Part shown: positions 1-64,000 of the stretch, one piece after another
How positions within the stretch are numbered: position 1 is the stretch's first letter
Layout of the letters: the number at the start of each line of letters is the position of its first letter
Source of the DNA: Kiritimatiellia bacterium
GTDB lineage: Bacteria; Verrucomicrobiota; Kiritimatiellia; WLWN01
Assembly: GCA_012103575.1 (NCBI GenBank)
Contig: WLWN01000001.1
Span: forward strand, 2,732,538-2,796,537
Direction of reading: 5' to 3'
Length of the DNA: 64,000 bases
Position numbers and translations under genes: made by a program
Notes under the pieces: generated by a model
The model's input: only the letters and a program-made list of their open reading frames with translations
What the model was told of the DNA's origin: nothing
Database searches by the model: none

Positions 1-841
1 ATAGTTCCTGCGGGCTGCAAGGCTGCCCAACCGATTCTTTATCTTGCCCCACATTTTTTCAGTGGGGTTGGAATCGGGGCTGTAGGGTGGAAGGAATCTT
101 ACATGGGCCCCACATGACTCAATGAGTTCAATGACCTTGGGATTGTGATGGACGCGAAGATTGTCCATGATGACGATGTCTTCAGGTGAAAGAGTCGGGA
201 GAAGAACCCGGCGAATATATTCTCCAAAAACAGCCGTGTCTGTCGCCCCTTCCCCCTCCATGGCCGCTGTTGTTCCGTCCAGGCGGACCGAAGAAATCAA
301 GGTGGTGGTACACCAATGTCCATAAGGCGTTTTGGCAAAAAGCCTGTCCCCGCCCAACGCCCGGCCCCGCAGACGAGTCATATTCGTTTTCGCCCCGGAT
401 TCATCAATAAAGACAAGGCGACTTGGATCAAGTTTGGCCACCTCTTGGATCCACTGCTTTCTCAAGAGATTTACATCCGCCCGGTCTTGCTCGCTGGCGT
501 GAAGCGTTTCTTTTATACCGGCAGCCCAACCGATTCAACGCCCGCTGTACGGCCATGATCGACCCCTTCACGCCGCTCATGTTCTTGAGTTCTTCAAGCG
601 TTGCATCGGGATGTTTGCCCCCCAGTTGAGCCAACGCCTTGAGCTGCTTTCCGCTGTAGAGGGCCTGACGATGCCCACGCGGTCGGGGAGCGGTCTGTCC
701 GGTTTCGTTGAAACGAGAGAGCCCACGCTGAAACGTTCTAAGATCTACACGATAAGAAGATGCGATATCGGCCTGGGAACCTTTGCCCATTTTGTAGGCA
801 TCTATCGCACGCCGCCGGATTTCTGCTGTTGCTATACTCAT
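1..841 (-). pseudogene. IS630 transposase, frameshifted
   Basis: The reading frame starts at 841 (MSIATAEIRRRAIDAYKMGK) with the N-terminal helix-turn-helix. It loses frame at about 520-535, where TCCCGG of the intact copies is replaced by GGGCTGCCGG, a net gain of 4 bp. The remaining DDE half reads in another frame, including IVIMDNLRVHHNP and NPTEKMW-type motifs, and runs off the window. Copies at 6.7, 41.0 and 60.5 kb carry the same lesion, so it predates their spread. Confidence 0.85.
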
Positions 842-893
842 GTCATGGAGTATAGATCTTCTAGAGAGGCATTTTCAATCGTTAAATGCTCTA
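1..893 (-). mobile_element. IS630-type element, copy 1 (cut by window edge)
   Basis: This is one of six near-identical copies of an IS630-family element of 996-1000 bp. The transposase 5' end faces right and the element ends at the TA at 892-893. The terminal repeat reads TAGAGCATTTAACGATTG inward from the right. The opposite end, TAGAGCGCTTCACGATTG in other copies, lies outside the window. This copy belongs to the frameshifted subgroup. Confidence 0.93.
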
Positions 894-974
894 GTTTTGC
901 ATTAGCGTGCTATTGGATTTTTGTTATAGTTGGTATGCGTAAAATATAGGTGGTAGACTTAAGTTGGCTGCATT

Positions 975-1733
975 ATGAAAGAGAAACAGAATATAGAATG
1001 GAAGGAGTCCTGGCGGGATGAATATCTGAATCGGTTTTTTCAGGACGGATGTGGATCTTCGTTTCCAAGACAAGGTACACGGTGATCTTTTCTCCCAAGT
1101 AACCAAGGCGCTTGACCTCCTCCTGACGAAGTACACGAGAGCTACGATTTCCTATCGCGGTGTCCAACGTATCGAGAGCGCTATCCTGTTCCGGAAGATG
1201 CGTTGCGTGAGGCATTGCACAATGCGGTGGTACACAAAAATTATTCCAGTGGCATACCCATACAAATCAGAGTTTATGCGGATAAGATCAGCCTATGGAA
1301 CCCTGGCCAGCTCCCGGCCAACTGGACGGTTGAGCGCTTGTTGCGGAAGCACGCCTCTCACCCCTTCAGCCCCGATGTGGCCAATGCATTCTTTCGTGTC
1401 GGAATGATCGAAGCATGGGGACGAGGAATAGAAAGAGTCATTGAATCCTGTCATGCCGCTGATTTTCCCCGGCCCGAAATTCGGTGTGACCATGCCAATA
1501 TGCGAGTAGAATTCCCGTTCGCGTCCGGCAGTAAGGCTAAAACGTCGGTGAAAAGTTCGGTGAAAATTCTGGAGCTGTTGAAGCTGAATAGCCAGATGAC
1601 TATACCAGAGCTTGCAGAACAGGTAGGTATTACGACTCAGGCAATCGAAAAAAACATAAAGAAACTACAGGACAATGGCTCCCTGGCAAGGGTGGGTCCG
1701 ACCAAAGGCGGCCATTGGAAAGTCATAGACTAA
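975..1733 (+). pseudogene. AlbA/Schlafen-like ATP-binding regulator, decayed
   Basis: The start is preserved (MKEKQNIEWKESWRDEYLN at 975), the usual opening of AlbA_2/Schlafen-like ATP-binding proteins. The text then jumps and changes frame several times (about 1030-1200), with roughly 100 expected residues missing. From 1203 to 1733 a coherent 176-codon C-terminal part remains: REALHNAVVHKNY, a GHKL-type ATP-binding motif, then GRGIERVIESC, and a winged-helix tail with IPELAEQVGITTQAIEKNIK. Intact relatives are DNA-binding regulators often found near mobile DNA. I judge it non-functional, although the C-terminal half could still be translated alone. Confidence 0.7.
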
Positions 1734-1855
1734 CGACCGAGGAATCCTCAGTCGTTGCCACATGAAAAATTAATGAACGAAAAATGGTTATGATGGATTA
1801 AAATATCTTTCTGCAAGGTCAGCTGATCACTCTTCAAGTAAGGCCAGTTCCTCTT

Positions 1856-2809
1856 TTACAACCTTGGCTGGGAGCCATCCTTTACCACGATCTCTTGTCC
1901 TTTTTTTGAAAGGACTAATTTCAGGAACTCTTTAGTCATAGCGTCGAAAGGTTGTCCCGGTTTTTTCGCCACGTAGACATAAAGCATCCGGCCCAATGGA
2001 TAATTTCCCTTGAGCACGTTTTCATAAGAAGGCTTATAGGTGGTCTCTCCTGTTTTCTTGCTCAGCCCGATGGCTTTTACACCTAAGGTTTTGTAACCAA
2101 TTCCGGAGTAACCTATTCCTGCAAGATCTTCGGTTACGCCCAACACGACGGAAGCGGAACCCGGCTGCTCTTTAACCCTATCTTTGTAATCACCTTTGAA
2201 TAGGGCTTTCTTTTTGAAGTAGCCATACGTTCCCGAGGCAGAATTACGGCCATAAAGACTGATAGGTTTTCCGGATAACATTCCGGCTAGACCCAACTGG
2301 CCCCAGGTTGCAATATCTTCATCGTGCCCGCCTTTGCGTGTTTTGGAAAAGACCGCATCCACCTGTTGAAGCGAGAGCGAATCAATGGGGTTGTCTTTGT
2401 TGACATACACCGCCAATGAGTCAAGCTCCATGCCAATACGAGTAGGTTCGAAGCCGTATTTATCCTCAAAACGCTCAAGCTCCTCTTTTTTCATTTTACG
2501 GGACATCGGTCCTAGTTGTGCGGTTCCCGCAATTAAGGCGGGTGGAGCCGTACTTGAACCTTTACCTTCAATCTGAATATTTATATCGGCGTGATGTTTA
2601 CGGAAGGCCTCCGCCCAAAAGGTCATGAGGTTATTTAGGGTGTCGGAACCGATGCTGTTCAGATTTCCGGATACATTACCCGTCTTGTTATATGAGGGTA
2701 GATCGGGATCAACTTCGATCTGTGCATAACTTAATCCTGTAAAAATAGATAGAGCTAGGACCGTTGAGGCGATTTGCAAGGTTTTAAGTTTCTGATTGGT
2801 ATAGTTCAT
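1856..2809 (-). CDS. pstS: Phosphate-binding protein PstS (3' end frameshifted)
   Basis: This is a periplasmic phosphate-binding protein of the PstS family. A signal peptide (MNYTNQKLKTLQIASTVLAL...SYA) is followed by NLNSIGSDTLNNLMTFWAEAF, GKGSSTAPPALIAG and GRNSASGTYGYF, the phosphate-contacting stretches of the family. I start at 2809 because AAGGAG lies just upstream; a longer frame to 2836 overlaps the porin stop. The protein ends DGSQPRL and stops. Shifting frame by one gives KVVKEELALLEE and a stop at 1827, which fits the family C-terminus. A small indel near 1870 has therefore replaced the last 12 or so residues, and function may survive. No pstC, pstA or pstB lies in the window. Confidence 0.88.
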   Translation of the reverse strand: MNYTNQKLKTLQIASTVLALSIFTGLSYAQIEVDPDLPSYNKTGNVSGNLNSIGSDTLNNLMTFWAEAFRKHHADINIQIEGKGSSTAPPALIAGTAQLGPMSRKMKKEELERFEDKYGFEPTRIGMELDSLAVYVNKDNPIDSLSLQQVDAVFSKTRKGGHDEDIATWGQLGLAGMLSGKPISLYGRNSASGTYGYFKKKALFKGDYKDRVKEQPGSASVVLGVTEDLAGIGYSGIGYKTLGVKAIGLSKKTGETTYKPSYENVLKGNYPLGRMLYVYVAKKPGQPFDAMTKEFLKLVLSKKGQEIVVKDGSQPRL

Positions 2810-2822
2810 TATTTTCTCCTTA

Positions 2823-3893
2823 TTAGAATTTAGCAATCAGGTCTAGTTGGCCTCGGTTATAATCTTTTGACCCGTTATCAATTTCGTTTACAAAAATTGT
2901 AGCGCTCAGCTGCAAGCTTTTAGCAAGCTGATGTTTAGCTTGTAGACGATAACCCTCTACGTCGGTTCCTCCTCCACCTGAATCAGAGTCTGTAAAGATG
3001 CCGACCACTACATTTGCCTCTAAATCGGGATAGTTATAATCCATTTGAAAGGTGCCTGGATCTTTGGATTTACCAAAGGTTATCCCAAACATAAAACCGC
3101 TATCTTCCGTGGTGGCTTCGGTGTTATTGACATAGTCCCCGTAAACCATTACGGGTATGCCGAGATCCAGTTTAGCTTTAGCAAAGAGTTCTAATTCGCT
3201 AAAATCTTCAGCGTAGAGCGTTTGCGTGACTTCCATGGTCAAGGGATCGACCATATCAACGACATCGTTACCAAAACCATCGGTTGGATCAAAAAAAGTC
3301 GGGAATCCCCGCATGTTGTCATAATAGAAGAAGCCTGCACCACCGATAACAGGACCCGCTTCTACGGCAGCTTGTACACCGTACAGGTAGGTCTCACTTT
3401 CTGAGGAACGTTCCTCAGGAACAAGTACCGCACCATTGAAATAAAACGTAGCGACATCGCCTTCAGACGTGTATTGGGCTGCGACTCCTTCAGGGTTAAG
3501 GTCACCGTCCCAAAGGAGGCCTTTTACCTTGAGGAACAGTACCAGCATTTTCCCACCCAGCAGATCAATGCCTTCCACTTTATCTGGGCTCCAGATCACA
3601 TAAGCTCGATCCAGTTGGATATCTTTAGAGCTGAATCCATCATCAAGAGTTTGATTGCTGGATACCGGATCATCACTTCCGCTGGCCAAGCGCAACTTGA
3701 CCTGTACTGTGTCATTGACCTGAGCCGTAGCACTGAGACGGGCACGTAACCGAGTACGTGTACGCTCATTCTTACCTTCTTGATCAATCCATTCCTCTCT
3801 TAGGCGAAGATCTCCTTTGAAAGATACCTTTTCTGTCCAGCTCACTTCTTCTGCCTTAGCGGAGAGCGATGCTCCGCATAGTATGATCATCAC
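2823..3893 (-). CDS. Putative phosphate-type outer-membrane porin
   Basis: A 356-residue beta-rich protein, ending in the C-terminal aromatic LDLIAKF expected of an outer-membrane barrel. It has alternating short strands (VSFKGDLRLREEWIDQEGKN, RLRARLSATAQVND) and acidic loops such as TDSDSGGGGTD. It sits 14 bp upstream of pstS and downstream of phoBR on the same strand, so a role in phosphate or anion uptake is inferred. The start is odd: the GTG/ATG pair at 3893/3890 leaves a signal peptide without positive charges. Upstream in-frame codons read IIKKIIYIV behind AAAGGA at a suitable distance, but no ATG remains there. The true start codon may have been mutated. Confidence 0.72.
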   Translation of the reverse strand: MMIILCGASLSAKAEEVSWTEKVSFKGDLRLREEWIDQEGKNERTRTRLRARLSATAQVNDTVQVKLRLASGSDDPVSSNQTLDDGFSSKDIQLDRAYVIWSPDKVEGIDLLGGKMLVLFLKVKGLLWDGDLNPEGVAAQYTSEGDVATFYFNGAVLVPEERSSESETYLYGVQAAVEAGPVIGGAGFFYYDNMRGFPTFFDPTDGFGNDVVDMVDPLTMEVTQTLYAEDFSELELFAKAKLDLGIPVMVYGDYVNNTEATTEDSGFMFGITFGKSKDPGTFQMDYNYPDLEANVVVGIFTDSDSGGGGTDVEGYRLQAKHQLAKSLQLSATIFVNEIDNGSKDYNRGQLDLIAKF

Positions 3894-4041
3894 AATGTAT
3901 ATAATTTTTTTTATAATATTATACGCTTCCTTTGCTTGCTATTTTGACTGGAATTTCGAATCGGATCCCTTGCTTCCGGAAGAAGAATCTAAGGATGATG
4001 TATTAGAAACGTATTAGGACCAAGTGAGGAGTTTGTAATAA

Positions 4042-4493
4042 TTAAGCGGGCAAATGAATCGTGAAGGTGCTGCCTTTGCCCACCTCGCTATCGACACGGA
4101 CTGAATCGCCGTGGGCTTGAGCAATATGCTTTACAATCGCTTAACCTAACCCCGCCCCACCAAGTTCACGGCTGCGCGCTTTATCGATTCGATAAAATCG
4201 TTCGAAGAGGCGCGGGAGGTATTCTGGGGGGATTCCGGGGCCTTGATCGTGTACGCTAATACGAACCTCTTGTTCATAAGCTGTTGCACCGATGGTGACC
4301 ACTGTATGGGAGCTGCTATACTTAATTGCATTGTCTAAAAGGTTAACCACAGCTTGTTCCAATAACGGGCCATTGATTGAGGCCTTGATCTGTTCGGACA
4401 TATCGACCTCAACCTTTATCTCTTTGCGCTCGGCTTTTAATGCACAGGCAGCCGCAGCCGCAAAAAGTATGGGTTTCACATGACTCTGCCTGT
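4042..4493 (-). pseudogene. phoR: PhoR-type histidine kinase, C-terminal (ATPase) fragment
   Basis: This is the HATPase half of a phosphate-regulon sensor kinase. The N box (EQAVVNLLDNAIKYS), G1 box (VHDQGPGIP) and F box (LFERFYRIDKARS) are followed by GGAGLG. A TAA then replaces the residue after GLG, and the frame continues AIVKHIAQAHGDSVRVDSEV to the natural stop at 4042. The upstream HisKA half lies at 6047-6667 beyond an inserted element. This part therefore carries both an IS disruption and a nonsense codon. Confidence 0.85.
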
Positions 4494-4560
4494 TGCCTCA
4501 TTAAAAAATGACACCGTAGCATATTAAAACTCGTTGACACTTATCACCAATACTTGTTGG

Positions 4561-4584
4561 ACCCATTTCTGTCAAGAAATGGGT
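4561..4584. repeat. Perfect 10-bp stem-loop in the element's 3' non-coding end
   Basis: ACCCATTTCT, loop GTCA, then AGAAATGGGT. It lies between the left terminal repeat and the large hairpin at 4622. It could be a terminator-like or transposition-related subterminal structure; no T run follows. Confidence 0.6.
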
Positions 4585-4621
4585 CGGGTGGATGCCTTTC
4601 TGTTCATTCTTTTACCTTCCA

Positions 4622-4700
4622 GGAGTTATCCACAGATCCGTCCCGGCGAGAATGGGCCCCATTCGCTCGTCGGAGGCGGGACGGATCTGTGGGTAACTCC
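4622..4700. repeat. Large nested hairpin (22/23-bp arms)
   Basis: The outer arms begin GGAGTTATCCACAGATCC and end GGATCTGTGGGTAACTCC, matching at 22 of 23 positions. The 33-bp centre contains its own palindrome, AATGGGCCCCATT. The whole 79 bp could fold almost completely. It lies downstream of the transposase stop, within the element. Position and symmetry suggest either a nested miniature element or a structural end of the host element. Confidence 0.7.
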
Positions 4701-4810
4701 GTGGTTGACTTTCACCTTTGCCTTTTTCGCCATGTTTTTGACTTCGCCTCAAAAAACGACCGCCTCAGATGCCCTGTATCCAACGATCTCTCAGAAGGCT
4801 TTGTCTTCTT

Positions 4811-6013
4811 TTATAAGAGAGCATTACCCCACGAAACTTCTAGAGATCCTTTCAAGTCAGGAGGGTGTTTTTTTAACCGTTCAATCTTTCGGAGATGCTC
4901 TTCGATCTGCTTTTTGAGCTTGTAGGGGTCCAAAACTTCATATTGACCTTCGAGGGCCTTGACTTGTTCAAGACCAAGCAGTTGGCTCTGAACCAGTCGC
5001 TCATAAGGGGTCTTGGCTTTGTCATATTTTTTGATATACCGGCTTTGGATCCGCTTTTTGGACTTCAGCTTCATCGATGGACAAAAAAAATTGTTATACT
5101 TTTCCCAGACAACATAGAGGTGGTTGATGACATCAACCAGATCAGGGTGTTCGAGTCGATCATACCCCAAACGTTGACGAACATGGGTCCAGTTCTTTTG
5201 TTCTACATGGGCATTATCATTTTTATGGTAGCTCCGTGACCGCGTATAGCCTACCGGCTTTTGACGGTTGCTAAAATAACGAACCAGGTGCCAATTTAAG
5301 AACTCCGAACCGTTGTCGGTATCGAATCCCAAAAGAGAAAAAGGGAGTTTTTCTTCTACGTCTTGGGTTTGCTTTTGAATCCCTCCATATCCTTTGTTCC
5401 AAACGGCACGTTGGGCCGTTCAACCCGTTACAATATCGGTATAGGTAATCGACCAGATGAAGTTTCCGCTCATCGATCCCCCACAATGGGCGACGGTGTC
5501 AGCTTCCAAATAGCCCGGTTGTTGAATATCCTGGTTGTCGATCCGCACAGGGATTTGATTTTTCAGGGTAGATCCTGGCTTCGTTGCGCTGTTTCGATAG
5601 CGTCTATACCGGCTCCTTTCTGAGGCTAATAATCGGTCAATAGTCGCTGGACTTATATCGAGCAATTTAGAACGAATGGGGGCCGATAAAGCGCTATAGT
5701 GTTTGCTATAATCTCTGAGCCAGATCGGTAAAGCTTGTTGCAAACGTTTGCCGAACAGGTGCCCTGTTTGGTGCCAGATCGTTTTCAAAGCGGCTAAAAG
5801 TTCGGGGTTGGCATAATAGCTTTTTCGGCCACGCTGCTTGGCCGAACGACGGATTTTTCCGCCGAGCAGTTTAATGGCGTATTTACGCTCATAGCCACAG
5901 ACTTGGCATACTTCATCAATGAGGCGTGTTTTATATCGTTTGCTGGCCCGTTTATACCGGTGACCCATTCGATGTATATATTCTTTTCTCGATTCGTAAC
6001 TCATACTTTTCAT
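4811..6013 (-). pseudogene. Integrase-core transposase with internal UGA
   Basis: Read from 6013 (MKSMSYESRKEYIHRMGHRY): a basic N-terminal DNA-binding part with CQVCGYERKYAIKLLGG, then a DDE core (YLEADTVAHCGGSMSGNFIW...TDIVTG, FDTDNGSEFLNW). The frame hits TGA after TDIVTG at about 5420, where related proteins have tryptophan, and continues coherently as TAQRAVWNKGYGGIQ to the stop at 4811. UGA ends ordinary genes here (trxA, moaC), so I read this as a TGG-to-TGA mutation and a dead transposase. Confidence 0.78.
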
Positions 6014-6046
6014 GCCCCCTTTTTGGGTGTCATTTTTTGTGAGGCA

Positions 6047-6667
6047 ATTCGCTCTGTGTGAGCGTGACCGCATCTCGATCGCTTTCTTGTTCAATGCGTG
6101 ATAAGCTCAATAAGTCTTCAATAATCGATGAGAGCCGATCCGCATTTTTCGACATAATGCCTAAAAAGTGCCGGGCGTTTTCCGGTTCATCCATGGCCCC
6201 TTCGAGCAAGGTTTCAATAAATCCTTTCAGAGTGGTAATGGGTGTCTTTAATTCATGAGAAACATTGGCCACAAAGTCTCGGCGCACGAGTTCTAGCCTC
6301 CGTAATCGTGTGACATCGTGTAAAACAATTAATGCTCCAATCCCACCTCCTTTTGCATTGCACAAGCGGGTTCCATAGGCTTGAATAGATCGATCTTCGC
6401 CGGCGTAATGAATAATAAGTTCGGTTTCGAGCGGGTCCTCCGCGTTGAGTTGTCGTGAGATGAAGTCTTGTAGATCTAGGTTTCGTATAACTTCTTGAAT
6501 GGTTCGATCTGGGGGAGTCTCAGTATTGATATCTAACAACATGCCGGCTGCTTGGTTTACATTAATCAATCGTTCCTGGTTATCTATTGCAATCACCCCT
6601 TCGGTCATGCTCGAGAGCGCAGCCTCCTCTTCTCGGCGTTGTTGTTCAATGGTGTTTATTTTTTCAT
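6047..6667 (-). pseudogene. phoR: PhoR-type histidine kinase, PAS and HisKA fragment
   Basis: A PAS sensor segment (MTEGVIAIDNQERLINVNQAAG, LIVLHDVTRLRRLELVRRDF) is followed by the HisKA phospho-acceptor helix with the H box FVANVSHELKTPITTLKGFI. It is bounded on the right by IS630 copy 2 and on the left by the integrase-type element. Joined to the N-terminal piece at 7668-7722, roughly 200 residues (membrane, periplasmic and HAMP parts) are missing. The IS630 insertion was therefore accompanied by a deletion. Confidence 0.85.
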
Positions 6668-7667
6668 TAGAGCATTTAACGATTGAAATGCCTCTTTAGA
6701 AGATCTATACTCCATGACATGAGTATAGCAACAGCAGAAATCCGGCGGCGTGCGATAGATGCCTACAAAATGGGCAAAGGTTCCCAGGCCGATATCGCAT
6801 CTTCTTATCGTGTAGATCTTAGAACGTTTCAGCGTGGGCTCTCTTGTTTCAACGAAACCGGACAGACCGCTCCCCGACCGCGTGGGCATCGTCAGGCCTT
6901 CTACAGCGGAAAGCAGCTCAAGGCGTTGGCTCAACTGGTGGGCAAACATCCCGATGCAACGCTTGAAGAACTCAAGAACATGAGCGGCGTGAAGGGGTCG
7001 ATCATGGCCGTACAGCGGGCGTTGAATCGGTTGGGCTGCCGGTATAAAAGAAACGCTTCACGCCAGCGAGCAAGACCGGGCGGATGTAAATCTCTTGAGA
7101 AAGCAGTGGATCCAAGAGGTGGCCAAACTTGATCCAAGTCGCCTTGCCTTTATTCATGAATCCGGGGCGAAAACGAATATGACTCGTCTGCGGGGCCGGG
7201 CGTTGGGCGGGAACAGGCTTTTTGCCAAAACGCCTCATGGACATTGGTGTACCACCACCTTGATTTCTTCGGTCCGCCTGGACGGAACAACAGCGGCCAT
7301 GGAGGGGGAGGGGGCGACAGAGACGGCTGTTTTTGGAGAATATATTCGCCGGGTTCTTCTCCCGACTCTTTCACCTGAAGACATCGTCATCATGGACAAT
7401 CTTCGCGTCCATCACAATCCCAAGGTCATTGAACTCATTGAGTCATGTGGGGCCCATGTAAGATTCCTTCCACCCTACAGCCCCGATTCCAACCCCATTG
7501 AAAAAATGTGGGGCAAGATAAAGAATCGGTTGGGCAGCCTTGCAGCCCGCAGTCAGCAGGAGCTATCTGAAGCGATCACACAAGCGTTCGAAGAGGTTTC
7601 TCCCGACGACGTAATCGGCTGGTTTTCTTCGTGCTGCATCGCGATACCTCAATCGTGAAGCGCTCTA
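6668..7667 (+). mobile_element. IS630-type element, copy 2 (1000 bp)
   Basis: Complete from TA to TA. The left end TAGAGCATTTAACGATTG and the right end, TAGAGCGCTTCACGATTG on the other strand, form the terminal inverted repeat. It lies inside phoR in the orientation opposite to the kinase. It carries the 4-bp frameshift shared by four of the six copies, at about 7031-7040. Confidence 0.93.
6719..7658 (+). pseudogene. IS630 transposase, frameshifted
   Basis: The first half (6719 to about 7135) is the helix-turn-helix domain; the second (about 7087-7658) is the DDE domain with FIHESGAK, IVIMDNLRVHH and SNPIEKMWGKIK. They are out of frame because of the 4-bp gain at about 7031. In this copy the first catalytic aspartate is also altered (FIHESG instead of FIDESG), so it is inactive on two counts. 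Confidence 0.88.
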
Positions 7668-7722
7668 GCCCAAGCAAAAGATAGGTGGGCATTAACTGTC
7701 AGAAGAGTCGTTTTCTTCTCAT
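7668..7722 (-). pseudogene. phoR: PhoR N-terminal stub
   Basis: The start ATG overlaps the phoB stop as ATGA (7719-7722), the usual coupling of a phoB-phoR pair. It reads MRRKRLF, then TGA, then QLMPTYLLLGL up to the IS630 boundary. PhoR proteins commonly read LFWQL here, so TGA probably replaced a TGG tryptophan codon. Confidence 0.7.
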
Positions 7723-8352
7723 GATAGATCCTTAAATCGGTAGCCAATTCCACGAACGGTTTCGATGTAGGGAGCACAGCTTGCTATTTTCTTGCGGAGT
7801 CCAACCATTTAAATATCGACCGTGCGCTCCGTTACAGTGTAATCTTGTCCCTTCACGGCATCCACGATTTGTTGTCGTGTAAAAGCCCATCCCGGATGCT
7901 GTATTAAAAAGTGTAATACTCCAAACTCCGTAGCGGTGAGTTCCGTGGGTTTGCCCTGGATCAAAACCTCATGCCGAAGCGGATCAATAGACAGACCTCC
8001 ATATTGAAGCACACTGTCTTTATCTACGGCTTTACGTTCATGGCGTCTTAGAAGAGCGCGGATGCGCGCGAACAGGATCTTTGGGCTAAACGGTTTTGTG
8101 ATATAATCATCTGCCCCTAATTCAAGCCCAACCACGATATCAGACTCCTCACCCTTTGCCGTGAGCATGATCAGCGGAACAGTTGCTGTTTGGGTATTTT
8201 TCTTCAGCGCACGACAGACATCAAAGCCATCCATGCCGGGCAACATTAGATCAAGGAGAATGAGATGGACTTGGTTGGATTTAAGAAAATGTAAGGCCTT
8301 TTCTCCACTGCTTACGGCTAAAACCTCATACCCTTCTTTACTAAGGTTATAG
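7719..8352 (-). pseudogene. phoB: PhoB-type response regulator, N-truncated with nonsense codon
   Basis: The receiver domain survives from YNLSKEGYEVL onward, with the phospho-acceptor region LILLDLMLPGMDGFDVCRAL and the switch KPFSPKILFARIRALLRR. The winged-helix output domain follows (LTATEFGVLHFLIQHPG, TVTERTVDI). TAA then interrupts it at about 7807; the continuing frame MVGLRKKIASCAPYIETVRG ends at 7719. The first 25 or so residues, including the acidic pocket, are replaced by IS1380 copy A. The phosphate two-component system is therefore lost on both sides. Confidence 0.87.
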
Positions 8353-9622
8353 CCTGAATCCGTCGGCGTGGCGGACCAATCGAACCGCGCAATAAACGAT
8401 ATTTTTGAGAACCGTTTTGATTCGCCAGCACGGGATGTTGATTTTCTGCGGGGCAAGCCCAGCCCGTTTGATGACCTCTTGGCCAAGACCGCGCAATAGG
8501 TTGAAGGCCACCATGGCGCATAACAGAATAATCTTATTGGCACAGAGTCTCCCCGAAGGCAATCGCTCAACATCAAGATCGCTTTTGAGTTCACTGTGGT
8601 ACTGCTCGCTGGGGCCATGTCTATGATAGAGATCTAGCACCGTCTTGGCACGACAAGAGAGGTTCGTCCACCAGGTGTTCACCTCAAGTTTAGGAACCAG
8701 AAGTTTCTGACCATCGATATCGATGGTGCGTTTAATCACTTCGAAGGCCACCGGGACACAAGGGCGGTTTTGGTCACCACCGGGATGGAAATGATCGAAA
8801 AAGCCTGTGTAAACGTTCTTGCCTTCACGACTGTCTTGTTTGTCTCCAACTCGGCGTGCAAGGGCCAGCATTTGTTCAGGACATTCGCGGCGAGGATTTC
8901 GCTTTACGATAAAATAATGACCCCCAAAAACGTCGAAGTTATCGGCCGCAGCGTTGCCACTATCAAGCCGAAGCAAACATTTTCCACCCAGGCCCAGGGT
9001 TTGGAGCGTTTCAACGCTGCGGGCAATAAACGCGGTCGTTCCCGACTGACAATGTTGTTTACCGGGTCGAAGTTCGCACTCAAGCATGTGGTCTTGAGTG
9101 CCCACATAGGCAAATATCGGGGCGTAACCATCATGGCCCTTCTAGGTGTAGGAAACGGCTTCTTTCGAAGAGCCTGAGTGATCCAAAGGGCTCACATCGA
9201 TATCGACGGGAACAAGATCAAGCCCTTCGACATCTACCTAGCCAAAGGGGCCCGAGGAAAGAAATTCGGTGTTGAGTTTGCGTAGCCCCACATGGGTTCT
9301 AGCTGGGGGCAGGTTGTCGAAACGACGTCGGAACACCGGCTCAGAGGCTACCTTTTTAACTCCCCTTTTTAAGTCCAAAGGCATTCGTAAAAATCTCATC
9401 ACCCCGGTACAGGTCGATATCATTGAAATCGGTTCGACCGTTGCAAAGTAAGCCGATCTGGGTAAGGAGGATCTCCCGATCAGAGATCGCATCGGAGCGG
9501 CGTGGTTGAAAATTGGAGGGAAGAATCCGTTGAGCATGATCCTCAAGCAGCAGGCCGCAAAGATGATTTCCGCTTGTGCTGTTGAGTTCGCCCTTGCCAG
9601 TCTTTATTTTATATTGTTTCAT
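8353..9622 (-). pseudogene. IS1380 transposase, multiply broken
   Basis: It starts at 9622 (MKQYKIKTGKGELNSTSGNH). The frame is lost near 9355-9375 through a 13-bp tandem duplication ending in TTAAAAAG, then meets TAG after SSGPFG at about 9240. It continues through the DDE region (LLRLDSGNAAADNF, LDLYHRHGPSEQYHSELKSD) and loses its C-terminus to the internal deletion. Both lesions are shared with copy B. Confidence 0.82.
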
Positions 9623-9727
9623 ATACACACCTGTTGGGATGGGGTTGTTTGTTTGAATACGGGTATGCTCCCCGCTTTAGCCCAACAGGTAATGAAAAAT
9701 CGTCAGATTTTATCTGACGGATTCAGG
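8353..9727 (-). mobile_element. IS1380-type element, copy A (internally deleted)
   Basis: It ends with CCTGAATCCGTC at the left and its complement at the right. It matches copy B (57096-58678) but is about 208 bp shorter: the transposase 3' end jumps from CCGCCACGCCG straight to the terminal repeat. The flanks, TATAG at the left and TTGTT at the right, do not match. The left flank is phoB and the right flank is an unrelated operon on the other strand, so this copy marks a rearrangement rather than a simple insertion. Confidence 0.88.
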
Positions 9728-10061
9728 TTGTTCTTTATCTTTCTTTTCTTTAGCTGTTTTTTCAGAAAATACTCCACCTACTATCCAAGACGAAGATCAA
9801 GGCCATCCTGAAAAGATCCCTGATCGTAAGGAATTGGATCACGCGATCTACCGTTCTGATAAAGGACGGGAAGCTCAAATGTATCATTTCGACAAATCGT
9901 CATTATGGGTTATGAACATGATTTCTACACAGGCTAAACCGATGTTTCTTTATCTCAATGGGGAACCGTCTGAGTTGAGGCCTGTTGCTATGGAAACAAC
10001 AGTCCGCCTCAATAATTCTACTATGAATATTTTTGCTGAGCAGGAACGTTTGTTTATATGA
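9728..10061 (+). pseudogene. Small exported protein, 5' end cut by IS1380
   Basis: Unrecognised. The open frame begins inside what looks like a signal peptide (FFSLAVFSEN) directly at the IS1380 border and continues TPPTIQDEDQGHPEKIPDRK ... MYHFDKSSLWVMNMISTQ ... NIFAEQERLFI to a stop at 10061. The visible part is about 105 residues. It heads a tight plus-strand run of three genes (next start 6 bp downstream). The start codon and promoter have been lost to the element. Confidence 0.5.
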
Positions 10062-10067
10062 GGGGAA

Positions 10068-10592
10068 ATGGAAGGAAAAAATGTTGAGATTCTTCAAGAT
10101 GCTCAAACGAAGGTCTACTCCCTAGATCCGTCAGTTAAACGCGGTTTTCTGCACGAACCATTTGGGCCGAAAGGAATTACAAAAAAGCCTCGACGCACCC
10201 AGCGGGTGCGCCTGCGTTTTTTTGTAACCTTTTGCCTCCAAAGCATTCGCACAGAAATCCCACGTTTAACTGACGGATCCAGGTACTCCTCTATAGATAG
10301 AGATTTTAGCAAATCACGAAAATCGACGTTGAACGAACAAAAAGCGCGGCGGATGATTTCAGAATTCTCGCGAGTTTGGAAAAGGGTCCAACAGACTCGC
10401 GTGAATATGGATCATCAAAGGCTTCGTATTTCCCACGTAGGAGGTACAGATTCGTCTGAAGCGTTCATGCGGTCCGATGTTCTTTCAGAGGATGAAGTTG
10501 AACGTTTAGAGGAAAAACTAGTGCAACGTTCAGAGAAAGTTAAAGATATGAATACATTTGTTAAACATGTGCGTGGAGGGATGGAACAGTGA
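10068..10592 (+). CDS. Unknown charged helical protein carrying an in-frame MITE
   Basis: Unrecognised. Without the insert it would be about 118 residues: MEGKNVEILQDAQTKVY, then SSIDRDFSKSRKSTLNEQ and a strongly charged, probably coiled-coil C-terminus (EDEVERLEEKLVQRSEKVKD). A 163-bp MITE plus its 5-bp duplication sits at 10121-10288. Together they are 168 bp (56 codons) with no stop, so the frame stays open through it. The 3' neighbour starts 2 bp after the stop. Whether the interrupted protein still works is unknown. Confidence 0.55.
   Translation: MEGKNVEILQDAQTKVYSLDPSVKRGFLHEPFGPKGITKKPRRTQRVRLRFFVTFCLQSIRTEIPRLTDGSRYSSIDRDFSKSRKSTLNEQKARRMISEFSRVWKRVQQTRVNMDHQRLRISHVGGTDSSEAFMRSDVLSEDEVERLEEKLVQRSEKVKDMNTFVKHVRGGMEQ
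10121..10283. mobile_element. 163-bp foldback MITE, copy a
   Basis: Terminal repeats CCTAGATCCGTCAGTTAAAC and GTTTAACTGACGGATCCAGG, with the target duplication TACTC at 10116-10120 and 10284-10288. The interior is one long imperfect palindrome centred on GCACCCAGCGGGTGCG, flanked by A and T runs. Confidence 0.92.
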
Positions 10593-10594
10593 CC

Positions 10595-11133
10595 ATGAAT
10601 TTTTTTAAAGCAACATATGATAAAAATGCGAGACGCTTGAAACCCTATTTCCGGTCACGGCAGAGCATGGCTCTTCATGAAAAAAAATTCGAAAGATCTA
10701 GGAAGTTAGAGGACTACGCTTTGTGCTGGCTATTTATGGCTGTACTATTGTTTCTTTTCGGGACGGTGATGTCCGTTAAAGGTGGATTGTTAGCGCTTAC
10801 TCAAGACGGGACCACCTTTGCGAATAAAGGATTAAGAATTGTTCTTATTAATGGTGTGCAGACCAGTTCGATTAATTTTGGAGCGGATGTTGGGGGAACG
10901 GTTCAACTTACCGCGGCACCGAATTCAGGTTCGTTCTTCTTTGAATGGGCCGGTGATCAAATCGATGCGAATAATCAGTTCAGTTCCACGATTGTGATCA
11001 CAATCGCCGCGAATGAAGACTTGAATATAACCTATCTGTTTAGTGGAGCGGCCAGCGCTCCAAATGCAGGGTTTGGAGACTTGGACGGTGATGATTTAGT
11101 GGATGTATGGGAACGCGTGTATAATTTAGATGC
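10595..11133 (+). pseudogene. Membrane protein with Ca-binding-type repeat, 3' end cut by IS630
   Basis: It starts at 10595 behind GGAGGG (MNFFKATYDKNARRLKPYFR). A basic cytoplasmic lead is followed by one transmembrane segment (ALCWLFMAVLLFLFGTVMSV), an extracytoplasmic beta-rich domain (GADVGGTVQLTAAPNSGSFF) and the beginning of a DLDGDDLVDVWERVYNLD repeat of the thrombospondin-3/EF-hand-like kind. IS630 copy 3 ends it at 11134. The same repeat type (LDPLNAEDAYADKDGDEFTN) ends the N-terminal half of the pilus-like gene at 42 kb. The operon may thus have belonged to the same envelope system; this is inference. Confidence 0.55.
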
Positions 11134-12129
11134 TAGAGCGCTTCACGATTGAGGTGTCGCGATGTAGCACGAAGAAAACCAGCCGATTACCTCGTCGGGA
11201 GAAACCTCTTCGAACGCTTGTGTGATCGCTTCAGATAGTTCCTGCTGACTGCGGGCTGCAAGGCTGCCCAACCGATTCTTTATCTTGCCCCACATTTTTT
11301 CAATGGGGTTGGAATCGGGGCTGTAGGGTGGAAGGAATCTTACATGGGCCCCACATGACTCAATGAGTTCAATGACCTTGGGATTGTGATGGACGTGAAG
11401 ATTGTCCATGATGACGATGTCTTCAGGTGAAAGAGTCGGGAGAAGAACCCGGCGAATATATTCTCCAAAAACAGCCGTCTCTGTCGCCCCCTCCCCCTCC
11501 ATGGCCGCTGTTGTTCCGTCCAGGCGGACCGAAGAAATCAAGGTGGTGGTACACCAATGTCCATGAGACGTTTTGGCAAAAAACCTGTTCCCGCCCAACG
11601 CCCGGCCCCGCAGACAAGTCATATTCGTTTTCGCCCCGGATTCATCAATAAAGACAAGGCGACTTGGATCAAGTTTGGCCACCTCTTGGATCCACTGCTT
11701 TCTCAAGAGATTTACATCCGCCCGGTCTTGCTCGCTGGCGTGAAGCGTTTCTTTTATACCGGGAAACCGATTCAACGCCCGCTGTACGGCCATGATCGAC
11801 CCCTTCACGCCGCTCATGTTCTTGAGTTCTTCAAGCGTTGCATCGGGATGTTTGCCCACCAGTTGAGCCAACGCCTTGAGCTGCTTTCCGCTGTAGAGGG
11901 CCTGGCGATGCCCACGCGGTCGGGGAGCGGTCTGTCCGGTTTCGTTGAAACGAGAGAGCCCACGCTGAAATGCTCTAAGATCTACACGATAAGAAGATGC
12001 GATATCGGCCTGGGAACCTTTGCCCATTTTGTAGGCATCTATCGCACGCCGCCGGATTTCTGCTGTTGCTATACTCATGTCATGGAGTATAGATCTTCTA
12101 AAGAGGCATTTCAATCGTTAAATGCTCTA
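11134..12129 (-). mobile_element. IS630-type element, copy 3 (996 bp, intact)
   Basis: It runs from TA to TA with both terminal repeats and contains an uninterrupted transposase, so it is a candidate active copy. Its right end abuts the terminal repeat of the IS66-type element (TAGTTGAATTC), meaning it inserted at, or recombined into, that border. Confidence 0.95.
11143..12078 (-). CDS. IS630 family transposase
   Basis: 311 residues from MSIATAEIRRRAIDAYKMGK. An N-terminal helix-turn-helix pair (QADIASSYRVDLRAFQRGLS, NMSGVKGSIMAVQRALNRFP) is followed by a DDE catalytic domain with FIDESGAKTNM, IVIMDNLHVHHNP and SNPIEKMWGKIKNRL, giving D, D and E. I start at 12078 rather than the upstream ATG, which lies in the terminal region. 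It catalyses cut-and-paste transposition into TA. The frame across NRFPGIKETLHASE is intact, unlike in the four frameshifted copies. It is a possible source of enzyme for those. Confidence 0.93.
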   Translation of the reverse strand: MSIATAEIRRRAIDAYKMGKGSQADIASSYRVDLRAFQRGLSRFNETGQTAPRPRGHRQALYSGKQLKALAQLVGKHPDATLEELKNMSGVKGSIMAVQRALNRFPGIKETLHASEQDRADVNLLRKQWIQEVAKLDPSRLVFIDESGAKTNMTCLRGRALGGNRFFAKTSHGHWCTTTLISSVRLDGTTAAMEGEGATETAVFGEYIRRVLLPTLSPEDIVIMDNLHVHHNPKVIELIESCGAHVRFLPPYSPDSNPIEKMWGKIKNRLGSLAARSQQELSEAITQAFEEVSPDEVIGWFSSCYIATPQS

Positions 12130-12141
12130 GTTGAATTCAGG

Positions 12142-13666
12142 CTAGGTTGAATTGTCAAAAATCACGCCGTGAGCCTGTTGGGGGGAGCTGGTAATCAGAG
12201 CGCTGAACAAGTCGAGAACCGATGAGTTTTGGAGCTTGGCGGTTTGAGTCAGACTGGAGAAAACGCTAATGTTCTCTGAGCCCTGATCGCTCCGGGTTCC
12301 CATACATACTTTTCTGAAAATCACCAGGAGGCGCAGGGCTCGTTCTGCATGATTATTCGTCGGCGGACCCTTAGATTCGATAAAGGTAAAAACTTCGGTG
12401 TACTCCCGGGCTCCCGGAATCAGACGCTTTCTGAGTGTTTCGGCTTTGGCAAAGGCCAACGATTTCTCACAGATCAAATCCAGCGCCCGGAGGAAATGAT
12501 TTTTTAGTTTCGTTTGGGCCTTTTTGCTCCAAGGAAGCTTTTTGGCGCAAGCCTGTTTGAACAAATCGATGAGCCTGTTGCAGAATCGGGTCGAGTCCAG
12601 GTCAGGTTTTTTCATCGTACCGAGCTCCTTTCTGAGTTCGTCGGCTTTTCGAAGCAGGTGGGCCAAACAACTTTGGCGACCTGAAACCTCTATGGCATTA
12701 TACGCTGCGTAGGCATCGGTCACCAGCAGCCCTTCAATCCGCTCCCCGAGTAGGACTTGGGCCGCCTCGGCGGATTGATGCGCATCCATATGAAAGACAG
12801 CCACATCCTCATTACCCGCATACCAGAGAAAATAATTTTCCCCATCCTGTCGCCAATGAGTTTCATCGGCATGGACAAGGTTGCAGTGGCGCATTTTTGA
12901 GACTAAATCTTCGTAGAGGGGGTCGGCGTTTTTGCGGGCTCGTTTTTCAAACCCCAGGGAACTGGCGGGAACGAAATCCAGCCCAAACAGGGTGCTCATA
13001 GCCTCCTGTATTTTCCGGTAGGGCAGTCTCAATTCATGACGCAGATACAAGGCTGCGGCCTTGGCGTTGGGGCCGATCGGGGCAAAGGGCAGCTGGTTTT
13101 GAGGTTTTCGGATCACCTGCCTACGGCACTTGGGGCACCAGGCGGTGCTGTGAATATAGTGGGTCACAACCGTTTGAGGCCTCAGGACAATATCCTCCTG
13201 GACAAAGGAAGTCGTATCGGTGTTGGATAAATCGGTTTGCTTCTGGCAATGAGGGCATGTGCAGGGGGCATCGATCTGGATGGTCTGATCCATACTTTCG
13301 GGTCCACGCCTGATGGCCCTTGGGGGCGCCCCGTTTTTTCTTTTTGGAAGGGTTTTTTTTCTGGCCGGTTTCCTTCGCGGTTGACCCGGTCGTCCCTCGG
13401 GGTTTTCGGGACTTGAACTTTTGTTGGTGAAGCCTCTTATTTTCAGCCCTGAGCTGATCGATCTGTATGGCTTGTTCATCGACGGTTTGTAGGAGTTGAT
13501 TGATTTCTTTGGCCATGTCATCACGGGTCCGCCAGTGTTCATTTTCGCGGGTCTGTAAACGTTGGTATTCGCTGAAGACCCAGTGGGTAGACAGCCCTTC
13601 CAGATAAGGACAGTGATGTTTATAGGGGCAGTCAAATCCCACAGGCGGCTCTTTAAATCGGGGCAT
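12142..13666 (-). pseudogene. IS66 TnpC-type transposase, frameshifted
   Basis: The N-terminal frame starts at 13666 (MPRFKEPPVGFDCPYKHHCP): a Cys/His-rich start, a coiled coil (TVDEQAIQIDQLRAENKRLH) and a basic linker KKKKRGAPKGHQAWTRK. Near 13290 the frame moves by one base and continues MDQTIQIDAPCTCPHCQKQT (zinc-finger part), then the IS66 catalytic domain (HADETHWRQDGENYFLWY, LLVTDAYAAYNAI, ESKGPPTNNHAERALRLLVI) to a stop at 12142. There is no slippery run at the shift, so I call it a lesion. Confidence 0.85.
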
Positions 13667-13947
13667 TAAGAGGAGCTCTCCATCTTGAGTAACTCCCAGT
13701 TTAGGGCCCCTAATTCTTTAAGGAGAGCTTTGAGTTTGCGATGGCGTAGAGTCATCGTTTGGACCTCTTGAAGTATCCCCACCCGAATATATCTGGATTT
13801 TGTTTTAGCGTTTTCTTTGGTGGTGAGGATGAACCCTCCGGTCGGTCCTTGAGTCGTAACCGATCCGACCAAGAAATCAAGGTTCTCACTGATCTCCCGC
13901 TTGAGTCGTTCCTTTTTTTGCTGTAGATGCCAGGGACTAGTTCCCAT
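13666..13947 (-). CDS. DUF6788-like IS-associated small protein
   Basis: About 93 residues from MGTSPWHLQQKKERLKREI behind GGAG. It is basic and helical, with a conserved-looking middle (GPTGGFILTTKENAKTKSRY). Its stop overlaps the transposase start (TAATG), so the two are translationally coupled. A related small gene (same size class; motif KKQGPYYVLQRYEGQKKCSQ) precedes the unrelated ISKra4-type transposase at 44.5 kb. The family assignment comes from memory of DUF6788 proteins next to transposases. A DNA-binding or regulatory role is inference. Confidence 0.6.
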   Translation of the reverse strand: MGTSPWHLQQKKERLKREISENLDFLVGSVTTQGPTGGFILTTKENAKTKSRYIRVGILQEVQTMTLRHRKLKALLKELGALNWELLKMESSS

Positions 13948-13960
13948 GTTGATTCTCCTT

Positions 13961-13988
13961 TTATTATGCATATTAATACGCATAATAA
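13961..13988. promoter_or_regulatory. 28-bp palindrome ahead of the IS66 small gene
   Basis: TTATTATGCATATT followed by AATACGCATAATAA, matching at 13 of 14 positions. It ends 13 bp upstream of the DUF6788-like start, in the leader or promoter region. It is a candidate operator for self-regulation of the element. Confidence 0.6.
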
Positions 13989-14075
13989 ACCAAAAAAGAA
14001 GTCCGCTGTCAAGGGGGGGAAGAAAAAATAATCAAAAAGAATGAAAAGAGGGCCCGAATTCAACTAAACTGTTAC

Positions 14076-14106
14076 TGGATTAGGGCCTGTGTGGATTAGG
14101 GCCTGG
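14076..14106. repeat. Two tandem 15-16-bp units between IS66 and IS30
   Basis: TGGATTAGGGCCTGTG is followed directly by TGGATTAGGGCCTGG. It lies in the 120-bp spacer between two insertion sequences, where no gene is visible. Confidence 0.7.
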
Positions 14107-14188
14107 TCTCCAATTTTCCAATTTTGATCTGAGAGAAGGATAAAAACATGTCCAAGCCATGTCCCATTTCAAGAGGGTAGAGTAACAA

Positions 14189-15210
14189 TACAAGTGCAAA
14201 GGTCCGCAGCATAGTTCATTCTTTGGGTATCTGACCCCCCCCAAAGGAGAACATAGAATGCCACGAACCTACGAACATTTAAACCGTTATGAACGAGAAG
14301 TGATAGCCCAGATGCTAAAAGAAAAATATAGCTTATCTCAAATTGGCCGTCACCTAGGCCGATCCCCCTCGACTATTTGGCGCAAATTTCGCCGTAATCG
14401 AGTCCGTGGCCGCTATTACCCAAGACCCGCAAATGGCCTGGCTCAAAGCCGATTACAGCTAGCTCGAAAGCCTCAAAAAGTGATGGGAGCTAGCAAAGAA
14501 CAAGTGGAGACTCTCCTGGCGAAGTATTGGTCTCCAGAACAGATTGAAGGTCGAAGAAAGCTAGAAGGTGACCCTCCCATCAGTCGAATGACGATCTACC
14601 GCTACTTGTACAGTCCAAGAGGGGCTGGCTACCGAAAATACCTGCGTGGCCCCGGAAAGAAAAAACGAGCGACTCGGAAAAGCCATTCACGTATACACAA
14701 CCAAACGATGATTGACCAACGCCCCGAAGAGGGTGAAAGTCGCAAGGTGGCAGGCCATTGGGAAGGTGACACTATTCAGGGCCAAACGAGAAAAGAGGCC
14801 TGTGTAGTCACTCTAGTAGATCGAGCGACTCAATATCTCATCGCCGATCTTTTACCTCGATGCAATGCCGAATCGGTCAACCGTTCCGTACCTCAGTTCG
14901 CTGATTCAGGGCTCCCCTGTAAAACGGTGACTGTAGATAATGGCATGGAGTTTGCCAGCCATGCTAAACTACAGAAAAAAATAGCAACCCCCATTTTCTT
15001 TGCTGAAGGGAGAAACCCTTGGCAAAGAGGGACCAACGAAAACACGAATGGTTTGCTTCGCCAGTTTTTCCCGAAGAAAACCGACTTTGCTGCCCACAGC
15101 TCCGCTCAGTTGAGATGGGCTGTAGAGTTACTGAATAATAGACCGAGAAAATGCTTAGAATATAGAACGCCCAAAGAAATGATGGACAGCTTCGGTTTTG
15201 CACTTGTAAG
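14189..15210 (+). mobile_element. IS30-type element A
   Basis: Terminal repeats TACAAGTGCAAA at the left and TTTGCACTTGTA at the right, with an intact IS30 transposase between them. The right end lies inside a ketosynthase pseudogene. The transposase stop codon falls just outside the right repeat. Confidence 0.8.
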
Positions 15211-15214
15211 TTGA
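14258..15214 (+). CDS. IS30 family transposase
   Basis: 318 residues, uninterrupted. An N-terminal helix-turn-helix typical of IS30 (LNRYEREVIAQMLKEKYSLS...IGRHLGRSPSTIWRKFRRN) leads to a DDE core with GHWEGDTIQG, VTVDNGMEFASH and ENTNGLLRQFFPKKTDF. A Shine-Dalgarno AAAGGAG precedes the ATG. The coding sequence runs through the right terminal repeat (FALVS) and ends at 15214, so the last residues depend on the integration site. Likely functional. Confidence 0.94.
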   Translation: MPRTYEHLNRYEREVIAQMLKEKYSLSQIGRHLGRSPSTIWRKFRRNRVRGRYYPRPANGLAQSRLQLARKPQKVMGASKEQVETLLAKYWSPEQIEGRRKLEGDPPISRMTIYRYLYSPRGAGYRKYLRGPGKKKRATRKSHSRIHNQTMIDQRPEEGESRKVAGHWEGDTIQGQTRKEACVVTLVDRATQYLIADLLPRCNAESVNRSVPQFADSGLPCKTVTVDNGMEFASHAKLQKKIATPIFFAEGRNPWQRGTNENTNGLLRQFFPKKTDFAAHSSAQLRWAVELLNNRPRKCLEYRTPKEMMDSFGFALVS

Positions 15215-17132
15215 GTCTGCACATACGCAATCCGTATTTCCTTGAATCCAGTATCGTTCTCTTGAAAACGGATAGGTCGGCAGGGAGTGACGCGTTGGTC
15301 TCGGACAAGAATAAAGTAACCTCCAATCTACGGTTAATCCTATGACCCACAATTGAGCCAGCTGCTCCCACTCATGATCTTCTAATATCGCTTTTACAAA
15401 TTCTTCCCAAACTCGTCCTCGAGCCATCAGATCCAATGTTTTATTATCCCTCTTTATATTCCCTCGATAGACAGACGGTATATTCTCTGTCCCGGCCTGA
15501 TACTGCATTAACTTATCGGTCAGTTCTTCTCGACTCTTTACCACCATAGCCAATCGTTCGCTCATGGCTTCCCGACCCACCTGGAGAGTGTAGGCCACGT
15601 CTTCAAGACGTGGCGTCAAAGGTCGAAGGTCCAACGTCGAAGGATCGACGTAATCCATAAGATTTTGGGCCATTGCTTTAAGCTGGTCTTCATTCTTCGC
15701 TGAGAGTACGATCAAGCAGGGTTTGTCGGACAGGTCCGACCGGTCAGACTTGTTGGGCACATCCAACCACTCCTCGATGACTACATGTGCATTGGCACCG
15801 CCAAAACCAAAAGAATTGACACCTGCACGGCGAGGTATTTCTAGTCCATGAGGATCTTTCAACCTTTCCCACGGTTTCGTTTTTGTCACGAGATAAAAGG
15901 GAGTATCCTCCAGCTTGATCTTAGGATTTAGGGTCTCAAAGTTTTGAAGCGGCGCTAATGTTTGCGCCCTCAAGGACAATATGACCTTAATAAGACCCGC
16001 TATTCCCGCAGCGCCTTCCAAGTGTCCAACGTTAGTTTTAATCGCGCTCACACCACAGAATGGCTCAGCACCCTTTTTAACATGTGGGCTGAAACATCGT
16101 TTCAGGCCAAGGATCTCCAAAGGATCGCCTATCGGAGTTCCGGTCCCATGCGCTTCAATAAAAGTAATCGTATTGGGCAACACACCCGCATCTTCATACG
16201 CTTTCTTTAACACTTGAGACTGAGAGAATGAGTTAGGAGAAGTCAATGTCCTTGCAGTCCCTCTATGATTGAAGGCGCTGCCTTTTCAAAACCGCGACGA
16301 TATTATCACCGTCTTCCAAGGCGGCCTTCAACTTCTTTATGAGTATAAGTCCCGCGCCCTCCCCTCTCACATACCCATCGGCTTCGGCATCAAATGTTTT
16401 ACATCGGCCTTTCGGTGATAACATACCTAAATGGCTCAAAGAAATATAGCGAGCACCACTACAGAGGATGCTGGCGCCCCCTGCCAAGGCAATATTACAT
16501 TCACCTTAGTCTAATGCTTTTCACCGCATTATGTACGGCGACTAATGAACTCGAACAGGCCGTATCAATAGAAACGCTGGGGCCATGTAAGTTATAATAG
16601 TACGAGACCCGATTCGGGATCATGGCATTTGCTGTTCCCGACAAAAAGTGTCTCGGAATATCTTCCCTATATTTATCCAGCAATTCCTTGTAATCATAAT
16701 TGCAGACACCGATGTAAAACCACGTGTCACTACCCGCGAACTGGCTAGGGGCATAACCTGCGTCCTCTATACATCCCCACGTCAACTCGAGCATGATCCG
16801 CTGCTGCGCGGATCCATGCTTTCTGCTTCGACACGAGAGATATTAAAGAAGGATGCATCAAACGTATCGATGCCTTCAACAAAACCACCCCACTTGCTAT
16901 TTGTTTTGTTTCTTTCTCTTTGAGGGTCGCCATAGTAGTTTCTCCAATCCCAACGATCTTCTGGAATTTCACAGATACTATTAACGCCTCCTCTTAAATT
17001 CTTCCAAAAGCTCTGATAATCATGGGCACCAGGAAATCGGCATGCCATCCCAATGATCGCAATATCTCTTTCATTATCCACGTCATAGGCTGCTTCAGAG
17101 ACTTCTTGCGAAGTATTTTCTTTCCTCCTCAT
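15211..17132 (-). pseudogene. Polyketide synthase ketosynthase, frameshifted and truncated
   Basis: A type I/trans-AT style ketosynthase, read from 17132 (MRRKENTSQEV). It shows IAIIGMACRFPGAHDYQSFW, the active cysteine in DTACSSSLVAVHNA, histidines in EAHGTGTPIGDPLEI and NVGHLEGAAGIAGL, then the post-KS linker ending YPFSRERYWI. At least three single-base shifts break it: about 16785, about 16508 and about 16285. IS30 element A removes everything downstream. No acyl carrier protein or other polyketide domain is visible nearby. The module is a relic. Confidence 0.9.
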
Positions 17133-17258
17133 TCCTTAATATAGAACCCTCCTGTAAAGTTTTTACGCTTTTCCGGTAGCCCCTACTGTCATAATCTCCT
17201 AATTTTTAAAAGTATGAATATCTTTTGAGAAACAGTCAACAAAAAGCTCATCATTTCC

Positions 17259-17286
17259 TTGACAAGAAATAATTCTAAGCTAAATT
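17259..17286 (+). promoter_or_regulatory. Sigma-70-like promoter for the Lys/Glu-rich gene
   Basis: TTGACA at 17259, a 16-bp spacer, then TAAATT. It is the best promoter-like match in the 230-bp gap between the ketosynthase relic and the 17362 gene. Confidence 0.45.
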
Positions 17287-17321
17287 CTTTTTTTTAAAAA
17301 AGCTCAGACAGAAATACTGTT

Positions 17322-17341
17322 CATTCCTTTATTAAGGAATG
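17322..17341. promoter_or_regulatory. 20-bp perfect palindrome in the leader
   Basis: CATTCCTT, TATT, AAGGAATG. It lies downstream of the promoter-like site and 10 bp ahead of the Shine-Dalgarno, so it could be an operator or a leader hairpin. The half site CATTCCTT recurs just upstream of the ketosynthase start (about 17131). Confidence 0.5.
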
Positions 17342-17361
17342 AGTTCAAACAAGGAGAAAGG

Positions 17362-17844
17362 GTGTCATTAATGCAAAGACGTAGTCAGGAAGAAATACAG
17401 GCTCAGATTAAAAAGTGGAATGACTCATATCCGATCGGAACCAAAGTCCTTTCGGATGTCTATCCAGAAAAAGAACATGAAACCAAAACTGAAGCCATGT
17501 TATTGTTTAACCAAAAAGCGGTTGTTTACTTGAAAGATTATAATGGATATTTTGATCTAGATGAGATCCATCCGGCAGAAAAGAAAACGTCATCAACCGC
17601 CTCGGAAGTCATAGAAGCGGAAACGATACTAGAGGAAGCTCCTCCTAAGCAAACAGAACAGAAAAAGGCCTCTACAAAGAAAAAGAAGCTCTCTAAACCC
17701 GAACAAACTGAGTCAAGTACAACCTCGGAAGTCACAGAAGAAACAGAAACAACTCAAGAGATTCCTGAGCCAGAACCTGAAAAGGTCTCTGCAGAGTCAA
17801 AAGATTCTTCTAAACCCAAAAAGACAAAGAAAAAAAGCACATAG
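17362..17844 (+). CDS. Small folded domain with Lys/Glu/Ser/Thr-rich tail, unknown
   Basis: 160 residues. Residues 4-72 look like a small globular domain (WNDSYPIGTKVLSDVYPEKE, MLLFNQKAVVYLKDYNGYFD). The rest is low-complexity and polyampholytic, with KKK clusters, TEETETTQEIPEPEPE and KPKKTKKKST. I choose GTG at 17362 because AAGGAG lies five bases upstream; ATG at 17371 would be too far away. The next gene, 83 bp downstream, is a tandem arginine methyltransferase. The tail has almost no arginine, so it is not an obvious substrate. I do not recognise the family. Confidence 0.72.
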   Translation: MSLMQRRSQEEIQAQIKKWNDSYPIGTKVLSDVYPEKEHETKTEAMLLFNQKAVVYLKDYNGYFDLDEIHPAEKKTSSTASEVIEAETILEEAPPKQTEQKKASTKKKKLSKPEQTESSTTSEVTEETETTQEIPEPEPEKVSAESKDSSKPKKTKKKST

Positions 17845-17927
17845 AGTCAAAGCATTGTGCATAGAGATCTTCTAGGAAACCGCCTTCAGCCAGGTAATGT
17901 ATATCTTATACTGAAAGCAAATACTTT

Positions 17928-20003
17928 ATGAAAGGTGACTTATCCAGCATCTTAGGAAGACGGCTAACAAAATATCTAAATAGTCTGCACGAGGCATACC
18001 TTCCTCAACAACTTTTTGAACGTGTCGCTGATACCCAACGACACGAAGCTTATCGGAAGGCTTTGGCGTCTAAGCTGGCACGGAAGCCAGACGCCCACGT
18101 TTTGCAGACAGAGCGTGGTTCCATCCTTTTGGCGATGGAAGCTATACGGTTGGGGGCTAGCCGAGTGACACTGTGCGAGCCTTGGGGTTCTCTAGCGTCT
18201 CTCTACGAGATGATAATCCATGACAATGACTTGACCGATCGGATTATCGTGACGCGCAAAAAGTTTGTCGATATGCAGTCTATCGATCTTGTACTCGAAC
18301 AACCCCCGACCCTGCTTGTATGCTATAATCTCGACTGCGGTCTTCTTGGCTATGGGTTAGCAGCGACATTGGATCATGCCTGGAAACACGTGCTGCCTAA
18401 GAACGCGGAAGTTATACCCGAGCATGCTTTAGTATACGGTTGTCCCATAGAATTACGTACAGGGGATACAAACGGCTTTGATTTAAGCACCTTTAATCGT
18501 TATCGTTGGTCGCTGTTCTATGATCGCGTTCGGTTAGGCGAGGAGCCATATCAAAAAATGGCAGATCCTCAATCTTGTAGTAAGTTGGACTTTACTCAAG
18601 CGTTGGTCTGCGAACCTCGAACCCTAGAATTTACCAGCCATGATGAAGGCATAATCAATGCTATCGCTTTTTGGTTCGAACTTGAGCTCGATGGCCAAAA
18701 TCGAATAACCAATGTCCCGCCCACATCAACAACGTCCAGCTGGCATCAAGCGCTCCAGTACCTCGATCAAACTCTGCCCGTAAAAGCCAACCAACCTTTC
18801 AGCATGAATGTCGGCATAGGGCCCCATGGAATCCGTTTTCGCCCAGAAGGAATGGAAGATCCCCTCCCGCTTCTCAGACTTAAACCCATAGTGCCTGCCT
18901 GGCATTTTACGATGCTAGCTGATACACGGCGAAACGACTGTTATGAAAAGGCCATCACTCATGCTGTGAAAAAAAATCCTTCAGGTCATGTGCTGGATAT
19001 AGGAACAGGAACAGGCCTTTTGGCCCTGATGGCGGCCAGGACAGGTGCCTCGCACATTACCGCATGTGAACGGATACCCCATTTAGCAGAAGTCGCGCAT
19101 ACACATTTTCTTAAAAATGGCTTTTCGGACCGCATCCAGTTATCTCAGAAGGATTCTAAAAAGATGAAAGTTCCTGATGATATGCCCCAAAAAGCCCACA
19201 TCCTCATTTCTGAAACGATCGACCATAGTCTGTTGGGCGAAGGGTTTCTGGAAAGCCTCATGCATGCTCGCGCCCACTTAATGGTCGATGATCCAACCAT
19301 TATCCCCGCCTCAGCAACCGTCTATGCCACAGCCCTGGAATTACGCACCGATGAAGTATCGGGATTTAATCTGAGCGCATTGAATCTTTTTCGACATCGC
19401 CACTATCAAGGAATCAAACTCCATGAAACCGCCCACCGATTCCTTACCGAACCTTTTGAAGCGTTCCATTTCAATTTCTATGAACGGAACTTCGAAGCGC
19501 AGCAGAAACATTTTGAGGCCCCGGCCATCGACCAGGGAATCTGTAACGCAATTGCATTTTGGTATGATCTATCTTTAGATGAAGAAACCATGATTAGTAC
19601 GGCTCCTAACTCAGACATTACGGCCTGGGGCCAAGCGGTTATTTTTTTGGATCAAGAATTCATCGTGGAAAAGGGACAGATCCTCCCCATTACAGGTCAA
19701 GCCGACAATCAATCGCTCCAGTTCTATATCGAACCCCTTAACTACATCCTAGAAGGGGGGCGCTCTCAATCTTTGGAAATCCCTCTTTGGTTTAACGAAC
19801 TGTCGGAAGAAGAAGTCGAGATGCACAACTCGACAGAAGCGATCCGATCGATCATCCAGGATGAATACTCGTATATTTGTAAATCTACATTGGACATTTT
19901 GGTGGAACAACATACAGCCCTTGGCTACGACCCCGGATTGTTCTCTGATTTTATAACACAGATCTACAATACCAGTGGTCTACAACAGGAAGATGGGTTG
20001 TAG
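17928..20003 (+). CDS. Tandem PRMT-fold protein arginine methyltransferase (PRMT7/9-like)
   Basis: 691 residues with two copies of the PRMT module. The first (about 30-320) is degenerate: HVLQTERGSILLAMEAIRLG stands where the AdoMet loop should be, and CYNLDCGLLGYGL replaces the double-E loop. The second (about 330-620) is canonical: HVLDIGTGTGLLALMAARTG binds AdoMet, SETIDHSLLGEGFLESLMHA is the double-E loop with both glutamates, and AIDQGICNAIAFWYDL matches the barrel region. Two fused modules with only one active resemble eukaryotic PRMT7 and PRMT9, though in PRMT7 the inactive module is the second. The predicted reaction is methyl transfer from AdoMet to protein arginine; the target is unknown. 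No membrane segment or signal peptide. Confidence 0.8.
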   Translation: MKGDLSSILGRRLTKYLNSLHEAYLPQQLFERVADTQRHEAYRKALASKLARKPDAHVLQTERGSILLAMEAIRLGASRVTLCEPWGSLASLYEMIIHDNDLTDRIIVTRKKFVDMQSIDLVLEQPPTLLVCYNLDCGLLGYGLAATLDHAWKHVLPKNAEVIPEHALVYGCPIELRTGDTNGFDLSTFNRYRWSLFYDRVRLGEEPYQKMADPQSCSKLDFTQALVCEPRTLEFTSHDEGIINAIAFWFELELDGQNRITNVPPTSTTSSWHQALQYLDQTLPVKANQPFSMNVGIGPHGIRFRPEGMEDPLPLLRLKPIVPAWHFTMLADTRRNDCYEKAITHAVKKNPSGHVLDIGTGTGLLALMAARTGASHITACERIPHLAEVAHTHFLKNGFSDRIQLSQKDSKKMKVPDDMPQKAHILISETIDHSLLGEGFLESLMHARAHLMVDDPTIIPASATVYATALELRTDEVSGFNLSALNLFRHRHYQGIKLHETAHRFLTEPFEAFHFNFYERNFEAQQKHFEAPAIDQGICNAIAFWYDLSLDEETMISTAPNSDITAWGQAVIFLDQEFIVEKGQILPITGQADNQSLQFYIEPLNYILEGGRSQSLEIPLWFNELSEEEVEMHNSTEAIRSIIQDEYSYICKSTLDILVEQHTALGYDPGLFSDFITQIYNTSGLQQEDGL

Positions 20004-20063
20004 ATAAATAATAACGTGGCAAAGAATGCGATGGGTCGAACTACGGCCGGGATCTAGACCAGA

Positions 20064-20128
20064 CTATCTTTTTATCAAAGTGGCTACATTTTCAACATGA
20101 GGCGTATGGGGGAACATATCTACAGGCC
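20064..20128 (-). pseudogene. C-terminal stub of an RlmD/TrmA-type uracil methyltransferase
   Basis: Read from the IS630 border, the frame gives PVDMFPHTPHVENVATLIKR and a TAG stop at 20064. DMFPHTPHVE is the hallmark C-terminus of RNA (uracil-5)-methyltransferases of the TrmA/RlmD family. The rest of the gene is not on the other side of IS630 copy 4, so a rearrangement removed it. Confidence 0.78.
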
Positions 20129-21124
20129 TAGAGCGCTTCACGATTAAGGTGTCGCGATGTAGCACGAAGAAAACCAGCCGATTACCTCGTCGGGAGAAAC
20201 CTCTTCGAACGCTTGTGTGATCGCTTTAGATAGTTCCTGCTGACTGCGGGCTGCAAGGCTGCCCAACCGATTCTTTATCTTGCCCCACGTTTTTTCAATG
20301 GGGTTGGAATCGGGGCTGTAGGGTGGAAGAAATTTTACATGGGCCCCACATGACTCAATGAGTTCAATGACCTTGGGATTGTGATGGACGCGAAGATTGT
20401 CCATGATGACGATGTCTTCAGGTGAAAGAGTCGGGAGAAGAACCCGGCGAATATATTCTCCAAAAACAGCCGTGTCTGTCGCCCCCTCCCCCTCCATGGC
20501 CGCTGTTGTTCCGTCCAGGCGGACCAAAGAAATCAAGGTGGTGGTACACCAATGTCCATGAGGCGTTTTCGCAAAAAGCCTGTTCCCGCCCAACGCCCGG
20601 CCCCGCAGACGAGTCATATTCGTTTTCGCCCTGGATTCATCAATAAAGACAAGGCGACTTGGATCAAGTTTGGCCACCTCTTGGATCCACTGCTTTCTCA
20701 AGAGATTTACATCCGCCCGGTCTTGCTCGCTGGCGTGAAGCGTTTCTTTTATACCGGGAAACCGATTCAACGCCCGCTGTACGGCCATGATCGACCCCTT
20801 CACGCCGCTCATGTTCTTGAGTTCTTCAAGCGTTGCATCGGGATGTTTGCCCCCCAGTTGAGCCAACGCCTTGAGCTGCTTTCCGCTGCAGAGGGCCTGA
20901 CAATGCCCACGCGGTCGGGGAGCGGTCTGTCCGGTTTCGTTGAAACGAGAGAGCCCACGCTGAAACGTTCTAAGATCTACACGATAAGAAGATGCGATAT
21001 CGGCCTGGGAACCTTTGCCCATTTTGTAGGCATCTATCGCACGCCGCCGGATTTCTGCTGTTGCTATACTCATGTCATGGAGTATAGATCTTCTAAAGAG
21101 GCATTTCAATCGTTAAATGCTCTA
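20129..21124 (-). mobile_element. IS630-type element, copy 4 (996 bp, intact)
   Basis: It runs from TA to TA with both terminal repeats. The left flank is the methyltransferase stub and the right flank is a 5'-truncated IS30 element. The two flanks do not rejoin, so the copy marks a recombination junction. Confidence 0.95.
20144..21073 (-). CDS. IS630 family transposase
   Basis: 309 residues from MSIATAEIRRRAIDAYKMGK. The frame is intact across NRFPGIKETLHASEQ. The DDE region carries FIDESRAKTNM, IVIMDNLRVHHNP and SNPIEKTWGKIKN. Glycine-to-arginine after DES and methionine-to-threonine before W distinguish it from copy 3 and may weaken activity. It stops after IATP, two codons earlier than copy 3. 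Confidence 0.92.
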   Translation of the reverse strand: MSIATAEIRRRAIDAYKMGKGSQADIASSYRVDLRTFQRGLSRFNETGQTAPRPRGHCQALCSGKQLKALAQLGGKHPDATLEELKNMSGVKGSIMAVQRALNRFPGIKETLHASEQDRADVNLLRKQWIQEVAKLDPSRLVFIDESRAKTNMTRLRGRALGGNRLFAKTPHGHWCTTTLISLVRLDGTTAAMEGEGATDTAVFGEYIRRVLLPTLSPEDIVIMDNLRVHHNPKVIELIESCGAHVKFLPPYSPDSNPIEKTWGKIKNRLGSLAARSQQELSKAITQAFEEVSPDEVIGWFSSCYIATP

Positions 21125-21915
21125 AGCTGGGGAAACATCATGGCACCGACGTGTTTATCAGCGAAAAAATTCTTATTCACAAGCGTTCACCTGATGTGGT
21201 GGCTCATTTACTTAAGGAGCAGCACATGCCTGCAACGGTCTGTACCAAAACGCTGTACGCTTACATTGACCAAGGTCTCATCCCTGGGGTAAGCAATGAG
21301 TCCCTCTGGGAAAAGCGCAAACGCAAAAGGCCTAAGAAAAACCCTGTTAGACGGGTCAAAAAGCAACACGCCCGAAGAACGAGTATCGAAAAACGACCTA
21401 AGCCTGTAGAGAACCGTGAAGAATTTGGGCACTGGGAATTGGATTTGATCGTGGGGGAAAAAAGAACCACAAAACCGGTCTTAATGACGTTAGTAGAAAG
21501 AAAGACCAGAATGCTACAGGTCAGAAAACTTCCCGATAAAACGCAGGCATCGGTTCTTCAGGCTCTCAAAGCGATGGAAAGGTCGATGGGGGTTTGCCCG
21601 TTCAGATCTATGTTCAAGTCGATTACAGCCGATAACGGGAGCGAGTTTCTTAACGTCGAGCAGATGGAGCGTTCCGGATTTAGCAAAAAGAGGCGTGTTA
21701 AACTCTACTACGCTCACCCCTATTCTTCATGGGAACGAGGGTCCAATGAAAATGGGAACCGTATCATTCGGCGTTTCATTGCCAAAGGACACGATATCGG
21801 GAAATGGACCCTCAAACGTATTGGTGAGATTGAAAAGTGGATCAACAACTACCCTCGAAAGATCCTCGCCTATAAAACCGCACAGGAGTTTTTTGATCTG
21901 GAGATGGCCGCATGA
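21125..21915 (+). pseudogene. IS30 family transposase, N-truncated
   Basis: The catalytic part is intact (FGHWELDLIVGEKRTTKPVL, ITADNGSEFLNVEQM, ERGSNENGNRIIRRFIAKGH) but the helix-turn-helix domain is missing. It is about 85-90% identical by eye to the full copy at 59248, so the two diverged before or after duplication. Confidence 0.88.
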
Positions 21916-21960
21916 ATACAAGCTCTCAGATTCATTTTTTGCGGCATTTTATTTTACAAT
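21125..21960 (+). mobile_element. IS30-type element B, 5'-truncated
   Basis: It matches the complete element at 59142-60357 from LKLGKHH onward, including the right end GGCATTTTATTTTACAAT. The first 380 or so bp have been lost at the IS630 junction. Confidence 0.88.
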
Positions 21961-21973
21961 CCACCTTTTGATA

Positions 21974-22001
21974 TTGTTTTTTGGAAAAGAAATCATATAG
22001 T
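21974..22001 (+). promoter_or_regulatory. Weak sigma-70-like promoter for sodC
   Basis: TTGTTT at 21974, a 16-bp spacer, then TATAGT at 21996, placing transcription start about 30 bases before the sodC ATG. It lies immediately outside the truncated IS30 end. Confidence 0.35.
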
Positions 22002-22037
22002 TTAGGGAGAAACCATAACTATAAACTCTGGAGGAGA

Positions 22038-22559
22038 ATGAAATATATTTTTTATAGTCAAATTAAGTTGATACGTGTTCTATTCATAGTGTGTTTAACG
22101 GTTATTGCGGTTGATGCGAAGGCTAAGGCAATCTCTGTTTTATATCCCACAACCGGCAATGACGTGAAAGGGGTCGTTCAATTCACAGAAGTGCCTGGAG
22201 GCGTTTTGATTACTGCTCAGCTCTCAGGATTATCCCCCGGGAAGCACGGTTTTCATATCCATGAGTATGGTGATTGCAGTGGGGCGGACGGCAAAACAGC
22301 TGGAGGCCATTTTAATCCGCACGGGAAACATCATAGTGGTCCAAACAAGCCAGAAAGACATGTGGGGGATCTCGGTAACATTCTAGCCGATAAAGAGGGG
22401 AACGCTACATATACACGCGTCGATACCCATGTCACGATCGAGTCGATTATTGGGAAAAGTCTGATTGTACATGCGAAGGAAGATGATTTAACAAGCCAGC
22501 CTACGGGGGCTGCTGGGCCGAGGGTTGCTTGTGGGGTCATTGGGATTGCAAAGGAATAG
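22038..22559 (+). CDS. sodC: Cu/Zn superoxide dismutase, exported
   Basis: 173 residues that dismutate superoxide in the periplasm or outside the cell. The start is fixed by GGAGGAG just upstream. A signal peptide (MKYIFYSQIKLIRVLFIVCL...) precedes the fold. Copper ligands appear as HGFHIHEYGDCS; HFNPHGKHHSGP supplies the bridging and zinc histidines; DVGDLGNI-type text (HVGDLGNILAD) and GAAGPRVACGVIG complete the active site with the second cysteine and the arginine. Length and order are typical. It is monocistronic and convergent with the protease at 22672. Confidence 0.95.
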   Translation: MKYIFYSQIKLIRVLFIVCLTVIAVDAKAKAISVLYPTTGNDVKGVVQFTEVPGGVLITAQLSGLSPGKHGFHIHEYGDCSGADGKTAGGHFNPHGKHHSGPNKPERHVGDLGNILADKEGNATYTRVDTHVTIESIIGKSLIVHAKEDDLTSQPTGAAGPRVACGVIGIAKE

Positions 22560-22671
22560 GTCATTTTTACTTGCTTTGCGTCGATTGTTCCTCCCAATCG
22601 CGTTAACGCATCGGGATCATTGACTTAATGACATCTTGATCAAGCCGTGTGTCCAGAGTAACGACTCTTTT

Positions 22672-24147
22672 CTATCTTAGATCATCTGAGCGATCGGAAT
22701 GGATGCGATAGGTTTGAAGTATTTTTTGATGGTTGGATTCTGCCTTTTTACGGTCAAGCACCATCTCTTGCCCTTGGTGATTCCTGAAAACAATAAAGGG
22801 CGATGTGGCTGATTCTATATGTTGAATGAGCTCTTTGAGGTTTCTGATCTTCTTTCCATTTACCTCCCTAATCATCCAATTTGAGAATTTATGATAGCCT
22901 ACGTTGATGTCAGAGGCTAACACTTTTAAGGCAAGGACCACTTCATCGATTCCTTCTGGAGTATGGTTCTGAGATAATAGATCTAACCAGGCTGGCGGGG
23001 CATGATTGTACCAGTTACTACCCCATGCTTTCATTAGATTTTTAGTGAGTGGACAGAAGACGATACCTCCATAAATATAATAGGAAGGTATGCGATCATA
23101 ATATTCCATAGGAATTAACCAGTCTTCCTCTAAGGAACGGGTTAGGGGTATCGTTTTTTTGTAAACTGTTCCATCCCGTAAGAGTTCTACATCAATAGAT
23201 TCTCCCACTTGCTTTTCTTGTATGTAATAGGCAACGCTAGTACGTTGTTTCGGCCTAAATTCTACTTTGCCATCATCCGCAATAGGATGCCCTTGAACAG
23301 AGAGAAAAATATCGTTCGTTTGGATGAATCCTTGTGCGGGAGCGCTCGGAAAGATTTTAATGACACGGACCCCTGCATGGTTTTCTGACATTTTATACTT
23401 ACGCCTTAAGCCAGGATTTTCCATGTCTTGCAATAGAACACCAAGACTGGGAAATCCATCATGCGTACCATCTTGAATATCGGTCATAAAATGTTCGACG
23501 ACATTGATCGGGACCATGTACCCAATGTTTTCGGCCTGACCAATCGATTGCATGACCACACCGACAATGTGGTTGTCTGAGATAACTGGTCCACCGCTAT
23601 TCCCTGGATTAATAGCTGCATCAATTTGCCCAGCGATGAGATGGACGGAACTATGTGTATAGATTTGATGTTCTATTCGAGATATAACACCTTTGGTAAT
23701 GCTTAAGGTATCTCCTCCCAATGGAAATCCATAGACATGTACTTCGGTTTGTGGTTCAGGGAAGGTGCCTAGTTCTAATGGTTCAACATCCTGAAAAAAA
23801 CCAGGTTCATCAACGGTAAGGAACGCTAAGTCAGCGTGGTGTGATATACTTAACACGCGCGCTTGATACCGCTTGGATTCGCCATAGCGTCGTACTTGAA
23901 CAAATGTTTGGTCGCTGACAACATGAGCGTTGGTAATGATTTTTCGTTTTTTGATAATACAGCCAGAACCGGTTGATGAACGCGGGCCATGCATACTCCA
24001 TGGATTGTAGTAATCGGGTTGATTATAAATCGTATAGATTTTTACAATGGCTTCACGTATATCTTGTTCGCGAGCCATTGAGGAGGGCGTAAGCAATAGA
24101 TGTGCTATGATCGCTAAGAGAATGAAGGGTTTATAAAGTTTGTGCAT
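22672..24147 (-). CDS. Exported trypsin-like serine protease with PDZ domains (Deg-like)
   Basis: 491 residues from MHKLYKPFILLAIIAHLLLT. I start at 24147 because AGGGA precedes that ATG; a longer frame to 24201 has no such support. The catalytic triad is His in ITNAHVVSDQ, Asp in HHADLAFLTV and Ser in NPGNSGGPVIS. Two C-terminal PDZ-like regions follow (GVRVIKIFPSAPAQGFIQTN and WMIREVNGKKIRNLKELIQH). It is a periplasmic quality-control or processing protease. The domain order differs from classic DegP: a long middle part with YYIYGGIVFCPLTKNLMKAW separates the PDZ units, as in Deg7/Deg9-like proteins. Confidence 0.88.
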   Translation of the reverse strand: MHKLYKPFILLAIIAHLLLTPSSMAREQDIREAIVKIYTIYNQPDYYNPWSMHGPRSSTGSGCIIKKRKIITNAHVVSDQTFVQVRRYGESKRYQARVLSISHHADLAFLTVDEPGFFQDVEPLELGTFPEPQTEVHVYGFPLGGDTLSITKGVISRIEHQIYTHSSVHLIAGQIDAAINPGNSGGPVISDNHIVGVVMQSIGQAENIGYMVPINVVEHFMTDIQDGTHDGFPSLGVLLQDMENPGLRRKYKMSENHAGVRVIKIFPSAPAQGFIQTNDIFLSVQGHPIADDGKVEFRPKQRTSVAYYIQEKQVGESIDVELLRDGTVYKKTIPLTRSLEEDWLIPMEYYDRIPSYYIYGGIVFCPLTKNLMKAWGSNWYNHAPPAWLDLLSQNHTPEGIDEVVLALKVLASDINVGYHKFSNWMIREVNGKKIRNLKELIQHIESATSPFIVFRNHQGQEMVLDRKKAESNHQKILQTYRIHSDRSDDLR

Positions 24148-24236
24148 GATTTTTCCCTGTTTCTGGTTATTATCTGGAGTTATAGAAAGGTATATATACA
24201 ATAACTCTATTTTATTGCAAATAACAAACCGTACCC

Positions 24237-25253
24237 ATGAAGATACACGATCTTATAGTCTTAAAAGAAACGGCCCTCCACGAAGCTAAGGACGCCAAAA
24301 ATGATGCGGCGGTAGAAGCGGTTCGAGTAAAATATGTAGGACGTAGGGGGCTATTGCCAGAAATCATGAAGGGCCTAAAAAATATGGATCCTGGTGAGCG
24401 TCCTAAAGCAGGTCAAATCGCCAATGCATTGAAAACAGAATTACAGATTTTGATTGAAGACCGTCAACGTGAGTTTTCTTTATCAGAAGCTAAAACGGAA
24501 GACAACTCTTTCGACTATACGTTGCCTGGAGAATGGCGTTCGATCGGTTCGCTCCATCCCATTAGTAAGCTTATTGAGCAGATGGTAGATATTTTTCACT
24601 CGTTAGGATTTATCGTGGCTGATGGTCCTGATATTGAAACCCCATTCTATAATTTTGATGCGTTGAACACGCCTGCGGAACATCCATCCCGGGATTTACA
24701 TGATACTTTTTATTTGGAAGATGGGCATCTTTTGCGGACCCATACATCGCCTGTACAGATTCGCTATATGGAGAATCGTCCTCCTCCTGTTCGTATTGTG
24801 GTCCCAGGCCGCTGTTTCCGCCGGGATACAACCGATGCAACCCATAGCGCTAATTTTCATCAGGTTGAAGGGCTTTATGTCGACCGTGAAGTCTCTATGG
24901 CTGATCTAAAAGGGGATCTGAATTATTTTGCGCAGCAGCTAATGGGGCCTAAGGTAAAAATCCGGTTCCGTCCACACTTTTTTCCTTTTACTGAGCCAAG
25001 CGTTGAAGTCGACTTTTCTTGCCATGTATGCGCAGGGAAAGGGTGTCGTGTATGTAAAAATAGCAGGTGGATTGAAATTGCAGGTGCAGGCATGGTCGAC
25101 CCCGAAGTGTTTAAAGCGGTGGGATATGACCCGGATAAAGTAACCGGATATGCTTTTGGGTTAGGGATTGAACGTATCGCCATGATTCTTTATGGCATTG
25201 ATGATATTCGCCAGCTATACGAAAACGACGTGCGGTTTTTGGAACAGTTTTAG
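24237..25253 (+). CDS. pheS: Phenylalanyl-tRNA synthetase alpha subunit
   Basis: 338 residues, standard length. The N-terminal coiled coil is followed by the class II catalytic core: HPISKLIEQMVDIFHSLGF, motif 2 GRCFRRDTTDATHSANFHQV, VDFSCHVCAGKGCRVC (zinc-type loop) and motif 3 GYAFGLGIERIAMILYGIDD. It charges tRNA-Phe together with PheT. pheT is not adjacent, since a broken nucleotidyltransferase follows 3 bp later, so the subunits are encoded apart. It is transcribed divergently from the protease across an AT-rich 89-bp gap. Confidence 0.96.
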   Translation: MKIHDLIVLKETALHEAKDAKNDAAVEAVRVKYVGRRGLLPEIMKGLKNMDPGERPKAGQIANALKTELQILIEDRQREFSLSEAKTEDNSFDYTLPGEWRSIGSLHPISKLIEQMVDIFHSLGFIVADGPDIETPFYNFDALNTPAEHPSRDLHDTFYLEDGHLLRTHTSPVQIRYMENRPPPVRIVVPGRCFRRDTTDATHSANFHQVEGLYVDREVSMADLKGDLNYFAQQLMGPKVKIRFRPHFFPFTEPSVEVDFSCHVCAGKGCRVCKNSRWIEIAGAGMVDPEVFKAVGYDPDKVTGYAFGLGIERIAMILYGIDDIRQLYENDVRFLEQF

Positions 25254-25256
25254 TCC

Positions 25257-25719
25257 ATGATGAATGCCAGTCCCCTTCTAAAAAAAATTGCACAAGCGCT
25301 ATGTGAATGTCGACTCGAGGTCGTTCTGATTAGAAACGCAGCGACGGCATTGCAAGGAGTTCCGGTTACAACATTAGATGTTGATTTTATGTTTCGGAAA
25401 ACGTCCATAAATTTGAAAAAAATTAAAAGTTCTTGCGGATACATTAGAGAGCCAAGTTTTAAAACCTTATTATCCTCTTTCTGATCTGTATCGGGTAGTC
25501 AATGATGAAAGCGGACTTCAATTCGACTTTATGTCTGTTATTCATGGCGTTAGATCTTTTGCAGGGTTAAGATCCCGAGCTACAGAAGTGTATTTTGGGA
25601 AATATCCCATTTGGGTCGCAAGTTTAGAAGACATCATTAAAAGTAAGAGAGCCTTAGGGAGAAAGAAGGATAAAGCTGTATTAAGTCTACTTCAAAAGGT
25701 TAAGGATGAAAAAGGATAA
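25257..25719 (+). pseudogene. Nucleotidyltransferase-like gene (MNT/AbiEii-type), frameshifted
   Basis: The frame from 25257 (MMNASPLLKKIAQALCECRL...VVLIRNAATALQGVPVTTLD...DFMF) resembles small nucleotidyltransferases used as toxins or antitoxins. After NLKKIK an extra A in AAAA near 25428 shifts it. The true continuation reads VLADTLESQVLKPYYPLSDL...FDFMSVIHGVRSFAGLRSRA...WVASLEDIIKSKRALGRKKD and stops at 25719. Only one base separates it from function, so a sequencing error is possible. Confidence 0.62.
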
Positions 25720-25864
25720 CCACAGGTTGGCTTCGCTGAAGTCTCTGGAGAAAGAAGATGACCGTTCTGTGCGTGAACAAATAAGGGTCCTTTTGCGTTT
25801 ACCCATGAATAAACGAACCCATTTCCTTCGTATTCGCCTTCCAAGCGGCGGCTCTATAATATAG
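25706..25864 (+). CDS. Tiny conserved-looking partner protein (52 aa)
   Basis: It overlaps the 3' end of the nucleotidyltransferase gene by 14 bp behind TTAAGGATG. It reads MKKDNHRLASLKSLEKEDDR, then LRLPMNKRTHFLRIRLPSGG and ends SII. The KRTHFLRIRLPSGGS core resembles a short protein I recall next to nucleotidyltransferase genes in other bacteria. The arrangement suggests a two-gene toxin-antitoxin-like unit whose larger gene is broken. Confidence 0.5.
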   Translation: MKKDNHRLASLKSLEKEDDRSVREQIRVLLRLPMNKRTHFLRIRLPSGGSII

Positions 25865-25965
25865 AATGTTTTCAACCATCTTGCTATAAACATGTTGCGA
25901 AAAAAAATTATTTTTATCGCTTTTTTGTGAATAAAATTTACTTTCAAACGTCTAACTATATAGAA

Positions 25966-26055
25966 CCTGGATCCGTCAGTTAAACGCAGTTTTCTGCACG
26001 AACCATTTGGGCCAAAAAGAATTACAAAAAAGCCTCGACGGATCCAGAGACCAGG
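25966..26055. mobile_element. Foldback MITE, short derivative (90 bp), copy b
   Basis: The left end CCTGGATCCGTCAGTTAAAC and the left arm are followed by a rearranged right end, GACGGATCCAGAGACCAGG. The target duplication TAGAA at 25961-25965 and 26056-26060 is intact, so either the short form moved or the deletion respected both ends. Confidence 0.85.
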
Positions 26056-26093
26056 TAGAAGTTTGATAATGGTTATTTGAAAATCGAATAAGG

Positions 26094-26160
26094 AGCACCC
26101 GTACTTTGCTGTCCTCGTATCCCCCCTATCCCCGAAAACTCAGCAAGGTGCGGGTTGCTC
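26094..26160 (-). terminator. Imperfect hairpin after trkH
   Basis: GAGCACCCGTACTTTGCTG pairs with CAGCAAGGTGCGGGTTGCTC. It lies directly downstream of the trkH stop and could end the trkA-trkH transcript. The T run is weak. Confidence 0.4.
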
Positions 26161-27608
26161 TACCTTTTCCAAAAACGAGGAAGTAGGATCACTAAGACCG
26201 TATACAATTCTAGCCGTCCTAGCAACATACAAATAATTAAAATAAGCTTTCCTGGCGTTTCTATAAACCCATAATTTTCTGTAGGACCCACCATATTTAG
26301 TCCCGGTCCAATATTCCCTAATGTGGCAATAACCGAAGTCGTTGCCGTTTCTAGGTCGGGTGTATAAAAGGACATAGCAAAAGAAGCGATGGTAAATAAC
26401 AGAATAAAAATAATGAAAAAAGAAAGGATTTTGGATTCGGTATCCTGATCTAACGGCTTACGCCCTAGCTTAATTTGGACAACAGCCTGCGGTAACATAA
26501 AGAGACGTATTTCTCTGATGATCTTTTTGAATACTACAAAGATGCGAACCATTTTCATACCTCCCGATGTGGATCCTGCACAAGCGCCTGTAAACATTAA
26601 TACAACAATTAGAATACGTGAGGATAAGGGCCAACGATTAAAGTCCTCCGTACAAAATCCTGTAGTCGTAATCATCGATGTGCTTTGAAAAAAGGCCGCT
26701 TGGATCGCATGACCGATCGACATATAGGTCGTCTTCCAAATATTGAATGTGAGAAAAAAGCTCACACCTAGCCAAAAAAGGAGAAAAAAACGAAATTCGG
26801 GATCTCGAAAATAGCTTCGTACATCTCCTCGAAGGGCCCGATAGTGGAGGGCAAAATTTATCCCTGCCAAAAACATAAATATCGTAATAATCACTTCAAT
26901 ATACATGTTGTTAAAGGCCCCAATACTTTCGGTGTATATAGAAAACCCGCCGGTGGATACCGTGGCAAAGGAGTGGCACAGTGCGCTAAACCATGTTATC
27001 CCTCCGAGTTTCAGTAGCAGGGCCTCTGTTAAGGTTAAAAAAAGATAAACAGCCCATAAAAACTTGGCTGTCGATGTAATTCGAGGTGTAAGCCGATCTT
27101 TGGAAGGACCTGGCATTTCAGCGCGATAGATTTGCATCCCTCCAACTCCTAAAAAGGGAAGAATGGCTACGCACAGCACTAATACCCCCATCCCTCCAAG
27201 CCATTGTGTCATGCACCTCCACAGCAAAATTCCTTTAGGGAGTTTTTCTAGATTCGAGAGCGCGGAGGCACCTGTTGTCGTAAATCCAGAAAGCGTTTCA
27301 AATAGAGCGGTTATGGGATCTGAAACAGCGCCTGATAGGATGTAAGGTAAAGACCCTAATAATGCCGCTGCAAGCCAGCCAAAAGTGACAATACCAATTC
27401 CATCACGTCGGGTTAAATCAATGGGTCCTCTGGTCAGAGCATACAGAACAACGCCGGCGATCAATGCAATCAGGGATGATAAAGCAAGCCCGCGTTGTGC
27501 GACCTCTGTATCTCCGTAATAGATGGAGACACCCCAACAACTGGCTATGAACAGCGAAAGCCCAATCCATAGCAGCGAAATTAATTGAAATACCGCTCGT
27601 ATATTCAC
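26160..27608 (-). CDS. trkH: Trk potassium uptake membrane subunit
   Basis: 482 residues with about 10-12 membrane segments arranged as four pore-loop repeats. The K+-filter signatures include LSGFTTTGASALSNLEKLPK, FATVSTGGFSIYTESIGAFN, SMITTTGFCTEDFNRWP and ATLGNIGPGLNMVGPTENYG, each with the filter glycine. It conducts K+ under control of TrkA, whose gene is just upstream with a 4-bp overlap. Confidence 0.95.
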   Translation of the reverse strand: MNIRAVFQLISLLWIGLSLFIASCWGVSIYYGDTEVAQRGLALSSLIALIAGVVLYALTRGPIDLTRRDGIGIVTFGWLAAALLGSLPYILSGAVSDPITALFETLSGFTTTGASALSNLEKLPKGILLWRCMTQWLGGMGVLVLCVAILPFLGVGGMQIYRAEMPGPSKDRLTPRITSTAKFLWAVYLFLTLTEALLLKLGGITWFSALCHSFATVSTGGFSIYTESIGAFNNMYIEVIITIFMFLAGINFALHYRALRGDVRSYFRDPEFRFFLLFWLGVSFFLTFNIWKTTYMSIGHAIQAAFFQSTSMITTTGFCTEDFNRWPLSSRILIVVLMFTGACAGSTSGGMKMVRIFVVFKKIIREIRLFMLPQAVVQIKLGRKPLDQDTESKILSFFIIFILLFTIASFAMSFYTPDLETATTSVIATLGNIGPGLNMVGPTENYGFIETPGKLILIICMLLGRLELYTVLVILLPRFWKR

Positions 27609-28954
27609 TTGCGGATCATTGACTCCAGTTTACTGATTAATTCGGGTTTAGAGAATAAAACAACATGATCGCCTTGCTTTAAACAGAAATCGCCTGTTGC
27701 CGCGTATACCTTATTTTCGCGTAGAACTGTTGCGATTATAGAACCGGCAGGCATTGAGATTTCTTCGATAGTTTTACCGCCCCATTTACTGTCATCAGGG
27801 AGCACCATTTCTAATAATTCTCCTGGAACATTATGCAATAGTGTGGCCGAGTCCACGTTTCGACCGCGAATAAACCTTAAAATAGCATTAATCATAGCTG
27901 AATGCGGGCTTACCGCACGATCCAAAAGACTGGAACTATTGATGATAGGAGCATATTCTGCTTTAGCGATTTGGGCTAATGTAAAGGCTACACCTAGCTT
28001 TTCAGCAAGAAGACAACTAATAATATTATTTTCATCATCACCTGTTGTCGCGACAAAGGCGGTGTTTTCGTTCATATTAATATCTTCCAGGGCCTCTTGA
28101 TCGAGTGCGTCCCCTTTTATTACCAGTGTTTTGTTTAAAACGGTTGAACAGTATTGTGCACACGCTGGGTCCATTTCAACGAGGATTGTTTCGGTTGGTG
28201 TCGATTCTAACCGTTGTGCGAGTTGCAATCCTATATCACCTCCACCTGCAATAACAACTTTGTCAAACTTCATATGTTCAGGCTGTGCCCAATCTAAAAA
28301 GATTCGTATATCATAGGGTTTACCTAGAAAATAAAGGTCGTCGCCGATCATAAATTGGGTTTCACCGGAAGGAATGAAAAAATTTTCACCTCGCATAACG
28401 GCAATAAAACGGATCATTTTTAATAATTCTGGTTTAGAAAAATTATTTAAAGGCGTCAACAGGAGTGGACTATCAATATGTACTTTAATGCCGACAGCAA
28501 GAATCTTTCCGTGATGCATATCGATTACTTCCTGGGTCCCTGGTAGGGAAAGAATATTGAAAAGTTCTCGCGCGCATTCTGCTTTTTGGCTAACGAGCAG
28601 GTCGATCCCCATGTTTTTTAAAACCTCAATATGAGAAGAGTGAATATAATCTGAATTAGCGACGCGAACGACGGTATGGAGAACACCAGCTGAATGCGCT
28701 AAAATACCTGCCAGAACATTCACCTCATCATGACTCGTGACGGCAATAAGAAGATCGGCTTTTTTGATTTCGGCATGTTCCTGTACGAGAGGACTAGACC
28801 CTTGACCCTGAATCGTAAGAACGTCATATTGGGACTCTAGTTCGGCCAGAGGTTCACTTTGGTTGTCGACAACCACGACATCATGTTTTTCTCCACATAA
28901 TTTTGCGGCAAGTTGACGGCCTGTATTCCCACACCCTATAATAATAATTCGCAT
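27605..28954 (-). CDS. trkA: Trk system regulatory NAD-binding protein
   Basis: 449 residues made of two RCK units. Each has a Rossmann motif (MRIIIIGCGNTGRQLAAKLC and VVIAGGGDIGLQLAQRLEST) and a TrkA_C domain. It forms the cytoplasmic gating ring on TrkH and senses nucleotides. Its 3' end overlaps the trkH start, showing one operon. Confidence 0.95.
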   Translation of the reverse strand: MRIIIIGCGNTGRQLAAKLCGEKHDVVVVDNQSEPLAELESQYDVLTIQGQGSSPLVQEHAEIKKADLLIAVTSHDEVNVLAGILAHSAGVLHTVVRVANSDYIHSSHIEVLKNMGIDLLVSQKAECARELFNILSLPGTQEVIDMHHGKILAVGIKVHIDSPLLLTPLNNFSKPELLKMIRFIAVMRGENFFIPSGETQFMIGDDLYFLGKPYDIRIFLDWAQPEHMKFDKVVIAGGGDIGLQLAQRLESTPTETILVEMDPACAQYCSTVLNKTLVIKGDALDQEALEDINMNENTAFVATTGDDENNIISCLLAEKLGVAFTLAQIAKAEYAPIINSSSLLDRAVSPHSAMINAILRFIRGRNVDSATLLHNVPGELLEMVLPDDSKWGGKTIEEISMPAGSIIATVLRENKVYAATGDFCLKQGDHVVLFSKPELISKLESMIRK

Positions 28955-29022
28955 GTAAATTTTATCCTAATTAGTTACGTTCTATTTTCCGCGCTCGGAA
29001 AGGTTCTTGGTTTGATACGACA

Positions 29023-30012
29023 CTAGGAGGGCAAGAGAGGCTCAGGCACCAATTGTTGTTCACGAAATTCCCCCATGACTCGAAACTTTTCATACCGATC
29101 TTCTTTAAGCTCCGTAGGTGATAATTTTTCAACACGTCGGAGATGTTTTAGAAGATGTCTTTTTAAGGTAGCCGACATTGTTTTGCGATCTCCATGAGCG
29201 CCACCAATCGGCTCAGGAATTATCGCGTCAACGAGCTTAGCAGCAAGAAGATTTTGTGCAGTAATTTTCATGGCTTCAGCTGCTTTGTCTGCATAGGCAC
29301 GATCTTTCCATAGAATAGCGGCGCACCCTTCAGGTGAAATAACCGAATAATAAGCGTGCTCTAAAACCAACAAACGATTTCCAACACCAATGCCTAATGC
29401 GCCTCCGCTCCCTCCTTCGCCAATGACGATAGCAATGATAGGGACGGGTAGACTAAACATCTCACGCAAATTTACCGCAATGGCCTCAGCCATGTGACGT
29501 TCTTCTGATTCAATACCAGGAAAAGCGCCGGGGGTATCAATCAGAGTAATAATAGGCAAATTATGTTTAGCCGCTAATCTCATCAAGCGAAGTGCTTTCC
29601 TATATCCTTCCGGATATGCACATCCGAAGTTACATTTCAGGTTACTTTTGGTATCCCGCCCTTTTTGGGTGCCAATCAACATAAGCCTTTTACCTTGGAT
29701 GGTTACAAATCCACCTATAAGGGCTTGGTCATCGGCATATAGACGGTCGCCATGTAGTTCAATAAAATCGGACGTTATATCTTCAATATAATCTTGGGTA
29801 TAGGGTCTACGCGGATGGCGCGCAATCTGTACCTTTTGCCATGCGGTAAGGTTACTGTATATTTCGCTCCGTGTTTCTCTGATTTTTTCTTGCATACGCT
29901 CAATTTCCACGGAGACATCAATGGATTGATCCTCACTAAACGTTTGCAATTCCTCTAATTTGGTTTCAAGTTCAAGGATCGGTTTTTCAAAAGGCAAGGT
30001 ATAGGTAGACAC
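29023..30012 (-). CDS. accA: Acetyl-CoA carboxylase carboxyltransferase alpha subunit
   Basis: 329 residues, the usual length. The N-terminal helical part (LELETKLEELQTFSEDQSID) is followed by the crotonase-fold core: ARHPRRPYTQDYIEDITSDF, GTQKGRDTKSNLKCNFGCAY, PEGYRKALRLMRLAAKHNLP, IDTPGAFPGIESEERHMAEA, IGEGGSGGALGIGVGNRLL and SVISPEGCAAILWKD. It transfers carboxyl from biotin to acetyl-CoA in the first step of fatty-acid synthesis. accD is not in the window. The gene stops with TAG, showing that UAG is a normal terminator here. Confidence 0.97.
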   Translation of the reverse strand: MSTYTLPFEKPILELETKLEELQTFSEDQSIDVSVEIERMQEKIRETRSEIYSNLTAWQKVQIARHPRRPYTQDYIEDITSDFIELHGDRLYADDQALIGGFVTIQGKRLMLIGTQKGRDTKSNLKCNFGCAYPEGYRKALRLMRLAAKHNLPIITLIDTPGAFPGIESEERHMAEAIAVNLREMFSLPVPIIAIVIGEGGSGGALGIGVGNRLLVLEHAYYSVISPEGCAAILWKDRAYADKAAEAMKITAQNLLAAKLVDAIIPEPIGGAHGDRKTMSATLKRHLLKHLRRVEKLSPTELKEDRYEKFRVMGEFREQQLVPEPLLPS

Positions 30013-30026
30013 GTTATATTCTCCTC

Positions 30027-30942
30027 TTATTCTTTAATGTCAACGGGTGTTTCTCTGGGAACGAGCGTGTAGAGTTCTTCTATATCACTATTTAAAAGAC
30101 GCACACATCCAGCGCTGGCTTGCTGGCCAATCGTATCAGGTTCCCAGGTTCCATGGAGTCCATATCCAGTAATATTGAGAGAAAGCCAATGGGTACCTAA
30201 TAGGTTTTCAGGATCCCCATAGGGTATGGCTTTTCCATCCGGGCGCCACCAGGTAGGTTGTGCAATCCGTTCAATAATCTTGAAGTTTCCAACAGGCGTT
30301 TTTTGATACTTTCCCGTACCGACCTTATAGCGTTTGAAAAATCTATTGTTAAGATATAAAATTAGTTTATTGTCTGATTTATCAACCTGGATTGAAAAGG
30401 TTCCTTGCAGGATTCTCAACCGGTCGCCAACCCGTATGAGAGAACCGGAGATATTATTGCCTTTTTTAATGAGGTCAACGGTCGTTCCAAACCTAGCAGA
30501 AATTCCGCCGAGCGTGTCTCCAGATTGAACAGTATACTCTTTTTTTCCAGACATAGCACGCGGAGTCATACCGAGTGTTATATTAATTTCACTTAATATA
30601 TTTTCAGCTGAATGTCGAGCGGTTTGATTGGAAGACTCATTGATAAGAGTATAACAGATGTTCCGCGCTTCTTGTAATTGATCTTGTCGTTGAAAAGCTT
30701 TAGCCTGAGCTAAAAGTTTTCTACCAGGATCAGAAACCATACCTGGAGAGATCACTTCTTTTTCAGCAGGCGTTTCGATCTCTTTAGCGGATGGGTTTTC
30801 TGTAGAAGAAAGCGTCGGTTCTTTTTCGCGATTGAACCACCAAATAAGAAGGCTGCCAACCAAAACTACACCAATGACCAAAACAATAGGTATTCTACGT
30901 TTGGGTTGCCTTTGTCTATTTATATAAATGTCTGTCATCATA
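30027..30942 (-). CDS. LysM and L,D-transpeptidase (YkuD) cell-wall enzyme
   Basis: Starting at 30942 (MMTDIYINRQRQPKRR), a basic cytoplasmic lead, one membrane anchor (IPIVLVIGVVLVGSLLIWWF), a linker with a helical repeat, a LysM domain (EYTVQSGDTLGGISARFGTT) and a C-terminal YkuD domain. The catalytic motif HGTWEPDTIGQQASAGCVRL carries the His and Cys. It probably forms 3-3 peptidoglycan cross-links or anchors proteins to the wall. The longer frame to 31031 enters a dispersed-repeat-like stretch, so I reject it. It ends 15 bp before accA. Confidence 0.88.
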
Positions 30943-31080
30943 TTTAAAGCTGAGCGTTCAGCGTTTAGGATTTGAAACCTGAAGTCCGGAAACACGGATT
31001 TGTTCATTTCCAGGAAAGAGTATCGGGACACTGGACGCTAAGCAACCGAAAATTGCTATGTACCTACTGTTAGCGGATCA

Positions 31081-31323
31081 TCAAGCCACTCTATATGGGC
31101 ATGAATCCGCCTTAAGTAAAAAACGATGACGATCACTTAATCGCCCTTTGAGCGCCTCGATTAATGCTTCATAGACCGTTCTCCAATAAACCCCGTCACT
31201 TTCCATCGCCACCTGTTTGACCCCAACCCTCTTTAACCACCTGACCATTTGGCCAAGTTGATCATAAAAGGTTTGGATAGGTTCGGGTCTTTGGACGAAT
31301 CTTTTGGTCGGCATCTTCCTCAA
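31081..31323 (-). pseudogene. IS110-type transposase scar
   Basis: FYDQLGQMVRWLKRVGVKQV and AMESDGVYWRTVYEALIEA match the DEDD-side region of IS110 transposases. The text then jumps to LKGRLSDRHRFLLKA, which belongs to the C-terminal domain. Most of the enzyme is missing. Upstream lies a leader-like stretch with GGGAGG and the palindrome at 31349, which also occurs before the ISKra4-associated small gene. Confidence 0.7.
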
Positions 31324-31348
31324 AAACCGTTCTAATTACCTCCCTTCT

Positions 31349-31364
31349 GTATTTATCAAAATAC
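31349..31364. promoter_or_regulatory. Orphan copy of the GTATTT...AAATAC palindrome
   Basis: GTATTTATCAAAATAC, identical over 16 bp to the core of the palindrome at 44910-44925 upstream of the DUF6788-like gene. Here it precedes only an IS110 scar. It looks like a leftover leader of another such element. Confidence 0.6.
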
Positions 31365-31516
31365 GAAGCGAAGGAGAAGGAATCGGAGAATCCTGAAACG
31401 ATACTCAAAACCAGTAGCGCATTCGGTCCTTTTACTGTGCGCCCTCACCGCAAAAGCGGTGGGTACCTGCGGGGGTTCGAGTCTCTTTTTTTTCATTTTC
31501 TATACCCGAACTTGCC
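31365..31516. other. Non-coding stretch with a small hairpin
   Basis: No gene is visible. It contains CTCACCGC-AAAA-GCGGTGGG (about 31446-31466) and, just after, GGGGGTTCGAGTCTC, which recalls a tRNA T-arm, but no acceptor or anticodon arm can be built. Confidence 0.4.
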
Positions 31517-31728
31517 TTATGCGGGTTGTAGCTCTCTTTTCGAAGAACTGACTGTTTTTTCGCCTTCTTTTACAACTTCATCAAATTCTTTTTTTGCTTT
31601 CTTGCAGCTAAAGCTCAACAAGGTTCCGCCCGATTCGAAATGTTTGATGAAGACTTTCCCTACCCCATAGGCCGACGCCCCCGAAAAGATCGGCATGGTC
31701 ACCGCTCCTTTTCTGATGTTAACATAAT
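31517..31728 (-). pseudogene. C-terminal fragment, possibly DUF697/YcjF-like
   Basis: The open frame runs from the MITE border to 31517: FSGASAYGVGKVFIKHFESG, then GTLLSFSCKKAKKEFDEVVK and a short charged end. The GKVFIKHFESGGTLL text resembles the C-terminal part of DUF697-type membrane-associated proteins linked to small GTPases; this is a recollection and was not searched. The 5' part is absent: MITE copy c interrupts it and nothing homologous continues beyond. Confidence 0.4.
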
Positions 31729-31891
31729 CCTGGATCCGTCAGTTAAACGTGGGATTTCTGTGCGAATGCTTTGGAGGCAAAAGGTTGCAAAAAAACGCAG
31801 GCGCACCCGCTGGGTGCGTCGAGGCTTTTTTGTAATTCCTTTTGGCCCAAATGGTTCGTGCAGAAAACCGCGTTTAACTGACGGATCCAGG
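31729..31891. mobile_element. 163-bp foldback MITE, copy c
   Basis: Terminal repeats CCTGGATCCGTCAGTTAAAC and its complement. The flanks ATAAT (left) and TTAAT (right) match at four of five bases. Orientation is opposite to copies a and d. The centre carries GCACCCGCTGGGTGCG with an A run before and a T run after. Confidence 0.92.
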
Positions 31892-31896
31892 TTAAT

Positions 31897-32073
31897 CTCT
31901 TATTCTGCTTACTCAATCCTCAGTTTACTCGAACTTGGGTTACAGATTTATACCATAATTGAACCCTTATCAATCAAAAATCGCAACTATTCAGCTCAGA
32001 AGATCTGTTAATAACTTGCTCAACGATTTTTTGACAGTATAGTTTCCTCTCATGGGTTTAGCTGAATAGTTAC
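31897..32073. other. AT-rich spacer between two MITEs
   Basis: I see no gene or RNA here. CTATTCAGCT (about 31987) and AGCTGAATAG (about 32060) form a widely spaced inverted pair of 10 bp. Confidence 0.4.
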
Positions 32074-32078
32074 TTAAT

Positions 32079-32241
32079 CCTGGATCCGTCAGTTAAACGC
32101 GGTTTTCTGCACGAACCATTTGGGCCAAAAGGAATTACAAAAAAGCCTCGACGCACCCAGCGGGTGCGCCTGCGTTTTTTTGCAACCTTTTGCCTCCAAA
32201 GCATTCGCACAGAAATCCCACGTTTAACTGACGGATCCAGG
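32079..32241. mobile_element. 163-bp foldback MITE, copy d
   Basis: Full-length with the exact target duplication TTAAT (32074-32078 and 32242-32246). It ends 31 bp before the rhomboid gene start, so it separates that gene from whatever promoter it had; its central hairpin could stop readthrough transcription. Confidence 0.93.
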
Positions 32242-32272
32242 TTAATCTAAACATGTAAAGGTGGAATTTTTC

Positions 32273-33097
32273 ATGATGTATGAACGATCGGGATATTCAA
32301 GGGGCTATATGAGCAAAGGAGTCAAAGCGCTTCTTATCATCACTGTATCTGTCTTTTTTTTGCAGCTCATTTTTGATCGTTCTCCTTTGATGGGAGAACC
32401 GGGGATCATGACATTATTGTTTGGACTCTGGCCTCACTATTTTATGCAAGGGTTGGTTTGGCAATTATTCACGTATATGTTCCTTCACTCAAATTATTAT
32501 ATGGGGCATTTGATCTTTAATATGCTCGCATTATTTCTGATGGGCCCTGAAACAGAACGTACCATGGGTACACGCCATTTTTTGATTCTCTATTTTTTAA
32601 GTGGTATACTAGGTGGTTTAGGGTGGATATTGATTGCAAACGGAGGGGTTTGTGTGGGCGCTTCAGGAGCCATTTTTGGGATCATTGGAGCGTTTTCAGC
32701 ATTGGATCCGCATCGGCCGATTGTCTTTCTTTTTCTCCCGATGTTTCGGTTTAAGGCCTGGGTCTTTGCCGTGGGGCTAGGGGTTATCCAGCTATTATAT
32801 TTATTGTCCCAACAAGGGGGCAACATTGCTTATGCGGTTCATCTAGCCGGAGGTATTGCAGGCTGTATATATGCCCTGGTAATATTCCGCCCAGAAGTCT
32901 TCTCACGTTTTCCTCTTCGACTCTATAAAATTAAAGGAGGTTTCAAAGTGTCTGGGAAAAACCCAAAATTTCATATTGTTTCATCAACGAAAATTGACGA
33001 TATTTTAGACAAAATTGCCAAACAAGGGATGGGAAGTTTAGATCGAAAAGAACGACGTTTACTGGAGGAAACGAGTAAGAAGAAAACAGAAAGATGA
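32273..33097 (+). CDS. Rhomboid family intramembrane serine protease
   Basis: 274 residues from MMYERSGYSRGYMSKGVKAL, with AAAGGTGG eight bases before the ATG. Six membrane helices contain the rhomboid signatures: LFTYMFLHSNYYMGHLIFNM (loop histidine and asparagine), the catalytic serine in GVCVGASGAIFGIIGAF and the catalytic histidine in AYAVHLAGGIAG. The C-terminus has a soluble tail (KVSGKNPKFHIVSSTKIDDI...DRKERRLLEE) like other bacterial rhomboids with a DUF6576-type end. It cleaves single-pass membrane proteins. Confidence 0.92.
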   Translation: MMYERSGYSRGYMSKGVKALLIITVSVFFLQLIFDRSPLMGEPGIMTLLFGLWPHYFMQGLVWQLFTYMFLHSNYYMGHLIFNMLALFLMGPETERTMGTRHFLILYFLSGILGGLGWILIANGGVCVGASGAIFGIIGAFSALDPHRPIVFLFLPMFRFKAWVFAVGLGVIQLLYLLSQQGGNIAYAVHLAGGIAGCIYALVIFRPEVFSRFPLRLYKIKGGFKVSGKNPKFHIVSSTKIDDILDKIAKQGMGSLDRKERRLLEETSKKKTER

Positions 33098-33166
33098 AGA
33101 GTGAAAAGAGATTAAAAATCGGAGTGGGGAATCTAAAACGCTGACTTTTTTTCCAATCTCTTTACC

Positions 33167-33865
33167 CTATGTTCTACTTTCGTTCATCCTCTGTAGTTGT
33201 TTAAAGGCTTCTTGGGCCGCTTCAATTTCGGCTAAACGTTTATTGGTCCCGGTGCCTTGACCAAGGACTTCTCCTTTTACAAGCACTTCAACAGTGAACT
33301 GTTTAGAATGAGCAGAACCTTCTTCACGAACCAAACGGTATTCAGGGGAAATTTTCCATTGTTTTTGAACCGTTTCTTGGAGGGTTCCTTTCGGGTTATC
33401 TTCTAGAGAGACTAGAGGAACTTTCTCAAAGTAGGGAATGAATAAGGTTTCGAAAATGATCTGTACAGCGGCAAGTTCACCGTCAAGAAAAGCAGCACCC
33501 AGTATAGATTCCAGAGTATCTGCTAAGTTCGATGTTCGGTGAATACCGCCCGATTGCTGTTCACCTCGGCCTAGCCGCAGGAAAGAGCCTAACTCAATTT
33601 CAGATGCGATTTGGGCTAACGTTTGTGTGTTGGCCATTCTGCTTCGAAAACGTGTTAAGTCGCCTTCCTGCGAATCAGGGAAGCGGGTAAAAAGATAGTT
33701 AGCAGAGACAAACCCTAATGCCGCGTCACCTAGAAACTCTAAACGTTGATTGTCTTGATCCATTCTCTTATCTTCGTAGCGATAGGAACGATGAGTTAAC
33801 GCGTGTTCCAAAAATTTGATGCTTTGGAATGAATACCCTAACTTTTTTTCTAATGCCGTATACAT
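33167..33865 (-). CDS. rnc: Ribonuclease III
   Basis: 232 residues. The catalytic domain has the signature NQRLEFLGDAALGFVSANYL with the acidic cluster, LADTLESILGAAFLDGELAA with the second acidic site, and a C-terminal double-stranded RNA-binding domain (NPKGTLQETVQKQWKISPEY...GTNKRLAEIEAAQEAFKQL). It processes rRNA precursors and hairpins. It lies 6 bp from xerD in the same operon, and is convergent with the rhomboid gene. Confidence 0.96.
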   Translation of the reverse strand: MYTALEKKLGYSFQSIKFLEHALTHRSYRYEDKRMDQDNQRLEFLGDAALGFVSANYLFTRFPDSQEGDLTRFRSRMANTQTLAQIASEIELGSFLRLGRGEQQSGGIHRTSNLADTLESILGAAFLDGELAAVQIIFETLFIPYFEKVPLVSLEDNPKGTLQETVQKQWKISPEYRLVREEGSAHSKQFTVEVLVKGEVLGQGTGTNKRLAEIEAAQEAFKQLQRMNESRT

Positions 33866-33871
33866 AACGAA

Positions 33872-34759
33872 CTAGACTCTTGGGTGAAACTGTGTATGAA
33901 TCGATTTTAATCGTGCAGGATCAACGTGAGTATAGATTTCAGTGGTGGCAATATCCGCGTGACCGAGCATTTCTTGAATAATACGAAGTTGAGCTCCGTT
34001 CGCTAATAAATGGCTCGCAAACGAATGACGCAATGTATGTGGCGTTACGTTTTTCATAATGTTTGCCTTGATAGCATACTCTTTAATATGTCTCCAGACT
34101 GTCTTTCGACTAAGCCCTGCTTTTCTTTTCGTTAAAAACACCACCCGATTTGCAGGATCTTTTGTCAAAAGCGGCCGCACTTCGTCAAGATAAAGGTGCA
34201 GATATTTCTGAGCCATCTCTCCTAAAGGAACAATTCTTTCTTTCTTTCCTTTTCCCATGGTACGAATATATCCCACATCAAAATGAATATCATCAATGGT
34301 TAATTGGGTCAGTTCAGATACACGAAGTCCCGTCCCGTACATTAACTCAAGCATAGCCCGATCGCGTTTTCCATAAATGGTCTTTTCAGAAGGTGCATGC
34401 AATAGTTGTTCTACTTCTTTATAAGTAAGGGTCTCAGGAAGTATTTTCCATAATCTGGGCGATTCCATGGTTTCAGTAATGTTTTTATCTAAAAGGCCCT
34501 CTTGTTGAAGATACCGAAAAAAGACTTTTATAGAGACCAGATGTCGAGAGACAGAATTAGCGCTTAGACCCCGCTCTTTTTCTTCCATAAGATAGTCAAG
34601 GATTCGTTTGCGTTTCACGGAATTAAGTGTGCCTATTTTTTTGGCTTGAAGAAAAGATAGAAAAGAAGCGAGGTCAGAGGCGTAAGCTTCGTGGGTATTC
34701 CGACTTAACCCGCGTTCCAGAACAAGGTAATCTAAAAACTGATCTAATAAAGCCTGCAT
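33872..34759 (-). CDS. xerD: Tyrosine recombinase XerC/XerD
   Basis: 295 residues. The N-terminal SAM-like domain (FLDYLVLERGLSRNTHEAYA) is followed by the catalytic domain with Arg in GTGLRVSELTQLTIDD, Lys in GKGKKERIVPLGE, HTLRHSFASHLL (His and Arg), HADIATTEIYTHVD (His and the nucleophilic Tyr). Its length and text are those of chromosome-dimer-resolving XerD rather than an IS or phage integrase. Upstream partner of rnc. Confidence 0.93.
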   Translation of the reverse strand: MQALLDQFLDYLVLERGLSRNTHEAYASDLASFLSFLQAKKIGTLNSVKRKRILDYLMEEKERGLSANSVSRHLVSIKVFFRYLQQEGLLDKNITETMESPRLWKILPETLTYKEVEQLLHAPSEKTIYGKRDRAMLELMYGTGLRVSELTQLTIDDIHFDVGYIRTMGKGKKERIVPLGEMAQKYLHLYLDEVRPLLTKDPANRVVFLTKRKAGLSRKTVWRHIKEYAIKANIMKNVTPHTLRHSFASHLLANGAQLRIIQEMLGHADIATTEIYTHVDPARLKSIHTQFHPRV

Positions 34760-34826
34760 AAAGGGAACGTTAAACTATTCTCGTGTTAGAGAATATCTTT
34801 TATAGTCCATGGCGCATGGCGCACGA

Positions 34827-35180
34827 TTATCTGCATTCTTCGGGCAAACTATCCTTGGCTGTAGGGTTCGGAGGGTTTCCGTTGGCTTCAAATCCTATAC
34901 CCGTAATTAAATATTCAACGTTTTTAATCGCTAATAGGGTGCTATTAAAGGTTACAGTAACGGTGTGGTCTTGTAGATCAAAGGATGTTGATTCAATGCC
35001 TGAACGATTGAGTTGAGAAAGAATAATTTTGCTGCATTTCTCCGACTTCATTTCAGGCACAGCAATGACCAGTGTTTCGGATTCCTGGCGGAACTTGAAC
35101 CATGCGTTTTCGAGCGAACATCCTCCTTGCAGGATAGGAATCGCACATAGACCACAAAGTAGTATAATCGTTTTTTTCAT
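34827..35180 (-). CDS. Lipoprotein with HMA-like fold lacking the CxxC pair
   Basis: 117 residues. The signal peptide ends in the lipobox LQGGC. The mature part ETLVIAVPEMKSEKCSKIIL...GIESTSFDLQDHTVTVTFN...VEYLITGIGFEANGN follows the beta-alpha-beta pattern of heavy-metal-associated domains. The first metal cysteine is replaced (MKSEKC), leaving one cysteine. It could be a metal sensor with altered ligands or a non-metal adaptor. It is alone on its strand before the divergent manA. Confidence 0.62.
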   Translation of the reverse strand: MKKTIILLCGLCAIPILQGGCSLENAWFKFRQESETLVIAVPEMKSEKCSKIILSQLNRSGIESTSFDLQDHTVTVTFNSTLLAIKNVEYLITGIGFEANGNPPNPTAKDSLPEECR

Positions 35181-35252
35181 AGATTTTTTTGATCTCTAAA
35201 ATCGCGTCAGAGTATACTTGATTGAATCTCATCGTCAATATAGACTTCCCCA

Positions 35253-36218
35253 ATGTCTGAACTTTATCCCGTAACATTTAAGCCTGTCTATAAGGACTAT
35301 ATTTGGGGCGGCGACAAAATCCTCCACACTTATAATCGTGATGAACCCCCGGGTATTTATGCCGAGTCCTGGGAAGTTTCCGATCGTCCAGAAGGCATGA
35401 GTGTTGTAGCCAATGGAGCGTTAACCGGGAAAACATTTAGGGAACTCATTGATGAAACGGGCCCAAAGCTTTTAGGTTCTGATCTAGATCATTTCCCGTT
35501 GCTCATTAAAATCATCGATGCGCATGAAACGTTGAGTGTACAAATACATCCCGATGACAAAACAGCCATACAATATGGAGGTGAAGCCAAGACCGAGATG
35601 TGGTATGTACTAGAAGCTGAACCCGGGGCATGTGTTTATTCGGGGTTAAAACCGGGCATCGATAAAGAAACCTTTCAGGCGGCGGTGAAAGACAATCGAG
35701 TTGAAGACCTTTTGATAAAGATTCCTGTAACTAAAGAGGATACGATTCTCACGCCGGGCGGAAGAGTTCATGCCATCGGTGCAGGTTGCTTGTTATTAGA
35801 AGTTCAACAAAACTCAAATACAACGTATCGGATTTACGATTGGGGCCGACTAGGTACAGATGGAAACCCACGAAGACTTCACCTCGAGCAAGCCACACAA
35901 GTGATCCATTGGGATGATCAGACAAAGGCTAAAGTAGCGCCCAGAAAGCTGGGCCAGTTAGGAGACAACGAACGATGGGAAATGCTAACAACTTCACATT
36001 TTAGAATGGAACGATTGTGCTTAAAAGAGACATGGGATAGCCCGTTCGACGGAAAATTTTTCCACATACTCTTTGTTGCAGAAGGATCTGTTACCCTAAA
36101 ATGGAATAGTTCGTATCAGCCCCTCCTCCCAGGAACGAGTTGTCTGATTCCTACGGCCTTGCCTACATATCAAATAGAGCCTAGCACATATAGTAAAGTT
36201 ATAAGGATTACTCTGTAA
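35253..36218 (+). CDS. manA: Mannose-6-phosphate isomerase, class I
   Basis: 321 residues in the cupin-type class I family (short form). VTFKPVYKDYIWGGDKILHT opens it. Zinc ligands appear in SVQIHPDD (Gln/His), in TEMWYVLEAEPGA (Glu) and in GGRVHAIGAGCLLLEVQQNS (His). It interconverts fructose-6-phosphate and mannose-6-phosphate, feeding glycan precursors. The gene stands alone, divergent from the lipoprotein gene and convergent with the exonuclease gene. Confidence 0.92.
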   Translation: MSELYPVTFKPVYKDYIWGGDKILHTYNRDEPPGIYAESWEVSDRPEGMSVVANGALTGKTFRELIDETGPKLLGSDLDHFPLLIKIIDAHETLSVQIHPDDKTAIQYGGEAKTEMWYVLEAEPGACVYSGLKPGIDKETFQAAVKDNRVEDLLIKIPVTKEDTILTPGGRVHAIGAGCLLLEVQQNSNTTYRIYDWGRLGTDGNPRRLHLEQATQVIHWDDQTKAKVAPRKLGQLGDNERWEMLTTSHFRMERLCLKETWDSPFDGKFFHILFVAEGSVTLKWNSSYQPLLPGTSCLIPTALPTYQIEPSTYSKVIRITL

Positions 36219-36267
36219 AGCGGAAGACCGCCAAGATTAAAGTTGCAATGTCTCGTTACATTGCAGT

Positions 36268-37122
36268 TTAATTAGTTTTTAAAGCACGGGCTAATCCATC
36301 AAATTCCAAACGCTTAAAGAAAGGCAATAGCTGATCCGACTTTGGGTCCCGAACCGTTAGGTCATTCCAATCAATTGGACAATCAATCTCTTTGCGTAAA
36401 GTTATGATTTGTATATTCCGGATAACCGAATCTTTATGTTCTTCTAATGCTTCTTTTAGTTTTTCAGACGAAACATTCTCGAGCTGTTTCCACAGTTGAT
36501 CAAGTGACCCAAATTGGTTTAATAGTTTTGAAGCGGTTTTGGATCCCACACCCGGTACACCGGGAATGTTATCCGACGCATCTCCAGTTAAGGAGAGCCA
36601 TTCAACTATTTTCTCAGGGCCCACACCTGTTTTTCCTATAATTTCATCCACCCCTATTCGCGCATCTGATTTCGAGGGCGGCACCATGAAAATTTTTTCA
36701 TTAACCGCTTGAAAAAGATCCTTATCGCTGGTGGCAAGGAATACAAGATACCCTGCTTGCTGAGCTCGATCGGCTAATGAAGCCATAACGTCATCGGCTT
36801 CTTCATTTTCTATGCATATAGAAGGGATTTCAGATAAGGCTAGGTATTCATCAATAAGATCAAACTGTTGACGCAATGAATCCGGCATGGGGTCGCGTTG
36901 CGCTTTATACGTTGGAAGAATCTCCATGCGCTCTTCAGGTAAGCCTCCATCAAAAATGACCGCCCAATGCGTAGGGTTCCATACACGCTGCATTTGACCG
37001 AGCATACGAATAAAGCCATATACTGCATTGGTAGGATGCCCATCCGCGGTGGTAAGCTCTTTGATCGCGTAAAAGGCTCTATACATAACGGCATGACCAT
37101 CTATTAAGAGAAGAGAACTCAT
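36268..37122 (-). CDS. Stand-alone 5'-3' exonuclease (PolA N-domain type)
   Basis: 284 residues matching the FEN-like N-terminal domain of DNA polymerase I. LLLIDGHAVMYRAFYAIKEL, AVIFDGGLPEERMEILPTYK, EEADDVMASLADRAQ and ATSDKDLFQAVNEKIFMVPP carry the metal-binding acids; GVPGVGSKTASKLLNQFGSL is the helix-hairpin-helix. It ends after the 5'-nuclease domain with no polymerase part, so it is a separate nuclease, or polA is split elsewhere. Roles are Okazaki-fragment or flap processing. Confidence 0.9.
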   Translation of the reverse strand: MSSLLLIDGHAVMYRAFYAIKELTTADGHPTNAVYGFIRMLGQMQRVWNPTHWAVIFDGGLPEERMEILPTYKAQRDPMPDSLRQQFDLIDEYLALSEIPSICIENEEADDVMASLADRAQQAGYLVFLATSDKDLFQAVNEKIFMVPPSKSDARIGVDEIIGKTGVGPEKIVEWLSLTGDASDNIPGVPGVGSKTASKLLNQFGSLDQLWKQLENVSSEKLKEALEEHKDSVIRNIQIITLRKEIDCPIDWNDLTVRDPKSDQLLPFFKRLEFDGLARALKTN

Positions 37123-37137
37123 CGAAAGGCCAAAATA

Positions 37138-39141
37138 TCATTCGGAGCTTAATGCAGCGCCGGGTAGATTTACGTTATCCGCTGTGTGAACAGGTTTACC
37201 CGCCGGATCAACGACACGCGCGGTTACAAAAATAATCAAATTCTTTTTTTCGCTTATTTCGCCGTTTGTTCTAAACAAACGCCCTAAAATAGGGATGTCC
37301 CCAAGAAGTGGGATTTTATCTTCATATGTAACGAGACGCTCTGTAATTAACCCCCCCATGGCAACGGTCTGACCGTCCCAAACAACAATGGTCGTTGTAA
37401 CGTTTCGACTGGCAAAGATTGGCTGAGGGATATTATAACTTTGTCCTTCGAAATCTGCCCCGTAATTGATCCAATCAACGAGTTCAGCCACTTCCGGGAG
37501 TAAAGTCAATTCGATGGTATATCCATCAGGACCGACCGTAGGTGTAACATTTAAGATGACACCGATTTCGCGTGTTTCAAAAGTACCGGGTGTGACAGTA
37601 ACAACCTGTCGATCCGAGGCGCCGCCCCCTGTGATCACGGTTATATTTGCTCCAAATTCGGTGGGATAAATGATCTCTTGGACAACCTCAATGGTTGCTT
37701 GATTCCCACTACGTGCCATTACCCTGGGTGCAGAGAGAACATTGAGCCCTCCTCGTTGAGATAAAGCATGAAGAACAATGTTCAATTCAGGATTGGTTAA
37801 AACACTGGATATACTCAATATATCACCCGCAAAGTTAACACCCGATGAACGACTCAATCCCTCTGTTCCAGCCAAACCAGTTCCTAAAAAACGGAGCGCT
37901 TTTGTAAACCCCAATGAGTCGGCATTAATCTGAATCCTTTCGGCACCCGCTAACCCTGTGCTTCCTGTTCTTTGTGTGACTTCATAGTTATCCGTAAGAA
38001 TCCATTCAAGCCCCAATTCTCCAAGATCTGTTTGACTCACTTCTACAAAACGAGCTTCAATTTCTACCTGTTTAGGAATCACGTTTAACTGAACAAGGAT
38101 ACGTTCAAAAACATCAAGATTTTCAACGGTATTAGCTACAATTAAGGCGCTAATCGATGGGTTGTATGTAATGGATGTTCCTACAGGAAATGGAACACTT
38201 GATTTGTTGAAAAATTCTTTGACATTGCTACGCTGGATGGTCGTTCCTCGTCCACCAATTTCAACAAACTCACCTTGACGATCAGCCTCATTCTCTTGAC
38301 GCTCGACGATGACATCTATAATCGAAGGCTGTACCGGATAGATTCGCGTCAATACACGTCCGGATACAACGCTTTGAGGTGTAATGATAACAGCCGACTT
38401 TTCGACACGATATTTAAGACCTACCCCTTCGGTAATGAGCTCAATGGCATCCAACAACTTAACTTGTCTAAGATTTAAGGTGATGGTTGGAACCGCTGAA
38501 ACACCCGATGATATGTGTTCTTGAAAACTAGATTCTTCATCACCATCAAAAGAGTCGGTGGCCTCTACGGATGGCGGTGAAAAATTTTGGACAGGCTCTC
38601 CGGGAATATTCAAGTTCAATACAATATTGATCCCCACCCCATCGGGATCACCCGCAATACTTTCCTCGACGAGCAAGTTAACCACATCTTGTATATTTGC
38701 TGAACGAAATTCAATCCGCGGAATCACAATATTTCTCATTTTTTCCCGGAGTTGCTCTGCTTCTGATGCCGCTTTAACCGGCCCTTGCCCAGCAGGAATA
38801 TTGTCGGGAATGATGACGGATCGGACAGGAAGATTCCACGTATCGCGAACTTCTTGAATCATATCCGCAAAGGTAGATTCTTTTTCATAGGTGCTAATAT
38901 CATATCTACGTTCGGCAATCTTTGTTAAGAATCTCATCGCTGTTCTATTATATGAATCTTTCTGAAGCACTTTTTCAAAATGGAGTTCGGCAAGATCGTA
39001 TTCATCGATAAAAAAGTAGCTCCGCCCTTTTTCAAGCAGTTCATCTACCGTCTGGTATTTTAGTTGCAGCTCAGGTTCTTCTTCGGGATGAAACCTTTTT
39101 TTAGCTTGGCGTTTGGCATCGCTTTTAATTTTTTTCCCCAT
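37138..39141 (-). CDS. Amuc_1098-like secretin domain (separated from its N-terminus by UAG)
   Basis: 667 residues from ATG 39141. A short helical repeat (EYDLAELHFEKVLQKDSYNR) is followed by N-type domains (VVNLLVEESIAGDPDGVGIN, NLRQVKLLDAIELITEGVGL), a beta domain (PKQVEIEARFVEVSQTDLGE) and the secretin core with GGLNVLSAPRVMARSGNQAT and VWDGQTVAMGGLITERLV. This is the outer-membrane channel of the pilus-like system of Verrucomicrobiota and relatives. It has no signal peptide. The frame is open upstream to the TAG at 39157-39159, beyond which the same frame is the exported TPR-like part. I regard both as one broken gene. Confidence 0.87.
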   Translation of the reverse strand: MGKKIKSDAKRQAKKRFHPEEEPELQLKYQTVDELLEKGRSYFFIDEYDLAELHFEKVLQKDSYNRTAMRFLTKIAERRYDISTYEKESTFADMIQEVRDTWNLPVRSVIIPDNIPAGQGPVKAASEAEQLREKMRNIVIPRIEFRSANIQDVVNLLVEESIAGDPDGVGINIVLNLNIPGEPVQNFSPPSVEATDSFDGDEESSFQEHISSGVSAVPTITLNLRQVKLLDAIELITEGVGLKYRVEKSAVIITPQSVVSGRVLTRIYPVQPSIIDVIVERQENEADRQGEFVEIGGRGTTIQRSNVKEFFNKSSVPFPVGTSITYNPSISALIVANTVENLDVFERILVQLNVIPKQVEIEARFVEVSQTDLGELGLEWILTDNYEVTQRTGSTGLAGAERIQINADSLGFTKALRFLGTGLAGTEGLSRSSGVNFAGDILSISSVLTNPELNIVLHALSQRGGLNVLSAPRVMARSGNQATIEVVQEIIYPTEFGANITVITGGGASDRQVVTVTPGTFETREIGVILNVTPTVGPDGYTIELTLLPEVAELVDWINYGADFEGQSYNIPQPIFASRNVTTTIVVWDGQTVAMGGLITERLVTYEDKIPLLGDIPILGRLFRTNGEISEKKNLIIFVTARVVDPAGKPVHTADNVNLPGAALSSE

Positions 39142-39156
39142 CCGCCGTAGGAACCG

Positions 39157-40359
39157 CTAAGCCCCTTTGTGATCAGAATCATATGTTAACGCTTTTTCAG
39201 CTTTTTCTTCAACTTCCTCCATTTCATCAACCTCAAAGGCATGGAGCGCTAACTGATAGTTCGCTTCGGCTTGGCCCCAATAAATTCGTCGAATATCTTT
39301 TTCAGCACTGGGCCTTTGAGAGATCATCTTCAAAGCCTCTTCAAAGTTTTGAAGAGCGAGTTCATTCTTGCCTTGGCTCAATGTCTCATACCCTTTTTGT
39401 AGTCTTTTTAACCCTTCTAGCTCTCTCGTTTTTCTTCGGATCACCTCGTTATATTGAAGTTTTTCAGTGGGCTCAATATCAGCGCCTAAGGGTTTTGAGG
39501 GAATTTCTTCTTTTATCTTTCGTTCGGAAATTTTGGTTAAATTTCTGGCCACTTGGAAATTTAGGGGATCTTCTCTATGCACTTGTTCAAGTTGTTGAAC
39601 TTTACGCTCAACCTTTTCGAGTAGCCGAATCCCATCGGCATGAGTCGGATCATATTCTAAAGCCGCCTTGACCAACGCGTTTGCTTCATCGATATCTTCG
39701 ATGCTAAAGGCACGGAGCGCTAACTGATAACTCGCCTCGGCTTGGCCCCAACGAATCCTTTTGACCTCTTTTTGCTTTGTAGAGCGTTCGGATATGAGCC
39801 GATAGGCTTTTTCAAAAGCCATCAGAGACCCTTGATAGTTTCCGGCCTTTAGTTGGTCATAACCGATTTGTCCATGCTTTAGGCCTTCTAATTCGCGGGC
39901 TTTTCTTCGAATCATTTCCTGATCTTTTAGCTCACGAGGATTTTCAGGCTGAGGGACAGAATCAATAAGTTTTGTATCTACAGGTTCTTCTTTGCCCTCT
40001 ACTTGTTTTTCGTCAACGGATTCACTTATCCCGGGAGCCTCTAGTAAGACTTCTGGATCTAAGACACCATTCGGCACTAATTCTTCTGTATCTGGAACAA
40101 TCGTTTCGTCAGGCAAGACTTCATCGAAATCGAACTGATCAGGAAGGCTCTCTTCTTCAACGGACAAAAGATCTTCTATTCCTTCGGTATCTTCGAGCAC
40201 ATTTTCTTCAACATCGCCACCATTATTATCTGAAAAAACTTCATCGGTTTCCAAGTCATTAAGCAAGGACTCAACATCTAGATCATCCTGAGCCATGACG
40301 ATAATACTGTGAGACATCCCTATATAAGTAAGGCCTATTAGAAAATTTTTTTTCAGCAT
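39157..40359 (-). CDS. Exported acidic TPR-like protein, N-terminal part of the secretin
   Basis: 400 residues. A signal peptide (MLKKNFLIGLTYIGMSHSII) is followed by a very acidic region (LDVESLLNDLETDEVFSDNN...) and two long repeats that match each other: REL/EGLKHGQIGYDQLKAGNYQG...ANALVKAALEYDPTHADGIRLL and RELEGLKRLQKGYETLSQGK...EEKAEKALTYDSDHKGA. The second repeat is cut by TAG exactly where the first continues IRLLEKVERK. Beyond the TAG the frame reads RFLRRMGKKIKSDAKRQAK, the matching repeat end, so the stop lies inside a domain. Confidence 0.82.
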   Translation of the reverse strand: MLKKNFLIGLTYIGMSHSIIVMAQDDLDVESLLNDLETDEVFSDNNGGDVEENVLEDTEGIEDLLSVEEESLPDQFDFDEVLPDETIVPDTEELVPNGVLDPEVLLEAPGISESVDEKQVEGKEEPVDTKLIDSVPQPENPRELKDQEMIRRKARELEGLKHGQIGYDQLKAGNYQGSLMAFEKAYRLISERSTKQKEVKRIRWGQAEASYQLALRAFSIEDIDEANALVKAALEYDPTHADGIRLLEKVERKVQQLEQVHREDPLNFQVARNLTKISERKIKEEIPSKPLGADIEPTEKLQYNEVIRRKTRELEGLKRLQKGYETLSQGKNELALQNFEEALKMISQRPSAEKDIRRIYWGQAEANYQLALHAFEVDEMEEVEEKAEKALTYDSDHKGA

Positions 40360-40406
40360 TCTTCTTTATGTGCACTATAGTCCTTCCTTGATCGCCTCAC
40401 AAAACT

Positions 40407-40948
40407 TTATATTTGTTCGTTACGAGATAGGATCTCTGCGTTCCTCTTCTTTTCTATGGGTTCCAAAAGGTCTCTTTCTACATCTTTAGACTTGACATCA
40501 TCGAACGCAGATAAAGGAATAACGGTTGTTTTTCTGCCGGTAATAATATCCTGTATTAATACGCGGTCGGTCTTTATGTCAATGACTTTATACGCTTGTC
40601 CTTTGAGTTCAAATTGATCATTGACCTTGACCACCCTTTTAGAACGGTCAAGCAAGGAAACCAAAAGAGCGGTCCGTTCATATTTACTTTTAACCTTTCC
40701 TTTAGGAAGGATAATCGAGTTCCCTCCTTTTTTTAAAATCAGCATAGACCGATCTATCTTTCGACCCTCTTTTTTTACAAAGTTCTCCTTGTACTCAGCA
40801 ATAGTATACCCCTCTACAACCTCTCCAATTTTTGCAAAATAGGTCCGGTCCAAGGTTCTCAAATTCAATTGATACCTCTCCCCTGAAGATAATTTTTGGA
40901 CCCCATAAAATCGAAGTTTAAAAGGACGACTTTTGATCTTTTGCACTC
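40407..40948 (-). pseudogene. Amuc_1099-like pilus-system protein, C-terminal half
   Basis: It reads VQKIKSRPFKLRFYGVQKLS, SGERYQLNLRTLDRTYFAKI and on to the stop at 40407, a beta-rich domain. Removing IS630 copy 5 (one TA retained) joins it in frame to the part at 41949-42493: SPVQKL-RVQKIKSRPF. It lies 48 bp upstream of the secretin gene pair. Confidence 0.78.
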
Positions 40949-41948
40949 TAGAGCATCTAACGATTGAGATGTCTCTTTAGAAGATCTATACTCCATGACA
41001 TGAGTATAGCAACAGCAGAAATCCGGCGGCGTGCGATAGATGCCTACAAAATGGGCAAAGGTTCCCAGGCCGATATCGCATCTTCTTATCGTGTAGATCT
41101 TAGAACGTTTCAGCGTGGGCTCTCTCGTTTCAACGAAACCGGACAGACCGCTCCCCGACCGCGTGGGCATCGTCAGGCCCTCTACAGCGGAAAGCAGCTC
41201 AAGGCGTTGGCTCAACTGGGGGGCAAACATCCCGATGCAATGCTTGAAGAACTCAAGAACATGAGCGGCGTGAAGGGGTCGATCATGGCCGTACAGCGGG
41301 CGTTGAATCGGTTGGGCTGCCGGTATAAAAGAAACGCTTCACGCCAGCGAGCAGGACCGGGCGGATGTAAATCTCTTGAGAAAGCAGTGGATCCAAGAGG
41401 TGGCCAAACTTGATCCAAGTCGCCTTGCCTTTATTGATGAATCCGGGGCGAAAACGAATATGACTCGTCTGCGGGGCCGGGCGTTGGGCGGGAACAGGTT
41501 TTTTGCCAAAACGCCTCATGGACATTGGTGTACCACCACCTTGATTTCTTCGGTCCGCCTGGACGGAACAACAGCGGCCATGGAAGTAGAGGGGGCGACA
41601 GACACGGCTGTTTTTGGAGAATATATTCGCCGGGTTCTTCTCCCGACTCTTTCACCTGAAGACATCGTCATCATGGACAATCTTCGCGTCCATCACAATC
41701 CCAAGGTCATTGAACTCATTGAGTCATGTGGGGCCCATGTAAGATTCCTTCCACCCTACAGCCCCGATTCCAACCCCATTGAAAAAATGCGGGGCAAGAT
41801 AAAGAATCGGTTGGGCAGCCTTGCAGCCCGCAGTCAGCAGGAACTATCTGAAGCGCTCACACAAGCGTTCGAAGAGGTTTCTCCCGACGAGGTAATCGGC
41901 TGGTTTTCTTCGTGCTACATCGCGACACCTCGATCGTGAAGCGCTCTA
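40949..41948 (+). mobile_element. IS630-type element, copy 5 (1000 bp)
   Basis: Complete from TA to TA, inserted cleanly in the Amuc_1099-like gene: the flanks rejoin in frame when one TA is kept. It carries the 4-bp frameshift at about 41311-41320. Confidence 0.95.
41000..41939 (+). pseudogene. IS630 transposase, frameshifted
   Basis: Same structure as the other frameshifted copies: helix-turn-helix half in frame from 41000, catalytic half in a second frame to 41939. FIDESGAKTNM and IVIMDNLRVHH are intact; NPIEKMRGKIK has arginine where other copies have tryptophan. Confidence 0.88.
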
Positions 41949-42493
41949 AGCTTTTGAACAGGAGAGGGGAAATCCTCCGCATTGGCCGAACTGGTCCCCC
42001 CTTGAAACTCTTCAAGGTTTGTAAACTCATCCCCATCCTTATCCGCATAGGCATCCTCAGCGTTTAAGGGATCTAATCCATGCTTTTTTTCATAAGCATC
42101 CGGCATCGTATCTCTGTCATAATCAAACTCTGTAATTTTGGGTTGAGGGACGCCTGAAAAGGGACAGACTTCAGCATGATAAGGAATATCGGTATACACA
42201 CTCCTTACGCGTAACTCACTAACCATCATATGAACATTTGAAGCTGCCATCTGATACGGTTCGCGGAGAGATCTTAACACCGCCTGGTATCTCTTAGGGT
42301 CCATGGGTGTAGCCCTTTTGAAATTTTCCGTCGGAGCGTGTCTCCCGGCAACGTTAAAGGTCCTTTTAGCGCGTCCAATTTGCAACGCCAAAAATAACGC
42401 TGAAACCAGCAACAAAATGAATACAAGTACAACGATCAGTCTTTCGTAATGTTGTTTCACCCCTTTTATACTTTTGCTAAGGTCCATATTCAT
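41949..42493 (-). pseudogene. Amuc_1099-like pilus-system protein, N-terminal half
   Basis: The start overlaps the upstream stop (ATGA at 42490-42493). It has a short cytoplasmic lead (MNMDLSKSIKGVKQHYE), one membrane segment (RLIVVLVFILLLVSALFLAL) and an extracytoplasmic part with a Ca-binding-type repeat (DYDRDTMPDAYEKKHGLDPL...ADKDGDEFTNLEEFQ). Interrupted at 41949 by IS630. The order Amuc_1100-like, Amuc_1099-like, secretin is that of the Akkermansia cluster. Confidence 0.75.
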
Positions 42494-43262
42494 GAGGCGT
42501 CCTCTTCTTCATAAGCAAACCGATAGACATCCAGCTCTAAACGCACACCCACATTCTCTCGACCTGCTACGATACGCTCTTCATGACTTAAGGCAGGCTG
42601 CTCTCCTGAAGGAATATTGTTCCGGTTTACTCCAAATTTTTCCCAGGATGAATAAGACGTTTTTAAGCCCATATCCCTTTGTGAAAGACTGGGTTTTTTG
42701 CTTATAAACGCAGATAGGTTGGGTCTCTTTTCATTATGCATTTGAATGCGTCGAACAATGATAAAGAGCGGATCTACCGCACATTGATTTAAAACGGTCC
42801 AAATCACTTTATCACTGGCATCAAATTCAAAGATAATGCGCTCCTTGGTATAAAGAACGTCATCCTTTTTGGGGGTTACAGATTTAACCGGAGCAGGGGC
42901 CCGAAGCCGCTGTTCGAGATCTCCGGCCTCTACGACTAGCCCGCACAGATGAGGCTGAAGAAATAATGGGTTGCCTCGATTCAAAGACTTCTTGATCAAC
43001 CAATCGAATCGATTGAACACCTGCCTTAAAAAGGATTTCACATATTTTCTCGATCGTATTCAATTGTATAGTCAAACGAGATACGGAGTCTACAGTAGGC
43101 AACTCCCCTTTTGCATAAACACTAAACCCAAAGGTGAATTGATTAGGAATACTCACCTTAGGCTATATTATTTAATCGAAATAATGTTTGCTCGAATAGA
43201 GGAAGAAATTGGGCAGGTTCTATAGAAACCGGATCGTCTTGTCCACGTATTAACTCTGTTTT
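42490..43262 (-). pseudogene. Amuc_1100-like pilus-system protein, truncated and frameshifted
   Basis: From the ISKra4 border the frame reads TELIRGQDDPVSIEPAQFLP, LFEQTLFRLNNIA, then needs a one-base shift (about 43160) to continue VSIPNQFTFGFSVYAKGELP...LTIQLNTIEKICEILFKAGV, and a second shift (about 42920) to reach VTPKKDDVLYTKERIIFEFD...VDPLFIIVRRIQMHNEKRPN and the stop at 42490. The N-terminal membrane anchor is missing, replaced by the ISKra4 element. Family assignment rests on order and general resemblance. Confidence 0.7.
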
Positions 43263-43499
43263 GGGTGTAGGACAAGAAAGTTACAAAGTTAGCGATTAAG
43301 CTACTTTTTGTTGTTCCCAATACTTATCAAATGTATCTCCGGCAATACAACAGCGTAGAGACAATACACATTGAGCTCCTTGAACACTCCAAAACATACC
43401 CGACTGTTTTGCCCGTTGGCCCACCACCGTTTTACACCCCGCCTCTACGACTCCCGAACCTATAAAATAACCGGTCTCACGGAACGTTTTATACTGCAT

Positions 43500-43575
43500 G
43501 CGTCGAGGCTTTTTTGTAATTCCTTTTGGCCCAAATGGTTCGTGCAGAAATCCGCGTTTAACTGACGGATCCAGG
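43500..43575. mobile_element. Half of the foldback MITE, copy e
   Basis: It contains only the right arm, from GCGTCGAGGCTTTTTTG to the terminal GTTTAACTGACGGATCCAGG. The left arm and any target duplication are absent, so a deletion followed insertion into the transposase gene. Confidence 0.88.
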
Positions 43576-44523
43576 CCCCATTCTCTTTCATGACTTTCTT
43601 CCATCTTTCCGCCTTGCTTTTTATCGTTTCAGCATCCGTGAACAGGATGCAGCTTAGATCATAGAGGTGTTCACACCCATGATAAAAGTCTAAGATTTGA
43701 GTGGCCCCTGCAAAATTAACGCGCGCAACATTCCAAATCCATTCGGCCCCATCACCGAGGACTACGACTTGCTCGGCTTGGCCCAGTCCCCTCAAGCGAG
43801 CCTCGTCACGTATCAGGGTCCCAAATTCTCCTGCACGGTTAAAGCTCGCCACATAGGTTGTGCTCTGTGTATCTCGCAAAGGATACCCCTCTTCATCCCT
43901 TACGTGTTGAGTGAATACGCAGCCCAGCTTCACTTCTCGCGTTTTGGCCTGCTCCTCTCTTTTGCCTTTTCGGCCTTGGGTTTCGGTTGATTTCATCGGG
44001 ACTCCTGTCCCATCGTAAGAGATATACATAACCGGTATGGCTCCGGTTTTTTGAGGGTCTCGATGCTGTGAGAACGATACGATATCCGGCCCAACTTTGC
44101 TCACGACCCGTTGAATTTGTCGACCCGAAACGTGAATGCCCCCATAGACCTGCAAGCTCATCGAAGCCTCTTGATAGGATGAATCCATAGCTCCACAACG
44201 GCACATGAGCCGTTGTAATCCGGGCGTATAGCCATCAATCAACCCTAAGCGTTCATCCAAAGGGACACACGTTCCTTGTGGCCCGTGATAATAATCACGT
44301 TCTACCTCGAACGAACCGAGCACACTGTGTACTTTCTTTTTGCGCTTTGTGTAGCATCGTTCATTGATCCCAAGGGCTTTATCTTGATCGGGTTGGGCTT
44401 TTTGATTGAGTAACCATTCCAGGATGTTGCACCCGTCTTTGATGAGTGCGACCTTAAGGGACTGTTCGAGTTGGGCCATGTTCCAGGTGCCTGTTTGGGC
44501 ATACTGATCTTGAACGGTCTTGA

Positions 44524-44886
44524 TCAACGCTTCGGTTTCTTGATACCGACTGGTTTCGAACTCATCTTTTTTTTAGATTCTTCAGAAGAACCTTGAGAAG
44601 AAATCTCTTCGGTAAGCCGAGTAAATTCATCACATAGCCTTCGAAATTGAGTATAAGCTCCAAGCTCTTCACGCACCTTTTGAGCCTCTTGAGGAGGAAT
44701 GCGTTGGGAACACTTTTTTTGTCCTTCATACCGCTGAAGGACATAGTAAGGCCCTTGTTTTTTGACCGTTCCATCGGCCAGGGTTTTTTCGTAGTACTGT
44801 TGGCTAAGTTGTCCACGCCTCATAGAGTGAATCTGCTCTATTTCTTTGAGAATAGTCTTTCTTCGTTTTCTTGGGTCTAAGCTCAT
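44524..44886 (-). CDS. DUF6788-like small protein of the ISKra4 element
   Basis: 120 residues, start fixed by AAAGGAGG. It is basic and helical at the N-terminus (MSLDPRKRRKTILKEIEQIH); the core YYEKTLADGTVKKQGPYYVL and LQRYEGQKKCSQRIP is shared in style with the IS66-linked protein. It ends in a serine/lysine tail with TCT AAA AAA AAG, an A-AAA-AAG slippery heptamer in the right phase. A -1 shift there leads directly into the transposase frame, giving a fused product. An upstream palindrome suggests autoregulation. Confidence 0.65.
   Translation of the reverse strand: MSLDPRKRRKTILKEIEQIHSMRRGQLSQQYYEKTLADGTVKKQGPYYVLQRYEGQKKCSQRIPPQEAQKVREELGAYTQFRRLCDEFTRLTEEISSQGSSEESKKKMSSKPVGIKKPKR
44566..44574 (-). 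promoter_or_regulatory. Candidate -1 ribosomal frameshift site
   Basis: On the minus strand, eight A then G, phased as AAA AAA AAG in the small gene. Slipping back by one gives AAA GAT GAG and the transposase N-terminus DEFETSRYQETEALIK, whose own frame has a TAA just upstream and no ATG. This matches the layout of known programmed shifts in other IS families. Confidence 0.55.
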
Positions 44887-44900
44887 GATAGGCCTCCTTT

Positions 44901-44934
44901 GTATATATTGTATTTATCAAAATACAACATATAC
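44901..44934. promoter_or_regulatory. 34-bp palindrome ahead of the ISKra4 small gene
   Basis: GTATATATTGTATTT, ATC, then AAAATACAACATATAC; one mismatch between arms. It lies 15 bp upstream of the DUF6788-like start. Its 16-bp core recurs at 31349. Confidence 0.65.
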
Positions 44935-45058
44935 GTCAAACAATATATGCTGGCAAGGGCTTTTTGAGATCCTGTAACTTTCTGGTCCTACACCCCTTCT
45001 GGATCTCCAAATCCGAAATCATTTGACCCAGGATGGGTATGAGATTATAGTTAAATCT

Positions 45059-45923
45059 ATGAATGATCAAGAATCCAACCAGAAGAATGACACCAAAAAA
45101 GTCACACGGCCAGGAATTGAAGCTGTACACGATGAATCATTTTCAGCTGAGAAAAATGCAACGATGCGTGTTGATATTCCTGAAGGGACCTCTTCAGAGT
45201 CTCCTAAAGATACGCTAAATCTGTCAGAAAAAAAGTTAGATAGAAAAGAAACCCTCACGCCTTCAGAGGCCGAAAAAGAGATCACTCAATCTCTCGAAGA
45301 AGCATATAAATCAGCAAGACAAAAGACCATGAAGGTGGATATTGATGAGGACAAAGAGACCCCATCGCTTGAACCTACAAAGCCAGACACCGCTCAAAAA
45401 AGACAGACTACACGTATAGATCTTAGCGAAGTAATGGCAAGCGAAGAATCGTCAAAACGTAAAAGGAAAACGGGTACGATCCCCTCCTCCACCGTTCATA
45501 AAGTTGATGACTTCCCTAAAACAATTAAAATCAAACGAAGCGATGCGTTACCTCTGACACAAGTGACTAAGAAAACAGCCATACAAAAAAGCACATTGAC
45601 GCCTCCTTCATCCAGTAAAGGGATTCATGGAACAAAAGATAAAACTGTTGAAATGAATTTTGGTTCTACTACACCACCTGCAAATCTAGTTGCCGAACCA
45701 AAGGACAATACGCATCAAACGACCCGAAGGAAGCCCGTCAAAAGCAAGCCTTGTATCTAGCCCTCAATCCCCTTCCCCAAAGATTGGCGAGGCCACTACA
45801 GACTATACTTATGAAATAGCTCAAGATATTCCAGGTGTTTTATTTACAATTATAGCAACAATAACATTCCTTATTTCTAGTTCCGTAATCTATATTCTAT
45901 ATACACAACTTGTAAAAACCTAA
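45059..45923 (+). pseudogene. Tail-anchored protein with Thr-rich repeat motifs, frameshifted
   Basis: Unrecognised. From ATG 45059 (MNDQESNQKNDTKKVTRPGI) the protein is disordered and charged, and carries a recurring motif: ATMRVDIPEG, KTMKVDIDED, QTTRIDLSEV, KTIKIKRSDA, KTVEMNFGST and RTIRIKRPEG. Near 45690 the frame must move by one to keep the last motif and reach the single C-terminal membrane helix (VLFTIIATITFLISSSVIYI), stopping at 45923. The repeated Thr in a basic-hydrophobic setting would suit Ser/Thr phosphorylation. The frame is open upstream of ATG to the ISKra4 end, so the N-terminus may be truncated. Confidence 0.6.
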
Positions 45924-45943
45924 CCCTTAAATAGGAGTTTGAT

Positions 45944-46273
45944 ATGGCGCATGAAAATATAACACACATTAAGAATGATAATTGGGAAAATGAAGTCATT
46001 AATGCTTCAATACCGGTATTAGTAGACTTTTGGGCCGAATGGTGTGGTCCTTGCAGAGCCATTGCTCCCATCCTTGACGAACTAGCAGAGGAACTTGACG
46101 GAACATTAAAAATAGCTAAAGTAAATGTGGATGAAGATCCAGAATTAGCAAATACCTTTAATGTTCGATCTATCCCTACATTATTGCTTTTTAAAGACGG
46201 AGAAGTTAAGGAACAGATGGTTGGAGCGACTAGTAAAGCAGCGTTAAGTGAAAAGCTAGAAGCTTATATGTGA
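45944..46273 (+). CDS. trxA: Thioredoxin
   Basis: 109 residues, start fixed by TAGGAG. The active site is WAEWCGPCRAIAP, the cis-proline region is VRSIPTLLLFKDGE, and the fold order is complete. It is a general cytoplasmic disulfide reductase. It lies 20 bp after the tail-anchored gene and is convergent with the GspC-like gene; the stop is TGA, so UGA terminates here. Confidence 0.97.
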   Translation: MAHENITHIKNDNWENEVINASIPVLVDFWAEWCGPCRAIAPILDELAEELDGTLKIAKVNVDEDPELANTFNVRSIPTLLLFKDGEVKEQMVGATSKAALSEKLEAYM

Positions 46274-46276
46274 CTC

Positions 46277-47212
46277 CTACCGAACCAAATAAATCAGCTT
46301 GTTGGTCTGCCCGTTTCTCTCAACATCCAGAACGGCTGCGCCAAGACGGTCTTGAATAAATTCTTTTAAGAAAAATTCACCGCGTGATTGACTCGTCAGC
46401 TTAAGTGAATTAACACTCCGGATAATATCACCTTGCTGCAACCCTACGGTTTTAAAAAAATCTTCTTCTCCGGCCATATCCAGGTAATAGCCACTAATTC
46501 TACGGTCATTTTTACGAGCAGGTTTCATAGAAACATACATAGCGGCAATACGTTCTGGGTTTTCAGTCAGTTCGTTAAAATAATCGATCAAAGCCTCTCG
46601 CTGAAAAACCCATCTATACGTCCCTATTTTCTTTCCAAAGCGGTTTGTCTCAAGAGCTGGCATATCTTCAAATCGTGTGGGTGTTTGAATCCGGACAGCA
46701 TCTCGATACCGATTTGTATGGGAGCCACTAAAGCTTAACCATAGTTCTTCTTCATGCCCATTTGCATATAGAACAACTCGATCCTGAAATATCTGAGCCA
46801 TTTTTACGTCCTCAAGGCGCTCATTTTCTTCTACAACAACCTGTTTATTTTTTCTTAGATCATCCAAAATTGCTTTTCGGGGACGCACTTTTTCATTGGT
46901 TACTCCATATGAAAAAAAAGTTCCCGCTAATCTGAACCGCTGATGAAAAGAACCTTGATCAGTTAATGTACCAATTTTATTCTTTCTAAATACACTCCAA
47001 TATGTATCTTCTCCCCTCTCCCCTTTTGCCCAGGATAGAGTCCTTCCTTGAATAGGAGACTCAGATGTCTGTACATCAGGAAGGTGTATATATTGATAAA
47101 CAAAGAAGATGAACAACAAGAGACAGATTAACGGGAGACTAGATACTAGATACTTGGTTTTAGATCCTCCAGATCCTTCATTTTTTATCTTCCACCATCT
47201 AATATCCAGCAT
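46277..47212 (-). CDS. GspC-like type II secretion protein with PDZ domain
   Basis: About 311 residues. One membrane helix near the N-terminus (YLVSSLPLICLLLFIFFVYQ), a central homology region (QRFRLAGTFFSYGVTNEKVR...AILDDLRKNKQVVVEENERL) and a C-terminal PDZ-type domain (FFKTVGLQQGDIIRSVNSLK...QDRLGAAVLDVERNGQTNKL). This is the layout of GspC, which links the inner-membrane platform to the secretin. The start is unclear: the frame is open to 47251, where it runs through dispersed repeats and into the RNase P RNA end. I take the ATG at 47212 with low certainty. Confidence 0.68.
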   Translation of the reverse strand: MLDIRWWKIKNEGSGGSKTKYLVSSLPLICLLLFIFFVYQYIHLPDVQTSESPIQGRTLSWAKGERGEDTYWSVFRKNKIGTLTDQGSFHQRFRLAGTFFSYGVTNEKVRPRKAILDDLRKNKQVVVEENERLEDVKMAQIFQDRVVLYANGHEEELWLSFSGSHTNRYRDAVRIQTPTRFEDMPALETNRFGKKIGTYRWVFQREALIDYFNELTENPERIAAMYVSMKPARKNDRRISGYYLDMAGEEDFFKTVGLQQGDIIRSVNSLKLTSQSRGEFFLKEFIQDRLGAAVLDVERNGQTNKLIYLVR

Positions 47213-47250
47213 CATGCATCCAGTATCCAGCATCCAATATAGCGACATCA
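47140..47250. repeat. Dispersed degenerate repeat tract (GATACTAGATAC / ATCCAGTATCC)
   Basis: ACTAGATACTAGATACTTGG and, 50 bp on, ATCCAGCATC-ATGCATCCAGTATCCAGCATCC. Similar short-period text appears before moeA (about 50275-50315) and upstream of the L,D-transpeptidase (about 30950-31030). The tract reaches the RNase P RNA 3' end and overlaps the GspC-like N-terminus. Confidence 0.5.
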
Positions 47251-47620
47251 ATAGGAAAAGGCTATAAGCCGGATTTTGTCGTGTTCGGTCATTTATCTAA
47301 TGCGATCAACCCGAAGCTCAACGAAGCGGGCCACTTCATCGCTTTCTATTTGATCTTGCTCCGAATGGGGTTTACCCTGCCTTTAACGTTGCCGTCAAAG
47401 CGGTGGTCTCTTACACCACCTTTTCACCCTTACCCTAAACCTAACCATAAAACTTAAGGTAGGCTCAAGGCGGTATATTTTCTGTGGCACTTTCCATTCC
47501 CTTTGATATGACAAAGGGCCTCTCCAATAAATCAGAGACATTCTGCCCTGTGGAGTCCGGACTTTCCTCCCCGAACACATAAACGTATCAGAGCGACCGA
47601 TCACCTCTCCTATTGATGCC
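47244..47620 (-). ncRNA. rnpB: RNase P RNA, bacterial type A
   Basis: Read on the minus strand, the RNA contains the universally conserved GAGGAAAGTCCGGACTCC, ACAGGGCAGA, then near the 3' end CAAAATCCGGCTTATAGCC, which together form P4. The ends GGCATCAATAGG and CCTATTGATG pair as P1. A GGTGTAAGAGACCACCG stem and AGGGTAAACCCC also match. Length about 377 nt. It is the catalytic subunit that matures tRNA 5' ends. It lies between the zinc-ribbon gene and the GspC-like gene on the same strand. Confidence 0.97.
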
Positions 47621-47726
47621 AAAAAAACCGATTTAAATAAGATCCCCTATCCCGGAGGGAGAGAAAATTAACTTTTTTCCATGACAACTTTTCGCTGTTT
47701 TCAATTTAGCTGCAAGGACTATTTCT

Positions 47727-48443
47727 TTACGAAGAGACATATAATATACGACCACAATAATTGCACAGAGTCATCTTTACTCCTGCTCTCGCGTCATGAA
47801 TTACTTGGGGAGGAAGCTTCATATGGCATCCAGCACATATACTGTTTTGAACAGAAACAATGGCATAATTCCCGGTATGTTTAAAAATTCTTTCATACCG
47901 ATTTAGCCATGTTGCATCTACTTCTGCGGATTTCTGTACTCGATCTGTTTTGACCTTTTCAAGTTCTTGGGCAATCATTGTCACACGTTCATCAAGCATT
48001 TTTAAATCATGAGAAATAAGTTCGTCCTCTTCTTTTAATTCATGCTCACGTTTTGCCACATCTTCTTGAAGAAGTTCAAGGCTTTCAATCACGGTTAATT
48101 CCTGTTCTTCAATCGTATTAATCTTTTTTTCAAAAACATCTATTTCTTTTTCCAGTGTGCGATAGGCTTCATTACTCTTAACTTCAAATTGTTGCTCTCT
48201 GAGTTTAGCGATTTTCCCTTTTATCGTTTCGACTTCCCCTTCCAGATCTTTAAGGGACAACTCTTTCTTTTTGGCTTCTTCTTGCGCGCTATGCAACGCT
48301 TGTCGATGTTCTTCTAAACGAGATTGTGTTTGTGTTTTGCGGGCAGGAATATCCTGAGTCTCTCGATTCAGTTTAGCGATTTTTCGGTCACCATCTTGAA
48401 TAATTAGTAATTGCTTTAACGTAGTAGGCACCAATTCCTCCAT
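47727..48443 (-). CDS. Coiled-coil C4 zinc-ribbon protein
   Basis: 238 residues. A long helical hairpin (LKQLLIIQDGDRKIAKLNRE ... EKEIDVFEKKINTIEEQELT) ends in a zinc ribbon with CAGCHMKLPPQ and CNYCGRILY. It is the CT398/ZF-RING_7-like family, often encoded next to RNase P RNA; the function is unsettled, with a nucleic-acid-binding helper role likely. The start is ambiguous: GGAGG overlaps the first codons, so TTG or GTG a few codons later (VPTTLKQLL) is also possible. Confidence 0.85.
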   Translation of the reverse strand: MEELVPTTLKQLLIIQDGDRKIAKLNRETQDIPARKTQTQSRLEEHRQALHSAQEEAKKKELSLKDLEGEVETIKGKIAKLREQQFEVKSNEAYRTLEKEIDVFEKKINTIEEQELTVIESLELLQEDVAKREHELKEEDELISHDLKMLDERVTMIAQELEKVKTDRVQKSAEVDATWLNRYERIFKHTGNYAIVSVQNSICAGCHMKLPPQVIHDARAGVKMTLCNYCGRILYVSS

Positions 48444-48536
48444 TTTTTAAATTAGCCAGCAGTCTAACCCTCTCTTTATAAAAAGTCAATAAGACGACAT
48501 AAGTGATACGGCATAAAGAGATAGCAACCTTTCATC

Positions 48537-49190
48537 TCAGGAGTTATTTGTCAAACCAGATTTCTTCAAGGCTTCCCAGGTTACGTTATCAGGCCGATCG
48601 CCTTGTTTAAGGCAACGTTGGACATATTTGGCGACAATATCTGTTTCTAAATTAACCCGACTCCCTTTTGTCAACTCTTTGAAAGAAGTAGATCTCCATG
48701 TATGCGGAATCATATAAATGGAAAAGGACTCATTGGCTACCTCTACAAGCGTTAAGCTTATGCCATCAACGGCTATCGAACCTTTAAAAACCATCTGATT
48801 GGTCAACTCCGCATGACACGCTATTTTTACGTATCGATCTTGCCCCTTTTTATTAATCGCTTCGATGTCCCCTACTCCATCGACATGTCCCTGCACAATA
48901 TGTCCCCCCATCGGATCACCTACCTTTAATGCCCGTTCAAGGTTAACAAACGTTCCGGGAACTTTGTCACTTAAGGTGGTCCGATTAAAGGTTTCTGCTA
49001 AAACATCAAACTGGACAATATCATCTGTAGATGAAATCACGGTTAAACAAACACCTTGAACACTAATGCTTTCTCCTTGCTGCAAAGGTTCACCCCAGAG
49101 ATCATGAATCTCGACCTCTATATGCCCTGAATCTCTACCACATTTTATATGTTTGATTTTTCCTGCTTTTTGTATGATACCAGTAAACAT
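48537..49190 (-). CDS. ribE: Riboflavin synthase alpha subunit
   Basis: 217 residues in two homologous lumazine-binding barrels. MFTGIIQKAGKIKHIKCGRD starts the first, with ISVQGVCLTVISSTDDIVQFD; GGHIVQGHVDGVGDIEAINK starts the second, with IAVDGISLTLVEVANESFSI. It dismutates two molecules of 6,7-dimethyl-8-ribityllumazine to riboflavin. The other rib genes are not in the window. It is divergent from moaA. Confidence 0.95.
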   Translation of the reverse strand: MFTGIIQKAGKIKHIKCGRDSGHIEVEIHDLWGEPLQQGESISVQGVCLTVISSTDDIVQFDVLAETFNRTTLSDKVPGTFVNLERALKVGDPMGGHIVQGHVDGVGDIEAINKKGQDRYVKIACHAELTNQMVFKGSIAVDGISLTLVEVANESFSIYMIPHTWRSTSFKELTKGSRVNLETDIVAKYVQRCLKQGDRPDNVTWEALKKSGLTNNS

Positions 49191-49285
49191 AATTTTAAAA
49201 AAAAGTGCCGTACACCTTATGGAAATATCATAGAGTGTGTTTTGAGAAGAGACAACAGGTTCCTTAAATAATTACCAATTTTTAT

Positions 49286-50266
49286 ATGCCATTCGATCGC
49301 TATCAAAGAAATATCAACTATATGCGTATATCTTTAACAGATATGTGCAATCTTCGATGCATTTATTGCATGCCTGAAGATATGACGTTTCGACCCAAGA
49401 AAGAACTCCTCCAAGATGAAGAGATCAATCGTTTAGTTATATTGTTTGCCGAATTAGGATTTGAAAAATTCCGGTTAACAGGCGGTGAACCCACGATCCG
49501 AGAGAATATTGTAGATATCGTTGGCCATATAGCTAAAACTCCAAATGTTCAGGAAGTAGCAATGACAACCAATGCGATTTTACTAAGACTTCTCGCTAAA
49601 CCATTAACAGAGGCTGGACTGAAGCGCATTAATATTAGTATCGATACGTTGGACCCCAAAAAGTTTAAACAAATCACACGGTGGGGAAATATAGATGATG
49701 TGTGGGGAGGAATTGATGCGGCCGAAGAAACCGGTTTAAAGATTAAATTAAACTGTGTAGTGGTTAGAGGGTTTAATGATCAGGAAGATGTCATCGAACT
49801 CGCGCGTCTAACACAAAATAAATCGTGGCAAGTCCGATATATTGAAGTCATGCCTTTTGGAAGTGTAGCTGATTTTCAAAAAACACATATTGTACCCGAA
49901 AAAGAACTTCGAGAAACCATTGGCAACGCATTAGGCCCTCTCACTCTACTGAATAACGGTAAACTAGAAGGCGAAGCTCGTATTTATCAACTCGATGGAG
50001 CGCAGGGAAAACTGGGCTTTATCAGCTCGGTAACGAATCCATTTTGTGCCGGTTGTAATCGAGCACGGCTAACCGCTGATGGGAAACTTCGTCTCTGCCT
50101 TTTACGAGACAAAGAATTAGATCTAATCCCCTTTCTACGAGAAGGCGCTAGCGATGAAGAAATAAAATTACATATCAAAAACAGTATTTGGTACAAGCCG
50201 TGGGGACATGGATTGGCGCATGAAGTATATCCTCATAAACGTGTCATGTCCGAAATTGGAGGATAA
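49286..50266 (+). CDS. moaA: GTP 3',8-cyclase (MoaA), Moco step 1
   Basis: 326 residues. Radical-SAM cluster CNLRCIYCMPED, the SAM region FEKFRLTGGEPTIRENIVDI, and the C-terminal second cluster CAGCNRARLTADGKLRLCL. The last two residues, MSEIGG, keep the catalytic GG end. It starts conversion of GTP to cyclic pyranopterin with MoaC. It leads a plus-strand Moco operon: moaA, moeA, moaC, mobBA, moaD, moaE. Confidence 0.96.
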   Translation: MPFDRYQRNINYMRISLTDMCNLRCIYCMPEDMTFRPKKELLQDEEINRLVILFAELGFEKFRLTGGEPTIRENIVDIVGHIAKTPNVQEVAMTTNAILLRLLAKPLTEAGLKRINISIDTLDPKKFKQITRWGNIDDVWGGIDAAEETGLKIKLNCVVVRGFNDQEDVIELARLTQNKSWQVRYIEVMPFGSVADFQKTHIVPEKELRETIGNALGPLTLLNNGKLEGEARIYQLDGAQGKLGFISSVTNPFCAGCNRARLTADGKLRLCLLRDKELDLIPFLREGASDEEIKLHIKNSIWYKPWGHGLAHEVYPHKRVMSEIGG

Positions 50267-50321
50267 TTGATTGTAGATTTAAGATTTCGGACTGCGGATT
50301 GGAAATTGAGGATTTAAAGAA

Positions 50322-51527
50322 ATGATAACGGTCAAAGAAGCTGAATGTTTAATCACAAGTAACACACCTGTTTTTCCTGCTGAGTCCATACACGTACAGG
50401 CAGCCATTGGGCAAATTTTGAGTGAAGATATAAAAGCGGACCGAGATTTGCCTCCTTTTCACCGAGTCACCATGGATGGCATGGCTATCCATCTACCATC
50501 TTGGAAAAATGGACAGATTGATTTTCAAATTGAGAGTACGGCACAGGCGGGTCATCCCCAACTCACACTCATCGATCAAAAAAAATGTATTCAAGTTATG
50601 ACGGGCGCCATTCTTCCTGAAAGAACAAATGGTGTTATTCCCTATGAAGAATTGAACATTGAAAATACCGTTGCGACAATAAAGGAACGTTTCACGCTTG
50701 AATCCATGAACTATGTGCATCAAAAAGGCTCTGATAAAAAACAGGGGGGAATCTTAATTGAAAGAGGAACCCGTTTGTTATCTCCGCATATAGCTATTCT
50801 TACTTCGGTTGGGAAAGCCGATATTTTAGTGGGTCGCCAACCGTCGGTTGCTATTGTATCTAACGGAGACGAAATTGTTGATCTGGGTCAACCTCTAGAA
50901 CAGTTTCAAATTCATCCCTCCAATGCGTATGCATTACAGGCGACATTACAAAACAGCGGCTATAAAAAAGTTGAGATCTTTCACTATAAAGATAACGAAG
51001 ATGAAATTGAACGAGGACTTACCACATTGCTAGAAAAATTTGAAATACTCATACTAAGCGGGGGTGTTTCCATGGGACAATATGATTTGATTCCTAAAGT
51101 TTTGCACAAACTAGATGTTAGACAAGTGTTTCATAAAGTACGTCAGCGTCCAGGTAAACCTCTCTGGTTTGGAATAAGCAAAAATAAAAAACCGGTTTTT
51201 GGGCTTCCTGGGAATCCTGTAGCCGCTCTCATTTGTTTTCATCGATTTGTCATCCCACAACTAGATCGGTCTATGGGAGCTAAAGACAAAATGTCTCGTT
51301 ATATCGAACTAGGAGAGGCCATCACTTTCAAACCCGCTCTAACATACTTTCGACCTGTAAAAATGAAAGGCCTTTCTTCTGGGATATCGATCGCAGAACC
51401 TGTTAAGTATAATGGATCTGGCGATTACGCCGCTCTTGGTGATAGTGATGGATATATAGAACTACCTGAAGAACAAAACGATTTTCCCTGTGGAATGAGA
51501 GTAGAATTTTATGAATGGAGAGCTTAA
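50322..51527 (+). CDS. moeA: Molybdopterin molybdotransferase MoeA
   Basis: 401 residues with the four-domain MoeA plan: LPPFHRVTMDGMAIHLPSWK, TAQAGHPQ and QVMTGAILPERTNGVIPYEE, VSNGDEIVDLGQPLEQFQIH, the molybdate/AMP loop ILILSGGVSMGQYDLIPKVL and GLPGNPVAALICFHRFVIPQ. It inserts molybdate into adenylated molybdopterin. Its stop overlaps the moaC start (TAATG). The 55-bp gap before it holds short-period repeat text (GATTTCGGACTGCGGATTGG). Confidence 0.95.
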   Translation: MITVKEAECLITSNTPVFPAESIHVQAAIGQILSEDIKADRDLPPFHRVTMDGMAIHLPSWKNGQIDFQIESTAQAGHPQLTLIDQKKCIQVMTGAILPERTNGVIPYEELNIENTVATIKERFTLESMNYVHQKGSDKKQGGILIERGTRLLSPHIAILTSVGKADILVGRQPSVAIVSNGDEIVDLGQPLEQFQIHPSNAYALQATLQNSGYKKVEIFHYKDNEDEIERGLTTLLEKFEILILSGGVSMGQYDLIPKVLHKLDVRQVFHKVRQRPGKPLWFGISKNKKPVFGLPGNPVAALICFHRFVIPQLDRSMGAKDKMSRYIELGEAITFKPALTYFRPVKMKGLSSGISIAEPVKYNGSGDYAALGDSDGYIELPEEQNDFPCGMRVEFYEWRA

Positions 51528-52000
51528 TGACTTTATCACATATTGATACAGAAAACAGTCCAACCATGGTCAATGTCGGCGGGAAAAAAGTCACACACCG
51601 TATAGCACGGGCTCAGGCGATTATTGATCTTCCCAAAGAAATTTTAGACACCATAGAAGGAAATGAACTTCAGAGCCTCAAAGGTCCGGTCTTTCAAACA
51701 GCTATTATTGCAGGAACCATGGCTGCAAAAAAAACGGCTGAATGGATCCCCTTCTGTCACCCTATTGGTCTTGATCACTGTAAAATTGACATTTCAATCA
51801 ACGAGAAACAAAAAATAATTGTTCGCTGTTCCTGTGAAGTCGAACATAAGACAGGTGTGGAAATGGAAGCGTTAACCGGGGCGACCGTAGCAGCCCTTAC
51901 CATCTATGATATGTGTAAAGGTCTATCTCACGATATAATTATTGAGCGAATAGAACTATTAGAGAAAGGAGGAGGGAAAAGTGATTATCAAAAACCGTGA
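51527..52000 (+). CDS. moaC: Cyclic pyranopterin monophosphate synthase MoaC
   Basis: 157 residues from the ATG overlapping the moeA stop. MVNVGGKKVTHRIARAQAII, then the active-site text AAKKTAEWIPFCHPIGLDHC, CEVEHKTGVEMEALTGATVA and ALTIYDMCKGLSHDIIIERI. It works with MoaA to make cPMP. Confidence 0.96.
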   Translation: MTLSHIDTENSPTMVNVGGKKVTHRIARAQAIIDLPKEILDTIEGNELQSLKGPVFQTAIIAGTMAAKKTAEWIPFCHPIGLDHCKIDISINEKQKIIVRCSCEVEHKTGVEMEALTGATVAALTIYDMCKGLSHDIIIERIELLEKGGGKSDYQKP

Positions 52001-52040
52001 CCCTAACCCTCTCCCCCTGGGAGAGGATAAGAGGTCAGGG
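52001..52040. repeat. REP-like hairpin between moaC and mobBA
   Basis: CCCTAACCCTCTCCC and GGGAGAGG...GGTCAGGG pair to a stem with a short loop. This kind of CCCTCTCCC repeat is dispersed in many bacterial genomes. It could modulate expression within the operon. Confidence 0.55.
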
Positions 52041-52051
52041 AAAAATAAGAT

Positions 52052-53188
52052 ATGACTCATAAACATCACACGCACTATACACACCACCACCGTCGTCCTT
52101 TTCTGTATAACCCTTACGAAATAGCGCTACTCGGATACTCCGGCTCAGGAAAGACAACCTTAGCAACACACCTCATTAAAAAATGGACACCGGAACGACA
52201 CGTCGCTTATATCAAACATGCAAGACATTCCTTTGAAATGGATCAGCTAGGAAAAGATACCTTTCAGGCACGTGATAGCGGCGCATCGATGATTTATGTC
52301 GAGGATCCAACACATCGTGCTATCATAAAAAAAAGCTCTACCGAATCTCCCCTAGCCTATCCTGAACTTTTAGAAGCAGATATTGTCTTTGTCGAAAGTT
52401 ATAAAAATCTCGACATGCCAAAGATCATTTTGATTGATCAAGAAGAGAAGATCATTAAAGACCTTGAAGAAGAAAAATACGACCGCGTTCTTTTATGTGC
52501 AGGCCCGAAACCCCGTTGCCCAACACTAAGCAGTCGCTTTCGTTACTTTCAGCGTGACGATATCGAAGAAATCGTACAGGCGATAGGAAATCAATTGGAT
52601 CGCATGGTAAAACTGTTCCCCGTATATGGGCTTATACTCACTGGCGGGAAAAGTGTACGAATGGGCCGTGACAAAGCTACACTAAAAATTGGGGGTGCGA
52701 TGCAATCAGAAAGATGCTTTAAACTACTTGAACAACATTGTGATAGTGTCTTCATCTCAAACCGAACCGATCAAGCCCACGCCATAGGCCATGAAGGATT
52801 TCCCCAAATCCATGATACTTTTATCGATCTTGGACCAACGGGCGGTATTCTTTCAGCGCTAAAAAGAGAACCCCGGGCAACCTGGTTTGTTGCGGCATGT
52901 GATCTTCCTTACCTGGACGATGAGACCCTTTCAAAACTCCTTCAAAAAAGAAACCCCTTTAAAATGGCTACAGCCTATGTAAGTGAAAGACATAAAGGCC
53001 TCCCTGAACCACTCTGCACCCTATATGAACCTAAAAGTATATATCGGATCATGAACTTTGTAGCCGATAACATATATTGTCCGCGAAAAATGTTAATAAA
53101 CTCTAGGATTGAACTCGTACCTCTTGCGGACCAAAAGGCATTGGACAATATGAACGCACCTGAGGACTATAAGGTCATGAGAGGATGA
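52052..53188 (+). CDS. MobB-MobA fusion, Moco guanylylation
   Basis: 378 residues. The first half (about 20-175) is MobB: IALLGYSGSGKTTLATHLIK is the P loop, then RHVAYIKHARHSFEMDQLGKDT and ADIVFVESYKN. The second half is MobA: YGLILTGGKSVRMGRDKATL, LGPTGGILSALKREPRATWF and VAACDLPYLDDETL. It attaches GMP to molybdenum cofactor to give bis-MGD or MCD forms. The N-terminus is histidine-rich (HKHHTHYTHHHRR), a possible metal-binding tag-like tail. Its stop overlaps the moaD start (ATGA). Confidence 0.93.
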   Translation: MTHKHHTHYTHHHRRPFLYNPYEIALLGYSGSGKTTLATHLIKKWTPERHVAYIKHARHSFEMDQLGKDTFQARDSGASMIYVEDPTHRAIIKKSSTESPLAYPELLEADIVFVESYKNLDMPKIILIDQEEKIIKDLEEEKYDRVLLCAGPKPRCPTLSSRFRYFQRDDIEEIVQAIGNQLDRMVKLFPVYGLILTGGKSVRMGRDKATLKIGGAMQSERCFKLLEQHCDSVFISNRTDQAHAIGHEGFPQIHDTFIDLGPTGGILSALKREPRATWFVAACDLPYLDDETLSKLLQKRNPFKMATAYVSERHKGLPEPLCTLYEPKSIYRIMNFVADNIYCPRKMLINSRIELVPLADQKALDNMNAPEDYKVMRG

Positions 53189-53439
53189 AACATACAAAAA
53201 AAATTAAGATCTATTACTATACAAGCTTGCGTGAACAAAGAGGATGTGATTCGGAGACATGGAAGACAAAAACCGAAACACTCAAAGAACTGTACGTCGA
53301 GCTTAACCAAAAGCATCACTTTGGTCGAGTGTCCATTGAACATCTAAAAGTAGCTCTTAATAACGAAATGAACTCATGGGAGAACACCTTTGAAAATAAT
53401 GATACGGTTACATTTATTCCTCCTGTGTCAGGAGGATAA
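53185..53439 (+). CDS. moaD: Molybdopterin synthase small subunit MoaD
   Basis: 84 residues, ubiquitin-like, ending in the diagnostic PPVSGG whose terminal glycine is thiocarboxylated. IKIYYYTSLREQRGCDSETW and VALNNEMNSWENTFENNDTV fit the family. Its ATG overlaps the mobBA stop. Confidence 0.94.
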   Translation: MKHTKKIKIYYYTSLREQRGCDSETWKTKTETLKELYVELNQKHHFGRVSIEHLKVALNNEMNSWENTFENNDTVTFIPPVSGG

Positions 53440-53576
53440 CATTTTTTTAGACGGGATTGCAGGATCTACGAGATCTTCTATCCTCTCCATCCTTGCCCGC
53501 CCCGGGCCAAGGGTCTCGGGGGAATCTTGTCTAAAATTCTTTCTTCGGCTACTACTAAAAATTAGAAGACGATGAC

Positions 53577-53987
53577 ATGCTCAAATTAACCCATACGAAA
53601 ATTGATAGCATTGAGCTTAAACGGTCATTAGCAAATCCGAGCGCAGGGGCACTTGTTACGTTCGAAGGATGGGTGCGAGACGTTAATAAAAACAGAAAAG
53701 TGATTCGCCTTGAATATGAAGCTGCAGAAGAACTCGCACAGAATGAATTTAAAAAAATTGAGCAAGAAGTCTATCAACGCTATGAAATACTTTGTCTTGA
53801 ATGTGTTCATAGAGTGGGAACATTAGCCGTTGGAGACTTGGCCGTATGGGTCAGTGTCATTTCCGCCCATCGAAAGGATTCTTTTTCGGCTTGTGAATAT
53901 ATAATTGATGAGCTTAAACAACGGGTTCCAATTTGGAAAAAAGAGCATTATCTCGAATGGGATTCAGGCTGGATCAACCATCCATGA
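53577..53987 (+). CDS. moaE: Molybdopterin synthase large subunit MoaE
   Basis: 136 residues. GALVTFEGWVRDVNKNRKVI, RLEYEAAEELAQNEFKKIEQ, CVHRVGTLAVGDLAVWVSVI, SAHRKDSFSACEYIIDELKQ and VPIWKKEHYLEW match MoaE including the active-site lysines. It transfers sulfur from MoaD to cPMP. A 137-bp gap with no gene precedes it. It is the last Moco gene; mog/moaB and moeB homologues are absent here. Confidence 0.95.
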   Translation: MLKLTHTKIDSIELKRSLANPSAGALVTFEGWVRDVNKNRKVIRLEYEAAEELAQNEFKKIEQEVYQRYEILCLECVHRVGTLAVGDLAVWVSVISAHRKDSFSACEYIIDELKQRVPIWKKEHYLEWDSGWINHP

Positions 53988-54030
53988 TTGAGGTTCAGGG
54001 TCTGTAAATCAGCTGATGTTTTAAGCATTG

Positions 54031-54089
54031 CCGCCTAAAGGCGGTGCTCCATACTACCTTTTCGGAGAATCATACAAGTAGTATGGAGC
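54031..54089. terminator. Double hairpin between moaE and uvrA
   Basis: CCGCC-TAAA-GGCGG at 54031-54044, then GCTCCATACTAC (54046) pairing perfectly with GTAGTATGGAGC (54078). The genes converge, so the structure can serve both strands. The T runs are weak. Confidence 0.55.
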
Positions 54090-54193
54090 AAAAGCTAACC
54101 CCACCTACTTATCAGTTCCCAAAGTAGGAGGAACGTAACGTTCAAAATTCTTATACAGATAAAGTATGATCTTCGCCAAGTATCGTTCAAGTG

Positions 54194-57046
54194 TTAGGCT
54201 AAAATATCTTTCAAAAATTTCCCGGTATGTGATCCTGAACACATGGCCACTTGTTCAGGCGTTCCCTTGGCAATCACCTTCCCTCCCCCTTCACCCCCTT
54301 CCGGGCCTAAATCGATAATATAATCGGCTGTTTTGATGACATCGAGATTATGTTCAATAATAACAAGGGTATTACCCGCCTCTCGTAACTGAATTAAGAC
54401 ATCCAAAAGTTTATGGATATCCGCAAAATGTAGCCCCGTAGTAGCTTCATCCAGGATATATAGAGTCTGTCCGGTACCTTTTTTACTTAACTCAGAAGAA
54501 AGCTTAACACGTTGAGCTTCGCCTCCAGAGAGGGTCGTAGCTGACTGCCCTAACTGTAAATACCCTAATCCGACATCCGACAAGGTAGAAAACTTACGCT
54601 TAATCGCAGGAATATCTTGGAAGAAGTTGAGGGCCTCATCAATGGTCATCGCCAAAACATCCGCAATGCTTTTTCCGTGGTGATGGACTTCCAACGTCTC
54701 CCGGTTATACCGTTGGCCCCGACACTGTTCACAGGTCACATATACATTCGGCAGAAAAAGCATTTCTATTCGTAAAAGTCCATCGCCCTTACATCGTTCG
54801 CAACGGCCTCCTTTTACATTGAAACTATAACGGCCAGGACGATATCCACGTACTTTAGATGCGGGCAATTGTGCATACAAATCTCGGATTAATGAAAAAG
54901 CGCCTGTGTAAGTTGCTGGATTGCTCCGCGGTGTTCGACCAATCGGTGATTGATCAATGACAATGACTTTATCGAGTGTATCCATTCCTTGAATGGATTT
55001 ATGTTTTCCAGGCAAGTCCTTGGCATTATGAAAATAGCGAAATAATGCTCGACGTAATATATCGTCTATTAACGTACTTTTACCACTCCCAGATACACCG
55101 GTGACACAAACAAATAATCCTAAAGGAATTTTGACATGTATATTTTTAAGATTATTCTCTCGGGCCCCTATAATTTCCAAATACCCTTTTTGGGGGTTTA
55201 TTCTTTTAGAAGGTATTTCAATCTGAAGCGCTCGATTCATATATTGTGCCGTAATGGACTTCCTGTTTTTTTTCAGCTTGTTTGTCGGACCAGAAAAAAT
55301 AACATGTCCCCCCTGATGCCCAGCTCCAGGCCCCAAATCCACCACGTAATCAGCTGATTGTATCGTTTGCTCGTCATGTTCTACAACGACCACCGTATTC
55401 CCAAGATCACGCAACCCTTTTAAGGTATCAATCAAGCGTTCGTTATCTCGTTGATGCAATCCAATACTAGGTTCGTCTAGGACATACAAAACCCCTACTA
55501 ACCCAGCCCCAATTTGTGTTGCTAACCGAATACGTTGAGCTTCACCTCCCGAAAGCGTCCCGCTTTCGCGATCTAATGTTAAATAATCGAGTCCAACATC
55601 AATCATGAATCCAAGTCGTTGCTTGATTTCTTTAACGACTTCATGAGCAATATGTTTTTCGTGTGTCGACAGATTCATGTTGTTGAAATATTCCATCGCT
55701 TGATGAATGGACATCTGGGTTATATCAACGATGGATTTATTCGCTACCAAGCATGCAACAGTTTCAGGACGTAATCTTGCCCCGTTACATGTTTTACAAT
55801 GTTGCCGGCTCATATATTGACGTAAACGTTGACGTGTATAATCACTATCCGTCTCCTCATACCGTCGTTCTAGACCAGGAATAACCCCTTCAAAAGGTTT
55901 TTCATACGTATGGGACTTTCCTCCTCGCCACAGGGCAAACTTTATCGTTTCGTCTTTTGATCCATAGAGGAGTATTCTTTTAAAAGAATCGGGAAGTCTA
56001 CAGTAAGGTATCTCCATATCTATCTCATAATGTTTGGCAACAGATCGGAGGAGCTTTTTATAGTATATAATCATGCGACGACCCCCGCGGCGCCACACAT
56101 GTATAGCCCCATCTTCAAGTGATAAATCCTGGTTTTGAATAATCTTCTCTTTATCAAAAACCTGCATCATCCCTAGGCCATGACAGGTTAGGCACGCTCC
56201 ATAGGGATTGTTAAAAGAGAAATGGCGAGGCATTAAAGTATCAAAACTAATACCACAAGGGATACATGCATTTTTTTCAGAAAAGAGTCGTTCTTCCCAC
56301 TTATCTTGTCCTTGATCGATTAAAACAGATAACGTACCTTCTCCTTCACGCAGAGCGATCTCTACTGAATCGGTTAAACGGGTTCGAATCTTCGGTGTAA
56401 TGACCAATCGATCAACCACCATATCAATAGAATGTTTACGCCTTTTGTCTAAGGTCGGTATTTCTTCAAGATCACAAATTTGTCCATCGACTCGTACACG
56501 TACAAACCCTTGTTTGCGAATATGTTTAAAGACGTCTTCATATTGACCTTTTCGTCCCTGAACAACAGACGCTAAAAGTATAATTTTCGTTGAAGGAGAT
56601 AAGCCGACTAATTGTTCAACAATCTCTTCAGCGCTTTGCGACGTAATAGAGCGTCCACATTTATAGCAGTGAGGGGTTCCTATATGCGCAAAAAGAAGCC
56701 GCAAATAGTCATGAATCTCAGTCGTTGTTGCAACAATCGATCGAGGATTAGCGCCTGCGGTTCGTTGCTCAATGGAAATCGAAGGGGACAGCCCCTCAAT
56801 ATGTTCAACATCAGGTTTTTGCATTTGATCTAAAAATTGACGCGCATAGGCCGAAAGGCTTTCTACATACTTTCGTTGACCTTCCGCATACAATGTGTCA
56901 AACGCCAATGAAGATTTTCCGGAACCACTAAGACCTGTAATAACGGTAAGACCATTACGAGGAATACGAACATCGACGTTTTTGAGGTTATGTTCCCGTG
57001 CGCCTGTTATAGTAATCCACTGACTATTTTTTTGATGTATGGACAT
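54194..57046 (-). CDS. uvrA: Excinuclease ABC subunit A
   Basis: 950 residues, standard. Two ABC units with Walker A in TVITGLSGSGKSSLAFDTLY and CVTGVSGSGKSTLIDDILRR, signatures LSGGEAQRIRLATQIG and LSGGEAQRVKLSSELSKKGT, Walker B LYVLDEPSIGLHQRDNERLI and LYILDEATTGLHFADIHKLL, and zinc modules (CYKCGRSI, CERCKGDG...CEQCRGQRYN). It recognises DNA lesions in nucleotide excision repair. It is transcribed alone. IS1380 copy B inserted 49 bp upstream of its start and may have displaced its promoter. Confidence 0.97.
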   Translation of the reverse strand: MSIHQKNSQWITITGAREHNLKNVDVRIPRNGLTVITGLSGSGKSSLAFDTLYAEGQRKYVESLSAYARQFLDQMQKPDVEHIEGLSPSISIEQRTAGANPRSIVATTTEIHDYLRLLFAHIGTPHCYKCGRSITSQSAEEIVEQLVGLSPSTKIILLASVVQGRKGQYEDVFKHIRKQGFVRVRVDGQICDLEEIPTLDKRRKHSIDMVVDRLVITPKIRTRLTDSVEIALREGEGTLSVLIDQGQDKWEERLFSEKNACIPCGISFDTLMPRHFSFNNPYGACLTCHGLGMMQVFDKEKIIQNQDLSLEDGAIHVWRRGGRRMIIYYKKLLRSVAKHYEIDMEIPYCRLPDSFKRILLYGSKDETIKFALWRGGKSHTYEKPFEGVIPGLERRYEETDSDYTRQRLRQYMSRQHCKTCNGARLRPETVACLVANKSIVDITQMSIHQAMEYFNNMNLSTHEKHIAHEVVKEIKQRLGFMIDVGLDYLTLDRESGTLSGGEAQRIRLATQIGAGLVGVLYVLDEPSIGLHQRDNERLIDTLKGLRDLGNTVVVVEHDEQTIQSADYVVDLGPGAGHQGGHVIFSGPTNKLKKNRKSITAQYMNRALQIEIPSKRINPQKGYLEIIGARENNLKNIHVKIPLGLFVCVTGVSGSGKSTLIDDILRRALFRYFHNAKDLPGKHKSIQGMDTLDKVIVIDQSPIGRTPRSNPATYTGAFSLIRDLYAQLPASKVRGYRPGRYSFNVKGGRCERCKGDGLLRIEMLFLPNVYVTCEQCRGQRYNRETLEVHHHGKSIADVLAMTIDEALNFFQDIPAIKRKFSTLSDVGLGYLQLGQSATTLSGGEAQRVKLSSELSKKGTGQTLYILDEATTGLHFADIHKLLDVLIQLREAGNTLVIIEHNLDVIKTADYIIDLGPEGGEGGGKVIAKGTPEQVAMCSGSHTGKFLKDILA

Positions 57047-57095
57047 GGCTCCTTATTATATCAAATTCTAAACCCAATGGTATTTATATCATTAG

Positions 57096-58678
57096 CCTGA
57101 ATCCGTCAGATAAAATCTGACGATTTTTCATTACCTGTTGGGCTAAAGCGGGGAGCATACCCGTACTCAAACAAACAACCCCACCCCAACAGGTGTGTAT
57201 ATGAAACAATATAAAATAAAGACTGGCAAGGGCGAACTCAACAGCACAAGCGGAAATCATCTTTGCGGCCTGCTGCTTGAGGATCATGCTCAACGGATTC
57301 TTCCCTCCAATTTTCAACCACGCCGCTCCGATGCGATCTCTGATCGGGAGATCCTCCTTACCCAGATCGGCTTACTTTGCAACAGTCGAACCGATTTCAA
57401 TGATATCGACCTGTACCGGGGTGATGAGATTTTTATGAATGCCTTTGGACTTAAAAAGGGGAGTTAAAAAGGTAGCCTCTGAGCCGGTGTTCCGACGTCG
57501 TTTCGACGACCTGCCCCCAGCCAGAACCCATGTGGGGCTACGCAAACTCAACACCGAACTTCTTTCCTCGGGCCCCTTTGGCTAGGTAGATGTCGAAGGG
57601 ATTGATCTTGTTCCCGTCGATATCGATGTGAGCCCTTTGGATCACTCAGGCTCTTCGAAAGAAGGCGTTTCCTACACCTATACCGGCAAACAACATTGCC
57701 AGTCGGGAACGACCGCGTTTATTGCCCGCAGCGTTGAAACGCTCCAAACCCTGGGCCTGGGTGGAAAATGTTTGCTTCGGCTTGATAGTGGCAACGCTGC
57801 GGCCGATAACTTCGACGCTTTTGGGGATCATTATTTTATCGTAAAGCGAAATCCTCGCCGCGAATGTCCTGAACAAACGCTGGCCCTTGTACGCCGAGTT
57901 GGAGACAAACAAGACAGTCGTGAAGGCAAGAACGTTTACACAGGCTTTTTCGATCATTTCCATCCCGGTGGTGACCAAAACCGCCCTTGTGTCCCGGTGG
58001 CCTTTGAAGTGATTGAACGCACCATCGATATCGATGGTCAGAAACTTCTGGTTCCTAAACTTGAGGTGAGCACCTGGTGGACGAACCTCTCTTGTCGTGC
58101 CAAGACGGTGCTAGATCTCTATCATAGACATGGCCCCAGCGAGCAGTACCACAGTGAACTCAAAAGCGATCTTGATGTTGAGCGATTGCCTTCGGGGAGA
58201 CTCTGTGCCAATAAGATTATTCTGTTATGCGCCATGGTGGCCTTCAACCTATTGCGCGGTCTTGGCCAAGAGGTCATCAAACGGGCTGGGCTTGCCCCGC
58301 AGAAAATCAACATCCCGCGCTGGCGAATCAAAACGGTTCTCAAAAATATCATTTATTGCGCGGTTCGATTGGTCCGCCACGCCGGACGAATTGAACTTCA
58401 CTTTGGCAAGCGTTGTCGCTGGTTTGAAGTGATACAAGATATTGCCCATTCCTTCGCATAGCCCTCCGTGCACCTTTAACAATACTCTAAGGCGACTGCC
58501 CAAGGAGGCCTACGCCCCAAAATGGCCAAATCAGAGTGAATCTGACCTGTACGCTCAAAAAATTCATCAGGATGATGCTTGCCGGTCCCAATTCGCCCAA
58601 AAGCGAGCATCTCAAGGAAAAAGTTTTCAACTTTTGAGCCCCAAAACGCCTTCCGAAGCGATAGCTGACGGATTCAGG
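57096..58678 (+). mobile_element. IS1380-type element, copy B (1583 bp, full length)
   Basis: Ends CCTGAATCCGTCAGATAAAA and its partial complement GCTGACGGATTCAGG, with an exact 5-bp target duplication ATTAG at 57091-57095 and 58679-58683. The first 26 bp also form a small palindrome (GTCAGATAAAATCTGAC). The transposase is broken. The first 14 bp, CCTG(A/G)ATCCGTCAG, are those of the MITEs. Confidence 0.93.
57201..58461 (+). pseudogene. IS1380 transposase with two inherited lesions
   Basis: It opens MKQYKIKTGKGELNSTSGNH, through FNDIDLYRGDEIFMNAFGLK, then loses frame at a 13-bp tandem duplication (TTAAAAAGGGGAG repeated, about 57450). The other frame reads KVASEPVFRRRFDDLPPART and meets TAG after SSGPFG (about 57583), then continues VDVEGIDLVPVDIDVSPLDH to 58461. 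The DDE part is intact (LLRLDSGNAAADNFDAFGDH, LDLYHRHGPSEQYHSELKSD). Copy A shares both lesions, so both descend from an already broken parent moved by another enzyme. Confidence 0.85.
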
Positions 58679-58719
58679 ATTAGAAATGATTTTCTTTGAG
58701 ATCAAAAATATATAAAAAA

Positions 58720-58752
58720 CCTTCCTCCCTCTTTAAAAAAGAGGAAGGAAGG
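58720..58752. terminator. Hairpin downstream of the HTH gene
   Basis: CCTTCCTCCCTCTT and AAGAGGAAGGAAGG pair at 13 of 14 positions around an A-rich loop. It lies 30 bp after the stop of the small regulator on the minus strand. Confidence 0.5.
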
Positions 58753-58782
58753 AATCGCATTAATCAGCCTATAAAAAATGCC

Positions 58783-59022
58783 TTAAACTAATTCAGCATC
58801 TTGGCGAGCCAACTCAGCTAAACCTTTTGAGACAAACATACCGCAGCCACTCATAAAATCGACCAAATCAGTTGGACGAATGAGGTTTTTACCCCCTGGA
58901 GTTTTATAGGTCGATACTTTCCCTTGACGAACCCAGAGATAAAATGCAGTACGTGTTGCACCACAAAATTTAGCGGCCTCCGGAATCGACAGGAATGTAG
59001 GCTTTTGTAAATCTAAACTCAT
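58783..59022 (-). CDS. Small helix-turn-helix (excisionase/MerR-like) protein
   Basis: 79 residues, start fixed by AAAGGAG. FLSIPEAAKFCGATRTAFYL, then WVRQGKVSTYKTPGGKNLIR and PTDLVDFM match the DNA-binding helix-turn-helix of excisionase-family proteins. The C-terminal GCGMFVSKGLAELARQDAEL is not typical and includes one cysteine. It may regulate a lost neighbour; no integrase is adjacent. The left flank of IS30 element C begins 120 bp upstream. Confidence 0.85.
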   Translation of the reverse strand: MSLDLQKPTFLSIPEAAKFCGATRTAFYLWVRQGKVSTYKTPGGKNLIRPTDLVDFMSGCGMFVSKGLAELARQDAELV

Positions 59023-59141
59023 AATCTATTCTCCTTTCTGGATTATTTATTCAACCGTTACATTATTCGGTCCTGTTTTATTACAATAACCTAATAGCAC
59101 CTTGATTACTTTCTATAAATAATTTTTTCAAAAGATTGAGA

Positions 59142-60357
59142 ATTGTAATATTAAATGCCCAAAAGAAGATATTGTAAAACAGGAGTGTTCCATGCCGAAA
59201 TCTTCTAGATTTGAAAACTCGACAGAAGACAAAAAAAGGAGAAAGACATGGAACAAATCAAGAGTAGTATTCATCCCCGAAAAGGCAAGCATTTGACACA
59301 GAAAGAACGGATCATGATTGAAACAATGCTCAAAAACCCAGGACGTCCTTTGGAGATAGCTACTAGCTATCTGGGAAGGCATCGTCGAACCATAGAGCGC
59401 GAAATCAAACGTGGGGAGGTAGAGCATTTCGATACAGAGCCGCGAAAGAAGAAAGCATACAGCAGTGATCGAGCCCAGGAACTTCATGATCTAAATGCGA
59501 CGGCCAAGGGACCTGAGCTTAAGCTTGGAAAGCATCATGAAACGGCCGTGTTTATCAGCGAGCACATTCTTGTTCACAAACGCTCACCCAATGTGGTTGC
59601 TCCTTTGCTTAAACAAGAGCAGAGACCTGCAGCGGTGAGTACAAAAACGCTGTATACCTATATTGACCAAGGTCTCATCCCGGGGGTAAGCAACGAGTCC
59701 CTATGGGAAAAACGAAAACGGATAAAACGAAAAAGACGTGCTATTAAGCGGGTTAAAAAGCAACATGCCCGAAGGACCAGTATCGAAAAACGACCTAAGA
59801 CCGTAGAAAAACGCGAGGAATTTGGGCACTGGGAATTGGATTTGATCGTCGGCGGAAAAGGAACTTCAAAACCGGTTTTAATGACGTTAGTAGAAAGAAA
59901 GACCCGAATGCTAAGGGTGAGAAAACTTTCGGATAAAACACAGGCATCGGTTCTGCAGGCCCTCAAAGCGATCGAAAGATCGATGGGAGTTGGCCCATTC
60001 AGATCGATGTTCAAGTCGATTACAGCCGATAACGGGAGCGAGTTTCTCGACGTGGAGCAGATGGAGCGTTCCGGATTTAGCAAAAAGAGACGTGTTAAAC
60101 TCTATTATGCTCACCCGTATTCTTCCTGGGAACGAGGCTCCAACGAAAATGCCAACCGTATGGTTCGTCGTTTCGTCGCCAAAGGAGACAACATCGGAAA
60201 ATATACCATCGACCGTATTGGTGAGATTGAAAAGTGGATTAACAACTATCCTCGCAAGATCCTAGAATACAAACCCGCACAGGAGTGTTTCGATTTGGAG
60301 ATCGCCGCATGAACAGAAGCTCTCAGGTCCATTTTTTGCGGCATTTAATTTTACAAT
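59142..60357 (+). mobile_element. IS30-type element C, complete
   Basis: Terminal repeats ATTGTAATATTAAATGCC at the left and, on the other strand, ATTGTAAAATTAAATGCC at the right. Same kind as the truncated copy at 21125-21960. Both copies are followed by CCACCTT, so the element may extend a few bases further. It cuts the Ser/Thr kinase gene from its 5' part. Confidence 0.85.
59248..60312 (+). CDS. IS30 family transposase
   Basis: 354 residues, uninterrupted. Helix-turn-helix domains (LTQKERIMIETMLKNPGRPL, IATSYLGRHRRTIEREIKRG) precede the DDE core with FGHWELDLIVGGKGTSKPVL, ITADNGSEFLDVEQM and ERGSNENANRMVRRFVAKGD. ATG follows AAAGGAGAAAGAC. Likely active and a possible source for the truncated copy. 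Confidence 0.94.
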   Translation: MEQIKSSIHPRKGKHLTQKERIMIETMLKNPGRPLEIATSYLGRHRRTIEREIKRGEVEHFDTEPRKKKAYSSDRAQELHDLNATAKGPELKLGKHHETAVFISEHILVHKRSPNVVAPLLKQEQRPAAVSTKTLYTYIDQGLIPGVSNESLWEKRKRIKRKRRAIKRVKKQHARRTSIEKRPKTVEKREEFGHWELDLIVGGKGTSKPVLMTLVERKTRMLRVRKLSDKTQASVLQALKAIERSMGVGPFRSMFKSITADNGSEFLDVEQMERSGFSKKRRVKLYYAHPYSSWERGSNENANRMVRRFVAKGDNIGKYTIDRIGEIEKWINNYPRKILEYKPAQECFDLEIAA

Positions 60358-60517
60358 CCACCTTCAGCCGATCAGTATGCATTTGCCGTTACGGTCTATT
60401 ACCTGTTGGTTGGGCGATGTCCTTTTGAAAATGTCTCCATTCCCGCTTTGCGTGAGGCCGTGTTAAATGAAAAACCGGTGCGGCCAGAAAAAATCTCACC
60501 TAGAACCTGGAAGGTCT
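60358..60517 (+). pseudogene. Ser/Thr protein kinase, middle fragment
   Basis: The open frame reads SADQYAFAVTVYYLLVGRCP, FENVSIPALREAVLNEKPVR and PEKISPRTWKVL, the subdomain IX-XI region of Hanks-type kinases. The N-lobe and catalytic loop are missing on the left, replaced by IS30 element C. Joined across IS630 copy 6 (one TA kept) it continues in frame into NKALSKFPQERYTSCDAFFQ. Confidence 0.82.
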
Positions 60518-61440
60518 TAGAGCGCTTCACGATTGAGGTATCGCGATGTAGCACGAAGAAAACCAGCCGATTACCTCGTCGGGAGAAACCTCTTCGGACG
60601 CTTGTGTGAGCGCTTCAGATAGTTCCTGCTGACTGCGGGCTGTAAGGCTGCCCAACCGATTCTTTATCTTGCCCCACATTTTTTCAATGGGGTTGGAATC
60701 GGGGCTGTAGGGTGGAAGGAATCTTACATGGGCCCCACATGACTCAATGAGTTCAATGACCTTGGGATTGTGATGGACGCGAAGATTGTCCATGATGACG
60801 ATGTCTTCAGGTGAAAGAGTCGGGAGAAAAACCCGGCGAATATATTCTCCAAAAACAGCCGTGTCTGTCGCCCCTTCCCCCTCCATGGCCGCTGTTGTTC
60901 CGTCCAGGCGGACCGAAGAAATCAAGGTGGTGGTACACCAATGTCCATGAAGCGTTTTGGCAAAAAGCCTGTCCCCGCCCAACGCCCGGCCCCGCAGACG
61001 AGTCATATTCGTTTTCGCCCCGGATTCATCAATAAAGACAAGGCGACTTGGATCAAGTTTGGCCACCTCTTGGATCCACTGCCTTCTCAAGAGATTTACA
61101 TCCGCCCGGTCTTGCTCGCTGGCGTGAAGCGTTTCTTTTATACCGGCAGCCCAACCGATTCAACGCCCGCTGTACGGCCATGATCGACCCCTTCACGCCG
61201 CTCATGTTCTTGAGTCCTTCAAGCGTTGCATCGGGATGTTTGCCCACCAGTTGGGCCAACGCCTTGAGCTGCTTTCCGCTGCAGAGGGCCTGACGATGCC
61301 CACGCGGTCGAGGAGCGGTCTGTCCGGTTTCGTTGAAACGAGAGAGCCCACGCTGAAACGTTCTAAGATCTACACGATAAGAAGATGCGATATCGGCCTG
61401 GGAACCTTTGCCCATTTTGTAGGCATCTATAAATGCTCTA
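60518..61440 (-). mobile_element. IS630-type element, copy 6 (923 bp, start deleted)
   Basis: From TA to TA, but 77 bp are missing between AGGCATCTAT and AAATGCTCTA. This removes the transposase start codon and most of one terminal repeat. It carries the shared 4-bp frameshift. It sits cleanly inside a kinase gene whose reading frame is restored when it is removed. Confidence 0.93.
60527..61430 (-). pseudogene. IS630 transposase, frameshifted and without start
   Basis: The helix-turn-helix half lacks its first 13 residues (frame enters from host DNA at IDAYKMGKGSQADIASSYRV). The catalytic half is in another frame. It cannot move by itself, and with a damaged end probably not at all. Confidence 0.88.
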
Positions 61441-61764
61441 AACAAGGCTCTTTCTAAGTTTCCGCAAGAACGATATACATCTTGTGATGCATTTTTTCAG
61501 GCGCTCGCGCAAAGCACAAAGAGGTATACAAGACGTCGTGCAAGAGGAACCACATGGGTTGTTCTTTTTTTCGTAATCATGGGTATAGGATTTTTATTTT
61601 TACGAGTCCCTTCAGACATCCTCCCCAAAAAACCAGAGCCTGCTCCCATCCTTCATGTTCCCAAGGAAAAAACAGTCTCCGTCTCTGACAAAAAAGAAGA
61701 CCCGGCCCTTCAGGAAGCGCTAACCACCAAAAAAAATCCAACGAAGAAAAGAAAAAAGGTATAA
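61441..61764 (+). pseudogene. Ser/Thr protein kinase, C-lobe end and membrane anchor
   Basis: NKALSKFPQERYTSCDAFFQALAQ completes the kinase C-lobe (the FPQERYTS region), then a basic juxtamembrane stretch (KRYTRRRARG) and one transmembrane helix (TWVVLFFVIMGIGFLFL). About 50 residues follow to TAA at 61762, ending KKNPTKKRKKV. The stop comes right after AGA AAA AAG, an A-AAA-AAG slippery heptamer; a -1 shift would carry translation into the next frame. Confidence 0.8.
61752..61758 (+). promoter_or_regulatory. Possible -1 frameshift heptamer at the kinase stop
   Basis: A-AAA-AAG in phase, two codons before the TAA. Shifting back by one gives GITSVASQYVPELWEMAMAR, joining the following 320-residue domain. 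It could be a programmed site, a lesion in a homopolymer or a sequencing error. Confidence 0.4.
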
Positions 61765-61769
61765 CATCA

Positions 61770-62744
61770 GTGGCCTCTCAATATGTGCCTGAGCTATGGG
61801 AAATGGCTATGGCTCGACTTGCGGGTGCGGATGCTGCATTCGAGGCAGGATCTTTTGCAACAGCCCGTGACCAATATAATCAAGCACAATCCTTGTTTAA
61901 AAAAGCTCAGACCCATGCTCAGGAAGAAAGGGTGCGACAGGCTGAAGAAGAAAAAAACCGCCAAGAAAAAGCCGCCCGATTACAACAGCTTCATCAAAAG
62001 GAAGCTCAAGCCCTTATGGATTCTATTGCTGGATCGCTAAAAGCCCATAAAAATTTGAAACAGCTTATGCCTGACATGTGGTCCCGAATTTATACTGATT
62101 TTAACACAGGAAGCAATTTGTTTCATCAAGGAGGTTTTTCCCTCGCCCAAACTTATTTTAAGCAAGCGATTGAACGACTTGAGACCAGTACCATTCTAGC
62201 CAATTATCTCGGGATACAAGCCCGTTCAACGGGTCAAAACACCAACCAGACCCTTGTTCCTGCACAAGTTACATTTGAAGTCCAACCGCCTACAGACTAT
62301 ACAGGGAAGGTTGAGATGGAACTTTTTCATAATGGACAATCGTTAGGGGTCCATTCTTTTCCTTATACACCAAAAAGATTATTACCCGGAAGACATAGTT
62401 TTGAATTAACCAGACACGTAATGCTAGAATCTAAAGAACTGATCCTTCTTGATTTGACGGAAGGGCAGATGGTCAATCAGCAAGTACCACTTACCTATAA
62501 ACCTTCATTGATCTATTTTGACGTAACGCCAAAACATGCCGCGATTCGTGTAAAACAAGGAAACCTTTCAGCCGTACCCGTAGAAGGAGAAATGCGGGAA
62601 GTCTCTCCGGATAAAGACTATACTTTTTGGGTGACGGCTCAAGGATACCAGTCCCACAAAGAAACTCGTTCAGTAGAAAAAGGGGCATCGGAGACCTTAA
62701 CCGTTCGGCTTAAAGAACGCCCAAAAGTATCGATCCGACCTTAG
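61770..62744 (+). pseudogene. Periplasmic part of the Ser/Thr kinase: helical repeats and beta domains
   Basis: 324 codons that probably continue the kinase polypeptide outside the membrane. A helical, TPR-like region (LAGADAAFEAGSFATARDQY...AQTHAQEERVRQAEEEKNR), a second similar unit (YTDFNTGSNLFHQGGFSLAQ), then PEGA-like beta domains (LLPGRHSFELTRHVMLESKE, AIRVKQGNLSAVPVEGEMRE...YTFWVTAQGYQSHKETRSVE). It meets TAG at 62742; the frame then runs on PASEEKTIESLEQLLAATKI to a TAA near 62834. A stand-alone GTG start at 61770 is possible but unlikely. Confidence 0.6.
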
Positions 62745-62834
62745 CCCGCTTCAGAAGAAAAGACCATTGAATCCCTGGAGCAGCTCTTGGCCGCAACCAA
62801 AATCCGAAACAAATTCGAATATTTAGATGTCTAA

Positions 62835-62957
62835 ACATGGGACGTGTAATGGTTATCCATCAGGATATAGGTAACGATCTCAAGCCCAGAAAATCCAGCT
62901 GATCTGAAACGGAGGGAGCTTCATCAGGCAGGGTTTTTCTTTTCTTGACGTCTTACA
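62835..62957. other. Spacer with no visible gene
   Basis: Between the kinase remnant and the FG-GAP fragment on the opposite strand. I see no RNA or strong regulatory pattern. Confidence 0.4.
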
Positions 62958-63368
62958 TTACCCACCTTTGGCAGGATAAATACGTGACACCGTTTCATCA
63001 GTTTGATGAGGAGCGCCATAATGCTTATTCAATACGTACAGATCGATCTTCCCGTCCCCATTAAAATCAGCGGCCACGGAAGCTGAGCTAATACGACCTA
63101 TCCGAAGTTCATCGTCTTTCAAGGCGGTTCTGGGTCGACATTTATCCCCGATGATCAGCTCTTCCTTCGTATATTCTTTATTCTCCTCAACTAAAAGATT
63201 CTGAATGCTTTTGAAGATAGGATTTCCTGCTTCACCCGTACCCTGATTTAAGAAAAGCGTATTAGGAACCGCGGGATAGTTCTTTTGAGGAAGAAGGACC
63301 CCCTCCGGTGTGGAAAACCTTGGTCGTGGGTCTTTCGCTCCGTCAGCCTTTATCTTGCAGTGCTGCAA
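62958..63368 (-). pseudogene. FG-GAP/VCBS-repeat protein fragment
   Basis: 136 codons. NTLFLNQGTGEAGNPIFKSI and SASVAADFNGDGKIDLYVLN, KHYGAPHQTDETVSRIYPAK are typical of FG-GAP/VCBS beta-propeller repeats with a Ca-binding NGDGKID. Proteins of this kind are exported and usually hundreds of residues long; here there is no signal peptide, and the 5' end meets MITE copy f ten bases upstream. It is therefore a remnant. Confidence 0.62.
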
Positions 63369-63377
63369 TCACTATGT

Positions 63378-63540
63378 CCTGGATCCGTCAGTTAAACGTA
63401 GGATTTCTGTGCGAATGCTTTGGAGGCAAAAGGTTGCAAAAAAACGCAGGCGCACCCGCTGGGTGCGTCGAGGCTTTTTTGTAATTCCTTTTGGCACAAA
63501 TGGTTCGTGCAGAAAACCGCGTTTAACTGACGGATCCAGG
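63378..63540. mobile_element. 163-bp foldback MITE, copy f
   Basis: Full length with the exact target duplication TATGT (63373-63377 and 63541-63545). Same orientation as copy c. It lies between the FG-GAP fragment and a small plus-strand gene. Confidence 0.93.
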
Positions 63541-63600
63541 TATGTATATAAACTACAAAGAAAATACAGATACATTAAAAGATAAGATGGTAAGGAAAAA

Positions 63601-63801
63601 ATGAGTGACATCAAAAAAGCAATCGATGCAAAGATAGATGAATTTAAGAACTTCGAAGCGCTAAAAACCCCCTTATTTCATACGATGGGTCAACTTCCTC
63701 AACCAGAAATGAAAAAAAGACTCGCAGATTTTTTTAAAGAGGTACAAACAATAAACCCTATTTCATTGATCTTGGTCCGATGTGCGATATTGTATAGATA
63801 A
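63601..63801 (+). CDS. Short helical protein, unknown
   Basis: 66 residues: MSDIKKAIDAKIDEFKNFEA, LKTPLFHTMGQLPQPEMKKR, LADFFKEVQTINPISLIL and a short end. AAGGAAAAA precedes the ATG. Amphipathic and charged, no motif recognised. It may be truncated, since the last 10 residues (VRCAILYR) look unlike the rest. Confidence 0.5.
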   Translation: MSDIKKAIDAKIDEFKNFEALKTPLFHTMGQLPQPEMKKRLADFFKEVQTINPISLILVRCAILYR

Positions 63802-63828
63802 TACTCCGTCCTTTAAAAGGGAGAGCAT

Positions 63829-64000
63829 ATGAAAGAAAATAGATTAAATTCGGAGACCTTTGATAGAAAAGATTTGGAAATGCCTATACCTGTTCACCCA
63901 TCAAAGACCACGCGGCCATTACCAGAGGGACATAGTGTTTGGTGTTATGGGGGGGCCGAATATACAGTAGAGCATGTAAAGCAATACAATCAGAAGGCTT
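63829..64000 (+). CDS. Unknown gene, 3' end beyond the window
   Basis: It starts at 63829 behind AAAAGGGAG and reads MKENRLNSETFDRKDLEMPI, PVHPSKTTRPLPEGHSVWCY and GGAEYTVEHVKQYNQKA to the window edge. No family recognised. It forms a run with the 63601 gene (27 bp apart). Confidence 0.55.
   Translation, partial: MKENRLNSETFDRKDLEMPIPVHPSKTTRPLPEGHSVWCYGGAEYTVEHVKQYNQKA

Follow-up and report, generated by a model that had tools for sequence, protein, structure and literature searches.

A tandem PRMT7/9-like methyltransferase with a degenerate first half, probably a tailoring enzyme of a decayed trans-AT polyketide cluster

Genes at the locus

We analyzed a stretch of 64,000 nucleotides (the window) from the genome of a Kiritimatiellia bacterium. 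The genes of interest are, in order, a broken trans-AT polyketide synthase (PKS) gene on the minus strand, a gene for a small protein, a gene for a tandem PRMT-like methyltransferase on the plus strand, and an insertion sequence (IS). The PKS remnant (15224..17132, minus strand; PF00109, PF02801, and PF22336) retains an N-terminal ketosynthase and a RhiE-like linker. It starts at 17132, divergent from the methyltransferase gene, and is cut off near 15224 by a transposase ORF (14258..15214, plus strand; IS30-like by inspection). The remnant is frameshifted: the ketosynthase is spread over at least four frames, and TGA, TAG, and TAA codons lie inside the ketosynthase matches. It is 41-46% identical to most of the PKS ketosynthases of its own genome. 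A RhiE-like linker (PF22336) is established as typical of ketosynthases that have no acyltransferase behind them in cis, hence our trans-AT reading of this gene. In a profile search of the genome, no acyltransferase match was left at the window locus.

On the other side, another transposase (IS630-like by inspection; 20144..21109, minus strand) lies 140 bp downstream of the methyltransferase gene. The same transposase protein is repeated in the window, with some copies shortened (7095-7658, 11143-12114, 20144-21109, 41376-41939, and 60527-61090). An earlier note, made from the letters of the window, described most of the neighboring genes as broken. The PKS remnant and several IS elements agree with this, but the genes for a Cu/Zn superoxide dismutase, an HtrA-like protein, and PheS, as well as later genes, look intact.

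A tandem PRMT-like protein with one degenerate half

The methyltransferase gene (17928..20003, plus strand) is open over 691 codons, and in an alignment its ATG matches the start codon position of the closest homologue. As the earlier note proposed from its ORF and translation, this single intact chain contains two PRMT-type modules. The Pfam model PRMT_C matches the protein in two stretches (68.5 bits, E 8.7e-19, above the cut-off), and generic methyltransferase profiles from Pfam match residues 340-440. Among solved structures, the best matches for the whole protein are PRMT9 (E 5.7e-39) and PRMT7 (E 3.6e-29). PRMT9 or PRMT7 is also the best match for each half by itself. In particular, residues 1-320 alone match PRMT9 at E 3.7e-17 (and PRMT7 at E 3.9e-14), so the first half is truly derived from a PRMT.

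The two halves differ in their catalytic motifs. Half 2 (residues 319-610; 18882..19757, plus strand) has the PRMT fold and is the proposed catalytic half: it contains WHFxMLxDTxRN, LDIGTGTGLLA, ACE, SETIDHSLLGEG, and a TAW loop. The TAW takes the place of the THW loop and is also found in half 2 of the Verrucomicrobia homologue discussed below, while PRMT9 has TCW. Half 1 (residues 1-318; 17928..18881, plus strand) also has the PRMT fold. At the position of the AdoMet loop, the motif table from the alignment gives HVLQTERGSILLAM in half 1 against HVLDIGTGTGLLALM in half 2, with LQTERGSILL standing where half 2 has the glycine-rich LDIGTGTGLL. At the double-E loop, half 1 has YNLDCGLLGYG against SETIDHSLLGEG in half 2, and its two glutamates are replaced by Y and Y. 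Given these replacements, half 1 has lost its AdoMet loop and its two double-E glutamates, all of which half 2 retains, just as the earlier note described. With a significant profile match, AdoMet motif I, and the double-E loop, the second module lies inside the PRMT family, in both profile and structure searches. We propose that half 1 is a structural pseudo-dimer partner. The chain ends in a tail (residues 611-691; 19758..20000, plus strand) that is helical in the predicted model, at low confidence, and is 67% identical to the tail of the Verrucomicrobia homologue.

An AlphaFold model of the 691-residue protein, built from four sequences, had a pLDDT of 63 and a pTM of 0.50. Foldseek aligned this model (pTM 0.50) to PRMT9 and PRMT7 over about 640 columns, with TM scores of 0.56-0.62. 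As an alignment of a predicted model, this supports the doubled architecture rather than any relative packing of the halves.

The small protein is a stand-alone accessory domain

The small protein just upstream (17371..17844, plus strand; start at GTG 17362 or ATG 17371) has a domain of about 55 residues followed by a tail rich in K, E, S, and T. Pfam gave no match for this stand-alone protein. The domain itself (window positions 17371-17565) also occurs at the C-terminus of trans-acting acyltransferases, at loci L042, L043, L059, and L060. In OFTM167, a Verrucomicrobia MAG (G346), trans-acting acyltransferases that are 409-434 residues long carry it as a C-terminal extension. At one OFTM167 locus, the genes after an acyltransferase with the domain encode a SolJ/BaeB-like hydrolase and an enoylreductase (PfaD-type by inspection), and one OFTM167 copy has a lysine/serine-rich linker that resembles the tail of the window protein. 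On plasmids, the domain is found in Ensifer and Agrobacterium genes that are annotated as acyltransferase or ACP S-malonyltransferase, and the Agrobacterium gene adjoins genes for a phosphopantetheinyl transferase and a second acyltransferase. So, judging from these sequence matches, the small protein is a trans-AT accessory domain encoded by a gene of its own. It had been suggested to be an independent partner of the methyltransferase; we set this aside because its domain is an acyltransferase C-terminal extension. A lone weak match to topoisomerase (E 0.16) covers the K/E/S/T-rich tail.

Tandem homologues lie beside trans-AT genes

Full-length tandem relatives are rare, and those that we found are uncharacterized. 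A scan of GTDB contigs found one, which is 67% identical to the window protein, in OFTM167. Within the phylum, the tandem form is present in 2 of 388 genomes, namely the window genome and G560, whose match equals that of OFTM167 in place, size, and identity. A protein with a single PRMT_C match is present in four other genomes among 346 of the class. The third tandem protein is from Eleftheria terrae (WP_301261096, gene N7L95_RS29100, 883 amino acids; 30% identity over 476 residues), where it is annotated merely as a methyltransferase domain-containing protein. Its N-terminal region carries TPRs; of the two halves, the first is degenerate and the second is live, but the second double-E glutamate is a lysine. 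The dead half comes first and the live half second in all three tandem proteins (two of which are from one phylum). The doubling that the earlier note likened to PRMT7/9, with the dead half first and in a bacterial genome, is real and unusual.

All three tandem genes also have trans-AT genes beside them. In the window, the neighbor is the ketosynthase remnant with its RhiE-like PF22336 linker. In OFTM167, whose genome has 88 ketosynthase matches, the C-terminus of an acyltransferase is encoded 184 bp upstream of the homologue (PF00698 is weak; a PKS profile matches at 6e-5). The homologue is followed by a metallo-beta-lactamase (MBL) hydrolase, whose best model is SolJ of the solanimycin cluster (NF041804, E 2e-60), and then by an RND efflux set. 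In Eleftheria terrae, the genes directly before the homologue encode an acyltransferase and an enoylreductase, the latter of PfaD type by inspection, and the cluster also holds PKS, HMG-CoA-synthase-type, and FabV genes. As the window cluster is a fragment whose acyltransferase is gone, the membership of the window gene in a trans-AT cluster rests on synteny with these two other loci.

Polyketide synthases of the host genome

Elsewhere, the host genome has about 45 ketosynthase domains, in part in duplicated PKS blocks, and matches PF00698 in only four places. Genome-wide, there are thus few acyltransferases per ketosynthase, as expected for trans-AT systems. Two of the PKS blocks (G000:C1, about 605-647 kb and 723-761 kb) are near-identical duplicates with equal ketosynthase scores. 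The first PKS ORF of the genome begins with the order methyltransferase-adenylation-ketosynthase, and another PKS ORF ends in a thioesterase. Candidatus Patea custodiens, the producer of pateamine, has large duplications, and the first module of its pathway has glycine adenylation and an N-methyltransferase (PMC7157528). The host PKS set fits that description, both in its duplicated blocks and in the domain order of its first ORF. A role of the tandem protein in pateamine biosynthesis is not supported, as the PKS region with a pateamine-like domain order is about 1 Mb or more distant on the contig. A frame of 24,434 residues beside another PKS region turned out to be a run of N (G000:C1, about 1479.9-1552 kb, or about 72 kb).

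Role of the tandem protein

The presence of trans-AT genes at all three tandem loci makes a tailoring methyltransferase the best-supported role. We think it likely that the tandem protein is an AdoMet-dependent methyltransferase with an accessory (tailoring) role in a trans-AT polyketide pathway, that half 1 is its internal partner, and that its own cluster has decayed. The C-terminal half would bind AdoMet and methylate a small molecule or a carrier-bound intermediate at an N or O nucleophile, perhaps a polyketide hydroxyl or a guanidine or arginine-derived nitrogen. The degenerate N-terminal half would pack against it, replacing the homodimer that single-module PRMTs need. That both glutamates are kept in the window protein fits a guanidine-like substrate. 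In the Eleftheria terrae protein, the second double-E position is a lysine, which indicates that the family is not uniform and may include O-methylation.

An obvious alternative is that the tandem protein is a genuine PRMT9/PRMT7-type protein arginine methyltransferase, acting on bacterial or host proteins, and that its polyketide neighbors are coincidental or are regulated by the enzyme. PRMT9 and PRMT7 are its nearest relatives in both sequence and fold, and the WHFxMLxD motif, the double-E loop, and a THW-like loop are all kept; on sequence grounds, the retained glutamates could fit an arginine-like substrate, possibly in a protein. Also, the organism is probably a sponge symbiont, and the TPRs on the Eleftheria terrae protein and on single-module relatives could bind proteins. 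But the trans-AT neighbors at all three tandem loci argue against it, a by-eye look found no secretion signal or effector context, and the bacterial PRMT relatives named in the papers that we consulted act on small molecules (PMC12637814, PMC5572114). So, we consider protein methylation quite improbable, and the initial framing of the gene as a stand-alone protein arginine methyltransferase gives way to trans-AT polyketide biosynthesis, to which both its context and its relatives point. As these relatives sit in antibiotic-type polyketide clusters, decoration of a natural product rather than methylation of a protein is the most likely function.

Other origins for the gene were considered. A tblastn search of 50,697 phage records gave no match. 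Among defense and phage families, there was one PADLOC match (mads_2) and one match to a PHROG methyltransferase, both over the generic AdoMet region alone.

Is the gene still in use? In our proposal, the parent pathway has decayed here: its synthase gene is frameshifted and cut by an IS, and the small acyltransferase-domain gene and the methyltransferase gene remain open as what is left of a second trans-AT cluster. A more severe version, compatible with the tailoring role, is that the gene only looks intact, is already out of use in a dying cluster, and will soon be lost. The broken synthase gene next door, the IS elements on the flanks, the lack of any remaining acyltransferase match at the locus, and the near-chance level of promoter-like matches would all fit. 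In contrast, neither the 691-codon frame nor the small gene is interrupted, whereas the neighboring ketosynthase has several lesions, and both halves show strong long-term constraint relative to the OFTM167 homologue (dN of 0.22, saturated dS). We lean away from this version, while granting it a substantial chance. The proposal in the earlier note that intactness reflects selection is supported only indirectly, as dN is an average over a long history and does not speak to the period since the cluster decayed. Because dN is near 0.2 in both halves, the dead half has been constrained as well, as expected of a structural partner.

Origin of the doubled architecture

In a tree of 29 rows, the first halves of all three tandem proteins fall into a single clade (89/86), which is grouped with the second halves of the window and OFTM167 proteins (90/83), and this set also contains the PRMT9 N-module (95/95). 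The tree includes a few eukaryotic sequences, taken from structure alignments. With long branches in the tree, the AU test did not reject a single clade of the six bacterial halves (p 0.595), nor a grouping of the first halves with the PRMT7/9 C-modules (p 0.105).

One scenario, which is compatible with the tailoring role, is that a eukaryotic PRMT9-like gene was transferred into bacteria and the opposite half later decayed. The placement of the PRMT9 N-module among the tandem modules, the status of PRMT9 as the best match, and the grouping at p 0.105 agree with a transfer. This seems unlikely, because PRMT9 has its dead half at the opposite end, because half 1 groups with bacterial half 2 and a single bacterial clade is not rejected (p 0.595), and because the path from half 2 to the single-module TPR-PRMT relatives of Pyrinomonadaceae and Desulfobacteraceae is shorter than that to PRMT9.

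Bacterial proteins with TPRs and a single PRMT module were seen in Pyrinomonadaceae (L039), Desulfobacteraceae (L040), and Rhizobium (L030). We take the TPR-PRMT order of these proteins to be that of PRMT9. Near the L039 and L040 genes are a methyltransferase gene and genes that look carbamoyltransferase-like by inspection. On plasmids of Pantoea (L029) and Methylobacterium (L033), a single PRMT-like gene lies beside genes for an iron-containing redox enzyme/diiron-oxidase, a Rieske protein, and an ATP-grasp protein. The Pantoea and Methylobacterium loci are apparently a conserved small biosynthetic cassette, and the label "ribosomal protein L11 methyltransferase" is an apparent misannotation. 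Single-module copies on Streptomyces plasmids adjoin genes for arginine deiminase, cupin, GFA, and DUF3865 proteins, and these loci presumably resemble streptozotocin-type clusters.

A broader proposal is that tandem PRMTs with a dead first half form a distinct class of trans-AT tailoring enzymes, with a built-in dimer partner and a bacterial origin independent of PRMT7/9, that methylate a polyketide or guanidine nucleophile, and that the TPR-PRMT proteins may be prokaryotic kin ancestral to the architecture of PRMT9. As a whole we hold this only tentatively, and would sooner expect parts of it to fail. The usual view of PRMTs is that they are eukaryotic enzymes that modify proteins. If a bacterial tandem PRMT does serve trans-AT polyketide synthesis, it would mean an unrecognized tailoring step for an important class of antibiotics from sponge symbionts and soil bacteria. 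The tandem proteins would also be a second, order-reversed case of an apparent internal pseudo-dimer and a new setting for testing the PRMT dimer rule. Finally, PRMT9-like TPR-PRMT proteins in several bacterial phyla bear on the origin and duplication of PRMT7, which have been described as needing further investigation (PMC8399567).

Comparison with known methyltransferases

A search of the available literature found no paper that joins trans-AT with arginine methyltransferase. We compare the window protein with systems that share parts of its anatomy or context. PRMT9 and PRMT7 have in common with it two modules in one chain, one of them degenerate, as well as the WHFxMLxDxxRN start, the LDIG loop, and the ETxDxxLxGEG double-E loop. 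In PRMT7, the N module is active and the C module is inactive (PMC8399567). This order, which PRMT9 shares, is reversed in all three tandem proteins. The window protein also differs from PRMT9 and PRMT7 in being bacterial, in its trans-AT polyketide neighbors, in having TAW for THW, and in its extra C-terminal helical tail. The Eleftheria terrae protein likewise has its dead half first and lies behind trans-AT acyltransferase and enoylreductase genes, but it has an added N-terminal TPR region and a lysine for the second double-E glutamate.

Among characterized bacterial enzymes, SznE is an arginine methyltransferase of the streptozotocin pathway, used as the search query by which the saskemycin cluster was located (PMC12637814), and BlsL N-methylates a guanidine (PMC5572114). 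Like the window protein, with the trans-AT context of its remnant and of two homologous loci, these PRMT-like enzymes come from natural-product clusters (PMC12637814, PMC5572114), but their pathways are not trans-AT polyketide pathways. The Streptomyces relatives that we saw are not tandem, and they are distant, with 28% identity across 39-42% of the query. The LynB3 and LynB5 domains, which we liken to the window protein from their description, are PRMT-like methyltransferases that serve a PKS/NRPS assembly line (PMC10127204). They differ in lying inside an interrupted NRPS adenylation domain and are not described as tandem. LynB3-OMT resembles arginine methyltransferases, and its presumed reaction is the O-methylation of a tyrosine hydroxyl (PMC10127204). 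Thus, the characterized bacterial relatives SznE and BlsL, and probably LynB3-OMT too, are biosynthetic methyltransferases of small molecules.
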